A stretch of DNA of 48,554 nucleotides, from NCBI GenBank assembly GCA_947630045.1, contig CANRGC010000014.1, forward strand, positions 1 through 48,554. Reading direction: 5' to 3'. The stretch comes from Candidatus Gastranaerophilales bacterium. GTDB lineage: Bacteria > Cyanobacteriota > Vampirovibrionia > Gastranaerophilales > Gastranaerophilaceae. Made by a program: the position numbers and the translations under genes. Below are positions 1 through 48,554 of the stretch, in pieces (the stretch's first letter is position 1; every line of letters begins with the position of its first letter). The notes below the pieces were generated by a model that saw only the letters and a list, made by a program, of their open reading frames with translations, searched no databases and had not been told where the DNA came from.

Positions 1-176
1 TCAACATTATTGCTTCGGACAACTCGTGGCTTTGCCACTCAAACAGTCCTTCGCAATAACATTTCATTAAGTGCACGAGAGAAAAGTTTTTTAGCACGTA
101 TGTTTGTAGTTTGTAGGGTGGACTTCAGTCCACCATGTTTAAACAATAATTGGTAGACTAAAGTCTACCCTACGTG
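1..176. repeat. 176-bp dispersed repeat with REP-like inverted hairpins, copy 1
   Basis: This stretch is repeated base for base, as far as I can read, at 569-744. Two parts are visible. Bases 7-59 form a long imperfect hairpin: TTATTGC pairs with GCAATAA around an inner GTGGC-TTT-GCCAC stem. Bases 113-134 and 152-173 are two 22-nt units in opposite orientation. Each consists of GTAG followed by a palindrome (GGTGGACT/AGTCCACC and, read on the minus strand, GGTAGACT/AGTCTACC), and they differ at three positions. GTAG next to a palindrome is the known layout of REP sequences mobilised by TnpA_REP (RAYT) proteins, and an inverted pair resembles a BIME. No RAYT gene lies in the window. Copy 1 begins at the window edge and may extend further left. 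Confidence 0.85.
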
Positions 177-308
177 ATGGCTTCGCATTCCGCCTGTGCA
201 ATCAAAGATTGCTTCGCTCAACTTCGCTAACACTCCGTTTCGCAACGGCGGTCATCAACTGCAACGGGTCTTGCTCATCGCAAGCCCCTTTTGCACTGGC
301 TTCGCATT

Positions 309-411
309 CTTCTTGGAAATTCTTAATCGCTCATTCCTTGGACTTCGTTTCAGAATTGTTTTAAAAAAACAATTCTTTCACTTCGCTCGTCATTCGCATT
401 ACGGAGCTTCG
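309..411. repeat. About 100-bp direct repeat, copy 1 (copy 2 at 783-884)
   Basis: The block from CTTCTTGGAAATTC to ACGGAGCTTCG recurs at 783-884 with a few substitutions and a one-base length change in its A/T run. It contains a small hairpin, GAATTGTTTT facing AAAACAATTC. It is non-coding filler of the same repeat family as its surroundings. The open frames crossing it (196-513 and 764-1171) are low-complexity translations of the repeats and are not called as genes. Confidence 0.75.
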
Positions 412-461
412 TTTCGCTTCGCTCTACTTCCGTGCTGTGGAATTTTTGCTTTTATTTATTT

Positions 462-506
462 CGCTTTCTTTTCTTTGTTCAAGCGCCCATCAAAGAAAAG
501 AAAGCG
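462..506. repeat. Perfect 16-bp inverted repeat
   Basis: CGCTTTCTTTTCTTTG (462-477) is followed after 13 bases by its exact reverse complement (491-506). A transcript would form a strong hairpin. It lacks the uninterrupted U tail of an intrinsic terminator. It lies between the two copies of the 176-bp element and is probably another dispersed palindromic unit. Confidence 0.7.
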
Positions 507-568
507 AAGGTAAAGAAAAGAAAGAGGGCTTGAACCATTGCGGGGAACTTTAAAAACGTGCACTAAAT

Positions 569-744
569 TCAACATTATTGCTTCGGACAACTCGTGGCTT
601 TGCCACTCAAACAGTCCTTCGCAATAACATTTCATTAAGTGCACGAGAGAAAAGTTTTTTAGCACGTATGTTTGTAGTTTGTAGGGTGGACTTCAGTCCA
701 CCATGTTTAAACAATAATTGGTAGACTAAAGTCTACCCTACGTG
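569..744. repeat. 176-bp dispersed repeat with REP-like inverted hairpins, copy 2
   Basis: Second copy of the element at 1-176, at a constant offset of 568 bases. Its GTAG-hairpin units fall at 681-702 and 720-741. It is directly followed by the CTTCGCTCACTTCG repeat module, whereas copy 1 is followed by different sequence. The right boundary of the shared element is therefore after TACGTG. Confidence 0.85.
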
Positions 745-1036
745 CTTCGCTCACTTCGTTCGCTTGTCCGTCAGAATTTCCGCTTCTTGGAAATTCTTAA
801 TCGCTCATTCCTTGGACTTCGTTTCAGAATTGTTTTTTAAAACAATTCTTCCACTTCGCTCGTCATTCGCTTTACGGAGCTTCGCTCACTTCGTTCGCTT
901 GTCCGTCAGAATTTCCGCTTCTTGGAAATTCTTAATCGCTCAAGCCTGTCGTTCCTCCGCTATCGCCGTCGGCACTTCGGCTTTCGCATTACGGAGCTTC
1001 GCTCACTTCGTTCGCTTGTCCGTCAGAATTTCCGCT
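745..1036. repeat. Three copies of a CTTCGCTCACTTCG repeat module
   Basis: Copies start at 745, 880 and 997. The first two share 63 nt (745-807 and 880-942). The third shares the first 40 nt (997-1036). The third copy runs into the 3' end of the minus-strand gene at 1003-1569, where the repeat supplies the stop codon and the last ten or so residues. Copy 1 continues into the 783-884 block, so the repeats are nested. Confidence 0.8.
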
Positions 1037-1569
1037 CTCAGGAAGTCGAAGCCTTTTACCTTATCGTTTTTAGTATATTTCGGCTTAAATAAAACGCTTA
1101 AAGTGCAATTTCTTCCTGTATCCGATTTCACCCTTTTGCAACTTTTTGCATATGAAATAGCCTTTTTGTAAAAATCTTTCGCCTCTTCAACCGCCTCAAA
1201 AGAGTGAGAATGGTTAAATGCGTCCATTGAATTTCCCTTTGCAATGCCGACAGGAATTGCCATTTCATCAATCTTGTTAACATCTTCGCCCGTAAATAAA
1301 TGAACTATGGGCAGTTTTTTGTCATAAACGGACCTTACTTTTGGGCATTTTGCATAATCTTGGTCTTGTTTTTTATAAAAATCTACAAACCCTGTTGATT
1401 TTGTCTTTTTTGCCGTCCCGTTCAGATTTCTTACAACAAAACTGTTACATTTTCTTATATATTTTTTAGTTTGAATTGGTCTTATTTTGTTCATTTTTTC
1501 GTCATAAGCATAATATTTAACCGGAATATATCCGCTAAAATTAATTGATTGAAATGGGGTAATATTCAT
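1003..1569 (-). CDS. Hypothetical protein with N-terminal NFSG motif
   Basis: Unknown protein of 188 residues. I start it at the ATG at 1567-1569 because AGGAAG lies about 10 bases upstream. A longer reading from 1638 lacks this support. The N-terminus (PFQSINFSGYIPV) carries an aromatic-glycine motif seen at the same place in three other unknown proteins of the window. The remainder is Lys-rich and soluble, with no membrane segment or recognised domain. The final AEILTDKRTK and stop codon are encoded by the repeat module at 997-1036, so the original C-terminus may have been replaced by repeat insertion. Function is unknown. Confidence 0.6.
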   Translation of the reverse strand: MNITPFQSINFSGYIPVKYYAYDEKMNKIRPIQTKKYIRKCNSFVVRNLNGTAKKTKSTGFVDFYKKQDQDYAKCPKVRSVYDKKLPIVHLFTGEDVNKIDEMAIPVGIAKGNSMDAFNHSHSFEAVEEAKDFYKKAISYAKSCKRVKSDTGRNCTLSVLFKPKYTKNDKVKGFDFLRAEILTDKRTK

Positions 1570-1636
1570 AATTTGCGCTTCCTTTTTTTGATATAAAACG
1601 CAAAGATAAAATTTTTTGCAAGATGATAAAAATCGC

Positions 1637-1660
1637 AAAAAAAAAACCGGATGAACCGGT
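1637..1660 (-). terminator. Possible intrinsic terminator or attenuator (minus strand)
   Basis: On the minus strand ACCGG-TTCAT-CCGGT is followed by about ten T residues. It sits upstream of the minus-strand gene at 1003-1569. It could attenuate that gene or stop antisense transcription coming from panD. The stem is only 5 bp. Confidence 0.35.
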
Positions 1661-1846
1661 CAAATTTACCACATATTAGAGAGAGGAATTAGAGAGAGAA
1701 ACTTTTTTTAACGTAATTTAAAGAATTAATTATCTTAATTACACTTAATTTATTCCCGCAATTTAAAATCTTTAACTACTTTTTAAAAATTTTTGTAACA
1801 TTTCTTAACAATTCTGTTATTTTTCTTATTGAGTTGATTAATTTTT

Positions 1847-1857
1847 TGGTATAAAAT
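1847..1857 (+). promoter_or_regulatory. Extended -10 promoter of panD
   Basis: TG-G-TATAAAAT lies 9 bases before the panD ATG. This implies a transcription start within a few bases of the start codon. No good -35 hexamer is visible at 16-18 bp. Confidence 0.5.
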
Positions 1858-1866
1858 CTCGATGTT

Positions 1867-2220
1867 ATGTTACAGGAATTTCTATACGCAAAAATTCACA
1901 GAGCCACAGTGACAGACGCCAATCTTGATTACGTCGGCTCTATCACAATAGACAAAGCTCTTTTAAAAGAATCAGGCATTAAAGTTAACCAAAAAGTTGA
2001 TATTTTGGACGTTAACAACGGTGAAAGATTTCACACTTACGTTATTGAGGGTGAAGAAAATTCAGGTTGTGTTTGTCTGAACGGCGCCGCCGCAAGAAAA
2101 GTTCAAAAAGGTGACCTTGTAATTATTGTTGCCTATGCACTATTAGATGAAAACGAACAAAAATATTTTGCGCCAAAAGTGGTCCATGTCGACAAAAATA
2201 ACAAAATCGTAAAAGTGTAG
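1867..2220 (+). CDS. panD: Aspartate 1-decarboxylase (pyruvoyl-dependent)
   Basis: PanD decarboxylates L-aspartate to beta-alanine, the precursor joined to pantoate in pantothenate and CoA synthesis. At 117 residues the length is typical. The self-cleavage site Gly24-Ser25 (DYVGSIT) that generates the pyruvoyl group is present. So are the conserved AKIHRATVT start, Arg in the GERF stretch and the [13 protein letters not shown] segment. Another ATG five bases upstream is out of frame. The gene stands alone; panB and panC are not in the window. The extended -10 lies so close to the ATG that the message is probably leaderless or nearly so. Confidence 0.95.
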
Positions 2221-2311
2221 TTTACAAACTTTTGTAAAAAAAACTTTTAAAAGTGGCAAGTTTTAACCTTTACGGGTCTTAAAAAATTGTCATAGCGCAA
2301 TAATATAAAAT

Positions 2312-3361
2312 ATGAAGATTAACAACCTGCAAATAAACAATATAAATACAAGTTATCACCGCACAAACAACAAAAACAACAAAAATGTTCCTTTTAAGGG
2401 CGCTCTTGCGGTGAATTTTTGGGATGCAATTTCAAGAGGCGGTTTTGCAGCTTCATTTATGGTGCAAGATGTTACGGGAACCTGCATTCCAAGAACTTAT
2501 CAATCTTTAAACCGTAACAAAGAAATTACACACAAAAAAAACTATAAGGCTGCGGCTGAAACCGCTTTAAGAGAATTTATCACAGGGCCTTCAATGGTTA
2601 TAATTCCCATGGCTGTTCTTGCGGGTGCAAAGAAGTTTTCAGGAAGCGCAAATGACGTAAAAATGGAAAATATTGCTCCGTTATCAGATGAGATGAAAAC
2701 GGTTTTAAGAGGCATGCCGATAGATTTAAAACCTTCAAACAGACCTTTTGAATATGCACAAAGGGCAAAAGATAACCTGTATGAAAGGCTTTTTGCTCTG
2801 GCGCTTGACGAAGATGCCGACAAAAACATTTCGGATACGGCAAAAAAACTTGCAAGAGAGCTTTCTCAATATGATGAAGCCCCAAAAAGAAATATCTTCC
2901 AACAGCTTTTGAACAAAAACATTGTAAAAGAAGGAAAAACAATAAAAGCAAAAGACCAGATTTTGGAAGGAATTATTACACAATTTACAGACTGTAAAAA
3001 AGGGCTTGATTCAAAATATGACAACCTTTTAATGACAGATTTAAAAGGGGCGCTAAAAAAACCGAACAAAGTTTCATCCTTATTCAAAGAATTTTCCAAC
3101 TTTGGAAAAGATGTCCAAAAAACCATAGCAAAACACACAAAAGAAGGTTTTTTGCCAAGGGGCGGAATTGATTACACCTCTTTTATGGATGAATTCAAAT
3201 ATAGAAGAACGGGCTCAAAGTTTTTGACTAACTTGCTTATGGTTGCGGCGACAGCACTGTTTTTAAGTCAGGTGCCGAAACTGTATTCAATAAATAAAAC
3301 AAACCCTGAAACTGACGCTTTCAGAAACGAAGGCGGGGAGGTAGTGCGTGCTAATAAATAA
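2312..3361 (+). CDS. Hypothetical protein with N-terminal PFKG motif, probable membrane anchor
   Basis: Unknown protein of 349 residues. The N-terminal 30 residues are Asn/Lys-rich and end in VPFKGALAV, related to the motif in the genes at 1003, 21194 and 37800. Two hydrophobic stretches are seen, near residues 90-106 (MVIIPMAVLAG) and 312-328 (LLMVAATALFLSQ). The intervening part is charged and helical. AT-rich TATAAA sequence directly precedes the ATG and no Shine-Dalgarno is visible. Its 3' end overlaps the next gene by 14 bases, implying translational coupling. Function unknown. Confidence 0.7.
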   Translation: MKINNLQINNINTSYHRTNNKNNKNVPFKGALAVNFWDAISRGGFAASFMVQDVTGTCIPRTYQSLNRNKEITHKKNYKAAAETALREFITGPSMVIIPMAVLAGAKKFSGSANDVKMENIAPLSDEMKTVLRGMPIDLKPSNRPFEYAQRAKDNLYERLFALALDEDADKNISDTAKKLARELSQYDEAPKRNIFQQLLNKNIVKEGKTIKAKDQILEGIITQFTDCKKGLDSKYDNLLMTDLKGALKKPNKVSSLFKEFSNFGKDVQKTIAKHTKEGFLPRGGIDYTSFMDEFKYRRTGSKFLTNLLMVAATALFLSQVPKLYSINKTNPETDAFRNEGGEVVRANK

Positions 3362-4394
3362 AATCGGCGCAAACCTTTCCAAGGTTTCAAAAAAAGTCGG
3401 TAAAGCGGTTTTAAGCGAAAGCGCTGACGCTTCAAAAACAAAAAAAGTTCTTGAAAAAGCAAACAATTTTTTACAGGGTGAAGGCTATAACCCCGGACGT
3501 GGCGCATATTATCTTCTTATGGGCGGCTTTGTTGTTGCTCCGAGGCTTTTAAAAGCAAGAGAACCTGACGAATTCAGAGAAATTTTAACAAGAGATGTCA
3601 CAACCGTTGCAACAATTTTATTTGCAATGAAAGCGCTTCAATCGGGAATGTGCTCTCTTGCACAGAAAAAATCGGGAATTACCCTTGTTAAAGATACCGT
3701 AGGAAAAGCAAACCCATTGAAACGTCTTTTGGGATTTTTCAACCCCGAAGGCGGAATAACCGCTCTTGCCTCAGATGATATCATTGCAAGATATTCACGT
3801 TTTCAAGACAGAGATTCTTTCGTAAAAACCCTCAATACGCTTGATAGCGAAGGGGGCAGCATAGCTAAACTTTTCAATATTGAAAACAAAAAAGGAATTT
3901 CATCTCTTTGGAAGAAAAACGCTGAAAAGCCCATGTATAAGGCTGCACAGAAGATTTTCGGTGAAAATTTTGCCAAAAAAACAAACGAAGAGCTTATAAA
4001 TTCAATTAAAAATATTAATCTTGAAAAAGCTTCAGGGGCAAGAGAAGGGCTTGAAGAACTTCTGGGGTCAAGTGCGCTTAAAATTAAAGGGGGCGAAGTA
4101 AAGGGAATTTTAAATTCAAAAAGCAACCCCATTACAAACTATGCAAGAGGAATTTCCGCAAACTTTAACACCATTTCTTTAATAATTACGGCAGCGTTCC
4201 TCGGCTTTGGGCTTTCAAAAATAAATGAAATTTTTACAACAAAAAGACATCTCGACAAACCCGGAACAACGCCCAACAAAGGTGTTAGACCTCAACAACC
4301 TCAAAGCACGCAAATTTTGAAAGCTATCAAAACCGAAGAAAGCGACATTTTTGGCGACGTTATGTTAACTCCCGCCTTGAATAAATTTATTTAA
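3348..4394 (+). CDS. Hypothetical protein, coupled partner of the preceding gene
   Basis: Unknown protein of 348 residues. The start is a GTG within the end of the preceding gene, supported by GGGGAGG six bases upstream. It contains hydrophobic stretches near residues 55-65 and 80-95, and a stronger one near 275-292 (ISLIITAAFLGFGL). The tail is Pro/Gln-rich (PNKGVRPQQPQ). With its neighbour it forms a two-gene unit that resembles in layout the pair at 37800-38983. Function unknown. Confidence 0.7.
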   Translation: MLINKIGANLSKVSKKVGKAVLSESADASKTKKVLEKANNFLQGEGYNPGRGAYYLLMGGFVVAPRLLKAREPDEFREILTRDVTTVATILFAMKALQSGMCSLAQKKSGITLVKDTVGKANPLKRLLGFFNPEGGITALASDDIIARYSRFQDRDSFVKTLNTLDSEGGSIAKLFNIENKKGISSLWKKNAEKPMYKAAQKIFGENFAKKTNEELINSIKNINLEKASGAREGLEELLGSSALKIKGGEVKGILNSKSNPITNYARGISANFNTISLIITAAFLGFGLSKINEIFTTKRHLDKPGTTPNKGVRPQQPQSTQILKAIKTEESDIFGDVMLTPALNKFI

Positions 4395-4395
4395 G

Positions 4396-5124
4396 TTATT
4401 TTGCAATTCTAAGCGGGCAATTAACCCTTTCTTTCGTGGCGGAAACAATGTCTATCATTCTTGAAGCAATTGATTTCACAGCTTCGGAGTCTTTATTTGC
4501 AACAATATATTTTTTATAAAATCTGACCGCATTTGTATATTTTTCAAGCTTGTCAAAACAAATTCCAAGCCCGAGATACGCTTTTGCGTAAGTATCATCA
4601 ATTTTTAAAATTTCAAAAAACTCTCTTGCAGCGTCCTCAAAATTGCCAAGGCTCATTAAAAGTCCTGCCTTGTGGTGGTGAGCAAGAATATAATCGGGAG
4701 CTTCTTCAATTATTTTTTCATAAATGCTGTATGCCATTATTTGTTCGTCCATAAGCTCATGCGTGATTGCAAGCTGAATTTGAGCATATAAAAAATCAGG
4801 ATTAAGCTTAATTGTTTTTCTGAAATTTTTACATGCCCGCTCATAATCATCCGACAAAAGATGATTTAAGCCAAGTTCAAAATAAACCTCATAATCAAAT
4901 GCCGCAAGCTTTTTTGCGGTTTCAAGATGTTTAATTGCTTTATTATATTCTTCAAGCTCTCTGTACGCTTTTGAAGCGCCCAAATGACATTTCATGTTGC
5001 CGCTTTGTTTTAACATAGATTTTAAATATACATTCAACGCCTGTTTTGGCATATGTTTTGCCATAAGTTCGTCTGCCATTTCAAGCGAAGGGTCAGTCAC
5101 GTTTTTTTGCTCTCTAAGTTGCAT
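4396..5124 (-). CDS. TPR repeat protein
   Basis: Soluble 242-residue protein made almost entirely of tetratricopeptide repeats. Several 34-residue helix pairs with the typical spacing of small and aromatic residues are visible (for example GLNHLLSDDYERACKNFRKT and LGNFEDAAREFFEIL). TPR domains mediate protein-protein contacts; no catalytic domain is attached. GAGG lies eight bases before the ATG. It converges on the preceding plus-strand gene with one base between the stops. Partner unknown. Confidence 0.85.
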   Translation of the reverse strand: MQLREQKNVTDPSLEMADELMAKHMPKQALNVYLKSMLKQSGNMKCHLGASKAYRELEEYNKAIKHLETAKKLAAFDYEVYFELGLNHLLSDDYERACKNFRKTIKLNPDFLYAQIQLAITHELMDEQIMAYSIYEKIIEEAPDYILAHHHKAGLLMSLGNFEDAAREFFEILKIDDTYAKAYLGLGICFDKLEKYTNAVRFYKKYIVANKDSEAVKSIASRMIDIVSATKERVNCPLRIAK

Positions 5125-5225
5125 TTTTCATCCTCAATCTGATATTTTCAGTTTATAGACTTTCTTCCCTTTTTTTATTAATCTGAAGATTTATCTTTTT
5201 CATATCTTTAGTTCTATTTTTTTGG

Positions 5226-5234
5226 TGATATAAT
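5226..5234 (+). promoter_or_regulatory. Extended -10 promoter of the MscS-family gene
   Basis: TG-A-TATAAT matches the extended -10 consensus. It is followed by an AAGGAG ribosome binding site at 5251-5256, five bases before the ATG. No clear -35. Confidence 0.55.
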
Positions 5235-5261
5235 TTTTTTATTTTTAAAAAAGGAGCCAAA

Positions 5262-6119
5262 ATGATTGATTTTTCAGAATATAAAACCTTAAACACCCTT
5301 TTATCAAAACTTGATTACGGGTTTATTGCAAAAATTTGCATTGAAATTTTTCTGTTTGTTCTGTTTTTAAAACTGTCAAGCTGGCTCATAAATATATTTT
5401 TCGGAAAAATTTTATTAAAAATAAAAGACCATGAAGTTAAAAGACAATATTCAACAATTCAATTTCTTTGTGTTTCCATTGTAAACACTATTGTTTCTCT
5501 GTTTTTCTTAACAAACCTGCTTGGCGCTTTTGGAATTGATATGAAGCCTATATTGGCAACTGCGGGGGTTTTCGGTGTTGCAATAGGTTTTGGCGCAAAA
5601 AGGTTTGTGGAAGATATAATTTCAGGGCTTGTAATTCTTTTAACAGGTCAAATAAGGGTTGGGGATTATATTTCAATCGGCGGCTCAACGGGAACGGTGG
5701 AAAAAATAACTCTTGCAATGATTAAAGTGCGTTCATATAACGGAGATGTTCATTATGTCAGAAACGGGCTTATAGACAAAGTTATAAACCATACGAGAGA
5801 TTTTTCTCAGCCTGTTGTTGACATTCCGATTTCATATGACGACGATGTTCGCCGCACGATTGGCGTTTTAAAAGAACTTTGCGCCGAAATCAGAAAAAAT
5901 AAAGATTTTGAAAAGCATATTTTATCTGAACCCGAAATTGTTGCAATAGATTCATTCGGAGAGTCTTCCGTCAATTTAAAAGTCAGGTTTAAAACAACCG
6001 CCATGAAACAGTGGGATGTTCAAAGATATTTCAGAATTATGGTTAAAGAAAAATTTGACGAATTAAATATTTCAATTCCATATAATAAGTTAGACGTTCA
6101 AATTAAAAATGAAAAATAA
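5262..6119 (+). CDS. Small-conductance mechanosensitive channel (MscS family)
   Basis: 285-residue inner-membrane protein. Hydrophobic helices lie near residues 22-45 and 65-95. They are followed by the pore helix of the MscS family with its alternating Gly/Ala pattern (GVFGVAIGFGAKRFVEDIISG, residues about 101-121). Next come the beta domain signature (RVGDYISIGGSTGTVEKIT) and a cytoplasmic alpha/beta domain. Channels of this family open under membrane tension and release solutes during hypo-osmotic shock. The length matches the short three-helix type. Shine-Dalgarno AAGGAG is strong. Confidence 0.92.
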   Translation: MIDFSEYKTLNTLLSKLDYGFIAKICIEIFLFVLFLKLSSWLINIFFGKILLKIKDHEVKRQYSTIQFLCVSIVNTIVSLFFLTNLLGAFGIDMKPILATAGVFGVAIGFGAKRFVEDIISGLVILLTGQIRVGDYISIGGSTGTVEKITLAMIKVRSYNGDVHYVRNGLIDKVINHTRDFSQPVVDIPISYDDDVRRTIGVLKELCAEIRKNKDFEKHILSEPEIVAIDSFGESSVNLKVRFKTTAMKQWDVQRYFRIMVKEKFDELNISIPYNKLDVQIKNEK

Positions 6120-6125
6120 TTTTAA

Positions 6126-6938
6126 TTAGTCTTCATTTTTTGAAGGCATTAAATCTGTTTTAGCTGAATCGGCGTTTTCTTTTTTATCGCTTTCAACAGT
6201 TTCAGAGCCTTTTGTTGTTTTAGTTTTTTCGTCTTTTTTATTTGTATGACTTTGAACCTTATCAGCTTTATCGCCGTTGTTTTTTTCGGTTTTCAACTCT
6301 TTTTTGTCAGCTTCTTTTCCTGCTTTTAATTCTTTTTTGTCAGTTTCTTTTCCGGCTTTTAATTCATCTTTTGCAACTTCTTTTTCGGTTTTATTAATAA
6401 TTCTGTTTGAAGCAAGCTTCATTCCAATCTGTCTCAAAATCGATAAACCGACTGCGCCTAATACTACGGCGCCTGAAATTTTTAATATATTTTCAAATTT
6501 TGCTGCGTTTTTTAAAGACTTTGTTATATCTTTTGAAATTAATTTGTCTTCAAGGGTCTTAATCTGTTCTTTTGTGGCATTTTCGCCAAGTTTTTCAATA
6601 CTTTTAGCTCTATATTTCCCGATAACATTTGCAACATTATCTTTTATGGTTTTGCCCAAATTTTCATCGTCAGGGCTTAGCTTTGAAAAACTTTTATTTA
6701 ACTTGCCAAAAAAGCCTCTTTTGGAAGATGTTGCCTTTGAAATAAGGTTATCATGTTTTTTAATAAAAGTGTCGCACTCACTTTTGTTCTTGTTGAGTGC
6801 ATCTATCATTTTTTGTCCGAATTTGATTTGTTTGCGGCTCAAAATGCCATAAGTACCGGCTCCGCCCAAAACAGCGCCCGCACCGACTGTTGCGTAATCG
6901 TCTTTATTGATATTCACTTTTGGGGATTCAATAGACAT
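6126..6938 (-). CDS. Hypothetical membrane protein with Lys/Glu-rich repeat tail
   Basis: Unknown protein of 270 residues. I start at the ATG at 6936-6938 (MSIESPKVN); the frame also opens with a GTG four codons upstream. There is a short glycine-rich hydrophobic stretch near residue 20 (AVLGGAGTYGIL) and a clear membrane segment near residues 155-175 (ISGAVVLGAVGLSILRQIG). The tail is highly charged and begins with three imperfect 11-residue repeats (ELKAGKETDKK type). It ends Ser/Lys/Asp-rich. The tail looks like a flexible linker. No domain recognised. Confidence 0.65.
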   Translation of the reverse strand: MSIESPKVNINKDDYATVGAGAVLGGAGTYGILSRKQIKFGQKMIDALNKNKSECDTFIKKHDNLISKATSSKRGFFGKLNKSFSKLSPDDENLGKTIKDNVANVIGKYRAKSIEKLGENATKEQIKTLEDKLISKDITKSLKNAAKFENILKISGAVVLGAVGLSILRQIGMKLASNRIINKTEKEVAKDELKAGKETDKKELKAGKEADKKELKTEKNNGDKADKVQSHTNKKDEKTKTTKGSETVESDKKENADSAKTDLMPSKNED

Positions 6939-6965
6939 AAATAGCCACACTTATAGTTCACATGA

Positions 6966-7005
6966 AAATAAAAAACACAATAGGACTAAAATTGTCTTAT
7001 TGTGT
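6966..7005 (-). terminator. Intrinsic terminator of pepA
   Basis: A 12-bp stem (ACACAATAAGAC facing GTCCTATTGTGT on the minus strand, one G-T wobble, 7-base loop) is followed by TTTTTATTTT. It lies 28 bases beyond the pepA stop. Confidence 0.75.
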
Positions 7006-7032
7006 CTTTAATGTAAAGTAATGTAAAGTTTT

Positions 7033-8487
7033 TTATCTTAAGATATATTGAATAAGGGTCTTAACCATAGCGCCCGTTGCTCCTTTAGGAATTTCCCCGT
7101 GTACTTTATCGGTGTATGCTGTGCCTGCAATGTCGATATGCAGCCACTTTTCAGACTTTGTAAAGTTTTGAAGAAACCTTCCCGCAACGCTTGAGCCTGC
7201 AAATCTCGGTCCCGTATTTTTCATATCCGCAATATTTGATTTTAAACCTTCCATCATATCGTCATATATCGGAAGTTGCCAAACTCTTTCGCCGGTTTTA
7301 GAGGCAACTTCTTTAAATTTGTCAATTTGTTCCTGATTGTTGCCCATAATTCCCGTAATATTATCGCCCAGAGCAACAATAACGGCTCCCGTAAGCGTTG
7401 CAATATCAATAACTTCATCGGCATTAATATCATCGGAATAAGTCAAAACATCTGCAAGAGTAAGTCTTCCTTCGGCGTCCGTATTGTCGACTTCTATTGT
7501 TTTTCCTGATTTGGAAGTTAAAACATCACCCACTTTATAGCTTGAGCCTGAAGGCATATTCTCACAAAGTGCAGACATGCAGTGAAGTTCAATATCAGGT
7601 TTAATTTCGGCGATTGCTTTCATTACACCTAAAACCGTGGCACAGCCAGTCATATCGGTTTTCATCGTGAGCATTGAGCTTGCGGGTTTAATATCAAGTC
7701 CGCCCGAATCAAAGGTAATTCCTTTTCCGATAAGTGCAATTTTCTTTTTCGGGTTTTTTCCTTTATAGACCAAATGGAAAAATTTAGGCTCTTTTGCGCT
7801 TCCTTGACCGACGGCCAAAAAAGCATTAAAGCCCATTTTCTTTAGTTCATCTTTGTTAAATATGCTGATTTCAAGCCCTTTTTCATCGGCAAGTTTTTTT
7901 GCAATTTCGCAAACATAAGTCGGGGTCATAACCTCTGCCGATTCAAAAACAAGACCTCTTGTAAAATTAGTGGCTTCGCCCATAATGTCAGCAATCTTAA
8001 GGCTTTCTTTAATTGAATTGTCGACATCGTAAGTTAAAACCTCAAAATTTTGAACCTTATTTCCTTTTTCTTTTAAATATTTATCAAATTTATAATTACA
8101 AACGGCTGATATTAAAGCTGCCGAAGCCGCAAGACAATTTTTGGCAATTTCTTTATGAGAAATAAGTTCAAGCGCCAAAGAGCCTTCTTTTACAAATTTT
8201 TCCGCCGCCAAAAAAGCTTTTGAAATTGCACATCTGTATTTATCGAGGGTTAATTCGTCATATTTTCCAAGCCCCAAAGCGAGAATAATTTCGCCCGAAG
8301 CTTGTTGATATGTAAGAGTTTCATTTAATTTGCCTTCAAAATTTTTAAAAATATTGTTTTCAATTAACCCTGAAAACTTTTCATCCAAAATATTTTTAAC
8401 TTCAGAAAGTTCTTTTAAATCTTCAAAAACAGGAACAATAATTGTTTTAGCCGTCATTTCATCGGGTCTTATCAGGTTTGATTTCAT
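7033..8487 (-). CDS. pepA: Leucyl aminopeptidase (M17 family)
   Basis: Cytosolic metallo-aminopeptidase that removes N-terminal residues from peptides using two divalent metals. At 484 residues it has usual family length. The C-terminal catalytic domain shows GKGITFDSGGLDIKP (metal-binding Lys and Asp), MKTDMTGCA and the M17 signature NTDAEGRL (metal-binding Asp and Glu plus Arg). The start at 8487 is chosen because AAGGAG lies seven bases upstream. A longer frame to 8550 would overlap trmFO. It sits 32 bases downstream of trmFO on the same strand and is probably co-transcribed with it. Confidence 0.94.
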   Translation of the reverse strand: MKSNLIRPDEMTAKTIIVPVFEDLKELSEVKNILDEKFSGLIENNIFKNFEGKLNETLTYQQASGEIILALGLGKYDELTLDKYRCAISKAFLAAEKFVKEGSLALELISHKEIAKNCLAASAALISAVCNYKFDKYLKEKGNKVQNFEVLTYDVDNSIKESLKIADIMGEATNFTRGLVFESAEVMTPTYVCEIAKKLADEKGLEISIFNKDELKKMGFNAFLAVGQGSAKEPKFFHLVYKGKNPKKKIALIGKGITFDSGGLDIKPASSMLTMKTDMTGCATVLGVMKAIAEIKPDIELHCMSALCENMPSGSSYKVGDVLTSKSGKTIEVDNTDAEGRLTLADVLTYSDDINADEVIDIATLTGAVIVALGDNITGIMGNNQEQIDKFKEVASKTGERVWQLPIYDDMMEGLKSNIADMKNTGPRFAGSSVAGRFLQNFTKSEKWLHIDIAGTAYTDKVHGEIPKGATGAMVKTLIQYILR

Positions 8488-8519
8488 TTTTCTAACTCCT
8501 TTTTCAGTTTTTAAAGCCC

Positions 8520-9854
8520 TTATAGCATATTTTTTATTTTTTGAATACATTCAACAGAACGATTTGAAAGAAGTTCATTTTTCTTTTTCTTATCTTTTAA
8601 GATTTTTTTATCCGCTTCAATCGGCGCAACTATTCCCCAGTTAGAATTTACGGGCTGAAAATTTTTGTGTCCTTCAAAAGTAATATAATCAATTAAAGCG
8701 CCAAGCATAGTTTCGCTCGGAAGGGTTATTAAAGGTTCGTTTTTTATAAATTTATATGCGTTAATTGCGGCAAAAAGCCCCGTTGCCATTGATTCGTTAT
8801 ACCCCTCAACACCGGTTATTTGTCCCGCAAAAAAGAGTTTTTTGTTAGTTTTTGTATTTAAATTTTTGGTTAAAATTTTGGGACTGTTTATAAAACTGTT
8901 CGCATGCATAACCCCATATCTGACTATTTCCGCATTTTCAAGCCCCGGAATTGAATTAATTAAACGCTTTTGTTCGCCCCATTTTAAATTTGTCTGAAAC
9001 CCGACTAGGTTATAAAGTTCGCCCGCCTTGTCGTCTTGTCTTAATTGAACAACCGCATAAAACTGTTGTTTTTTGTTTTCAACATTATACCTTCTGTCAA
9101 AAAGCCCGACAGGCTTCATCGGCCCGAAGCGCAAGGTGTCTTTTCCCCTTTTTGCCATAACTTCAATTGGCATGCAGCCTTCAAAAAACTTTGCAGCCTT
9201 AGCCTCAAAGCTTTTAAGTTCAATGGTTTCAGCCGTAGTTAAAATTTGATAAAAATTTTCATATTCCGCCTTTTCCATAGGACAGTTTATGAAATCGGCT
9301 TCCCCTTTATCCCAGCGGCTGGCAAAAAACGCTTTATCGAAATTTACGGAGTCTTTCTTTATAATTGGCGCAATAGCGTCAAAAAATTTGAAATTTTCAC
9401 AGCCCGTTTTTTTAATAATTTCATTACAGAGATTTTCGCTTGTAAGAGGACCTGTTGCAACAATTGTGAGCTTATTGTCATCTATAGCTTTTATTTCTTC
9501 GTTTATAAAATTTATATTGGGGTGAGATTTTATAATTTTTGTTATTTCTTCCGAAAAACCTTCTCTGTCCACCGAGAGTGAAGCTCCCGACGGAACCGAA
9601 TTTTCAAAGGCTTTTACAATCAGGGTGGAATTTAAAAGCTTCATTTCTTCTTTTAAAAGCCCCGAGGCGCTATTTTTATCTATATTGCCGAGAGAATTTG
9701 AACAAACAAACTCCGCACAGTTTGCCGTTTTGTGAGCACCCGTATTTTTTTTGGGGCGCATTTCATAAAGATTAACTTTTATTCCTTTACAAGCAAGATA
9801 AATTGCCGCTTCGCTGCCGGCGAGTCCCGCTCCGATTATATCAACATCATTCAT
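8520..9854 (-). CDS. trmFO: tRNA (uracil-54 C5)-methyltransferase, folate-dependent
   Basis: TrmFO uses methylenetetrahydrofolate and FAD to make m5U54 in the T loop of tRNA. The 444-residue protein begins with a Rossmann FAD motif (DIIGAGLAGSEAA). It carries the family signature with a conserved cysteine (CAEFVCSNSLG, around residues 46-56). It also has MPIEVMAKRGKDTLRFGPMKPVGL and the C-terminal FAD-binding FFAGQITGVEGYNES. Only 28 bases separate its ATG from that of the divergent rlmN, so the two promoters must overlap each other or the coding ends. pepA follows on the same strand. Confidence 0.95.
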   Translation of the reverse strand: MNDVDIIGAGLAGSEAAIYLACKGIKVNLYEMRPKKNTGAHKTANCAEFVCSNSLGNIDKNSASGLLKEEMKLLNSTLIVKAFENSVPSGASLSVDREGFSEEITKIIKSHPNINFINEEIKAIDDNKLTIVATGPLTSENLCNEIIKKTGCENFKFFDAIAPIIKKDSVNFDKAFFASRWDKGEADFINCPMEKAEYENFYQILTTAETIELKSFEAKAAKFFEGCMPIEVMAKRGKDTLRFGPMKPVGLFDRRYNVENKKQQFYAVVQLRQDDKAGELYNLVGFQTNLKWGEQKRLINSIPGLENAEIVRYGVMHANSFINSPKILTKNLNTKTNKKLFFAGQITGVEGYNESMATGLFAAINAYKFIKNEPLITLPSETMLGALIDYITFEGHKNFQPVNSNWGIVAPIEADKKILKDKKKKNELLSNRSVECIQKIKNML

Positions 9855-9866
9855 ATCATTATTTTA

Positions 9867-9875
9867 TGCTAAAAT
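9867..9875 (+). promoter_or_regulatory. Extended -10 promoter of rlmN
   Basis: TG-C-TAAAAT ends seven bases before the rlmN ATG, so transcription should begin at or within a base or two of the start codon. The same box occurs before metX. Confidence 0.5.
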
Positions 9876-9882
9876 TTTTCTT

Positions 9883-10911
9883 ATGGAAGAAAAAATTGTT
9901 TTGACAAAGTTAAATAAGAAAGAATTGACCGACTTTATTCTCAGTCTGGATGAAAAAGAATTCAGAGCAAAACAAATTATATCGTGGATATACAATAAAT
10001 CTGCGACAACTTTTGATGAAATGACGGATGTTAAAAAAGAGCTGCGTGAAAAATTAAAAGAAATTGCCCTTATAACAGATGTTAAAATTAAAACAAAACA
10101 GGTAAGCAAAGACGGAACAATTAAATATCTTCTGGAATATTCGGACGGCAACCTTGCGGAATGCGTTTTAATGAGGTTTGACAACAGAGGAAATCTTACC
10201 GCATGCGTAAGTTCGCAAATCGGATGTCCTATGGGGTGCGTTTTTTGCGCAACGGGGAAAAGAGGTTTTATAAGAAACATGCTCCCCTATGAAATTGTTG
10301 AACAAATTTTAACAATTCAAAGAGATACGAAATTAAAAGTTACAAATGTTGTTTTTATGGGTCAGGGAGAACCTTTTTATAATTTTGAAAATGTATATAG
10401 CGCAATTGAAATAATTAACAGCGAACTTCAAATAGGCATAAGAAGAATAACCGTTTCAACCTGCGGAATTGTTCCTAATATAAAAAAAATTGCGTCAAAA
10501 GCTCTTGTCCCGACACTTGCAATTTCGCTCCATGCGCCAATTTCAAGCTTAAGAAAATCAATCATGCCTGTTGAAAATAAGTATGATTTGAATGAACTTA
10601 AATCAGCCCTTCAATATTACATTGAAAAAACAGGAAAAAGAGTTACTCTTGAATATGTTTTAATCGGCAAATTAACCGATACAAAAGAAGTTGCGCTTGA
10701 ATTAATAAAATATATGAAAGATTTAAAGTGTAATGTAAATTTAATTCCCTATAACCCCGTTATGGGCGACACTTATAAAAAGCCTTCCAAAAAAGATATA
10801 ATGACATTTAAATATCTTCTTGAATCTTCCGGAAAAAAAGTTACAATAAGACTTGAAAGGGGCGCAGATATTGACGCCGCTTGCGGTCAGTTGGCGGGAA
10901 AAGCTCAATAA
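9883..10911 (+). CDS. rlmN: Dual-specificity 23S rRNA/tRNA adenine C2-methyltransferase (radical SAM)
   Basis: RlmN methylates C2 of A2503 in 23S rRNA and A37 in some tRNAs by radical SAM chemistry. The 342-residue protein has the 4Fe-4S motif C115-x3-C119-x2-C122 (GCPMGCVFCATG). It also has the two extra cysteines used in the methylene-transfer mechanism, C108 (ACVSSQIG) and C334 (DAACGQ). The VVFMGQGEPFYN stretch and the C-terminal RGADIDAACGQL are typical. RlmN is preferred over Cfr by these signatures and the housekeeping setting. No Shine-Dalgarno precedes the ATG. The next gene starts three bases after the stop. Confidence 0.95.
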   Translation: MEEKIVLTKLNKKELTDFILSLDEKEFRAKQIISWIYNKSATTFDEMTDVKKELREKLKEIALITDVKIKTKQVSKDGTIKYLLEYSDGNLAECVLMRFDNRGNLTACVSSQIGCPMGCVFCATGKRGFIRNMLPYEIVEQILTIQRDTKLKVTNVVFMGQGEPFYNFENVYSAIEIINSELQIGIRRITVSTCGIVPNIKKIASKALVPTLAISLHAPISSLRKSIMPVENKYDLNELKSALQYYIEKTGKRVTLEYVLIGKLTDTKEVALELIKYMKDLKCNVNLIPYNPVMGDTYKKPSKKDIMTFKYLLESSGKKVTIRLERGADIDAACGQLAGKAQ

Positions 10912-10914
10912 CTT

Positions 10915-11655
10915 ATGAATTTAATCGATTTTTTATATAAAAAAGAAAAAAATGATAAAACAAAAAAGGCAAAAACCGTAATCGAAAACGATATTGAATA
11001 CAGCTATATCAAAAATAAAAAATCAAAATATATAAAAATTTCAATCAAAAATGCAAATAAAGTAAGAATTTCTGTCCCCATAAACTGCCCGTACAGGCTT
11101 GCAAAAGACTTTGTCGAACAAAAAAAAGATTGGATATATGAACATCTTGAACGTTTGGAATTAAATAAAATTGATGAAAATTACAGAACAAAAACCGATA
11201 ATTTATTAATTTCTACAGGTTTTGTCGAAAAACCGCTTATAAAAAAATCGGGGAATATTATTCAATTTATTTATCCCATAGGGGGAGATTTTTATTCAAA
11301 TGAAGTTCAAAGAGAATTAAAAAAGGCGCTTAAAAAAGCCATTGAAATTGAAGCCGGAGAATATCTTCCAAAAAGGCTTGATGAACTTTCCAAAAAGTTT
11401 AATTTTAAATATGGAAAGCTTGCCTTAAAAAATCATAAAACCCGCTGGGGAAGCTGTTCTTTTGCAAATAATATTAATTTAAACATTAACCTTATGACCC
11501 TGTCTTCAGATTTAATTGATTATGTTTTAATTCATGAACTTTGCCACACTGTTGAAAAAAACCATAAAGAGGGCTTTTGGAACCTGTTAGAAACTTGTCT
11601 TCCAAACGCAAAAAGTTTAAGAAAAGAGTTAAAAACAAAGACTTTTACCGTTTAG
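10915..11655 (+). CDS. YgjP-like zinc metallopeptidase (DUF45 / WLM-type)
   Basis: 246-residue soluble protein of the YgjP/SprT-like family. The zinc motif HELCH (in DYVLIHELCHTVEKNH) is followed by a further His and by the FWNLLETCLP stretch typical of the family. Upstream TRWGSCS is the second family signature. Residues 20-100 form the N-terminal beta-rich part. Substrate is not known. It is coupled to rlmN. Its 3' end overlaps the tail of the convergent tadA by 11 bases. Confidence 0.88.
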   Translation: MNLIDFLYKKEKNDKTKKAKTVIENDIEYSYIKNKKSKYIKISIKNANKVRISVPINCPYRLAKDFVEQKKDWIYEHLERLELNKIDENYRTKTDNLLISTGFVEKPLIKKSGNIIQFIYPIGGDFYSNEVQRELKKALKKAIEIEAGEYLPKRLDELSKKFNFKYGKLALKNHKTRWGSCSFANNINLNINLMTLSSDLIDYVLIHELCHTVEKNHKEGFWNLLETCLPNAKSLRKELKTKTFTV

Positions 11656-12085
11656 TTCTGATTTTTTCAAAATAATCGTCAATAAGTTTTTTACATTCTT
11701 CTTCCAAAATTCCGCCAAAAATCTGAGCTTTGTGGGAAGAAAATTCCGCAAGATTTATTTTTGACCCGAATGCGCCGTAATTTAAGTCGTAAGCTCCGAA
11801 ATAAACATTTTTTATTCTGGAATTTAAAATTGCCCATGCGCACATCGGGCATGGTTCAAGCGTTACATATAAATTACAGTCAAAAAGTCGCCAATTATCA
11901 ATTTTTTTCGAGGCTTCTCTTATTGCAATAATTTCAGCATGGGCGGTGGGGTCATTATTTTTTTCTTTTTCATTGTGGGCTAAAGAAAGAATATCACCGT
12001 TCTTTTCAATAAGGCAACCTATAGGAATATCCGCATTTGATTTTCTTGCCTCAGCTAGCGCAATTTTCATAAAAGAATTATTCAT
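11645..12085 (-). CDS. tadA: tRNA-specific adenosine deaminase
   Basis: TadA converts A34 to inosine in tRNA-Arg(ACG). At 146 residues it shows the zinc cytidine-deaminase fold: HAEI (zinc His plus catalytic Glu) and PCPMC (two zinc cysteines). The TadA-type segment GAYDLNYGAFGSKINL follows. A related nucleoside or guanine deaminase is less likely because of this last segment. It is the last gene of an overlapping minus-strand operon with the histidine kinase (8-base overlap), response regulator and NfeD-like gene, so its expression may be coupled to the two-component system. Confidence 0.9.
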   Translation of the reverse strand: MNNSFMKIALAEARKSNADIPIGCLIEKNGDILSLAHNEKEKNNDPTAHAEIIAIREASKKIDNWRLFDCNLYVTLEPCPMCAWAILNSRIKNVYFGAYDLNYGAFGSKINLAEFSSHKAQIFGGILEEECKKLIDDYFEKIRTKR

Positions 12086-13739
12086 CTTCTTCAGCCTTGT
12101 TTTTAAAAGTCAACAAAACGTTGAAACTACCGTTTTCATAGCTTATTGAGATTTCAATTCCCATAGCGTCGCAAAGCCCTTTTACGATATAAAGCCCAAG
12201 ACCCGTTCCACGTGTTGTTCTTGTAAGTTTTGTATCCATTCTGAAAAACTTATCATAGAGCTTGTCTAACATTTCATCGGGAATTTCTTCCGATTTGTTT
12301 GAAATTTTAAATTCAACCCCTTCTTTTGAGTTTTTAAGGGTAATTAAAATCGGCTCGCCGTCTTGATTATATTTAATTGCGTTGTCGCATAAATTAATTA
12401 CTATTTGAACAAGTCTGTCATAATCGGCATAAACGGGTTTCAGGTTTTCTTCGACTTCAAAATTAATTACGGCATTTTTTGTATTTGAATATACAAGAGA
12501 AATTTCCGCAATTTTTTCCAAATCAATCCATTTTGGTGATATCGAGAGATGAAAACTTTCAATATCGGGGACGATTAAAAGGTCATCCACCATTCTTGAA
12601 AGCCTTTGCGCCTGTTGTTTGATAATATGCAAAGATTTTTGTTTAATTTCTTCATCAATAACAATATCCTGACGCATTAATCTTCCCGTATAGCCTATAA
12701 TGCTTGTAAGCGGGGTTCTGAATTCGTGGCTTATTGCGCTGACCAGACTTTCTCTGTATTCGTTCAGACGTTTTAATTCAAGATTTTTTTCGGAAATTTC
12801 GGAATAGGCTTGCGAAACCTTTTGGGTCATATAGTTAAATTCTTTTTCAAGAAAGACAATCTCATGAGGGGTAAATATGCTTTTTAAAAGACGAATTTTT
12901 CTGTCATAACTTCCCTTTGAAATAGCCGTTATTCCTTTAAAAAGCTGCCTTATATTGATATAAAGATAATATGTATAAAGCCCGACGGTTAAAAGAATGC
13001 AAAGAGCGGCAACCAAAAGGCTTAAGATAATTTTTCCTCTGGCTCTGTCTATTGTGTTTCTTGTAACGGAAGGCTGAGTCATAACAACGGTTGTCCAATT
13101 CGGGTGCATAATTTGATAATAGGCAATCGGTTGATTTTTAATTTTTGAAAAAAGGACAACCATATTGTCTTTTCTGTCGCTTGGAATTGTGCTTATAATT
13201 TCTTTTATGTCTGATGAATCTTTATTGTTTGAAGCAACAAGAGTCATGTTTTCATCAAACACAAAGACAGATTGCAAAAAACTGTTGGTTGAATCTTTTA
13301 AAAGTTCATCAAGCTCGTATAATTTTAATTCTCCCGTCAAAACCGTAGCACTGTCAATCGGAGAAAAGAGTTCAACGGTTTTTCTTTCTTTGTTAAATTT
13401 AAGAGAATTGTCTTTTGTGTTATAAGAAGGCTCAATCGAAAGATTGGTATATTTTTTCGTCTTGTTTTCAATTTCAGTCAGATAGTCTTGTTTTGCGGAA
13501 TTTGAATTGATATCTTTTAGCGCAAGGGCAAAATTTGAAAATTCTTCATCGGCAGTTGCAATATATCTTTCAACGCTTCCGCCTATATATTTTGAAATTG
13601 AAGTTACGCTGTAATTCAACTCTTTTCTTACTGACTGTTGAGAAACATTTGATATAATAAGCCCGATTGTAACAAAAGGCACTACAACCGCAAAAAGAAT
13701 AACAGCAATAATTTGTTGTACAATTCTAAGCCTTTTCAT
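12078..13739 (-). CDS. Membrane sensor histidine kinase
   Basis: 553 residues. A first membrane helix (about 8-31), an extracytoplasmic sensor of about 200 residues with a Cache-like feel (SVFVFDENMTLVASN; IMHPNWTTVVM), and a second helix (about 237-259) precede a HAMP linker. A coiled segment leads to the dimerisation domain with phosphoacceptor His338 (SAISHEFRTPLTS). The ATP domain has the N box around Asn453 (NLCDNAIKYN) and the glycine box GTGLGLYIV (about 511-519). It phosphorylates the response regulator encoded immediately upstream (14-base overlap). The ligand cannot be predicted. Confidence 0.93.
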   Translation of the reverse strand: MKRLRIVQQIIAVILFAVVVPFVTIGLIISNVSQQSVRKELNYSVTSISKYIGGSVERYIATADEEFSNFALALKDINSNSAKQDYLTEIENKTKKYTNLSIEPSYNTKDNSLKFNKERKTVELFSPIDSATVLTGELKLYELDELLKDSTNSFLQSVFVFDENMTLVASNNKDSSDIKEIISTIPSDRKDNMVVLFSKIKNQPIAYYQIMHPNWTTVVMTQPSVTRNTIDRARGKIILSLLVAALCILLTVGLYTYYLYINIRQLFKGITAISKGSYDRKIRLLKSIFTPHEIVFLEKEFNYMTQKVSQAYSEISEKNLELKRLNEYRESLVSAISHEFRTPLTSIIGYTGRLMRQDIVIDEEIKQKSLHIIKQQAQRLSRMVDDLLIVPDIESFHLSISPKWIDLEKIAEISLVYSNTKNAVINFEVEENLKPVYADYDRLVQIVINLCDNAIKYNQDGEPILITLKNSKEGVEFKISNKSEEIPDEMLDKLYDKFFRMDTKLTRTTRGTGLGLYIVKGLCDAMGIEISISYENGSFNVLLTFKNKAEEDE

Positions 13740-14448
13740 CTTCCTCCAAAGACCCGAACGGCGTTAACTTGTATCCGACATTTGTTACCGTGTGAAGATA
13801 TTTGGGGTGTCTTGAATTATTTTCAATTTTTTGCCTCAAGCCGCCCACATGAACTCTTACCATTCTGACATCTTCATCGGAACCATAGCCCCAAACTTCA
13901 TCCAGAAGGGTTGCAAGGGAAACGGGTTTATTCAGATGTTGCATAAGGCAATATAAGATTTCAAACTCAATCGGGGTTAGTTTAACCTTTTTGCCTTCCG
14001 CAATAACTTCAAGCGAATCTGCCAAAATTTCAATGTTTCCCGCTCTTAAAATTTCTTTTGAAGAAGGTACGGCTTCCGTGTTTCTTCTTAAAAGCGCCCT
14101 TATCCTCAATAAAACTTCTTGAATTTCAAACGGTTTTACAAGATAATCGTCCGCCCCGACATCAAAACCTTCGGTTTTATCTTTAAGAGAGCCTTTTGCG
14201 GTCAAAAGCAAAATTGGAACGTTGGGTTTTACAAGGCGAATATTTTTACAAACGGAATAACCGTCCATTTTTGGCATCATTACATCAAGCAAGATTAAAT
14301 CATAGTTGTTATCAAGAGCCATTTTAAGCGCCGTTTCACCATTGTCGGCAGATTCAACCATATATCCCGAAGATTGAATATCAAAAACAAGCAAATCTCT
14401 GATTTGATCGTCGTCGTCCGCAACTAAAATTCTTTTATCAGTATTCAT
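13726..14448 (-). CDS. OmpR/PhoB-type response regulator
   Basis: 240 residues. The receiver domain has the acidic pocket (ADDDD, residues 10-14), phosphoacceptor Asp55 (LILLDVMMPKMDG) and the conserved Lys in YLVKPF. A C-terminal winged-helix DNA-binding domain follows (LTPIEFEILYCLMQ, then MVRVHVGGLRQKIE and VGYKL). It overlaps NfeD-like by 4 bases (ATGA) and the kinase by 14 bases. It is the transcriptional output of the two-component system; its targets are not evident. Confidence 0.95.
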   Translation of the reverse strand: MNTDKRILVADDDDQIRDLLVFDIQSSGYMVESADNGETALKMALDNNYDLILLDVMMPKMDGYSVCKNIRLVKPNVPILLLTAKGSLKDKTEGFDVGADDYLVKPFEIQEVLLRIRALLRRNTEAVPSSKEILRAGNIEILADSLEVIAEGKKVKLTPIEFEILYCLMQHLNKPVSLATLLDEVWGYGSDEDVRMVRVHVGGLRQKIENNSRHPKYLHTVTNVGYKLTPFGSLEEDEKA

Positions 14449-14672
14449 TTTTTCAGCCCTTTTTTCAAATATTGTTTTGAAACTACAAGCAAAATTGCCC
14501 CCGAAATAACAAACGCAAGCGCCTGAAACAAAAAGTTATCGGGAAGTTTGAATGCAAATACGGCCGCAAAAAGGCAAGCACCACCAAGAACAAGCAAAAT
14601 TGTTTTGGGGTTTAAAAGCTCAAACCCGATAAGTATAAGCCCTAAAATTGTCCAATAGTGATACGCTTCCAT
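14445..14672 (-). CDS. Small NfeD-like membrane protein
   Basis: 75-residue protein with two to three membrane helices (about residues 7-21, 25-41 and 48-66) and a Lys-rich C-terminus. The GFELLNP and VLGGACLFAAV pattern resembles the membrane part of short NfeD proteins, but the soluble OB-fold domain is absent. First gene of the four-gene overlapping operon with the two-component system and tadA. Family assignment is tentative. Confidence 0.6.
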   Translation of the reverse strand: MEAYHYWTILGLILIGFELLNPKTILLVLGGACLFAAVFAFKLPDNFLFQALAFVISGAILLVVSKQYLKKGLKK

Positions 14673-14693
14673 AGGTGCAAGCCCGTTTTTCCA

Positions 14694-14741
14694 TATAAAA
14701 AAGTATATGTTTTTGTTAAAGGCAAGTCAATGAAACATATA
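14694..14741 (-). terminator. Possible terminator downstream of the COG2509-type flavoprotein gene
   Basis: TATATGTTT (14704-14712) and AAACATATA (14733-14741) can pair across a 20-base loop. On the minus strand the stem is followed by CTTTTTTATATGG. All-AT stem, so weak. Confidence 0.35.
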
Positions 14742-14751
14742 GTTTTATTAA

Positions 14752-16125
14752 CTATCTTGCCGCCATAACTCTTGCGCAGTGAACGCCCGAAGCTGAAGCT
14801 TGCATTAAGCCTCTTGTAACTCCTGCGCCGTCGCCGATTGCAAAAAGGTTTTTGATTTCTTTTGATTCAAGCTCATTTGTCAATTTCGGACGGGCAGAAT
14901 AGAATTTAACTTCAACCCCGTATAAAAGAGTATACCTTGAAGCAACTCCGGGGGCGATTTTATCAAGCGCATAAAGCATCTCAATTATGCTTAAAAGTTG
15001 TCTGTAAGGAAGCACAAGACTTAAATCTCCGGGGGTAGCACACTCTAAGGTGGGCTTAATTATGCTGCTTTTTATTCTGTCAACCGTTGAGCGCTTTCCG
15101 TCAAGAAGGTCGCCAAATCTTTGAACAAGAACTCCGCCCGCAAGCATATTTGCAAGACGTGCAACATGCTGCCCGTATGCAATCGGTTCTTTAAAGGGTT
15201 CCGTAAATTTTTTGGAAACAAGAAGCGCAAAGTTTGTGTTATCCGTCTTTTTATCGGCGTAACTGTGTCCGTTTACCGTTTGAATTCCGTTGTAATTTTC
15301 GGAAACAACTTCCCCGTTAGGGTTCATACAAAATGTTCTGACTTCATCTCCGAAAGTCGGGGAATAATAAATCAGTTTTGATTCATAAAGTCTTGATGTA
15401 ATAGGTTCCATAACAGGCGCCGGAAGCTCAACTCTGACACCGACATCAACCGCATTATTAACAAGTTCCACCCCGTTTTTAATAAGTTCTTTTGAAAGCC
15501 AGTCTGCGCCTTCTCTTCCGGGGGCAACAACAACAAATTCAGCTTGAACGGATGTGCCGTCGCTTAATGAAAAACCTTTGATTTTTCCGTCTTGAATGTC
15601 GAGTTCATCCACGGTTTTATTGTTTACTATCTCAATTTTATCCGCAAGATAATCTTGCATATGTTTTAAAACATCAAGGCTCTTTTCCGTGCCGAGGTGT
15701 CTTACGGGCGAATGAACAAGTTTTAATTCCGCTAAAGTTGCCGCACGTTCTATGTCTTGAAATTCGTTTTTATTTCTGCCGTAAACAACTTCGGTTGCAC
15801 CATGTTCAAGATAAATATCGTCGCAATATTGAATTAGCTTTTCAACATCGCTAAAATCCATATAATCAACAAGGTGTCCGCCAACGTCGGGGGTAAGAGT
15901 TAATTTGCCGTCTGAAAAAGCTCCTGCGCCGCCCCAGCCGCATAAAAGTCCGCAAGTTTTACATGAAGGGCAGCTTTTATAACCGTTTCTCAAAAGACAC
16001 ACCCTGTTTTCAATTTTTGCGCCTTTTTCAATTAATATAACTTTCCAGTCCGGTTTTAATTTAACCAATTCCAATGCGGTGAAAATTCCCGCCGGTCCGG
16101 CTCCGATAATTGCAACGTTATACAT
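14752..16125 (-). CDS. NAD(P)/FAD-dependent dehydrogenase (COG2509-like)
   Basis: 457 residues. The N-terminal dinucleotide fold (VAIIGAGPAGIFTALELVK) and C-terminal FAD-binding segment (LFAIGDGAGVTRGLMQASASG) identify a flavoprotein. A cysteine-rich stretch CPSCKTCGLLCGWGGAGAF (about residues 56-74) is characteristic of the uncharacterised FAD-dependent dehydrogenase family COG2509. The physiological substrate is unknown. GAGG lies seven bases before the ATG. The gene is divergent from clpP across about 130 bases. Confidence 0.85.
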   Translation of the reverse strand: MYNVAIIGAGPAGIFTALELVKLKPDWKVILIEKGAKIENRVCLLRNGYKSCPSCKTCGLLCGWGGAGAFSDGKLTLTPDVGGHLVDYMDFSDVEKLIQYCDDIYLEHGATEVVYGRNKNEFQDIERAATLAELKLVHSPVRHLGTEKSLDVLKHMQDYLADKIEIVNNKTVDELDIQDGKIKGFSLSDGTSVQAEFVVVAPGREGADWLSKELIKNGVELVNNAVDVGVRVELPAPVMEPITSRLYESKLIYYSPTFGDEVRTFCMNPNGEVVSENYNGIQTVNGHSYADKKTDNTNFALLVSKKFTEPFKEPIAYGQHVARLANMLAGGVLVQRFGDLLDGKRSTVDRIKSSIIKPTLECATPGDLSLVLPYRQLLSIIEMLYALDKIAPGVASRYTLLYGVEVKFYSARPKLTNELESKEIKNLFAIGDGAGVTRGLMQASASGVHCARVMAAR

Positions 16126-16204
16126 GGTTTACCTCGTTTTTACATTGTCAAACCAAATAAGCATAATACGAACACAAGTTTTTTTAAATATTTTGAAGTA
16201 TTTT

Positions 16205-16234
16205 TTTACAAATGATTACTTTTTGATATATAAT
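16205..16234 (+). promoter_or_regulatory. Sigma70-type promoter of clpP
   Basis: TTTACA (16205-16210) and TATAAT (16229-16234) are separated by 18 bp. A GTGGAG ribosome binding site follows at 16244-16249. Confidence 0.6.
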
Positions 16235-16254
16235 CAACTAAAAGTGGAGATTTA

Positions 16255-16863
16255 ATGATGAACGAATACAAAATTTTAGATTATGTACCGACGGTAATTG
16301 AAAATTCATCAAGGGGAGAACGCTCGTTTGATATTTTTTCAAGACTGTTAAGAGAAAGAATTATCTTTCTCGGTTCCGAAATTGACGATGATGTTGCAAA
16401 TTCAATTGTTGCACAGCTTTTATTGTTAGACTCCGAAAACCCCGATAAAGACATTATGCTTTATATAAATTCCCCCGGCGGCGTTATTACTGCGGGAATG
16501 GCAATTTTTGACACCATGAAACTAATCAAGGCCGATGTTTCGACAATTTGTTTGGGCGATGCCGCTTCAATGGGCGCTTTTCTTTTGTCTGCCGGCACAA
16601 AAGGCAAACGTCTTGCCCTTCCGAATTCAAGAATAATGATTCACCAACCTTTGGGCGGTGCAAAAGGTCAGGCAACGGACATTGAAATTGAAGCAAAAGA
16701 AATTTTAAGAATGAAAAATATGTTATCAACCCTTCTTGCCGAACACACGGGACAAACCATTGAAAAAATTAAGGAAGATACGGAACGTGATAACTTTATG
16801 ACCGCAAAAGAAGCTCTTGAATATGGTCTTATTGATAAAATCGTTGAAAAAGTTCCTTCCTGA
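16255..16863 (+). CDS. clpP: ATP-dependent Clp protease proteolytic subunit
   Basis: ClpP forms the tetradecameric serine protease chamber that works with ClpX/ClpA-type unfoldases. The 202-residue protein has the full triad: Ser105 ([10 protein letters not shown]), His130 ([10 protein letters not shown]) and Asp179 ([11 protein letters not shown]). It starts with two consecutive ATGs, both compatible with the GGAG upstream. Transcribed alone, with a promoter before it and a terminator after it. clpX is not adjacent. Confidence 0.96.
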
Positions 16864-16885
16864 TAAATTAAAAAAATAATATAAA

Positions 16886-16917
16886 AATGCGTCCTTAAAA
16901 TTCGGGCGCATTTTTTA
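16886..16917 (+). terminator. Intrinsic terminator of clpP
   Basis: AATGCGTCC pairs with GGGCGCATT (9 bp, one G-U) across a 9-base loop, followed by a run of T. Confidence 0.85.
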
Positions 16918-17011
16918 TACAATAAACAGTTGATTTTTAACTAAAACGCCCCCGAAAATAAGAGTTTTTTGCGATAATAAAATTACCCGCTAAAAAATTT
17001 GGAATATTAAA

Positions 17012-18649
17012 ATGACACAAACTACATTAGAGAAAGTTGACAACAAGGAAAAACTTCCCCAAACAAAGTTGGAAATTGCAACAAAATATCATCAGGACTT
17101 CCTTTTAAAAGCCTCGGGCGAAGACCTTGTAAATGCAATAAATTATTACATTGAAGCAATAAAAGAAACGCCTATGGAAGCAAGCGCTTACTACAGGCTT
17201 GCGCTTTTAATGTATGAAAACAAACAAATCGGGATAAACACTGCCATTGAACAGTGCAGAAGGGCAGTTGAAATAGACAAAAAAAATCCTGACGCAAGAA
17301 TGTATCTGGGTTATTTTTTATCACAAAACAATCAAAAAGAAGAAGCTGCAAAAGAATTTAAGGCTGCAATTAATTTAAGCCCCAAAGGAAAAAGCAGGGC
17401 AAGGTTTGCTCTTGCGCTTGAGCTTTTTGAAAAAGAAGGCACCGCAAACTTTATAAAAGGTTCTTATTATATGGCTTTGGCATCATTTATGAGCGTTTTT
17501 GACAAAGCCGCAAGAAGTATGTTTACAAAAAACCTTTTGTGCGAAGTTAAATATTTTAAATATAATGCCATAGGAAAAATTTTAGAAAAATTTAAATTTG
17601 AAAAAGACGCATATCAGATTTATTCCGACGCACTCGACGAAACAAAAAATGCGCCCGAATTTTACGAAAAAATGGCAAAAATTGCAATCAAGAAAAACAG
17701 ACCCAATGTTGCAATGCAATGTTATGAAAACGCAAGCAAGCTTTCAAATAACAGACCTAAAGAGCTTGTAAACGTTATTGATTTTATGCAGGAAGCATAT
17801 CCTGAAAAAATTGACGAATTAATCGATTATTATAACCTTCTTGTTGTAAAAATGCCCAAATTTTCAAGACCTTATTATGAACTCGGACATCTTTACCTTA
17901 AAAAAGAAGACTATATGAGCGCTGTTAATGCTTTCAGACTTGCGCTTGACAATGACAAAGAAAACCCGTTCTATTTAAATTCGCTTGCCTTTGCATACGT
18001 GCAATTGGAACAGTATAAAACAGCAGTTGACCTTTATAAAAAAGCCGTTGCAATCAACCCCGACAACGAATGGACGGCTGTTGTCGCACAGGCGCTTGCT
18101 GCGATTTATTATAAAATTGAAAACGATAATGAAGCCGCCATTGCAACCCTTGAATATGCGCTGACTTTAACCAAAGAAAAAGGGGGAATTTATAACCTTT
18201 TTGGCGACATATACTTTGATTCCGATGATATGGATATGGCGGTAAAATATTACAATATGGCGCTTATGGACGGCACAAGGGACCATAAGGCATATGCAAG
18301 ACTTGCAATGGCATATTGGGAAAAAGGTTCCGTTCAAGACGCAATAGACAGTTATAAACTTGCAATTCAGATTAACCCTGATTATGACATTGCGCACAAC
18401 AACCTTGGCGTTATCTATCTCGACACTTTGTGCGACATAGAATCTGCGCTTGAATGTTTTGAAAAATCAGTTAAATTAAATGATAACTATATGCTTGCTC
18501 ACTTCAATCTGGGGCGTTGTTATGCCTTTTTGAACAAAAAAATCGAGGCTGCGGGCGAGTTTCAAAAAGCAATAGATATAAACAGAATAACCAAAGAGCT
18601 TGATGAAGAAATTATTCAAGAGAAATTGTATAACTTATTTAAAGCATGA
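17012..18649 (+). CDS. TPR repeat protein, large
   Basis: Soluble 545-residue protein composed of about a dozen TPR units. Examples are EASAYYRLALLMYENKQIG, YYELGHLYLKKEDYMSAVNAF, LAYVQLEQYKTAVDLYKKA-like units and AHNNLGVIYLDTLCDIESA. No signal peptide or catalytic domain. First gene of a three-gene operon: its stop overlaps the next start by four bases (ATGA). Paired with a membrane-anchored TPR protein and a GGDEF protein, it probably serves as a scaffold. Its partner is unknown. Confidence 0.9.
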   Translation: MTQTTLEKVDNKEKLPQTKLEIATKYHQDFLLKASGEDLVNAINYYIEAIKETPMEASAYYRLALLMYENKQIGINTAIEQCRRAVEIDKKNPDARMYLGYFLSQNNQKEEAAKEFKAAINLSPKGKSRARFALALELFEKEGTANFIKGSYYMALASFMSVFDKAARSMFTKNLLCEVKYFKYNAIGKILEKFKFEKDAYQIYSDALDETKNAPEFYEKMAKIAIKKNRPNVAMQCYENASKLSNNRPKELVNVIDFMQEAYPEKIDELIDYYNLLVVKMPKFSRPYYELGHLYLKKEDYMSAVNAFRLALDNDKENPFYLNSLAFAYVQLEQYKTAVDLYKKAVAINPDNEWTAVVAQALAAIYYKIENDNEAAIATLEYALTLTKEKGGIYNLFGDIYFDSDDMDMAVKYYNMALMDGTRDHKAYARLAMAYWEKGSVQDAIDSYKLAIQINPDYDIAHNNLGVIYLDTLCDIESALECFEKSVKLNDNYMLAHFNLGRCYAFLNKKIEAAGEFQKAIDINRITKELDEEIIQEKLYNLFKA

Positions 18650-19728
18650 AAAGTTTTTTAAGAAAATTTATTGAATTTACAAAAAACACAACGGTTAGAG
18701 TTATTTCATTTTTAATCGTTGTTTGTTTAATTGCAAGCTTTTTTCTCTTTAAAGATTTTTATATTCATCAGTGGCACAAAATTCAAAGTTATTATTATGT
18801 ATATCTCGGCGATAAGGCTTATAAGGCAAGACACCCGCAAGAAGCCATTAACAATTACACAAGAGCGCTTGAATTACACCCCAAACATGTAAAGGCGAGA
18901 TATAACCTTGCAAACTTATATGTGGCTTATGAAGACTATTATTCCGCCATAAGCAACTATAAAAAGGCGCTTGAATTAAAGCCTGATTTTATGATTGCGA
19001 GAATAGATTATGCCATTGTTTTATCTGAAACAACTTTTAATTATGATAAAGCAATACAGGAATATCAATATGCAATAGACCACCCGCCGAAATGGATGTA
19101 TATTCCGTTTATAATCGACAACAAAAAAACTTATAAATATAACAAAGGGGTTGCTTATTACAATCAGGGTCTTGCTTGGCGCGGGAAATCTCTTGTTTTC
19201 GGAAGGGAAAGATATAAGGCTTCAAGATTTCTTGAAAACGCAATAAAATCATATAACGAAGCCCTTAAAAGCATAAAAGATTATGATGTATACTATAATT
19301 TAGGCATTGCAAACCAGCTTTTGGGAAGAAACTACACCGCAGGGAAAAATTATTGTCTTGCAATTGAAAAAGAGCCGATGAATTATGAGGCGCACTATAA
19401 TCTTGGAATTTTGTTGGATACAATGAAAAATTACAAAGATTCCGCCGAAGAATTTAAAAAGGCGGGTCTGATTTTAAGCTCTAAAGGGGAAGCCAACAAA
19501 ACAAGATATATTTATGACATTTTAAATTCTGTTAATATGCGAATTGCTCGTGACCTTGAAGGGGACGAAAACATTTTTGAGGACAGCTTAGACGCAACGA
19601 ATGTAAGAATGACTTATATCGGCGGAAAGCTTGTTGTTTCGGATGAATTTGACAATTTAATGGTAAAAAATTTCAAAACCTGCGCAAATAAAGAAGCGTT
19701 TCAAAAGGGAGAGGACGAAGAATTTTAA
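18646..19728 (+). CDS. Membrane-anchored TPR protein
   Basis: 360 residues. A single N-terminal membrane helix (about 17-36, VRVISFLIVVCLIASFFLF) is followed by TPR repeats from about residue 50 to 290 (PQEAINNYTRALELHP, YYSAISNYKKALELKP, YNLGIANQLLGR). By orientation the TPR part would lie outside the cytoplasmic membrane if the helix is a type II anchor. It overlaps both neighbours (4 bases upstream, 1 base downstream), so the three products are likely made in step. Confidence 0.88.
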   Translation: MKSFLRKFIEFTKNTTVRVISFLIVVCLIASFFLFKDFYIHQWHKIQSYYYVYLGDKAYKARHPQEAINNYTRALELHPKHVKARYNLANLYVAYEDYYSAISNYKKALELKPDFMIARIDYAIVLSETTFNYDKAIQEYQYAIDHPPKWMYIPFIIDNKKTYKYNKGVAYYNQGLAWRGKSLVFGRERYKASRFLENAIKSYNEALKSIKDYDVYYNLGIANQLLGRNYTAGKNYCLAIEKEPMNYEAHYNLGILLDTMKNYKDSAEEFKKAGLILSSKGEANKTRYIYDILNSVNMRIARDLEGDENIFEDSLDATNVRMTYIGGKLVVSDEFDNLMVKNFKTCANKEAFQKGEDEEF

Positions 19729-21101
19729 TGTCTGAATACGATTTTTTATACAAAATAATGTATGAAATGACAACGGTTTTTGAAAGTTCAACAAACCCAA
19801 ATGACCTTATTTTGGGCTTAAAACAAATATTCAGAAGCTTCTGTGTCTTAGATGAGTTTACAATTTATACATATGACCCCGTTTCAAAAACAATGAAAAA
19901 CTTTGCCAAACCTTGGGAAATTATACCAAACGGGAAAATTGCGGATGAAATAAACGAAAAATTTGCGGAATTTTCAAAACAACAAAACTTTATAAAAAAA
20001 GATAAAAATATATTTTTCCCCCTCTATAAACAGGGAAAAATTACGGGAGTGGTTAAGCTTGAGTGTGTTATAGAAGAAGAAATTTTAAATAAAATTTTAC
20101 CTCTTTTAATAAGACAAATTTCTCTTGCGGTGGTTCACCTTCAATATTTTGAAGGGGTAAAAAACAATGCGAAGTTTTATGAAACCGTAAGAAATATAAT
20201 GAAAATAACGGAAACTCAATATGACCTTAACTATGTTCTTCCGATTATGGGAGAGATGATAGACGGTTTTATAAGAGAACATTTAATTTATATTTTCATG
20301 AAGAAAAGCGGGAAAAACGAATACAGACTTATTTGGCCGAATAAATGTCTTATAAAAGATATTGATAAACACCTGAAAGAAATTAAGGAAAGAAAAAGTA
20401 TTATAGAAGACAACGGCAAGATGTGTATTTTTCCGCTTACGGAAAACAAAAAACCGATTGGCGCAATTGTGGCGTATAATCCGACTGATAATTTAAATAA
20501 AGGCGAAATTGAATATCTTGAACAGCTTTCAATTCAAGCTTCAACAACGGTTTCAAAAGCGAAAGAATATATGACAATTCTTCAAAATGCAACTCTGGAC
20601 GCTCTTACGGGCTTAAACAACAGACATATGTTTCACCAGAGGTTAAAAGAGGCAACATCAAACGCAAAAAGACAGAAAACCGAACTTTGCTGCATTATGA
20701 CGGATATTGATTTCTTTAAAAAGGTAAACGATACATACGGGCATGCCGTTGGCGATTTGGTTTTAAAAACGGTTGCAAAAACAATCAAAAAAGGCTTAAG
20801 AGAATATGACATTCCTTCAAGATACGGCGGGGAAGAATTTGCAATTCTTCTTCCGAATACCACGCTTGATGAAGCCTCTATGGTTGCAGAAAGGCTTAGA
20901 AAACAAGTTGAGAAGAAAAAAATAAATATAGAAGATTATAATATTGACGGGGTCAGCGAAATTTCAGTTTCAATTTCTCTTGGCGTTTCAAGATATGATG
21001 AAAAAACCATGAAAGATTCTGAAGATTTATATAAAAAGGCAGACACGGGGCTTTATCAGGCAAAAGAATCGGGAAGAAACAGAGCGGTTGTTGCAAATTA
21101 G
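19728..21101 (+). CDS. GAF-GGDEF diguanylate cyclase
   Basis: 457-residue protein that should make cyclic di-GMP. The N-terminal 280 residues look like two GAF-type sensory modules. The GGDEF domain begins at about residue 285 (LDALTGLNNRHMF) and has an intact active site GGEEF (RYGGEEFAILLPN). An inhibitory I-site RxxD lies five residues before it (REYDIPSRYGGEEF), so both activity and product inhibition are predicted. No membrane helix is seen. It overlaps the preceding TPR gene by one base (TAATG). The degenerate HD-GYP protein at 26157 could be part of the same signalling network. Confidence 0.92.
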   Translation: MSEYDFLYKIMYEMTTVFESSTNPNDLILGLKQIFRSFCVLDEFTIYTYDPVSKTMKNFAKPWEIIPNGKIADEINEKFAEFSKQQNFIKKDKNIFFPLYKQGKITGVVKLECVIEEEILNKILPLLIRQISLAVVHLQYFEGVKNNAKFYETVRNIMKITETQYDLNYVLPIMGEMIDGFIREHLIYIFMKKSGKNEYRLIWPNKCLIKDIDKHLKEIKERKSIIEDNGKMCIFPLTENKKPIGAIVAYNPTDNLNKGEIEYLEQLSIQASTTVSKAKEYMTILQNATLDALTGLNNRHMFHQRLKEATSNAKRQKTELCCIMTDIDFFKKVNDTYGHAVGDLVLKTVAKTIKKGLREYDIPSRYGGEEFAILLPNTTLDEASMVAERLRKQVEKKKINIEDYNIDGVSEISVSISLGVSRYDEKTMKDSEDLYKKADTGLYQAKESGRNRAVVAN

Positions 21102-21193
21102 CTGTTAACTTTACTTAATAGTGCGGCTAAAAATATGACAAAAAAAGTTTTTTGTGGTTTTAATATATTACCGATTTCTTTAGGAAATGCAAA

Positions 21194-23410
21194 ATGAAAA
21201 TCTGTCCTGTCGGATTTGTGTCAAAACCAGCAAACTATAAAACGCAAGGGAACCGAAATGATGTCATTTCAAATAATGGCGCTTCGGTAAATTTTGGCTG
21301 TGATGACGGTTTTAAAAAGTTTAACCTTTGTCAATGTTCATATATAATTCCTTTTCTCGGGGTTAAAAAATCAGCTTCAGACTTTGAATTAAAGAAAATC
21401 AAAAACTTAAACTGCCCTTGCTGCGGGCAAAAAATGCTTTCAAAAAACCAGTATGCAAACATTTATAATTCACTTGTAAAAACAAAAGGGCAAGTCTTGC
21501 AGGCAGGCTTAAAAAGCGCTGAAGAATATTTAAAACCGGCTGAACTTGAAGTTTCAAAAAGAATTATTGAGGCTTCCGTTCAAGACCCTGAACTGGGGCT
21601 TAAAGAGATTGTTGACCGTGAAAGCAAGAAAAGCTTGCCTCAACTTGAAGCAAAACAGCAAGTCATTATGTACAAAATGAAAAAAGTTGCAGACTCGCTT
21701 GTAAAACCCGCAAGAGGAGAGATTAAAAGAATTGTGGACGCCGGACACGCAAGCATTTTAACATCATCCGACGCAACCCACTTTAAAAGAAACTCTTTTA
21801 TAGATAAAATTTCTCAGGTTGAACATTCAAAAGAAGACGAACCGATATTCCAAGAGATTGTTGAGCTGGCAAACACAATGCCCACAACCCACAACGACGC
21901 TGATGCGTTCTTTGTAAAATTTGCAAGATATCAGGAAACCGAAATTGCAAAAAGGCTTCTTTCGCCTTCATGTTCCACAACGGAACATGTAATTCCCCAG
22001 TCAAAAGGCGGGCAAGATTCAACTGACAACTATCTTCCGATGTGCGGTGACTGTAATTCCGCAAGGGGAAACGTTCCTTATAACGAATGGTTTAAGACAC
22101 ACCCCGAAATGCCCAAAAATCTTCAAAAGTTTTTAGACAAAGTTCAAATCTTAATTGACTCTAATCAGGTTCCAAAATCAAAAATCTACAGAAGTTATGT
22201 TGATGAGATGATTGAAGCCGTTAAGAAAACAACAAACGGCGAACTTGTATTAAAGAAACCGGAGAGCATAACTTTCGCCTTTCTTGACGATGATAAAGAG
22301 CCGGAAGGCGATTCCATTGAGGTCAGAAGGGCAAAATTGATGAAGAAATTTGTATACTATCAAAATGAAATTGCCCGAATTGAAAAACAACAGGAAACAA
22401 ATCAAGCCAGCAAAGAATATAATGATATTTGCCAGTATTTAAAACTTGTGCAAGAACTTGAAGAAGTTAAGAAAAATAAGAAAATAAGCTCAAAAAATAT
22501 AAATCTTGAAAGAAGGACAATTCAAAAACAGGAAAAAAGGCTTGAAGCTCCGGTTTCACAAGACAAGAGAAGAAAAACCGGCGATGCGGAAGAAAAAATG
22601 GAAAATGCTCAAGAAAGACTTAATAATTGGCTTGCCCAATATGCCCAATACAGCTTTTTAGAGGGTGAAATAAAAACAAAAATTCAGATTTTATTGAAAA
22701 GAATTGAACTGCCCTCTGACATTCAAAAGAAGATTGATAAAGTTAAAGAAAAGCTTGGTAAAATTAACAGCTTTGAAAAAAATATCTGCTCAAGTGCGCA
22801 AGGGTATGTCAAATATAAAGACTTAGAAAACGCCCTTAAAACAATAACGGATGAAATAGATACAAGAAAAGAAAGAAACGAAAAGGCAAAAGAAGACATT
22901 GATTTTGACCTTCCCGAAAACAAAACCGCAATAAGGGGATACAGGCTTGCAACGAAAAAACTTCAAATAATTCAAAATGCCGACATGACAAAATTTTTCA
23001 GTTCGTTTAAGAAAAGCCCGATTTCGCCTGATTTTATTCTGGAAGATTCGACAAAAGTTAACAGGCAAAAAATCGAAGACCTTTGCGAAAAATTCCCGAT
23101 AGCTCAATGGGCACGTGAAGAAGATAGCATAGCGAAACTTGAACAGCAAAAGGAAGAAATTTCAACTCAAATGCAACAGCTTAAAGACCAGTATAAGTAT
23201 TATCAAGCGGGTAATGAAAAATTGAACGAGATGAAAAAGGGCTTAAACGAAGATTCTCTGAAAATAACACTTGAAAGATTGCAGGCAAGAAAAGCCGAGG
23301 TCGAAGAAATGTTTAATATGGCACAAAACGGTAATAATCTTGAATTTTTAAAACAACAGGCGCACTCGGCTTATGAAGCTTACGTTGCAAGTTTTAATGA
23401 GGAAGACTAA
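21194..23410 (+). CDS. HNH nuclease-like protein with long coiled coil
   Basis: 738 residues in three parts. The N-terminal 80 residues hold the aromatic-glycine motif (ASVNFGCDDGF) and a cysteine cluster (CQC at about 46-48; CPCC at 74-77) resembling a zinc ribbon. An HNH domain follows around residues 260-292: C260, H265 in TTEHVIPQSKGG, DNYLPMCGDCNSARGN with C284 and C287. This matches the consensus of HNH endonucleases. The remaining 400 residues are Lys/Glu-rich and strongly predicted to form coiled coils. No modification or immunity gene is next to it, so it is not an obvious restriction enzyme. Role unknown. Confidence 0.75.
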   Translation: MKICPVGFVSKPANYKTQGNRNDVISNNGASVNFGCDDGFKKFNLCQCSYIIPFLGVKKSASDFELKKIKNLNCPCCGQKMLSKNQYANIYNSLVKTKGQVLQAGLKSAEEYLKPAELEVSKRIIEASVQDPELGLKEIVDRESKKSLPQLEAKQQVIMYKMKKVADSLVKPARGEIKRIVDAGHASILTSSDATHFKRNSFIDKISQVEHSKEDEPIFQEIVELANTMPTTHNDADAFFVKFARYQETEIAKRLLSPSCSTTEHVIPQSKGGQDSTDNYLPMCGDCNSARGNVPYNEWFKTHPEMPKNLQKFLDKVQILIDSNQVPKSKIYRSYVDEMIEAVKKTTNGELVLKKPESITFAFLDDDKEPEGDSIEVRRAKLMKKFVYYQNEIARIEKQQETNQASKEYNDICQYLKLVQELEEVKKNKKISSKNINLERRTIQKQEKRLEAPVSQDKRRKTGDAEEKMENAQERLNNWLAQYAQYSFLEGEIKTKIQILLKRIELPSDIQKKIDKVKEKLGKINSFEKNICSSAQGYVKYKDLENALKTITDEIDTRKERNEKAKEDIDFDLPENKTAIRGYRLATKKLQIIQNADMTKFFSSFKKSPISPDFILEDSTKVNRQKIEDLCEKFPIAQWAREEDSIAKLEQQKEEISTQMQQLKDQYKYYQAGNEKLNEMKKGLNEDSLKITLERLQARKAEVEEMFNMAQNGNNLEFLKQQAHSAYEAYVASFNEED

Positions 23411-23412
23411 TT

Positions 23413-23691
23413 TTAAAAAACCTGTTGCAGATAAATTTGAAAAATGCAAAAAAGTATAAAAAGGACGAAGATTATCTTTATTTGGCGCCTGAAATAACTT
23501 CCCGAGAATGCGTAACAAAAAAACGCAATAACATAGTTTATTAAAACAAGCTGTTCATAAAAGCTTTTCGGAACAATTAATTCGGGAAGATAGCCGTATA
23601 AAAGGCTTGGAACAATTGTAACTTCCATAACGGAAATTATTAAAAGCCCCGTTCCGGTATAAAATAACAGTCTGTCTTTATTTATTGCCAT
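23413..23691 (-). CDS. Small membrane protein, hypothetical
   Basis: 92-residue protein with three hydrophobic segments (about residues 9-33, 45-64 and 71-90). No recognised family. It begins 21 bases after the stop of the ABC transporter gene on the same strand, so the two are probably co-transcribed. It could be an accessory of the exporter; that is inference only. Confidence 0.6.
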   Translation of the reverse strand: MAINKDRLLFYTGTGLLIISVMEVTIVPSLLYGYLPELIVPKSFYEQLVLINYVIAFFCYAFSGSYFRRQIKIIFVLFILFCIFQIYLQQVF

Positions 23692-23712
23692 AGGTTTATT
23701 TTACCATACACT

Positions 23713-25500
23713 TTATGAAATAGCCGCTTTTTTAAGCATTTCATCTATTTCAAAATTTCTCTTTCTGAGTTCCTCAAATGTTCCGATATCTTTAATTTTA
23801 CCACTAACAAGATAAACTATTTTGTCACACTCCTTCAGGGTTGAAAGCCTGTGTGCTATTGCAATAACAGTCTTTTTGCCCTTTAGTTTCAAGATGTTTT
23901 CCACAATTACATTTTCTGATTCAACATCTAAAGAAGATGTTGCCTCATCAAGAAGCAAAATCTCAAAATCACTGTAATATGCTCTTGCAAGAGCAACTCT
24001 TTTCTTTTGCCCTAAAGAAAGTTCCATTGAAGAATTTGGCTCTATATTAAGCCCCGCAAGTTCCAGTGCTTTTTTAACCTTTGTTTCATCAATTTCATTT
24101 TCCAAAACCCCCCATGCAACATTTTTTAAGACGGTATCGTCAATAAAAACAGACTCTTGGGGAAGATATGATATTAATTTTCTGTATGACAAAAGGTTTT
24201 TGGCTTTAATTTCAATATCATCCGCCATAAATTGTCCGCTCTCGACATTAAAAAGCCCCGACAAAATTCCCGCAAGGGTTGTTTTGCCCGCACCTGAAGC
24301 GCCAATTATTCCGATAAATTCGCCTTTTTTGATGTTGAGATTGATATCCGATAAAACAGGTTTATTTTTTTCATATTCAAAAGAAACATTTTTTAGTGAA
24401 ATTTCGTTTTGAAATTCAATTTTTTCGTCTGATAAAAGCGGTTCAAACGTATTATTTGAAATTGTTTCATACATGGATAAAAATTGAAAAACCTTTTGTT
24501 TTGAAACATTAATTGCATACATTGAAATTAAAACTTTATTCAGTTGAGGCACAAGCCTTAAAACCATAAGACCTATAATTGCAAGTGATGAAATTATTGC
24601 AGCTTTTGAAATTTCAGGCATAAGAACAATTGAAGTTGTCATTATTAAAAATGCAAATATTACCCCGATTTCAGTAACATAAAGGGGGAAATTTCCGTAA
24701 GAAATTTCTTTTGAGCGGTTTTGTGAAAGTTTTTTGGAAGTTTCACTCAATCTTTTTACAAAATATTCCTGTTTGTTTGAAATTATAATTTCTTTTTGAG
24801 ATTTAATTACGAAATCAACCTCTTTATTTAAGCCGTTTAATAATTCCGCCCCGATTTCGCCGAGTTTTTTTGCCTTGCCTTTGAAAAAGTTATTTTCAAA
24901 ATATACCCAGATTAAAATAAACAAAGTGGATAAAAAAGCGGGCAGGGTAAACTTATAAAACAAAAGAGCCAAAATACAAAGCGCCACAATTCCGTTTGCA
25001 AAAAGAATAATTCCCCTTAAAAGAAAATCAAGCGAAATATCTCTTACTATTGAAGATAAAAGAGTAACTTTTTCGCCGTAATCAAAAAAAGAGGTCTTTA
25101 AAAAAGATGAGTTCAAAAATTTTTTTACCAAATCAAAATTAACTCTGTCTTGCCATTTTTTTGCAAAATCGTTCTGTTCATTTATGCAAACCATCATAAA
25201 TAAATTTTTTAAAAAGAAAATCAAAAACATTAAAACCGCAAGAAAAAATGCAATTTGCATGTCACTTTGATTTTTGAAAATCTTAGAACATTGCGATATA
25301 ACAAATTCTCCGCCCGTTGAATTTGAAGAAGTTAAAACAAGCATGACGGGGAAAATCATTGCAATTCCCAAAAGTTCCAAAAAACCGCCAAAAACAGACA
25401 TTATTAAAAGTTTAAAAATCGTTAGTGTAAAATTATATCTGAATTTGGAAAGAAGTATGAAAAAATATTTTATAAACAAAAATTCCTCAATTTCTTGCAA
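23713..25500 (-). CDS. ABC transporter, fused permease and ATPase (exporter type)
   Basis: 595-residue half-transporter that would act as a dimer in the inner membrane. About six membrane helices occupy residues 15-320. The nucleotide-binding domain has Walker A GASGAGKTT, signature LSLGQKKRVALARA (LSGGQ with Leu in place of one Gly), Walker B ILLLDEATSSLD and H-loop IAIAHRLSTL. The layout fits MsbA-like or lipid/peptide/polysaccharide exporters. The start is a TTG at 25498-25500. It is supported by TATAAT 16 bases upstream and by the absence of an ATG before the first helix. Substrate cannot be predicted. Confidence 0.9.
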   Translation of the reverse strand: MQEIEEFLFIKYFFILLSKFRYNFTLTIFKLLIMSVFGGFLELLGIAMIFPVMLVLTSSNSTGGEFVISQCSKIFKNQSDMQIAFFLAVLMFLIFFLKNLFMMVCINEQNDFAKKWQDRVNFDLVKKFLNSSFLKTSFFDYGEKVTLLSSIVRDISLDFLLRGIILFANGIVALCILALLFYKFTLPAFLSTLFILIWVYFENNFFKGKAKKLGEIGAELLNGLNKEVDFVIKSQKEIIISNKQEYFVKRLSETSKKLSQNRSKEISYGNFPLYVTEIGVIFAFLIMTTSIVLMPEISKAAIISSLAIIGLMVLRLVPQLNKVLISMYAINVSKQKVFQFLSMYETISNNTFEPLLSDEKIEFQNEISLKNVSFEYEKNKPVLSDINLNIKKGEFIGIIGASGAGKTTLAGILSGLFNVESGQFMADDIEIKAKNLLSYRKLISYLPQESVFIDDTVLKNVAWGVLENEIDETKVKKALELAGLNIEPNSSMELSLGQKKRVALARAYYSDFEILLLDEATSSLDVESENVIVENILKLKGKKTVIAIAHRLSTLKECDKIVYLVSGKIKDIGTFEELRKRNFEIDEMLKKAAIS

Positions 25501-25515
25501 TAAAACAATAAAACA

Positions 25516-25521
25516 ATTATA
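25516..25521 (-). promoter_or_regulatory. -10 box of the ABC transporter gene
   Basis: TATAAT on the minus strand, 15 bases before the TTG start. It lies inside the 39-base gap to the divergent gene at 25540. Confidence 0.4.
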
Positions 25522-25539
25522 CTCTTAAATGAGGATAAA

Positions 25540-26160
25540 ATGTCAAGTAGAACTGCAACTGAATTTTATTATATTGGTCTTTCTTTAGCTTCAAACTCGG
25601 GGCATTCAAGTTCAGTGTGTATTTTAAACAAAAATAAAGAAATTGTTCTTCTTGATAAATTATATTTCACCGATGACATCAAGCTTTTCTTTGAAAAATC
25701 TCCTTATGTCAGAAACTCAATCACAATGGTTGGTTTAGCCCCTGACGAATCTTTGCTTGAGGGGAAATGGAGAATTCATTCAAAAAATTATAAACAAATC
25801 GAGGGAAAATTTGAAATAAACAGAAACAATTGGACAAACAGGCTCAATGACAGGCTTAAAGACTTGTTTCTTGAATTAAACAACAAAAAATGTACTTTAT
25901 TTCGCTGTAATACCGGTCTTTTAAGACAAGCTTACGGTCTTGGCGCAGATTATCTTGAAAAAACTTCGCTTGATTGTAAATGTTTTCAGGCAGGCTTAAA
26001 AATAAAATACGGCTTTTCTACCATGCCTGAAAATCTTCTCCCTATTGCAAGTTTGGAAGCAATGCTGTTTTCGCTTTTCGCATATGACATCGGAAACTCA
26101 AACATTAAAACAAAAGAGTTGAGTGAGTTTTGCGGAATTAAGGTTTTAAATAAAGTTTAG
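25540..26160 (+). CDS. Hypothetical protein, possible RNase H-fold (DUF429-like)
   Basis: 206 residues, no membrane segment. The N-terminal YYIGLSLASNSGHSSSVCIL with a following strand, and the C-terminal PENLLPIASLEAMLFSLFAY, recall the first strands and last helix of DUF429-type predicted nucleases. The usual acidic residues are not all evident, so this is a weak resemblance. GAGG lies six bases before the ATG. The 3' end overlaps the convergent HD-GYP-like gene by four bases. Confidence 0.55.
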   Translation: MSSRTATEFYYIGLSLASNSGHSSSVCILNKNKEIVLLDKLYFTDDIKLFFEKSPYVRNSITMVGLAPDESLLEGKWRIHSKNYKQIEGKFEINRNNWTNRLNDRLKDLFLELNNKKCTLFRCNTGLLRQAYGLGADYLEKTSLDCKCFQAGLKIKYGFSTMPENLLPIASLEAMLFSLFAYDIGNSNIKTKELSEFCGIKVLNKV

Positions 26161-27452
26161 TCCCCTTTAATTTCATAAAGGGCTTCAAACACGTCTTTAT
26201 CCCACTTTGTGCCGCATTCTTCTCTCAAAATTTCAAGCGCTTCTTTATTTGTAAGAGCCTTTCTGTGGCTTCTGTCTTGTATAAGGGCGCAATAAGCGTC
26301 GGCGAGTGCTATAATTCTTGAACCGAAAGGAATGCTCATTCCCTTTAAGCCTTCAGGTTTGCCCGAACCGTCCCAGCGTTCTTTTTGATAATAAACGTAA
26401 GGAATAACCTCGGACAAGAAGTTAATATTCATCAAAAGGCTTACGCCCGCATTCGGATATTCTTGAATTTTTTCCCATTCTTCTTTGGAAAGTTTATCTT
26501 TTTTGGTGAATAACTGTTCGTTTAGGGTAATTTTGCCGATGTTTTGAAGAAGTCCGGCATAATAAATAAGGTCTGTTGTTTTTTCGTTTAAGCCGATATG
26601 GCGGCTGATTTCTTTTGAAAGTTCGGCAACATCTTTTGAATGGGTTGTTTTAAATCTGCTTTTCAAATCAACCGCACGTGCCGTTGTTTCAACAAAAGCC
26701 TGCTGCTGGTCTTGAAGATCGCCTATTATTGCGGTTAATTGAGCTCTTAAGTTTTGAAGCTCGGAAGTTGTTATTATGTCAGAGTCAATCACTCTTTTAA
26801 CTTCGTCTATCAGTTTTTGAATGCCGAGAGAAGTAACAAAAAGACCGGCTGTAATTTTTAACATGTCCTCATATTGCTTTTCTAAAGGTTTACTAATTTC
26901 CCTTTTTGTTTCAATTGAACCTATGCACTCAAAATTATTTTTCATCGGGAAAATTTTCGTGACAAATTTATCGTCTTTATAAGTTACTACTTTTTCTTTC
27001 TCAAAACTTTCTTTTATATAATCGGAGATAGCTTCATTTGGATTGTCGAGAGAAGTTCCCGCCAATTTTAAAGGGTTTTTCTTAACGGAAAGATAAATGT
27101 TGCACTCTTCCAGAGAAAGCATAAGTTTTATTGCTCTTGCAATTGAATCGTATATAATATAATCTTCGTTTTCTCTAAAACCCAAAAGCGAAAGGGTTGA
27201 ATCTATCGAATAAATTGAAATAAGCTCTCTCAGTTGTTCTTTTATGCCTTCGTTTTTATTTTTTTTGTTTGAAATTTTACATGCAAGTTCTTCGTTTATA
27301 AGGCTTTCAGATAAAAAATCTCCCAAATTAAGAGCAAAAATTTCTTCAAGAGGGTCATCGTCCATTATGTCAAGCGACCTTGCAAATAATGAAACTCCCT
27401 TATCTTTAATACTATCTAATTCTTCCCTGTTGTTGGCATTGTTCATCAACAT
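26157..27452 (-). CDS. Degenerate HD-GYP domain protein (probable pseudo-phosphodiesterase)
   Basis: 431 residues. The N-terminal part includes a GAF-like region (about 90-215), then a helical linker and an HD-GYP-like domain (about 255-430). HD-GYP enzymes hydrolyse cyclic di-GMP with metal ions bound by His and Asp residues. Here the first His is kept (H271, HSKDVAELSK), but the HD pair is Q303-N304 (AGLLQNIGK). The next His is Y332 (EYPNAG), the double His is Q356-K357 (QKERWDGSG) and GYP reads GKP. The fold signature is clear while the metal site is largely lost. It is probably a binding or scaffolding protein rather than an enzyme. Confidence 0.85.
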   Translation of the reverse strand: MLMNNANNREELDSIKDKGVSLFARSLDIMDDDPLEEIFALNLGDFLSESLINEELACKISNKKNKNEGIKEQLRELISIYSIDSTLSLLGFRENEDYIIYDSIARAIKLMLSLEECNIYLSVKKNPLKLAGTSLDNPNEAISDYIKESFEKEKVVTYKDDKFVTKIFPMKNNFECIGSIETKREISKPLEKQYEDMLKITAGLFVTSLGIQKLIDEVKRVIDSDIITTSELQNLRAQLTAIIGDLQDQQQAFVETTARAVDLKSRFKTTHSKDVAELSKEISRHIGLNEKTTDLIYYAGLLQNIGKITLNEQLFTKKDKLSKEEWEKIQEYPNAGVSLLMNINFLSEVIPYVYYQKERWDGSGKPEGLKGMSIPFGSRIIALADAYCALIQDRSHRKALTNKEALEILREECGTKWDKDVFEALYEIKGD

Positions 27453-27586
27453 TTACCCTGTAATCTTAATATTAATAACCTTGACTTCCGTCATTATATT
27501 ATATCGGCATTTTAAAGTAAAACTTTCATTTAATTTTACAAAAATTATACTTTAGTTTGCAAAAAACATACAAACAGATGAAAATA

Positions 27587-27595
27587 TGCTAAAAT
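27587..27595 (+). promoter_or_regulatory. Extended -10 promoter of metX
   Basis: TG-C-TAAAAT ends six bases before the metX ATG, the same box and spacing as at rlmN. A leaderless metXW message is likely, and there is no room for a SAM riboswitch. Confidence 0.5.
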
Positions 27596-27601
27596 TTACG
27601 A

Positions 27602-28711
27602 ATGGAAAATTCAGTCGGCAAAGTAAAAACAGAATATTTAAAACTTGATAAAACAATAACTCTTGAAAGCGGAAAAACACTAAATAAGGTGCAGATTGCC
27701 TATGAAACTTACGGCAAATTAAACGAAAATAAAGATAACGCAATTTTAATCTGTCATGCTCTGACGGGCGATGCGCATGCTGCGGGATATCATTCCGAAG
27801 ACGACAGAAAACAGGGTTGGTGGGACACAATGATTGGCCCGAACAAAGCGTTTGACACAAACAAATATTTCGTAATTTGTTCAAATGTTCTTGGCGGGTG
27901 TATGGGAACAACCGGCCCAAACTCAATAAACCCCGATACAAACCTTCCTTTCGGTCACAATTTTCCCGTTGTTACCGTTGAAGATATGGTAAAAGTTGAA
28001 AAAGAGCTGATTGACTATCTGGGTGTTAAAAAAGTCATAACCGTCGGGGGCTCTATGGGCGGAATGCAAGCCATTGAGTGGTCAATAAGTTATCCTGAAT
28101 ATGTAAAATCGGTTATAATTATTGCTGCGGCGGCAAGGCTTTCCGCACAGGGTATTGCATTTAACGCAGTCGGCAGAAACGCAATTTTGACTGACCCTGA
28201 TTTTAATAACGGTGATTATTACGGCGGGAAACATCCTGAAAACGGACTTTCAATCGCAAGAATGATTGGTCATATCACCTATCTTTCAGAACAGGCAATG
28301 CACAATAAATTCGGAAGAAATTTTAAGGAAGATAAGCCCAATTTTGATTTCGGTGTAGATTTTCAGGTTGAATCATACCTTGATTATCAAGGAAGGGTTT
28401 TTGTGGACAGATTTGACGCAAACAGTTATCTTTATGTTACAAAAGCGGTTGATTATTATGACCCGATTGAAAAATACGGAAGCCTTGAAAATGCGTTTGA
28501 CAAAACAAACGCCAACTTTCTTGTAATTTCTTTCACAACAGACTGGCTTTTTTCGACTGAACAGGCAAAAGAGATTGTAAACGCCTTAATTCAAAAAAAT
28601 AAAAAAGTTTCATTTATTGAACTTGACAGCCCTTGCGGACATGACGCCTTTTTAATCGAATGGGAAAAGCAAACAACCATAATAAAAAGTTTTTTAAGCG
28701 AGGTTAATTAA
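27602..28711 (+). CDS. metX: Homoserine O-acyltransferase (MetX type)
   Basis: MetX acylates L-homoserine, usually from acetyl-CoA, as the first committed step of methionine synthesis. The 369-residue alpha/beta-hydrolase has the oxyanion segment CHALTGDAHAAG, nucleophile Ser151 (GGSMGGMQAIEW), the catalytic Asp in TTDWLFSTEQ and His in CGHDAFLIE. Whether the acyl donor is acetyl- or succinyl-CoA cannot be decided by eye. The coupled metW is often found with such enzymes. Its stop and the metW start overlap by one base (TAATG). Confidence 0.94.
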   Translation: MENSVGKVKTEYLKLDKTITLESGKTLNKVQIAYETYGKLNENKDNAILICHALTGDAHAAGYHSEDDRKQGWWDTMIGPNKAFDTNKYFVICSNVLGGCMGTTGPNSINPDTNLPFGHNFPVVTVEDMVKVEKELIDYLGVKKVITVGGSMGGMQAIEWSISYPEYVKSVIIIAAAARLSAQGIAFNAVGRNAILTDPDFNNGDYYGGKHPENGLSIARMIGHITYLSEQAMHNKFGRNFKEDKPNFDFGVDFQVESYLDYQGRVFVDRFDANSYLYVTKAVDYYDPIEKYGSLENAFDKTNANFLVISFTTDWLFSTEQAKEIVNALIQKNKKVSFIELDSPCGHDAFLIEWEKQTTIIKSFLSEVN

Positions 28712-29310
28712 TGCTTGGAAGAACACTTAACTATAGACAGATAACAAAACTTGTAAAAGAAGGGTCTAAAATTCTTGATTTAGGCTGCGGGGACGGGTAT
28801 CTTTTCAAAAAACTCGTTGATGAAAAAAAAGTGACGGGCGTTGGAATTGAGATTGATGAAAACGCTGTTATAAAAACAATGGAACGTGGGCTTTCGGTTA
28901 TACAGGCAGATTTGGATAAAGGTCTTAGCCAGTTTGGAAACAAAACTTTTGATTACACTATTTTAAACAGAACTCTGCAATCAACGGACAAGCCCGATTA
29001 CGTGCTTGAAGAAATGCTTCGTGTCGGGAAAAAGGCCATAGTTTCTTTTCCGAATTTCGGATATTGGAAAGTAAGATTTTATCTTTTATTCAAAGGAAAA
29101 ATGCCAAAATCAAGAGCACTTCCCTATGAATGGTATAACACCCCTAATATACACCTGAACACGGTTGAAGACTTTTTTGATTATTGCAAAAAAAACGAAA
29201 TTAACATAATTGACTGCATTTATCTTGCAAAAAAGAAGGCAAGAAAAAAGGTAATTAAACCTTTTGCAAACTTTTTTTCGGAAGAAGCAATTTTTGTTAT
29301 ATCAAAATAA
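28711..29310 (+). CDS. metW: MetW methyltransferase-like protein
   Basis: 199-residue class I SAM-fold protein. Motif I is LDLGCGDGYLFKKL (about residues 22-35). QADLDKGL, YTILNRTLQSTDKPD and VSFPNFGYWKVRFYLLFKGKMP are typical of MetW. The family is genetically linked to MetX and needed for methionine synthesis in several bacteria. The start overlaps the metX stop, so they are translated together. Confidence 0.92.
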   Translation: MLGRTLNYRQITKLVKEGSKILDLGCGDGYLFKKLVDEKKVTGVGIEIDENAVIKTMERGLSVIQADLDKGLSQFGNKTFDYTILNRTLQSTDKPDYVLEEMLRVGKKAIVSFPNFGYWKVRFYLLFKGKMPKSRALPYEWYNTPNIHLNTVEDFFDYCKKNEINIIDCIYLAKKKARKKVIKPFANFFSEEAIFVISK

Positions 29311-29485
29311 TATAAAACGTTTTTTAGTAATTATGGCATTATATCAGGTTTTCCCAGATTTTGTTAACTTTTATTAAGATAATAGTATATAAAAAAGCAA
29401 TATTTTATTAATAAAAAACTTTATATAAGTACAAAGAGGAAATAAGAGAGAACACCACTTAATGCTAGAGGATTTTTAGAAATTT

Positions 29486-29510
29486 AGGCTCCTTAAAGGG
29501 GGCTTTTTTA
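29486..29510 (+). terminator. Intrinsic terminator after metXW or of a short RNA
   Basis: AGGCTCC...GGGGGCT (one mismatch, loop TTAAA) followed by TTTTTT. It lies 175 bases after the metW stop. The stretch in between (29311-29485) is very AT-rich, contains promoter-like TATATAA sequence and no ORF longer than a few codons. It could hold a small RNA. Confidence 0.55.
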
Positions 29511-29526
29511 TTGGGAAAAAACGGTT

Positions 29527-29556
29527 AAAAAAAAGGCTCTTTTTTAAAAAAGAGCC
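29527..29556 (-). terminator. Intrinsic terminator of the FliG/MgtE_N-like gene
   Basis: The 22-base perfect palindrome GGCTCTTTTTT / AAAAAAGAGCC is followed on the minus strand by eight T. It lies 30 bases after the stop at 29586. It may also act on plus-strand transcripts. Confidence 0.8.
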
Positions 29557-29585
29557 ATACTTTGTTTAATACTATGGAGATAAAT

Positions 29586-30509
29586 CTAGCCGTTACCAAG
29601 CATTTCCACAATTAGTTCCGGAAATTCGCTTGATAATATTTTTGAAAATTCAGTAGGATCAATTTGAGTTGCAACGATTTGCATTAAATCTTTCGGCAAT
29701 TCATTAATCATCGGAACTAAGAATTCAGGGTCAAGATTAGACATTGTTTTTATAATATCCGATGTTTCAAGTTTATTTATAATCGGTCTTACGAGAATTG
29801 AGTTTTCAAACTCAAGATAATAATCAGGGTTAATTGCGCAAAGCCCCGATATTGCTTCGCCTTTTTCATGTTGGCGCATATTGCTTAAAAATCTCTTGTA
29901 TTCTTTATTTTCCATTGAATTAATTTTTTCAAGATATTCTTTTGATGTTTTATTTTTATATTCAGGACCGAATTGGTTAACCATAAGCGCTTGAAACTTT
30001 TGATATTCAAGCCCTTGAAAATATTCAAGAACATCATTTTTATCAAGATTGGGGTTTTCAAAAAACCTGTCCATTTCGTTTTCTTGCATAAATGGAACAA
30101 CGTCATCCATTGTAAAATGTATCAATAAAAGGTTAACGAGTTCTTCTCTTGGAAGCGCCGTCATAAGGTTTGAAAGCCCGTCTAAAGTAAAGAATTGAAG
30201 CCCGATTGCAAGTTGTTGGCTGTTTAAAAAGGGGATAAGTTTGCTAAGGTCTTCTTCGTTTAATTCTCTTATAATCAAATATCTGTTTTCAGGGTCGGCA
30301 AGCTTCAAAATTTTAGCCATTTTTTCGGGGTCTTGAATGAGCTTTTGAAGTATTTCTTTATTAACGGTAATTTGACCGTCTTTTGTCTTAATTGTAATGG
30401 CTTCATCCCCTTGAGCCCTTTGAGCGTCAGAGATACCTACCTGACTAACGGTGGGAATTACGCCGAAAAATCTCGACAAATAAGACATATCAATAGATAA
30501 ATCTATCAT
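29586..30509 (-). CDS. Helical repeat protein resembling FliG / MgtE N-terminal domains
   Basis: 307 residues, soluble, with no membrane segment. From residue 55 on it shows repeated short helices of the type LIQDPEKMAKILKLADPENRYLIIRELNEEDLSKLIPFL and, near the C-terminus, LDPEFLVPMINELPKDLMQIV. This pattern resembles the superhelical MgtE_N/FliG middle domains. No flagellar gene is in the window, and the charged residues of FliG C-terminal domains cannot be identified, so a flagellar role is not supported. GGAG lies 11 bases before the ATG. Confidence 0.6.
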   Translation of the reverse strand: MIDLSIDMSYLSRFFGVIPTVSQVGISDAQRAQGDEAITIKTKDGQITVNKEILQKLIQDPEKMAKILKLADPENRYLIIRELNEEDLSKLIPFLNSQQLAIGLQFFTLDGLSNLMTALPREELVNLLLIHFTMDDVVPFMQENEMDRFFENPNLDKNDVLEYFQGLEYQKFQALMVNQFGPEYKNKTSKEYLEKINSMENKEYKRFLSNMRQHEKGEAISGLCAINPDYYLEFENSILVRPIINKLETSDIIKTMSNLDPEFLVPMINELPKDLMQIVATQIDPTEFSKILSSEFPELIVEMLGNG

Positions 30510-30661
30510 TTATTCAAAATCTCCATAGATGGCAGTTAAAGCCCCTTATCTTATCTAAAAATCTTATCGACAGATAAAAACAAAACTTTAGTATTTTGTA
30601 ACAATTATTTACAAACAAAAAGAAGTTTGTTTCAAAAAATGCCTTTTAAATTGGTTTAAAG

Positions 30662-30667
30662 TATAAT
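30662..30667 (+). promoter_or_regulatory. -10 box of the exported phosphoesterase gene
   Basis: Perfect TATAAT ending six bases before the ATG at 30674. No Shine-Dalgarno fits in between, so this is a leaderless candidate. The preceding 150 bases (30510-30660) hold nothing else recognisable. Confidence 0.45.
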
Positions 30668-30673
30668 TTTTTT

Positions 30674-31486
30674 ATGAACAAAATTTTTAAAATATTTTTT
30701 ACATTGCTTTTTGCAGCTTTATTTTCGCTTCCTTCGTTTGCTTCAAACATTGGAATAACCGTCATTTCGGATGTTCATCTTTCGTCCGACAAACAAAATA
30801 ACAAAATGACCCCTTCCATTAAAAGGCTCATTGAAGCTGTTGAACAGGCAAACAGCAACACTTCCGATTTTGTTGTTTTTCTCGGGGATAACGTTTCGGG
30901 CGCTTCAAAATATGATATCGCAATGTTTTCAAAAGTTATTAAAAGATTAAAAAAACCCTATTATGTTCTTGTCGGCAACAGAGATATAAACAGGGGGAAA
31001 AACGTTAATAAGAAGGAATTTTACAGAATAGTAAACAAATATTCCTCAAACAAATTGAATGCTTTACCTTGTTATAAAAAATATGACGATTATATTTTAA
31101 TTTTCATGTCGGGTGTAAATGAAACTTTTCCCACAACAAACGGTTATTACAAGGAAAGTGAGCTTGACTTTTTAGACGAAACCTTAAGCAAATATTCCGA
31201 CAAAAAAGCGATTATATTTCAACATTTTCCCGTTGTTGAGCCAAAAGAAAACAGGGATTTAAAAACTCATAAAGCGGAAGATTATATTGCCGTTTTAGCC
31301 CGTCACAAAAACGTTCTTGCCGTAATTTCGGGTCATTATCACTATGAAAACGTTACAAAAGACGACTTAAACATCACCCATATCAGTGTGGGCGGGCTTT
31401 TGAAAGGGGAATATGAACAAATAAAATTCTTTAAAAATAAAGACGGTTCATATTCCATAACCGAGAGAATTATTGAAGTTGAATAA
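30674..31486 (+). CDS. Exported calcineurin-like metallophosphoesterase
   Basis: 270 residues. A signal peptide (positive start, hydrophobic core, FAS) probably ends near residue 23. The mature part has the metallophosphoesterase motifs in order: D33-x-H35 (ISDVHL), GDNVSG, GNRD, a His in FQHFPV, and GHYHYE near residue 220. Such enzymes cleave phosphomono- or diesters with a two-metal centre. The substrate is unknown; the location is periplasmic or extracellular. Confidence 0.9.
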   Translation: MNKIFKIFFTLLFAALFSLPSFASNIGITVISDVHLSSDKQNNKMTPSIKRLIEAVEQANSNTSDFVVFLGDNVSGASKYDIAMFSKVIKRLKKPYYVLVGNRDINRGKNVNKKEFYRIVNKYSSNKLNALPCYKKYDDYILIFMSGVNETFPTTNGYYKESELDFLDETLSKYSDKKAIIFQHFPVVEPKENRDLKTHKAEDYIAVLARHKNVLAVISGHYHYENVTKDDLNITHISVGGLLKGEYEQIKFFKNKDGSYSITERIIEVE

Positions 31487-31517
31487 AAAAATTCCCCTTT
31501 TTTGCTAAAAAGAGGAA
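31484..31517 (-). terminator. Intrinsic terminator of the HExxH gene
   Basis: TTCCTCTTTTT pairs with AAAAAGGGGAA on the minus strand (one mismatch), followed by TTTTTTT. It sits between two convergent genes and may serve both. Confidence 0.65.
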
Positions 31518-31585
31518 GTGTTGTTTAGTAAATTTTAAAAAATCGTTATAGAGAAGTGAGAGTTATTGTGAGTTTTTTACTAAAA

Positions 31586-32161
31586 CTAGTTTTTTAAACC
31601 TGCGTATACGGGGTTTGAAGCAATTACCCTTCTTATTTCGCTCCCTTGCCCGTTATCTCTTGCATTTAATTTTGCAATATAGTTTTCACGTTTAACTAAA
31701 GGGTGTTTCATCATTGCAAGAGTTCTGTCACGTCTGACAAATGCGTTCCAAGTTGAAACTTCTTTAAGCCAAGCTTTTGTTTCTTCCGCTTTTGTGTTTG
31801 TCATTGTGTGGTGTTGGCTTTCATGAGCAATTAAACAAGCGATTGTTTCAACGGGAGCGCCTTTATGTTCTTGATTTATATAAATAACAACTTTTCCTGA
31901 TTGTGTTTTTGTTGTAAGCGCTTCGCAGTTTGAGCCGCCATAAATTGCTAAATCTCTGAACATTACCTTAATCGGAGCTCCGGTTGCGTTGTTTCCTTTT
32001 AAAATTGCGATTACATCAGTTCTTCCAACGCTTTCAAGAGCTGAAAGAGCGGCTGCAATTTCAGTATTCTTGGAAATTAAAGCGAAATCACTTGTATGAC
32101 CTATATTGCCTGTAAAAAACAGACTTGTAAATAAAAATAATATTACAAATAACTTTTTCAT
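31586..32161 (-). CDS. Exported HExxH protein, putative metallopeptidase
   Basis: 191 residues from the ATG at 32159-32161, chosen because GGTGAG lies five bases upstream and because it yields a proper signal peptide (MKKLFVILFLFTSLFFTGN). Mature region: HESQH at residues 113-117 (LIAHESQHH) followed by EE at 126-127 and KAW. This fits an HExxH zinc site with a downstream glutamate ligand. The catalytic role is inferred from the motif only. Likely periplasmic or secreted. No family name assigned. Confidence 0.7.
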   Translation of the reverse strand: MKKLFVILFLFTSLFFTGNIGHTSDFALISKNTEIAAALSALESVGRTDVIAILKGNNATGAPIKVMFRDLAIYGGSNCEALTTKTQSGKVVIYINQEHKGAPVETIACLIAHESQHHTMTNTKAEETKAWLKEVSTWNAFVRRDRTLAMMKHPLVKRENYIAKLNARDNGQGSEIRRVIASNPVYAGLKN

Positions 32162-32345
32162 AAAACTCACCAAACTCTGCATTTTGAAAATCGTCATTTT
32201 TTAGACTTTCCTTTAGAATTTTTTATTGTATTTTTACAAAAATTAATATACTCCCCAAGAACCGCCAACAGAGCATAAAAGGCGTTTATTAAAAAAGTTA
32301 AATTAATAATGTACGAGTGAAATTTTAAGTTTTAGGGAAATAAGT

Positions 32346-32885
32346 TTGTATAATTGCAAAACAAAAATTGTCATATTTCTAGCTTTGATGTGCTTAATGT
32401 TTGGTATGGATAAAACTTTTTCCATGCCAAATGTTCAGCCTGATTTTATTATCACGGAAGAAGATATCAGAAACGCAATTCCGACCCCCGCTCCGGTTAA
32501 TTTTGATTCTAAAACCGAACATGAAATAGCCGTAATGGAAAAAAGACACTTTGAAAACAGTTGTGAATATGATAGTGACAAATATAGAATAGCAAAGCTT
32601 GAAGAACACCTTCTCGGAAGGACTTGGGAGTTTTCGCCGCTTTCCGACAGAATGAGAAGACTTAAACTTGCAAGCCAGAGAAAAGTTTTGGCGGGAACTT
32701 CGCTTCCTGTCGGAATAAGAAGGTATATGTCGCCCGCAAGAATTAAAAATGACTCCACCCCAAGCACGGAAACCGATGACAACGTCGGAATTATTGACGG
32801 ACTTTTAAAGCTCTATGCGCCGGATGTATATTACGGCTGGTCAGACAGAAAACGCAGAATGCAAGAAAGATATAATGACGGCTAA
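32346..32885 (+). CDS. Exported hypothetical protein
   Basis: 179 residues. The start is a TTG at 32346, supported by AGGGA seven bases upstream. It gives a signal-like N-terminus (KTKIVIFLALMCLMFGM). The mature part is charged, without repeats or a known domain, and rich in Arg/Lys towards the end. The segment LEEHLLGRTWEFSPLSDRMRRLK resembles a short helical repeat found in cyanobacterial-type exported proteins of unknown function; that resemblance is weak. Function unknown. Confidence 0.65.
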   Translation: MYNCKTKIVIFLALMCLMFGMDKTFSMPNVQPDFIITEEDIRNAIPTPAPVNFDSKTEHEIAVMEKRHFENSCEYDSDKYRIAKLEEHLLGRTWEFSPLSDRMRRLKLASQRKVLAGTSLPVGIRRYMSPARIKNDSTPSTETDDNVGIIDGLLKLYAPDVYYGWSDRKRRMQERYNDG

Positions 32886-32907
32886 GAACTTTTTAATTTA
32901 AATTCGG

Positions 32908-33840
32908 TTAATTTTCCCATTCGTTTAAAAAATATTGTCCGATTGGAAGATTGTCTTCCGTATAAATTTTATTGTCATAAAAGCGGTCTTTAAGCCAGCC
33001 CAAATTATATAGAATTTCCAGAGTAACAATTTCTCTTTGGGGGTTATTGTCTTGCGCCATTTTAACGATTAAAATTTCCTTTTTTTCTTTGTTATAAACA
33101 TAAATAAACCCGCCTGCGCCGACTTTTGAATATAAATTTTCAGAAAGTTTCATTATTTTTGTATCGGTTCTGTATGAGAAGTTGTCGCTGCCGCCTATTA
33201 TATAAGGATTGTTTTTATAGGCTGAAATGAGCCTTGAATTGTTTTTGTCGGCATAATAATTTAAAAACAGTTTTGCAATATCATCAATTTTTAAACCCAT
33301 TATAGGAAGGGTGCAGCCGTCTTTTGAAATGATAAAATCGTTTGTTTTTGCGTAATATAAAACTTTTTCTTTTATCATTTTTTGTAATGGGTGATTAAAA
33401 TCGTTATAATTTGAAGTTTCATATCCGAAATAATCACACAATGTCAACATAAGAGCGTGTTTTCCCGAACAGTTATTATGAATTTTTGAATAATTTTGAT
33501 GTTCTTTTGTATTCAACGGGGGAATTACGGGGCATAAAAGTTCGTTTTCGGTTCTGTTTATTTTGTTTAAAATTGATTTCACAAGATTTGTGTGAACTTT
33601 TTCACCTGCATGAGAGGCTTGCATTATTGCCAACTCTTCATCGGAAAAACCGTATTTTTTAATGGCGTCATCCGGCAAAATTGAAGCCTGTACGGGTTTT
33701 AGCATACTTCTTAGATAAAATTTTGCACAGGAAGTTTTTCCCTTAATTTTTCCTTCAATATTATAAAGAAACGCCATTCCAAAAAATCGGCAATCTGTGT
33801 TGTTTGACCTTTTTGAGTCTAAAATCGGAAAATAATTCAT
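32908..33840 (-). CDS. L-asparaginase, type II family (COG4448)
   Basis: 310-residue protein of the Rhizobium etli-type asparaginase family, which hydrolyses asparagine to aspartate and ammonia. Visible family segments are RSMLKPVQASIL (active-site Ser-Lys pair), ASHAGEKVH, KIHNNCSGKHALML and KDGCTLPIMGL. The C-terminal YSKVGAGGFIYVYN also fits. No signal peptide is seen, so it is probably cytosolic. It overlaps the preceding minus-strand gene by one base, implying coupling. Confidence 0.88.
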   Translation of the reverse strand: MNYFPILDSKRSNNTDCRFFGMAFLYNIEGKIKGKTSCAKFYLRSMLKPVQASILPDDAIKKYGFSDEELAIMQASHAGEKVHTNLVKSILNKINRTENELLCPVIPPLNTKEHQNYSKIHNNCSGKHALMLTLCDYFGYETSNYNDFNHPLQKMIKEKVLYYAKTNDFIISKDGCTLPIMGLKIDDIAKLFLNYYADKNNSRLISAYKNNPYIIGGSDNFSYRTDTKIMKLSENLYSKVGAGGFIYVYNKEKKEILIVKMAQDNNPQREIVTLEILYNLGWLKDRFYDNKIYTEDNLPIGQYFLNEWEN

Positions 33841-34592
33841 TAATTTTTAAGGTTTAAAATCTTTCTTAAACGGTTTTTCAAAAGCCTGTTTTCTTCATCA
33901 AGCCTTTTGATTTCTTTTTGCATTCCTCTGACAAGGGTTTGGGTTTCTTCATCATTTGTGGGTTTAACCAAAGAAAAACCGACACCCATAACAAAGCGTT
34001 TTTTAGCGTCATTTTTAAACGCAAGAAGAATGTTTATATCTTTATTTGTTATATAGCCGAGTTCAATCATAAGTTCTGCGGTTTTAACGGGTTTGCCCTC
34101 AGCTTCACGCATTTTTTGGAGCCTTAGCGCCTTTTCAAGCTGCATAACATCAATTTTATGAAGTCTTTTCAACATTTCGCCCGTACGAATTTTACCCGCC
34201 ATAAATTGGGCAATCGAGATAATTGATTCGTCTTTTGGAAGGTCAATGAGCTGTAAATCTATTGAGCGGCAGAAAATCTGGCATGTTTGCTCAAATGTCC
34301 AATAGTTTGAAAGAGTAATTTCAAAAAGGTCATGTTCTTGGGCGCACCCTTTAAAAAACGTATAAAACTCTTCAGGAAGCATTCTTTCACGTGAATCAAG
34401 TTCGCTTTTTCCGGCAAAAGTGAGCTTTGGAGCAAAATATTGCATTAAGTTATCTGAAACCAGAACATCCAAGAATTCTGCCAATTCTTCTCTCAATTTG
34501 TCACGGGTTTTGAGATATAATACCTGTTTTACCCAAAGAGGTAAAATATCAATATTATTAAGAAATAACTCCGATATGGGTTGTTGCGCCAA
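33840..34592 (-). CDS. Hypothetical protein with C-terminal coiled coil
   Basis: 250 residues, soluble. The middle part has LMIELGYITNKDINILLAFK, reminiscent of the small MshEN/GspE_N-type helical unit. The final 40 residues (MQKEIKRLDEENRLLKNRLRKIL) form a clear coiled coil. First gene of a two-gene unit with the asparaginase. Function unknown. Confidence 0.65.
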   Translation of the reverse strand: MAQQPISELFLNNIDILPLWVKQVLYLKTRDKLREELAEFLDVLVSDNLMQYFAPKLTFAGKSELDSRERMLPEEFYTFFKGCAQEHDLFEITLSNYWTFEQTCQIFCRSIDLQLIDLPKDESIISIAQFMAGKIRTGEMLKRLHKIDVMQLEKALRLQKMREAEGKPVKTAELMIELGYITNKDINILLAFKNDAKKRFVMGVGFSLVKPTNDEETQTLVRGMQKEIKRLDEENRLLKNRLRKILNLKN

Positions 34593-34702
34593 TTTATTAA
34601 CTCCTGACTATACTTTCTATCATTATACATATTTTTTTTAGAAAACAAAACAATTTTCAGCCAAATACACTATTTACCTGATTGGTTAAGTTTTTGTTTA
34701 TT

Positions 34703-36361
34703 CTATTCGGTTACGGCACCATAGTTAGCGCCTGAAACCGTTTTCATATATTTTGTAAGATAACCTTTTTCGACTTGTTTTGTTTTTATTACATAATTTT
34801 CACGGCGTTTTTTCAGAGTTTCCTCATCGACAAGAAGGTTGATTGCTCTTTCTTTTATGTTTATTTTAATTTTGTCACCGTCTTCAATTAACCCGATTAT
34901 GCCGCCGTCAACCGCCTCAGGACAGATATGACCGATGCAAAGCCCTCTTGTTCCGCCTGAAAACCTTCCGTCAGTAATAAGAGCGCATTTTTTGCCAAGC
35001 CCTTTTCCGACAAGCAAAGAGGTTGGAGCAAGCATTTCTCTCATGCCGGGGCCGCCTTTAGGTCCTTCATAACGAATAACAACAACATCGCCCGCCTTTA
35101 CATCGTCATCTTCAATTCCTTTCATGGCGTCTTCTTCTCTGTCGTAACACTTTGCAACCCCTTCAAACTCAAAACATTCTTCCGCAACGCCTGAAATTTT
35201 AACAACGGCACCCTGTTCGGCAAGGTTTCCATGCAAAATTGCAAGCCCCGGATTTTTTGTAATCGGGTTATCAAAAGGCTTAATTACGTTATTATCAACC
35301 CATGCTGAATTTGCTATTTCTTCAATTGTTTTTCCTTCAACATTTTTAGTGTTTTTAAGTTCGGGAGTTTTGCCCCAGAGGGTTTTTATTGCTCCTGAAA
35401 TTCCGCCCGCATTGTCAAAATCTGTCATTGTGGGAAGGGCAGAAGGGTCAAGTTTAATTAACTGGGGAATTTTAAAGCTTAATTCTTCAAAGTCTTTTAG
35501 TGAAAGGTCAATTCCCGCAGTGTTTGCAATTGCAAGAAGGTGTAATATTGAATTTGTGGAACCGCCGAGGGCAAGATCCATAACAATTGCATTTCTCATT
35601 GAATCTTTTGTAATTATGTCTTTCGGACAAATATTTTTTCTGACCAAATCAACCGAAATAAAGCCTGAATCAAAAGCTATTCTTCTTTTTTTGGAAGAAA
35701 CAGCCGAAGCCGTTGCACAGCCTTGAATTGAAAGACCCATAACTTCAGTCAGGCATGCAAGGGTGTTTGCGGTATATAAGCCTTGGCAAGCGCCCATTGT
35801 GGGGCATGCAAAATGTTCCATTTCATGAAGTTTGTTTTCTGATATTTCGCCCGCTCTGTATCTTCCTACCGCTTCTGACGAACCACGAATAAATGTAAGG
35901 GTTTCGCCTTTGCAATGCCCTTCAAGTGAAGGTCCCGCAGTTACAACAACGGTTGGAATGTTAAGCCTTAAGGCGCCCATAATCATTCCGGGGGTAATTT
36001 TATCGCAGTTGGTAAGCAATACAAGCCCGTCAAGCTGGTGTGCGCCCGCAACTGACTCTACACAGTCTGCAATTAAATCTCTGCTGGGCAAAGAATATCT
36101 CATGCCGGAATGTCCCATGGATATACCGTCACAAATTGCAGGGGTGCCGAAAATATATGCCTGACCGCCATTTGAATGTATGCCTTTTTCAATTTGTCTT
36201 TCCAAATCTCTCATTCCCATATGTCCGGGGACAAGGTCGCTAAAGCTTGAAGCAATGCCGATAAATGGTCTTTCAATTGTTTTGTCGGACAAACCGCCCG
36301 CATAAAGCAAGGCTCTGTGAGGAGCGTGTGCAATACCTTTTTTAATAGCGTCAGATTTCAT
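34703..36361 (-). CDS. ilvD: Dihydroxy-acid dehydratase
   Basis: IlvD dehydrates 2,3-dihydroxy-isovalerate and -methylvalerate in valine, leucine and isoleucine synthesis and needs an iron-sulfur cluster. At 552 residues it has usual length. The cluster cysteines appear in [10 protein letters not shown] and [16 protein letters not shown]. The C-terminal signature [19 protein letters not shown] is present. AGGGGG lies six bases before the ATG. No other ilv or leu gene is adjacent. Confidence 0.95.
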
Positions 36362-36381
36362 ATAAACCCCCTTTTTTGCTT

Positions 36382-36387
36382 ATTATA
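36382..36387 (-). promoter_or_regulatory. -10 box of ilvD
   Basis: TATAAT on the minus strand, 20 bases before the ATG, giving a leader of about 15 bases with the Shine-Dalgarno. The remaining 150 bases up to the tRNA gene show no leader peptide or attenuator. Confidence 0.45.
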
Positions 36388-36552
36388 ATACAAACAAGGC
36401 TGAAGGCGAAAATTTTATAAAATTTAATTTTATTTTTAGGTTGTTTTTTTTTGCGTTTCTCAAACATTTTTAAGTCGGTTGCCTCAAGACTTGATTTTTA
36501 GTTTTCAGCGTTTAATAATTTAAGAGTGAAGCGAGTTTGCTTTATATGACAA

Positions 36553-36558
36553 TATAAT
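36553..36558 (+). promoter_or_regulatory. -10 box of the tRNA-fMet gene
   Basis: TATAAT 11 bases before the mature 5' end. No consensus -35. Confidence 0.45.
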
Positions 36559-36569
36559 ACGCAAGATGT

Positions 36570-36626
<57 letters not shown>

Positions 36627-36646
<20 letters not shown>

Positions 36647-37104
36647 ATTATTTATAAGGGTTTTGGCTTTTTAGTCAGACCCTTATTTTTATGAATTTGT
36701 GTAATATTGGAGACCCGTTGCGCTTTATTTTTAATACGGAGGATTTGAACCTTTAAATGTCTTCATTTACAAGCAAAGCTTGTAAAGTCCTCCTCCCGCA
36801 ACCAATTATTTATAAGGGTTTTGGCTTTTTAGTCAGACCCTTATTTTTATGAATTTGTGTAATATTGGAGACCCGTTGCGCTTTATTTTTAATACGGAGG
36901 ATTTGAACCTTTAAATGTCTTCATTTACAAGCAAAGCTTGTAAAGTCCTCCTCCCGCAACCAATTATTTATAAGGGTTTTGGCTTTTTAGTCAGACCCTT
37001 ATTTTTATGAATTTGTGTAATATTGGAGACCCGTTGCGCTTTATTTTTAATACGGAGGATTTGAACCTTTAAATGTCTTCATTTACAAGCAAAGCTTGTA
37101 AAGT
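36627..37104. repeat. 158-bp tandem repeat, three copies, starting in the tRNA-fMet 3' end
   Basis: Units are 36631-36788, 36789-36946 and 36947-37104, identical as far as I can read. Each begins with the last 16 bases of the tRNA (CCTCCTCCCGCAACCA). Each then holds a terminator hairpin, an inverted near-copy of the tRNA T-arm (36738-36751 in unit 1) and a TTTACAAGC-AAA-GCTTGTAAA palindrome. The tract is bounded by AAGT at both ends, consistent with duplication through 4-base microhomology. No ORF and no integrase are present. This explains most of the 800-base gap between ilvD and the acetyltransferase. Confidence 0.92.
36654..36690 (+). terminator. Terminator of tRNA-fMet, copied twice more
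   Basis: ATAAGGGT pairs with ACCCTTAT around an inner TGGCT/AGTCA stem, followed by TTTTT. Identical copies lie at 36812-36848 and 36970-37006 because of the tandem repeat. Confidence 0.8.
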
Positions 37105-37165
37105 TTCAAAGTGGTTTTTTAGGAAATTTTTGCAAATTTTTAACAAAACATGTTAATATCAAGCT

Positions 37166-37723
37166 ATGACATGTGAAAAAGAAAAAATGTTAAACGGTGA
37201 GCTTTATGACGCCAACAACGACAAGGCTTTAATTGAAGAAAGAATAAAGTGTAAGGCTCTTTGTTTCAAATATAACAACACGCCGCCTGATAAAACCAAA
37301 AAAAGAAAAGAATTAATCAAAAAAATCACGGGCAAAACAAAAGGTGAGTTTCTGATTGAACAGCCTTTTATGTGTGATTACGGCTATAACATTGAGCTTG
37401 GAGAAAATTTCTATTCAAACCATAATCTTATAATTCTTGATTGCGCCAAGGTAACTTTTGGCGACAACGTATTTATCGCCCCAAATTGCGCCTTTTATAC
37501 GGCGGGGCACCCTCTTGATTATGAAACAAGAAACAAGGGGCTTGAATATGCCAAACCCATTAAAGTGGGAAATAACGTTTGGATAGGCGGAAATGTCGTT
37601 ATATTGGGCGGGGTTACAATCGGAAATAATGTTGTCATAGGGGCAGGCTCCGTTGTTACAAAAGATATACCGGATAACTGTCTTGCATATGGTGTTCCCG
37701 CCAAAAAAATCAAAAATCTGTAA
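37166..37723 (+). CDS. Maltose/galactoside O-acetyltransferase-like hexapeptide enzyme
   Basis: 185-residue left-handed beta-helix acetyltransferase. The N-terminal Mac domain (KMLNGELYDANNDKALIEER) and hexapeptide coils (VWIGGNVVILGGVTIGNNV, VIGAGSVVTKDIPDN) are clear. The catalytic His is in YTAGHPLD. It transfers acetyl from acetyl-CoA to a sugar hydroxyl; the exact acceptor is unknown. The ATG follows the tandem repeat tract by 61 bases without a strong Shine-Dalgarno. Confidence 0.9.
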   Translation: MTCEKEKMLNGELYDANNDKALIEERIKCKALCFKYNNTPPDKTKKRKELIKKITGKTKGEFLIEQPFMCDYGYNIELGENFYSNHNLIILDCAKVTFGDNVFIAPNCAFYTAGHPLDYETRNKGLEYAKPIKVGNNVWIGGNVVILGGVTIGNNVVIGAGSVVTKDIPDNCLAYGVPAKKIKNL

Positions 37724-37799
37724 GTTTGTTTCTTTTTAAAGCTCAAAAATTTTATGACAAAAAATTGAATTCACGAGTTTTAACAAAAATAAGAGAGAA

Positions 37800-38534
37800 A
37801 TGAACGGAATTAATGCAATAAAAGGTAACTATCCGCAAAATTTTTGCGGCGCCAATATTGCAAAAAGATTTGCAAAAATGGGCGAAATAGGAGAAGGCGC
37901 AAGCATTGCCTGTGATTTTTTGGGCAAGGCAATAATTGTTCCTGCCGTTATTATGAGTGTGAGCAAAGAGCCGAAAGAAAAGAAAGAATTTTCCGCCTTT
38001 AAAAACCCTGTTGCCGCCGTAATTCAGCTTGCGCTTGAAGTTCCCGTATTAATAGGCGGTTCAAAAGTTGTGGAAAAACTTGCCGATAAAGGATATTTTG
38101 ACAAAGAAAATTCCGCTTTTACATATAACCAAAAGAAAATGCGGGAAAGTTTTGTTTCGCTTTTTAAAAAGCTTCAGCCTCAAAAGGAAGAATTTATTGA
38201 AAAAATTAATAAACAAGGATATTCAAAACATCTTGCGGAAGATTTTCACGAATTTATTAAAACGGTTGACCCTTCCGTCAGAAAAGAACTGGGGGCTTCG
38301 TTTAGAAAATTTGAAAACGCATATAAAAACCAATTTCATCTTAAAAACAGGCTTTGTTTTTTAACCGCTCTAATATTAACTCCGCTTTTATGCGGAATTG
38401 AAAACTATATTCACCCGAAAATAATGAACAAAGTTTATAAATATGAACATGACCATGAAAAAATCAAAACACACTCTCTTTTTCCAAGCATAAGTAAATT
38501 TGCGCTTGAAACAAAAATGAAGGGGGCAAGATGA
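37800..38534 (+). CDS. Hypothetical protein with N-terminal NFCG motif
   Basis: 244 residues. The N-terminus GNYPQNFCGANIAKR carries the aromatic-glycine motif shared with the genes at 1003, 2312 and 21194. Hydrophobic stretches near residues 45-60 and 75-90, and near 185-205, suggest membrane association. It overlaps the next gene by four bases (ATGA). The general layout resembles the 2312/3348 pair. Function unknown. Confidence 0.65.
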   Translation: MNGINAIKGNYPQNFCGANIAKRFAKMGEIGEGASIACDFLGKAIIVPAVIMSVSKEPKEKKEFSAFKNPVAAVIQLALEVPVLIGGSKVVEKLADKGYFDKENSAFTYNQKKMRESFVSLFKKLQPQKEEFIEKINKQGYSKHLAEDFHEFIKTVDPSVRKELGASFRKFENAYKNQFHLKNRLCFLTALILTPLLCGIENYIHPKIMNKVYKYEHDHEKIKTHSLFPSISKFALETKMKGAR

Positions 38535-38983
38535 AAATTCAAAAAATTGTATCAGATATAACAAATTCAAATTTTGTAAGAAACCATATAAGAAAAAGTT
38601 CGCTCAATTCTAAATTTCTTGCAAGGACACTTCTTATAACCAGCGTTTCAAAAGATGTATTTGCTTACGGATTAAGGGTTTTTAACACTTTAAGAAATGA
38701 TTCCATACCGCAAGACAAAAAAAATTATACCGCAAAAATGGATGCCGCCTCGGGAATTGCAACGGCAATAAGCCAAATAGGCGCAGGGTTTTTGGTTTCA
38801 AGCGAAAAGTTTCAAGATTTCTTTTCCAAAAAGCTGTTTTCCAAATTAAAGGGCAAAGACTTAAAAAATGCAAAAACCGCTTTCGGAGCGCTTTCAACTC
38901 TTATTCTTGCTTCTGTTTTTGCAAAAAGAATAGTAACCCCTTATATTGCATGTAAAATGTCCGGAGACAAAAATAAGGCATAG
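38531..38983 (+). CDS. Hypothetical protein, coupled partner
   Basis: 150-residue protein with modest hydrophobic stretches (residues about 70-90 and 120-135) and a basic N-terminus. Segments such as KDVFAYGLRVFNTLRNDSIPQDKK recall QDVTGTCIPRTYQSLNRNKEITHKK in the protein at 2312, which may point to a common family. Translationally coupled to the gene before it. Function unknown. Confidence 0.6.
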   Translation: MKIQKIVSDITNSNFVRNHIRKSSLNSKFLARTLLITSVSKDVFAYGLRVFNTLRNDSIPQDKKNYTAKMDAASGIATAISQIGAGFLVSSEKFQDFFSKKLFSKLKGKDLKNAKTAFGALSTLILASVFAKRIVTPYIACKMSGDKNKA

Positions 38984-39022
38984 AACCGTTAACGCCATTT
39001 TGATAACAGGGTAATTTTAGTT

Positions 39023-39934
39023 TTATTTTTCGTCTAAAACATCCTTTATTGCAGCGCTTATCGAATTATATTTCGGAACATATGAAGTATATTTTTTCAG
39101 TTTCAAATTTGAGCCGACTATAATATCCGGTTGGTTTGTCTTTTGATATTCAACGTTTAACAAATTTTCTTTACCTTTTATCTTAAGCGCACATCGAACA
39201 AAATCTTCCACGCTGATTGCCTCGCCGCTGCAGATATTTAAAGTTCCTTGTATGTCGGAATTTAAAAATTTGACAAACGCTTCTGCCGCATCTTTTGAAT
39301 AGATATAGTCCTTTTTTAAATGTCCCGTTTTAATGTTTACGGGCAAATTGTTTAAAATATTGTTTTGAACCATTCCAAACAACCTTGTTTTATCTTCTCC
39401 CCTTCCAAAAACGTAAAAAATTCTTCCCCAGCCAAAGCTTATTCCGTTTTGTTTACAATAATGTTCGGCGATTTCCCTTAATTTATTTTTACAAAAGGTA
39501 TATTCTGTTTTTTCGCAATCAAGTTCATCCGTTTCTAAAAGAGGGGTGTTTTTAAATTTATATTCAAAACATGTTCCCGCAAAAACGACTCTCTTGCCGC
39601 CATTTTCTTTAAAATGCCTTAAAAGACTAAGCCCCGCCTCAAGATAATCATAATTAAGTTCAGATTTTAAATAATCGCCCGTTGTATACCATGCCAGATT
39701 AAGAAGATAACAGGGTTTTATTTTTTCCATAGTCTTTTTAATAAATTCTTTATCAAAAAGGTCGCCTTGAATAAAATTAACGTCACCGAGAAAATCTTTT
39801 TTGTTTCTTCCGACACAAAAAACTTCAAAGCCTGAATTTAAAAGCGGCAAAATTGCTTCTTTTCCGATAAGTCCGGTTCCGCCGGTTAAGATAACTTTTT
39901 TATTCAAAAAGCTCATAGGCGCTGTCTCTTTCAT
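39023..39934 (-). CDS. NAD-dependent epimerase/dehydratase (extended SDR)
   Basis: 303-residue nucleotide-sugar enzyme. Rossmann motif GGTGLIG near the start, GDLFD, and the active-site pair Tyr-x3-Lys in YTFCKNK identify the extended SDR family. Product cannot be named. The upstream start (39934) overlaps the epimerase gene by 35 bases; an internal ATG at 39916 (MSFLNKKVILTGG) is equally plausible. It is co-transcribed with the 3,5-epimerase gene and presumably acts in the same surface-sugar pathway. Confidence 0.88.
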   Translation of the reverse strand: MKETAPMSFLNKKVILTGGTGLIGKEAILPLLNSGFEVFCVGRNKKDFLGDVNFIQGDLFDKEFIKKTMEKIKPCYLLNLAWYTTGDYLKSELNYDYLEAGLSLLRHFKENGGKRVVFAGTCFEYKFKNTPLLETDELDCEKTEYTFCKNKLREIAEHYCKQNGISFGWGRIFYVFGRGEDKTRLFGMVQNNILNNLPVNIKTGHLKKDYIYSKDAAEAFVKFLNSDIQGTLNICSGEAISVEDFVRCALKIKGKENLLNVEYQKTNQPDIIVGSNLKLKKYTSYVPKYNSISAAIKDVLDEK

Positions 39935-40430
39935 TAATTATTCTGTTATCGCACTTCGGCCAATCTATTTTAAATTTAGGGTCATTCCACCTTACACCCG
40001 AATAATATTCCTTCATATAAAATTCACCGAGTTGATAATAAATAATAGTGTTATCTTCAAGGGTTTGAAATCCGTGGGCAACACCTCGGGGAATATAGAC
40101 GGAATAGCCGTTTTCGGCTGATAATTCAAAAGAATTCCATTCTAAATATGTCGGGCTGTTTTTTCTTAAATCAAGCACAACATCATATGCCATGCCGCAA
40201 AAACAAGACACAATCTTTGTTTCGGGGTAAGGTTCTTTTTGATAATGCATTCCTCGCAACACTCCCTTTTTATAATTTTGAGAAATGTTGCATTGCTTGA
40301 TATCAAAATCAATTCCGTATTCTTTCAGCTCATTTTTACAGAATTGGCGTGCAAAAGAACCCCTTTCATCAACAAATTTTTCTTGTTTTAAAAGGTAAAC
40401 GCCGTCTATTTTTCCTTTAGTAATTATCAT
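39900..40430 (-). CDS. rfbC: dTDP-4-dehydrorhamnose 3,5-epimerase family protein
   Basis: 176-residue cupin of the RmlC family. Conserved parts are NISQNYKKGVLRGMHYQ (catalytic His), YDVVLDLRKNSPTYLEW, YSVYIPRGVAHGFQTLED and the C-terminal RWNDPKFKIDWP. These enzymes epimerise 4-keto-6-deoxy sugar nucleotides. rmlA, rmlB and rmlD are not in the window, so a related 3- or 5-epimerase is possible. The start is taken as ATG 40430 with GAGG upstream. Its promoter region holds the C13 tract at 40537-40549. Confidence 0.85.
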   Translation of the reverse strand: MIITKGKIDGVYLLKQEKFVDERGSFARQFCKNELKEYGIDFDIKQCNISQNYKKGVLRGMHYQKEPYPETKIVSCFCGMAYDVVLDLRKNSPTYLEWNSFELSAENGYSVYIPRGVAHGFQTLEDNTIIYYQLGEFYMKEYYSGVRWNDPKFKIDWPKCDNRIINERDSAYELFE

Positions 40431-40536
40431 CACCGAACCTCAAAACTAACTTTTGGGTCTTTTTCAATGATGACAAGCTTTTTAAGATTTTAATTCCTAA
40501 AAAACACCGGAATATATAGTTTTCCGCCTTCAAGTT

Positions 40537-40549
40537 CCCCCCCCCCCCC
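40537..40549. repeat. C13 homopolymer tract in a divergent promoter region
   Basis: Thirteen consecutive C residues in otherwise very AT-rich intergenic DNA between the rfbC-like gene (minus) and the glycosyltransferase unit (plus). On the minus strand the G13 run ends 18 bases before a TATATA -10 candidate (40513-40518), which places it at the -35 position. Tracts of this length slip during replication. The surrounding 40431-40684 holds no gene. Confidence 0.9.
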
Positions 40550-40634
40550 GAAAAATCAACGATTTAACCCTTTTAATTTAACACAATTTTTTTTAAAAGT
40601 AAATTTTTTAAATGCGCTTTTTAAAATTAGTTTG

Positions 40635-40663
40635 TTGACATCAAAGTTTATGTTGAATAGAAT
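40635..40663 (+). promoter_or_regulatory. Near-consensus sigma70 promoter of the glycosyltransferase unit
   Basis: TTGACA (40635-40640) and TAGAAT (40658-40663) are exactly 17 bp apart, the best promoter in the window. Transcription should start near 40670, just before an AGAGG ribosome binding site and a 38-codon ORF. Confidence 0.8.
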
Positions 40664-40684
40664 TGGTGAAAGAGGTTTTATTGT

Positions 40685-40801
40685 ATGGCAAAAGATTTAT
40701 CTTTATTTTTTGATTTTTCTTGCAAAAAAACAGAAATTTTTTCTTTATTTTTAAATAAAATTCCTCTCTTTTTAAATTTTTCAATGAAAGCGGGCGTTTA
40801 A
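40685..40801 (+). CDS. 38-residue Phe/Leu-rich small ORF upstream of the glycosyltransferase
   Basis: The short frame begins MAKDLSLFFDFSCKK and ends at a TAA one base before the glycosyltransferase ATG. AGAGG lies nine bases upstream of its ATG, directly after the strong promoter. Eight Phe and seven Leu residues in 38 make it hydrophobic. It could be a small membrane peptide or a leader peptide that couples translation to the next gene. No homology is claimed. Confidence 0.5.
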   Translation: MAKDLSLFFDFSCKKTEIFSLFLNKIPLFLNFSMKAGV

Positions 40802-40802
40802 G

Positions 40803-41816
40803 ATGACGCCTGTACTTTCAATTTGTATTTCTACATATAACAATTGCGAACATATTAATAACCACCTTCAAGAGTGGCTTAAATCCAAAAATCAAAATTT
40901 TGAAATAGTCGTTTCCGTTAACGGTTCGCCTGATAACACTTGGGAAGTTTTATCTCAAATTAAAGATGAAAGATTAAAACTTTATAAAAATGAAGAAAAT
41001 CTTGGAACTTTAAACGGACTTTACTGTTTTAAATATGCTAAAGGCAAGTATATTCTTGCTATGACCGATAAAGATAATCTTATAACAGATTATTTGGATA
41101 AAATTACCGACATTTTGGAAAAAACCGACTTTTCTGTTGCAAAGTTTCTGTTTGATTACAATTCAAGCAAAATCAAAGTTAAAAAAATGCCAAAAAGCAA
41201 AATTTTAAGAAAGTTTTGTTTTTGCGCAAATCATCCGTCAGGCTTTGTTTATAACAGAGAAATATTTTTCAAAAATGACATAACAAACAAGGTTTTAGAT
41301 TTTGACCCTATCATAAGGTCTTTTTTAACAGATTATATGTCAGCCTTAATGGCTCAATTCGGCTCTGTATATTATTTTAAAATTCCGTTCGTTACCGTTC
41401 ATTCTTCAAAAAGTCCTGCGATAAAAGTAAAAAAATCATTGACTTACAGCCACAAAGACGGAAATCTTTATTTCGAGCCTAAAAATCGTTTTTTGGTTTA
41501 TGAAGCAACTTTAAAGTTTCTTGAAAATATTAAAATTTCGCCTCTTGAAAGATTGTTTTTTATAAAACAAAAAGCGGAAGATTTATATTTTTTTAACACG
41601 GTTTTTTATAAAAATATCTTAAAAGACAGACCTCTTTGCGAATGGTACGGCATATCCGAAGAGTTTGCAAAATCTGAGCTTTCTAAAGATTATGGTGCGG
41701 TTTTGTTTCAAAATGTCTTGGAAAGCGATAAATTTAATTCTAAAATTGAAAAATTGTTTGCGCTTATAGGGTTGAAACATGCCGTTTTGAAATCAAAATT
41801 TAAACACAAAAATTAA
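40803..41816 (+). CDS. Glycosyltransferase family 2 protein
   Basis: 337 residues. The GT-A fold start is plain (LSICISTYNNCEHINNHL, FEIVVSVNGSPDNT, KNEENLGTLNGLYCFKYAKG). The metal-binding Asp motif reads TDKDN (about residue 80). The C-terminal half is longer than a minimal GT2 domain and has no membrane helix, so the enzyme is probably a cytoplasmic sugar transferase. Located next to the epimerase/SDR genes, it likely builds a surface glycan. Start codon follows the small ORF stop by one base. Confidence 0.88.
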   Translation: MTPVLSICISTYNNCEHINNHLQEWLKSKNQNFEIVVSVNGSPDNTWEVLSQIKDERLKLYKNEENLGTLNGLYCFKYAKGKYILAMTDKDNLITDYLDKITDILEKTDFSVAKFLFDYNSSKIKVKKMPKSKILRKFCFCANHPSGFVYNREIFFKNDITNKVLDFDPIIRSFLTDYMSALMAQFGSVYYFKIPFVTVHSSKSPAIKVKKSLTYSHKDGNLYFEPKNRFLVYEATLKFLENIKISPLERLFFIKQKAEDLYFFNTVFYKNILKDRPLCEWYGISEEFAKSELSKDYGAVLFQNVLESDKFNSKIEKLFALIGLKHAVLKSKFKHKN

Positions 41817-41900
41817 AAATGCTAAGAAATAAAAACCTTTTTTACCGGTTAATTAGTTTCTTTTAAAGATTTATAAACTTAAAACAGGAATTTTTAAAAA

Positions 41901-42833
41901 ATGTCAAAATATACAAAAGAGGAACTTTTAAGCCTTTATAACTCAGATTTAGACAAGCTTTTGGATCTTTCATCAAAGCTAATGACAAACAGAATTGAAT
42001 TTTGTTCTCTTGTTAACGCAAGAAACGGAAAATGTTCTCAAAACTGTAAATATTGCGCACAAAGTACCTATTACAGAACAGATATTGAAGAATATCCCCT
42101 GATTGACACAAAAGAGGTTATAAAAGCGGCAAAAGAAGCTAAAGAAAACGGCGCAACACGCTTTGCCGTGGTTACGTCAGGCAAATCACCCGACGAAGAA
42201 AACTTTGATAAAATTTTAGAATTTATTGACGAATTAAACAAAATTGACGGGATAAAAAGCTGCGCTTCAATCGGCATTTTAAATGAAACACAGGCTCAAA
42301 CCCTTGCAAAACACGGCTTAAAAAGATTTCACCACAACATAAACACTTCAAGCTCATATTATGGTGACATTTGCACCACGCATTCTTTTCAAGACAGAAT
42401 AAACACCTGTAAACTCGTTAAAAAATACGGAATGGAACTTTGCTGCGGAGTTATTTTGGGAATGGGCGAAAGTGTCGAACAAAGAGTTGAAATGGCACTT
42501 GAGCTTTCTGAAATCGAACCTGATTCCATTCCGATAAACATTTTAATGCCAATTCCAAAAACCCCTTTTGAAAATTACCATGACAAAATTGATGATGAAA
42601 ACGTTTTAAGAACGCTTGCCATATTTAAAATTGCAAACCCGAATTCCGTTTTAAGGTTTTGCGGCGGCAGAATGCGCATGAGCGAAGAAAATCAGGAGCT
42701 TGCGCTTAAAACTTGCGTTGAAGGAATTATGACGGGAAATTATCTTACCACAACGGGAAAAACCCCGAAAGAAGACCTTAAAACCGTTCAGAAGCTTAAT
42801 AAAGAGCTTATTTTGCCTTGTGAGATGAGCTAA
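41901..42833 (+). CDS. bioB: Biotin synthase
   Basis: BioB inserts sulfur into dethiobiotin by radical SAM chemistry. The 310-residue protein has the 4Fe-4S motif CSQNCKYCAQS, the partner segment FCSLVNARNGKC, the KRFHHNINTS segment and the C-terminal LRFCGGRMRM containing the Arg that contacts the 2Fe-2S cluster. No other bio gene is present and no BirA operator is recognised. A terminator-like hairpin follows. Confidence 0.94.
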   Translation: MSKYTKEELLSLYNSDLDKLLDLSSKLMTNRIEFCSLVNARNGKCSQNCKYCAQSTYYRTDIEEYPLIDTKEVIKAAKEAKENGATRFAVVTSGKSPDEENFDKILEFIDELNKIDGIKSCASIGILNETQAQTLAKHGLKRFHHNINTSSSYYGDICTTHSFQDRINTCKLVKKYGMELCCGVILGMGESVEQRVEMALELSEIEPDSIPINILMPIPKTPFENYHDKIDDENVLRTLAIFKIANPNSVLRFCGGRMRMSEENQELALKTCVEGIMTGNYLTTTGKTPKEDLKTVQKLNKELILPCEMS

Positions 42834-42845
42834 ACACTTTAAAAA

Positions 42846-42892
42846 AAGGCTTTATATCTGAATTTATTAAATTTTTATAAAGAAGCTTTTTA
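42846..42892 (+). terminator. Possible terminator of bioB
   Basis: GCTTTATA (42849-42856) can pair with TATAAAG (42876-42882) plus a bulge and AGCTTTTT, followed by a T-rich stretch. Confidence 0.4.
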
Positions 42893-42940
42893 AAAAATTT
42901 TTATTGTATACTATATGTGTAACAGTAAAAAAATAAGATT

Positions 42941-44158
42941 ATGAACAGAATAAAAGAAACCTTCAGGGCACTTAAATATAGAAATTTCAGACTGTTTTTT
43001 CCGGGGCTTGCCGTTTCACAGATTGGAATTTGGATACAGAATATCGCAATAAACTGGCTTGTATACGATATAACAAAATCACCTTTCATTATGGGTGTCG
43101 TTATGTTTTTTAACGCCATTCCGCTCTTTTTGGTAACCCCTTTTGCGGGTGTGATTGCCGATAAATTTAACAGGCACAAGCTTTTAATGACCGTACAAAT
43201 TTTGTTTGCAATTCAAGCCTTTTTAATGACGGCGCTGTCTTATCTCGGGGCGCTTAAAATATGGAATATTGTAATTCTCGGGATATTTTTAAACACAATT
43301 GCCGCAATTGACGCCCCTTTAAGGCAATCGACTTTTGTTTTGCTTGTTGACGATAAAAAAGATTTGGGCAATGCAATTTCTTTAAATTCATCATGTTTTA
43401 ATCTTGCAAGGCTTTTGGGTCCGGCTCTCGGCGGTCTTTTGATTGCTTATACAAACATAACTTTTTGCTTTTTTATTAATTTTTTGTGTCTGGTTCCGAT
43501 AGTTTTGCTTGTAAGGCTTATGAGAATTAAAGACAAAAAAGGCGAAAAAATCAAAAACGAAACAATTTTTGAAGGGCTAAAGGAAGGGCTTTCTTATGCA
43601 ACCCACACACCGCAAATAACAACTCTGTTTGCATATACGGCGATGTATTGCTTTTTAATTATGATTTACCCGATGTTAATGCCAATTTACACCGCAGAAG
43701 TTTTAAAATTGAAAGCTGATATTCTGGGCTTTTTGCTTGGCATGGCGGGTGTCGGCTCTTTAATATCATCTCTTTTAATAGCCTCTAAAACTACCACTAA
43801 AAATTTAAGAACCATTCTTTTTCTGGGAACATCTCTGGCATGCCTGTGTTTTGTGGGTTTGGGGCTTAATGAAAGCAAAACTCTTGCCCTTATATTGATG
43901 TTTGGCGTCGGAATTGGCTCTGCCACTTTATTAACGCCTGAAAATATGCTTCTTCAGTCTATTGTCGATAACGACAAAAGGGGAAGGGTTATGAGTTTAA
44001 ATTCCCTTTGTTTTATGGGCACAACTTCAATAAGCAGCCTTTTTGCGGGCAGTATTGCACACCTTACAGGCATTTCAAACACTTTTATAACCCTTGGCGG
44101 CTTAATGTTTGTGACAGCCTGCCTTTTGAGCTATAAATTGTCAAAATTCAAATTTTAA
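42941..44158 (+). CDS. MFS transporter (EntS/TMVS-like exporter family)
   Basis: 405-residue membrane protein with about 11-12 helices. The N-terminal FRALKYRNFRLFFPGLAVSQIGIWIQ and the loop motif GVIADKFNRHKLLM are typical of the MFS subfamily that includes EntS-like exporters (DUF894). RQSTFVLLVDDKKDLGNAISLNS and the central KEGLSYATHTPQITTLF also fit. Substrate unknown. A TATACT -10 box lies about 28 bases before the ATG. Confidence 0.9.
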   Translation: MNRIKETFRALKYRNFRLFFPGLAVSQIGIWIQNIAINWLVYDITKSPFIMGVVMFFNAIPLFLVTPFAGVIADKFNRHKLLMTVQILFAIQAFLMTALSYLGALKIWNIVILGIFLNTIAAIDAPLRQSTFVLLVDDKKDLGNAISLNSSCFNLARLLGPALGGLLIAYTNITFCFFINFLCLVPIVLLVRLMRIKDKKGEKIKNETIFEGLKEGLSYATHTPQITTLFAYTAMYCFLIMIYPMLMPIYTAEVLKLKADILGFLLGMAGVGSLISSLLIASKTTTKNLRTILFLGTSLACLCFVGLGLNESKTLALILMFGVGIGSATLLTPENMLLQSIVDNDKRGRVMSLNSLCFMGTTSISSLFAGSIAHLTGISNTFITLGGLMFVTACLLSYKLSKFKF

Positions 44159-44197
44159 AAACTTACGTTTGGTGTTAAAATTTTGATGAGGTTTTTT

Positions 44198-44995
44198 ATG
44201 AATTTGGACGAAAAATTAAACAATTTAAAAAACAATCTAAAAAGTTTAAAAAGCGCCGTGGTTGCCTTTTCGTCGGGGGTTGATTCTACTTTTTTGCTTA
44301 AAGTTGCTCATTCGGTTTTAAAAGATAACTTAATTGCGGTAACTTTAAAATCTTCCTGTTTTCCTGAAAAAGAGCTTGTTGAAGCGGTTGAGTTTTGCAA
44401 AAATGAGGGGATAAAACATATAATTTTGGATGTCGATATACTTCAAATTAAAGGTTTTGACCAAAACCCGCCTGATAGGTGTTATTTGTGTAAAAAAGAG
44501 CTTTTTCAAAAAATTTGGCAGACGGCAAAAGAAAATAATATAAAAAATGTGCTTGAAGGCTCAAACAAAGATGACGAAGGCGATTACAGACCGGGGTTTG
44601 TTGCCGTTAAAGAGCTTAAAGTTAAAAGCCCTTTAAGAGAGTTTAAAAAAGATGAAATCAGGACATTATCAAAAAAACTGGGGCTTAAAACCTTTGATAA
44701 GCCTTCTTTTGCGTGTCTTGCCTCAAGATTTGTGTATGGCGAAAAAATTACAAAAGAAAAACTTTTAATGGTAAATAAAGCTGAAGAATTTCTTTTAAAT
44801 AAAGGTTTTAAACAGGTAAGAGTTAGAATTCACAAAGATATTGCAAGAATTGAGGTTTTAGAAAGCGAGTTTGAAAAAATTCTTTCAAACAGTAAAGAAA
44901 TTGATGAAAAATTAAAAAATCTCGGGTTTAAATATGTTTCTCTCGATTTAAAGGGCTATCGAACAGGAAGCATGAATGAAACGCTAAATATGTAA
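44198..44995 (+). CDS. larE: LarE-type ATP-dependent sacrificial sulfur transferase
   Basis: LarE supplies sulfur from its own cysteine to the nickel-pincer cofactor of lactate racemase-like enzymes. The 265-residue protein has the PP-loop AFSSGVDSTFL for ATP binding, the family stretch NPPDRCYLCKKELF, and FACLASRFVYGEKI with the sulfur-donating Cys. I prefer ATG 44198 with GAGG upstream over upstream TTG/ATG codons at 44183-44186. TG-T-TAAAAT at 44173-44181 is a likely extended -10. larB and larC are not in the window. Confidence 0.92.
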   Translation: MNLDEKLNNLKNNLKSLKSAVVAFSSGVDSTFLLKVAHSVLKDNLIAVTLKSSCFPEKELVEAVEFCKNEGIKHIILDVDILQIKGFDQNPPDRCYLCKKELFQKIWQTAKENNIKNVLEGSNKDDEGDYRPGFVAVKELKVKSPLREFKKDEIRTLSKKLGLKTFDKPSFACLASRFVYGEKITKEKLLMVNKAEEFLLNKGFKQVRVRIHKDIARIEVLESEFEKILSNSKEIDEKLKNLGFKYVSLDLKGYRTGSMNETLNM

Positions 44996-45106
44996 ACTTT
45001 TGTTACGATTGTTTATAATTGTTAAAGTTATCCTTAAAATATACCGTTCTTTTAAATTAAGGTTTTCTCTCGGTTTTACTTTTTTAATTTAAGGATGTTT
45101 GCAGGT

Positions 45107-48100
45107 ATGATTTTAAATAGGTTTAAAAGCGTAATGCTTTTTGCTTTTATGCTTAGTTTTGCTTTTTCTTCCGCTGGGTTTTGTGAAGAAGATAAAAGCT
45201 ATTCTCTTGTTGAGGTCAAAAAAAGTGGTGACCACACAATAACTAAATATGAATATGATAAAGAAAATGGAAAGCTTGTTCCTAAATATTATAGAGTTGA
45301 ATTAAGAAAAACTGATTATACGGTTAAAAGTCCCGAAGAAGGGGCGTATAAATTAACTGAAGTTAAAGAAGGGGAAGAAAAAGACGGAGAGAATATAATT
45401 ACACAATATGAATATGATAATAATACAGGGAAACTTGTTCCTAAATATTATAGAGTTGAATTAAAAAAAACCACGTATGGGAGTGGAGATACAACAGATA
45501 AATATACTTGGGAAAAAGATGAAAACGGGAATAATAAATTTGTAAAAACCAAAGATACTACTGATATGACAGATAAAACTGTTATTGAGGTGAAATATAA
45601 TAATGTTGAAAAAACGCACGACCGAATAAACAATCCTGCCAACACAACCATTGATAAAGTAAGCGGAGAATTTAAAAACCTTTCTGACAGCTCTAATGGC
45701 GCCGCAATATCAAATGAAGGAGAAATTGATGAAATTACAAGTGATTTTATAGGGAATTATGCAAAATCAGTAAATAGTTATGTCTATGGCGGGGCGATAT
45801 ATAATAATGGCAAAATCGGTGATATAAAAGGCGATTTTGTCGGCAATTACGCAGAATCAGGAAAATTTTCAGACTCAAACAATACAATGGGCGGAGCTGT
45901 ATATAACGGCACAAACGGAACGATTGACAATATAACAGGAAATTTCATCGGAAACCATACAAGCACAAGCACATCATTGGCTTATGCTACAGGCGGAGCG
46001 ATATATAACGAAGGCACAATCGGTGGTATAACAGGAGATTTTATTGGAAACTATGTTGATGACTATGGCGGGGCTATATATAACGAAGGCACGATTGACA
46101 ATATTAAGGGTAATTTTATAGGAAACCTTTCAGACAGTAGCGGCGGGGCGATATATAACAAAAAGGGCACAATTAAAGATATAACAGGTGATTTTATAGG
46201 GAACTATTCAAAATCAGAAAATTATTATGACTATGGCGGGGTTATATATAACGAAGGCACGATTGACAATATTAAGGGTAATTTTATAGGAAACCTTTCA
46301 GACAGTAGCGGCGGGGCGATATATAATATATCCAAACATAAAAAAGATACATCAACAATAAAAGAAATAGTCGGCAGTTTTATCGGAAACCATGCCGAAG
46401 GAAGCTCTGCCTGTGGCGGTGTGATATATAATTATGCCGTAGGAAAGTCTGAAATCGGAAATATCACAGGCGATTTTATCGGAAACTATGCCAAATCAAA
46501 TTCAGGCAACGCATATGGCGGTGTAATATACAACTACTCAGACACAGCACATAGCACATATGGAGAAGCTAAAATCGGAGATATTAAAGGTGATTTTATC
46601 GGAAACCACGTCAAATCTAAAAATTATGCCTATGGCGGGGCGATATATAATAGCTATGGCACAATTGGGAATATAACAGGTGATTTTATAGGAAATTATG
46701 CAAAATCAGAAAATTATTCTGTCCATGGCGGTGCAATATATAATTACTATAGCTCAATCGGGGATATAACAGGTGATTTTATAGGGAATTATGCAAAATC
46801 AGAAAATAGTTATGCCTATGGCGGAGCAATATATAACTCCGATGACACAATTGAAAATATAACAGGTGATTTTATAGGAAATTACGCAAAATCAAAAAAA
46901 TATTCTGTCTATGGCGGGGCAATATATAATGATGATGGCATAATCGGGGATATAACAGGTGATTTTATAGGAAACTATGCAAAATCAGAAAATTATTCTG
47001 CCTATGGCGGGGCGATATATAATTATGGCAGCTCAGCAAAAATTGAGAATATAACAGGTGATTTTGTCGGAAACTATGCAGAAGGCAACAGTTATGCCTA
47101 TGGCGGGGCGATATATAATTATGAAGGCACAATTGGGGATATATCAGGTAATTTTATTGGGAACTATGCAATATCAGAAAATGGCGGGGCTGATGGCGGA
47201 GCTATATACAACTATACAGGTACAAAAAACACAAGCGCAAAGATTGGAAATATCACGGGTGATTTTGTAGGTAACTATGTAATATCAGAAAATGGTTATG
47301 CCGAAGGCGGGGCGATATACAACTATACAGATACAAAAAACACAAGCGCAAAGATTGGAAATATCAATGGTAATTTCATAGGGAACTATGCAAAGGGAAA
47401 AACCAACGCTTATGGCGGGGCGATATATAATTTTGCCAAAAGAACATCAAGCACAACAATTGGAAATATCACGGGTGATTTCATAAATAACCATATAGAA
47501 TCAGATTCGGGCGAAGCTCATGGCGGGGCTATATTTAACGATAACAACAGCGAAATCGGAAACATTACGGGTAATTTTATCGGAAACTATGCGGCTTCAA
47601 CTTCAGGCACTTCAAAAGGGGGTGCAATATATAATGACGGAATTATAGGCGAACAAGATAAAGACGGCAACGTTATTGGCGGGATAGTAAACTCTAACTT
47701 TATCGGAAATTATGCCGAAACAAAAGGCGGAGCTATATGGACAAAAACTGATTTAAATATTATTGCGGATAACGGAAGTTCGCTTTTTGAAGGAAACTAT
47801 ACAGGTTCCGGTGACGATATCCACCCGCAGGCAATTTGGGTTAAAGAAGCAACTTTAAGTTTAATTTCAAAAAATAACGGAACTATTGTCTTTAACGACA
47901 GAATTAACGGAGAAAACTATAATCTCAATATTAAAGGCGATAAAGATTCGAAAGTTGTTTTGAATAACTATATAACAGGCGGGGGGAATATCACGCTTGA
48001 AGATACAAATCTTTATCTCGGGCATGATTATGTATTTAGCTATGACAAATTAGATTTAAAAAGCGGCATGATATCAATGATGAACGGTGCCGTTGAAGAC

Positions 48101-48554
48101 ACCCATATAAATGAATTTAAAATCTCAGGAAATACTGATTTTATGGGTGATGTTGATTTAGCAAACGAGAAAATGGACAGGTTTGCTTCAACAAGCTATG
48201 GTGAAATGAATGGAAATCTTAATGTCAAAGGGTTAAATCTTTTGTCAGACGCAACGAAAGATGAAGTAGAAATTCTTTTTGCGGATAAATCATTTAAAGA
48301 CAGGGTAACAGTTTCAATTAAGGATAATTCGCTTCCGAGTGAATATCAAATGAGCGCATACAGCCCGATATATAAATATGGGGTTAAATACGAAAGCAAA
48401 GACGGGGACAAAGACGGCGGATATTTCGTCTTTACAAGAGGTGACAGAATATTTGGCGCTGATTCTTCAGAAAGCTATAACCCCTCTGTATTATCAAGTG
48501 AGGTTTCGGCTCAGAGCGGAAACAGGGCTATGATGAGTGAATCTATGAGGTATG
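45107..48554 (+). CDS. Giant exported Pmp-like repeat protein (truncated by the window end)
   Basis: Open frame of 1149 codons running off the window, with no stop codon seen. ATG 45107 with AAGGA about 11 bases upstream; an in-frame ATG at 45095 is possible. A signal peptide (KSVMLFAFMLSFAFSSAGFC) precedes two N-terminal repeats (YEYD...GKLVPKYYRVEL). From about codon 195 to 885 there are about 21 units of 23-35 residues with GGAIYN near the start and FIGNYA near the end. GGA[I/L/V] plus FxxN is the signature of chlamydial polymorphic membrane proteins, which form a beta-helix passenger on an autotransporter barrel. The last part seen is non-repetitive (MSMMNGAV-like and beta-rich). The barrel, if any, lies beyond the window. 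Confidence 0.85.
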   Translation, partial: MILNRFKSVMLFAFMLSFAFSSAGFCEEDKSYSLVEVKKSGDHTITKYEYDKENGKLVPKYYRVELRKTDYTVKSPEEGAYKLTEVKEGEEKDGENIITQYEYDNNTGKLVPKYYRVELKKTTYGSGDTTDKYTWEKDENGNNKFVKTKDTTDMTDKTVIEVKYNNVEKTHDRINNPANTTIDKVSGEFKNLSDSSNGAAISNEGEIDEITSDFIGNYAKSVNSYVYGGAIYNNGKIGDIKGDFVGNYAESGKFSDSNNTMGGAVYNGTNGTIDNITGNFIGNHTSTSTSLAYATGGAIYNEGTIGGITGDFIGNYVDDYGGAIYNEGTIDNIKGNFIGNLSDSSGGAIYNKKGTIKDITGDFIGNYSKSENYYDYGGVIYNEGTIDNIKGNFIGNLSDSSGGAIYNISKHKKDTSTIKEIVGSFIGNHAEGSSACGGVIYNYAVGKSEIGNITGDFIGNYAKSNSGNAYGGVIYNYSDTAHSTYGEAKIGDIKGDFIGNHVKSKNYAYGGAIYNSYGTIGNITGDFIGNYAKSENYSVHGGAIYNYYSSIGDITGDFIGNYAKSENSYAYGGAIYNSDDTIENITGDFIGNYAKSKKYSVYGGAIYNDDGIIGDITGDFIGNYAKSENYSAYGGAIYNYGSSAKIENITGDFVGNYAEGNSYAYGGAIYNYEGTIGDISGNFIGNYAISENGGADGGAIYNYTGTKNTSAKIGNITGDFVGNYVISENGYAEGGAIYNYTDTKNTSAKIGNINGNFIGNYAKGKTNAYGGAIYNFAKRTSSTTIGNITGDFINNHIESDSGEAHGGAIFNDNNSEIGNITGNFIGNYAASTSGTSKGGAIYNDGIIGEQDKDGNVIGGIVNSNFIGNYAETKGGAIWTKTDLNIIADNGSSLFEGNYTGSGDDIHPQAIWVKEATLSLISKNNGTIVFNDRINGENYNLNIKGDKDSKVVLNNYITGGGNITLEDTNLYLGHDYVFSYDKLDLKSGMISMMNGAVEDTHINEFKISGNTDFMGDVDLANEKMDRFASTSYGEMNGNLNVKGLNLLSDATKDEVEILFADKSFKDRVTVSIKDNSLPSEYQMSAYSPIYKYGVKYESKDGDKDGGYFVFTRGDRIFGADSSESYNPSVLSSEVSAQSGNRAMMSESMRY
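45740..47760 (+). repeat. In-frame tandem repeats of the Pmp-like gene
   Basis: About 21 units of roughly 70-105 bases each encode GGAIYN...TGDFIGNY. Units between 46630 and 47110 are close to identical in DNA sequence. A stretch of about 100 bases at 46060-46159 recurs 168 bases downstream with one or two differences. This is a protein-coding repeat, not a CRISPR array. Confidence 0.85.

Follow-up and report, generated by a model that had tools for sequence, protein, structure and literature searches.

The last gene of a contig from a Candidatus Gastranaerophilales genome encodes a long repeat protein whose motifs resemble those of chlamydial polymorphic membrane proteins (Pmps) – raising the question of whether a Pmp-type surface protein exists in this gut bacterium. 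We analyzed the whole contig (G000:C14; 48,554 nucleotides, hereafter the window), one of 29 in a 1.70 Mb genome, and searched genomes of the same order, most of which are 1.5–2.6 Mb in size. The evidence presented below makes it very probable that the gene product is a classical (type Va) autotransporter from a family specific to Gastranaerophilales, with a predicted beta-helix passenger, a barrel anchor and, most likely, an adhesive role.

Gene organization and repeat motifs

The gene lies on the forward strand, and its frame is open from position 45095 to the last base of the window, with no stop codon. Because the frame runs off the contig end, an anchor cannot be shown from the window alone. 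Two in-frame ATG codons, at 45095 and 45107, could serve as the start; we favor 45107, since an AAGGA sequence (45091–45095) lies ~11 nt upstream of it and since it agrees with the start of a sister gene on contig C9 of the same genome. The adjoining transporter gene is 71–79% identical to genes from Candidatus Gastranaerophilales MAGs and at most 60% identical to genes from other groups.

The encoded protein begins with a putative signal peptide, which we recognized by its basic N-terminus, hydrophobic core, glycine at position −3 and cysteine at −1, and which is nearly identical in the C9 sister protein (Table 1). Between the signal peptide and the repeats lies a module of ~45 residues that is present in two copies. 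Among 146 genomes of the order, a profile search identified this N-terminal module in 29, every one from the window’s family; a single genome has as many as 12 matches, and almost all matches lie within long frames. The open frame, the signal peptide, the distinct N-terminal module and the paired motifs had each been pointed out in a preliminary description of this DNA, and all were borne out. In two other genomes, several autotransporter frames (L081–L083, L086 (genome G108), L088, L091, L092 (genome G085)) contain additional in-frame sequence, for example SLSLGEGWGEGW or LTPNPSPKGRGEE, before or around the signal peptide; it resembles translated copies of dispersed repeats that inserted at, or immediately upstream of, the gene start.

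Table 1. Features of the Pmp-like gene at the 3' end of the window.
Feature	Positions	Strand	Basis
Open frame of the Pmp-like, probable autotransporter; 3' end cut by contig end	45107–48554	+	Open reading frame listing with open ends; contig ends at 48554
Putative signal peptide MILNRFKSVMLFAFMLSFAFSSAGFC, cleavage probably before EE	45107–45184	+	Read from sequence by eye
N-terminal module, copy 1 (Y-L-x-E-V ... ITKYEY ... G ... PKYYRVEL ...)	45194–45325	+	Alignment; profile E 7e-24 (model includes own sequence)
N-terminal module, copy 2	45344–45487	+	Alignment; profile E 9e-24 (model includes own sequence)
Repeat region, 21 F[IV][GN]N / GG[AV][IV] pairs, predicted beta-helix	45746–47737	+	Motif counts, PF02415, AlphaFold2, structure comparisons
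Repeat unit, 99% identity to 46235–46309, recent local duplication	46067–46141	+	Unit comparison
Repeat unit, 99% identity to 46067–46141	46235–46309	+	Unit comparison
C-terminal motif-free part of passenger (stalk, from repeats to barrel), conserved with C2 paralogue	47738–48478	+	55% identity over 288 aa to G000:C2 (alignment also takes in first residues of barrel domain, up to break)
First 25 residues of conserved barrel domain NPSVLSSEVSAQSGNRAMMSESMRY, remainder off contig	48479–48554	+	48% identity to C2 barrel start

The preliminary description had estimated that about 21 units pair a GGA-type with an FxxN-type motif. We counted 21 GG[AV][IVL] and 21 F[IV][GN]N motifs, which alternate along the protein, and found that 2000 shuffled versions of the protein contained at most three of either. 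The Pfam Chlam_PMP family (PF02415), proposed earlier as a check, matched the protein in 11 stretches (45.3 bits, E 4.6e-12), while the NCBIfam model TIGR01376 scored 15.1 bits, barely over its cut-off of 15.

A further proposal – that the motifs have chlamydial spacing – did not hold. By the published values, which we took as the standard (PMC11166332 section 3.1), 75% of GGA-to-FxxN gaps in Chlamydia are 14–18 residues long and 57% of FxxN-to-GGA gaps are 4–5 residues long (PMC11166332), whereas only 5 of 20 and ~4 of 20 of the respective gaps in the window protein fall within these ranges. Its GGA-to-FxxN gaps are mostly 12–13 residues (mode 13) and its FxxN-to-GGA gaps mostly 9–10 (mode 10).

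The repeats recur every 31 aa (93 bp) where they are most regular and every 25–39 aa overall, with three units only 25 aa long. At the DNA level their most regular stretch forms a 93-bp tandem array, 77–84% matched. The suggestion that the repeats were recently amplified stands locally, for the one pair of units that share 99% identity, and fails elsewhere: the remaining units are 57–88% identical to their nearest neighbor within the gene and are often equally close to units of the C9 sister gene. Amplification is thus real but mostly not recent.

Predicted structure of the passenger

Using AlphaFold2 on the window sequence only, as a single sequence without an alignment, we obtained a regular beta-helix for residues 441–877 (437 residues; mean pLDDT 93.7, pTM 0.91), the fold anticipated in the preliminary description. 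A model of residues 183–1153 is a continuous beta-helix with a mean pLDDT of 74.4; values are close to 90 within the regular repeats and drop under 50 at the truncated end, and the stalk strands are of mixed confidence.

Foldseek searches against the PDB and viral models returned no match at E 0.001, and a sequence search of solved structures yielded no match for the window protein (P0001) and a chance match only for P0003. DALI searches with chlamydial Pmps likewise retrieved generic beta-helices only (PMC10715098), a parallel to the weak Foldseek outcome here. The following structural values come from re-alignment of Foldseek candidates that individually fall below Foldseek significance (E 0.001). 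The 437-residue model aligned with AlgE6 (Z 22.1, rmsd 4.3, 324 residues), the EtpA adhesin (Z 20.1, rmsd 3.6, 315 residues) and the PfbA adhesin (Z 18.7, rmsd 4.2, 343 residues), and phi29 gp12 also belongs to this group (Z 18–22, 315–343 residues aligned). All four are right-handed beta-helical proteins. The left-handed helices of GlmU and LpxD fitted far more poorly (rmsd >10). With its handedness taken from these alignments to beta-helical proteins, the repeat region is predicted to form a regular right-handed beta-helix.

Among autotransporters, the longer model aligned with UpaB (Z 12.3, rmsd 4.4, 361 residues), Fap2 (Z 12.5, rmsd 7.2, 583 residues) and Antigen 43 (Z 13–14 but rmsd 19–22). 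Antigen 43 is a self-associating autotransporter, and its match favors a variant of the autotransporter reading in which the protein has a structural or self-association role – in a surface coat or biofilm – rather than one in host adhesion. We regard this variant as the less likely one, though a serious contender: the evidence does not tell self-association apart from attachment to other surfaces, and the variant is a close alternative to the adhesive role that we prefer.

Paralogues, barrel and family distribution

AlgE6, pectate lyases and alginate lyases are among the best structural neighbors of the passenger, and the window itself lacks a barrel; both points would fit a secreted or otherwise anchored beta-helix protein without a barrel, for instance one resembling a polysaccharide lyase or epimerase. 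The repeats, however, are of low complexity and match no Pfam enzyme family, and a shared fold shows no function.

The source genome contains five further genes with such repeats (on contigs C2, C8, C17, C12 and C9). Four of these extend to a barrel domain; the exception is the C9 sister gene, which has the same signal peptide and N-terminal module and is likewise cut by a contig end. When barrels were scanned alone, those of the complete C2 and C8 paralogues matched the autotransporter family PF03797 above cut-off (E 9e-11 and 3e-16), that of C12 matched weakly, and that of C17 did not match, although it is 38% identical to the C2 barrel. PF03797 was absent from all whole-protein scans and appeared only when the barrel was scanned alone, so a negative whole-protein scan is no evidence of a missing barrel. 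A complete homologue from the same genus (G004:C3; 1365 aa) contains N-terminal module, repeats, stalk and barrel in the same order.

Downstream of its repeats, the window protein continues into a stalk of ~250 residues that lacks GGA and FxxN motifs and, scanned in isolation, has no match in Pfam. The stalk leads into the 25 residues that resemble the start of the C2 barrel – a weak match by itself (E 0.53) with which the barrel alignment agrees. A barrel-less protein is improbable given the 55% identity to a barrel-bearing paralogue and a break that falls inside the start of a conserved domain. By paralogy with C2 and C8, we infer that the window gene probably encodes a C-terminal autotransporter barrel. 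The search for a barrel suggested by the preliminary description thus succeeded in the complete paralogues, while the window gene itself ends 25 residues into the domain. Type Va is used here for proteins with a C-terminal 12-strand barrel on the same polypeptide.

We looked for the rest of the gene: the last 555 bases of the window had no match elsewhere in the genome. An orphan last barrel strand (a 24-residue stub) does occupy the end of contig C16, where it reads inwards, in a compatible orientation. This stub may be the missing end of the window gene, or of the C9 gene, since the latter is also cut by a contig end. Beside the stub (L058, 9014–9185, and contig end, 9273–9401) are short frames, CHPELVSGS and LKQVQGDK, that look like a translated dispersed repeat element; a search of the window for the core of this element returned nothing convincing. 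Separated from the C2 paralogue by two genes is a second barrel protein (L025, 10180–13413; 1077 aa frame; PF03797 E 9e-7) without Pmp-type repeats.

The genome encodes Omp85/BamA machinery: three PF01103 matches exceed the cut-off, the best of them at E 9.7e-50. The final strand of the family’s barrels has a sequence such as GLRFAIGK, and a charged tail often comes after it in place of the usual C-terminal aromatic residue. The outer-membrane insertion signal may therefore be unusual in this group.

A barrel profile built from eight rows, four of them from the source genome, matched 108 genomes in a sample of 292 from across the phylum: 107 of the window’s family and one other of the same order, with no match in the remaining genomes of the sample. 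PF02415 matched 85 of 146 genomes of the order, 80 of them above cut-off. The family is heterogeneous, as the motif spacing of the C17 paralogue is closer to the chlamydial pattern. In two genomes with 6–7 compared copies, barrels share 92–99% protein identity, and the 200 aa preceding the barrel only 42–93%. Recent gene conversion of the barrels was considered and rejected, because synonymous differences per site are high in the barrels (medians 0.44 and 0.57), and the stalk values (0.62 and 0.76) exceed them only moderately. The barrels are thus kept alike mainly by purifying selection rather than by recent copying.

A 4039-residue frame in genome G003 (L074, 3097–15213) combines 34 GGA motifs and several non-repeat sections with the same barrel, and longer PF02415-matching frames exist (e.g., 8459 aa at G067:C7). 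In a Candidatus Gastranaerophilales MAG, a 2264-residue frame (L041, 2–6796) joins a passenger of a different repeat type to the same kind of barrel; it lies directly upstream of a transporter gene whose homologue adjoins the window gene.

Proposed function and comparison with known systems

In a classical autotransporter, the signal peptide would carry the protein across the inner membrane, and the C-terminal barrel, cut off here, would insert into the outer membrane with the aid of Omp85/BamA, for which genes are present. The passenger, presumably surface exposed, would fold outside the cell as a long beta-helix with approximately one predicted rung per GGA/FxxN unit. Judging from published Pmp models, the variable FxxN-to-GGA segment would probably loop out on one face, and the N-terminal module would occupy the distal tip. 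The protein would most likely serve to attach the cell to gut mucus, to host surfaces or to other microbes. Variation would arise through gain or loss of repeats and as paralogous passengers diverge while their anchor stays conserved, and diversification may itself be a function.

More tentatively, and with somewhat less than even confidence, we propose that gut Gastranaerophilaceae possess a large, lineage-specific repertoire of Pmp-like autotransporters, with ~10 members in some genomes, that combines a conserved barrel, diverging repeat passengers and a new N-terminal tip module into a surface system that diversifies and that arose independently of chlamydial Pmps, by convergence. The Gastranaerophilales, relatives of cyanobacteria that live in the gut, are common yet little studied. 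Literature searches on Gastranaerophilales or Melainabacteria together with autotransporters, adhesins or polymorphic membrane proteins found no relevant paper – none describing an autotransporter family or its N-terminal module in Gastranaerophilales, nor any adhesin in the group. The large predicted family of surface autotransporters provides concrete genes with which to test how these bacteria attach and interact.

Compared with chlamydial Pmps (PF02415, TIGR01376), the window protein has the same pairing of GGA[I/L/V] and FxxN motifs, a passenger predicted to be a regular beta-helix, a signal peptide, membership of a multi-copy family and, by paralogy, a C-terminal autotransporter barrel. 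It differs in both gap lengths, in its rungs of 25–39 aa (at least 27 residues in Chlamydia; PMC10715098), in its own N-terminal module and in its Gastranaerophilales host. The ~200-residue Pmp middle domain, which lies between repeats and barrel, had no Pfam match when the complete window protein was scanned at E values of up to 10, nor in the isolated stalk. That the gene is a true chlamydial Pmp, horizontally transferred to a gut bacterium, is the least probable reading of all: the PF02415 match and the marginal TIGR01376 score speak for it, but spacing and middle domain speak against it, and barrel, stalk and N-terminal module are common to many Gastranaerophilaceae genomes, which makes an origin within the lineage more economical.

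Pmp-type motifs have also been reported from more than 100 non-chlamydial species, where they fold similarly, including an Akkermansia autotransporter with 43 coils (PMC10715098, PMC11166332). Given the differing spacing, the absence of a middle-domain match and these published motifs outside Chlamydia, we describe the window protein as Pmp-like, not shown to be a Pmp. The earlier interpretation therefore survives in its broad form – a PF02415 repeat in a predicted beta-helix, in a non-chlamydial host, with a barrel by paralogy – and not in its strict chlamydial form: the protein works like a Pmp, but membership of the chlamydial Pmp family is not supported.

Classical beta-helical autotransporters (PF03797; UpaB, Antigen 43, Fap2, Hbp) have the same architecture and presumably the same export route as the window protein, whose passenger has no detectable sequence relation to solved structures and whose family barrel is only distantly matched by Pfam. 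Closer in motif are proteins of Akkermansia glycaniphila (A0A1C7PBX1, likewise a predicted classical autotransporter), Phycisphaerae, Methanobrevibacter and Trichomonas, in which the same motif pair occurs in predicted beta-helix rungs (PMC10715098, PMC11166332). Compared with these by description, the Gastranaerophilales family is set apart by its own N-terminal module and barrel type and by its spread over one bacterial family. As an independent occurrence of the Pmp rung outside Chlamydia, it helps to separate the structural role of the motif from its role in infection.
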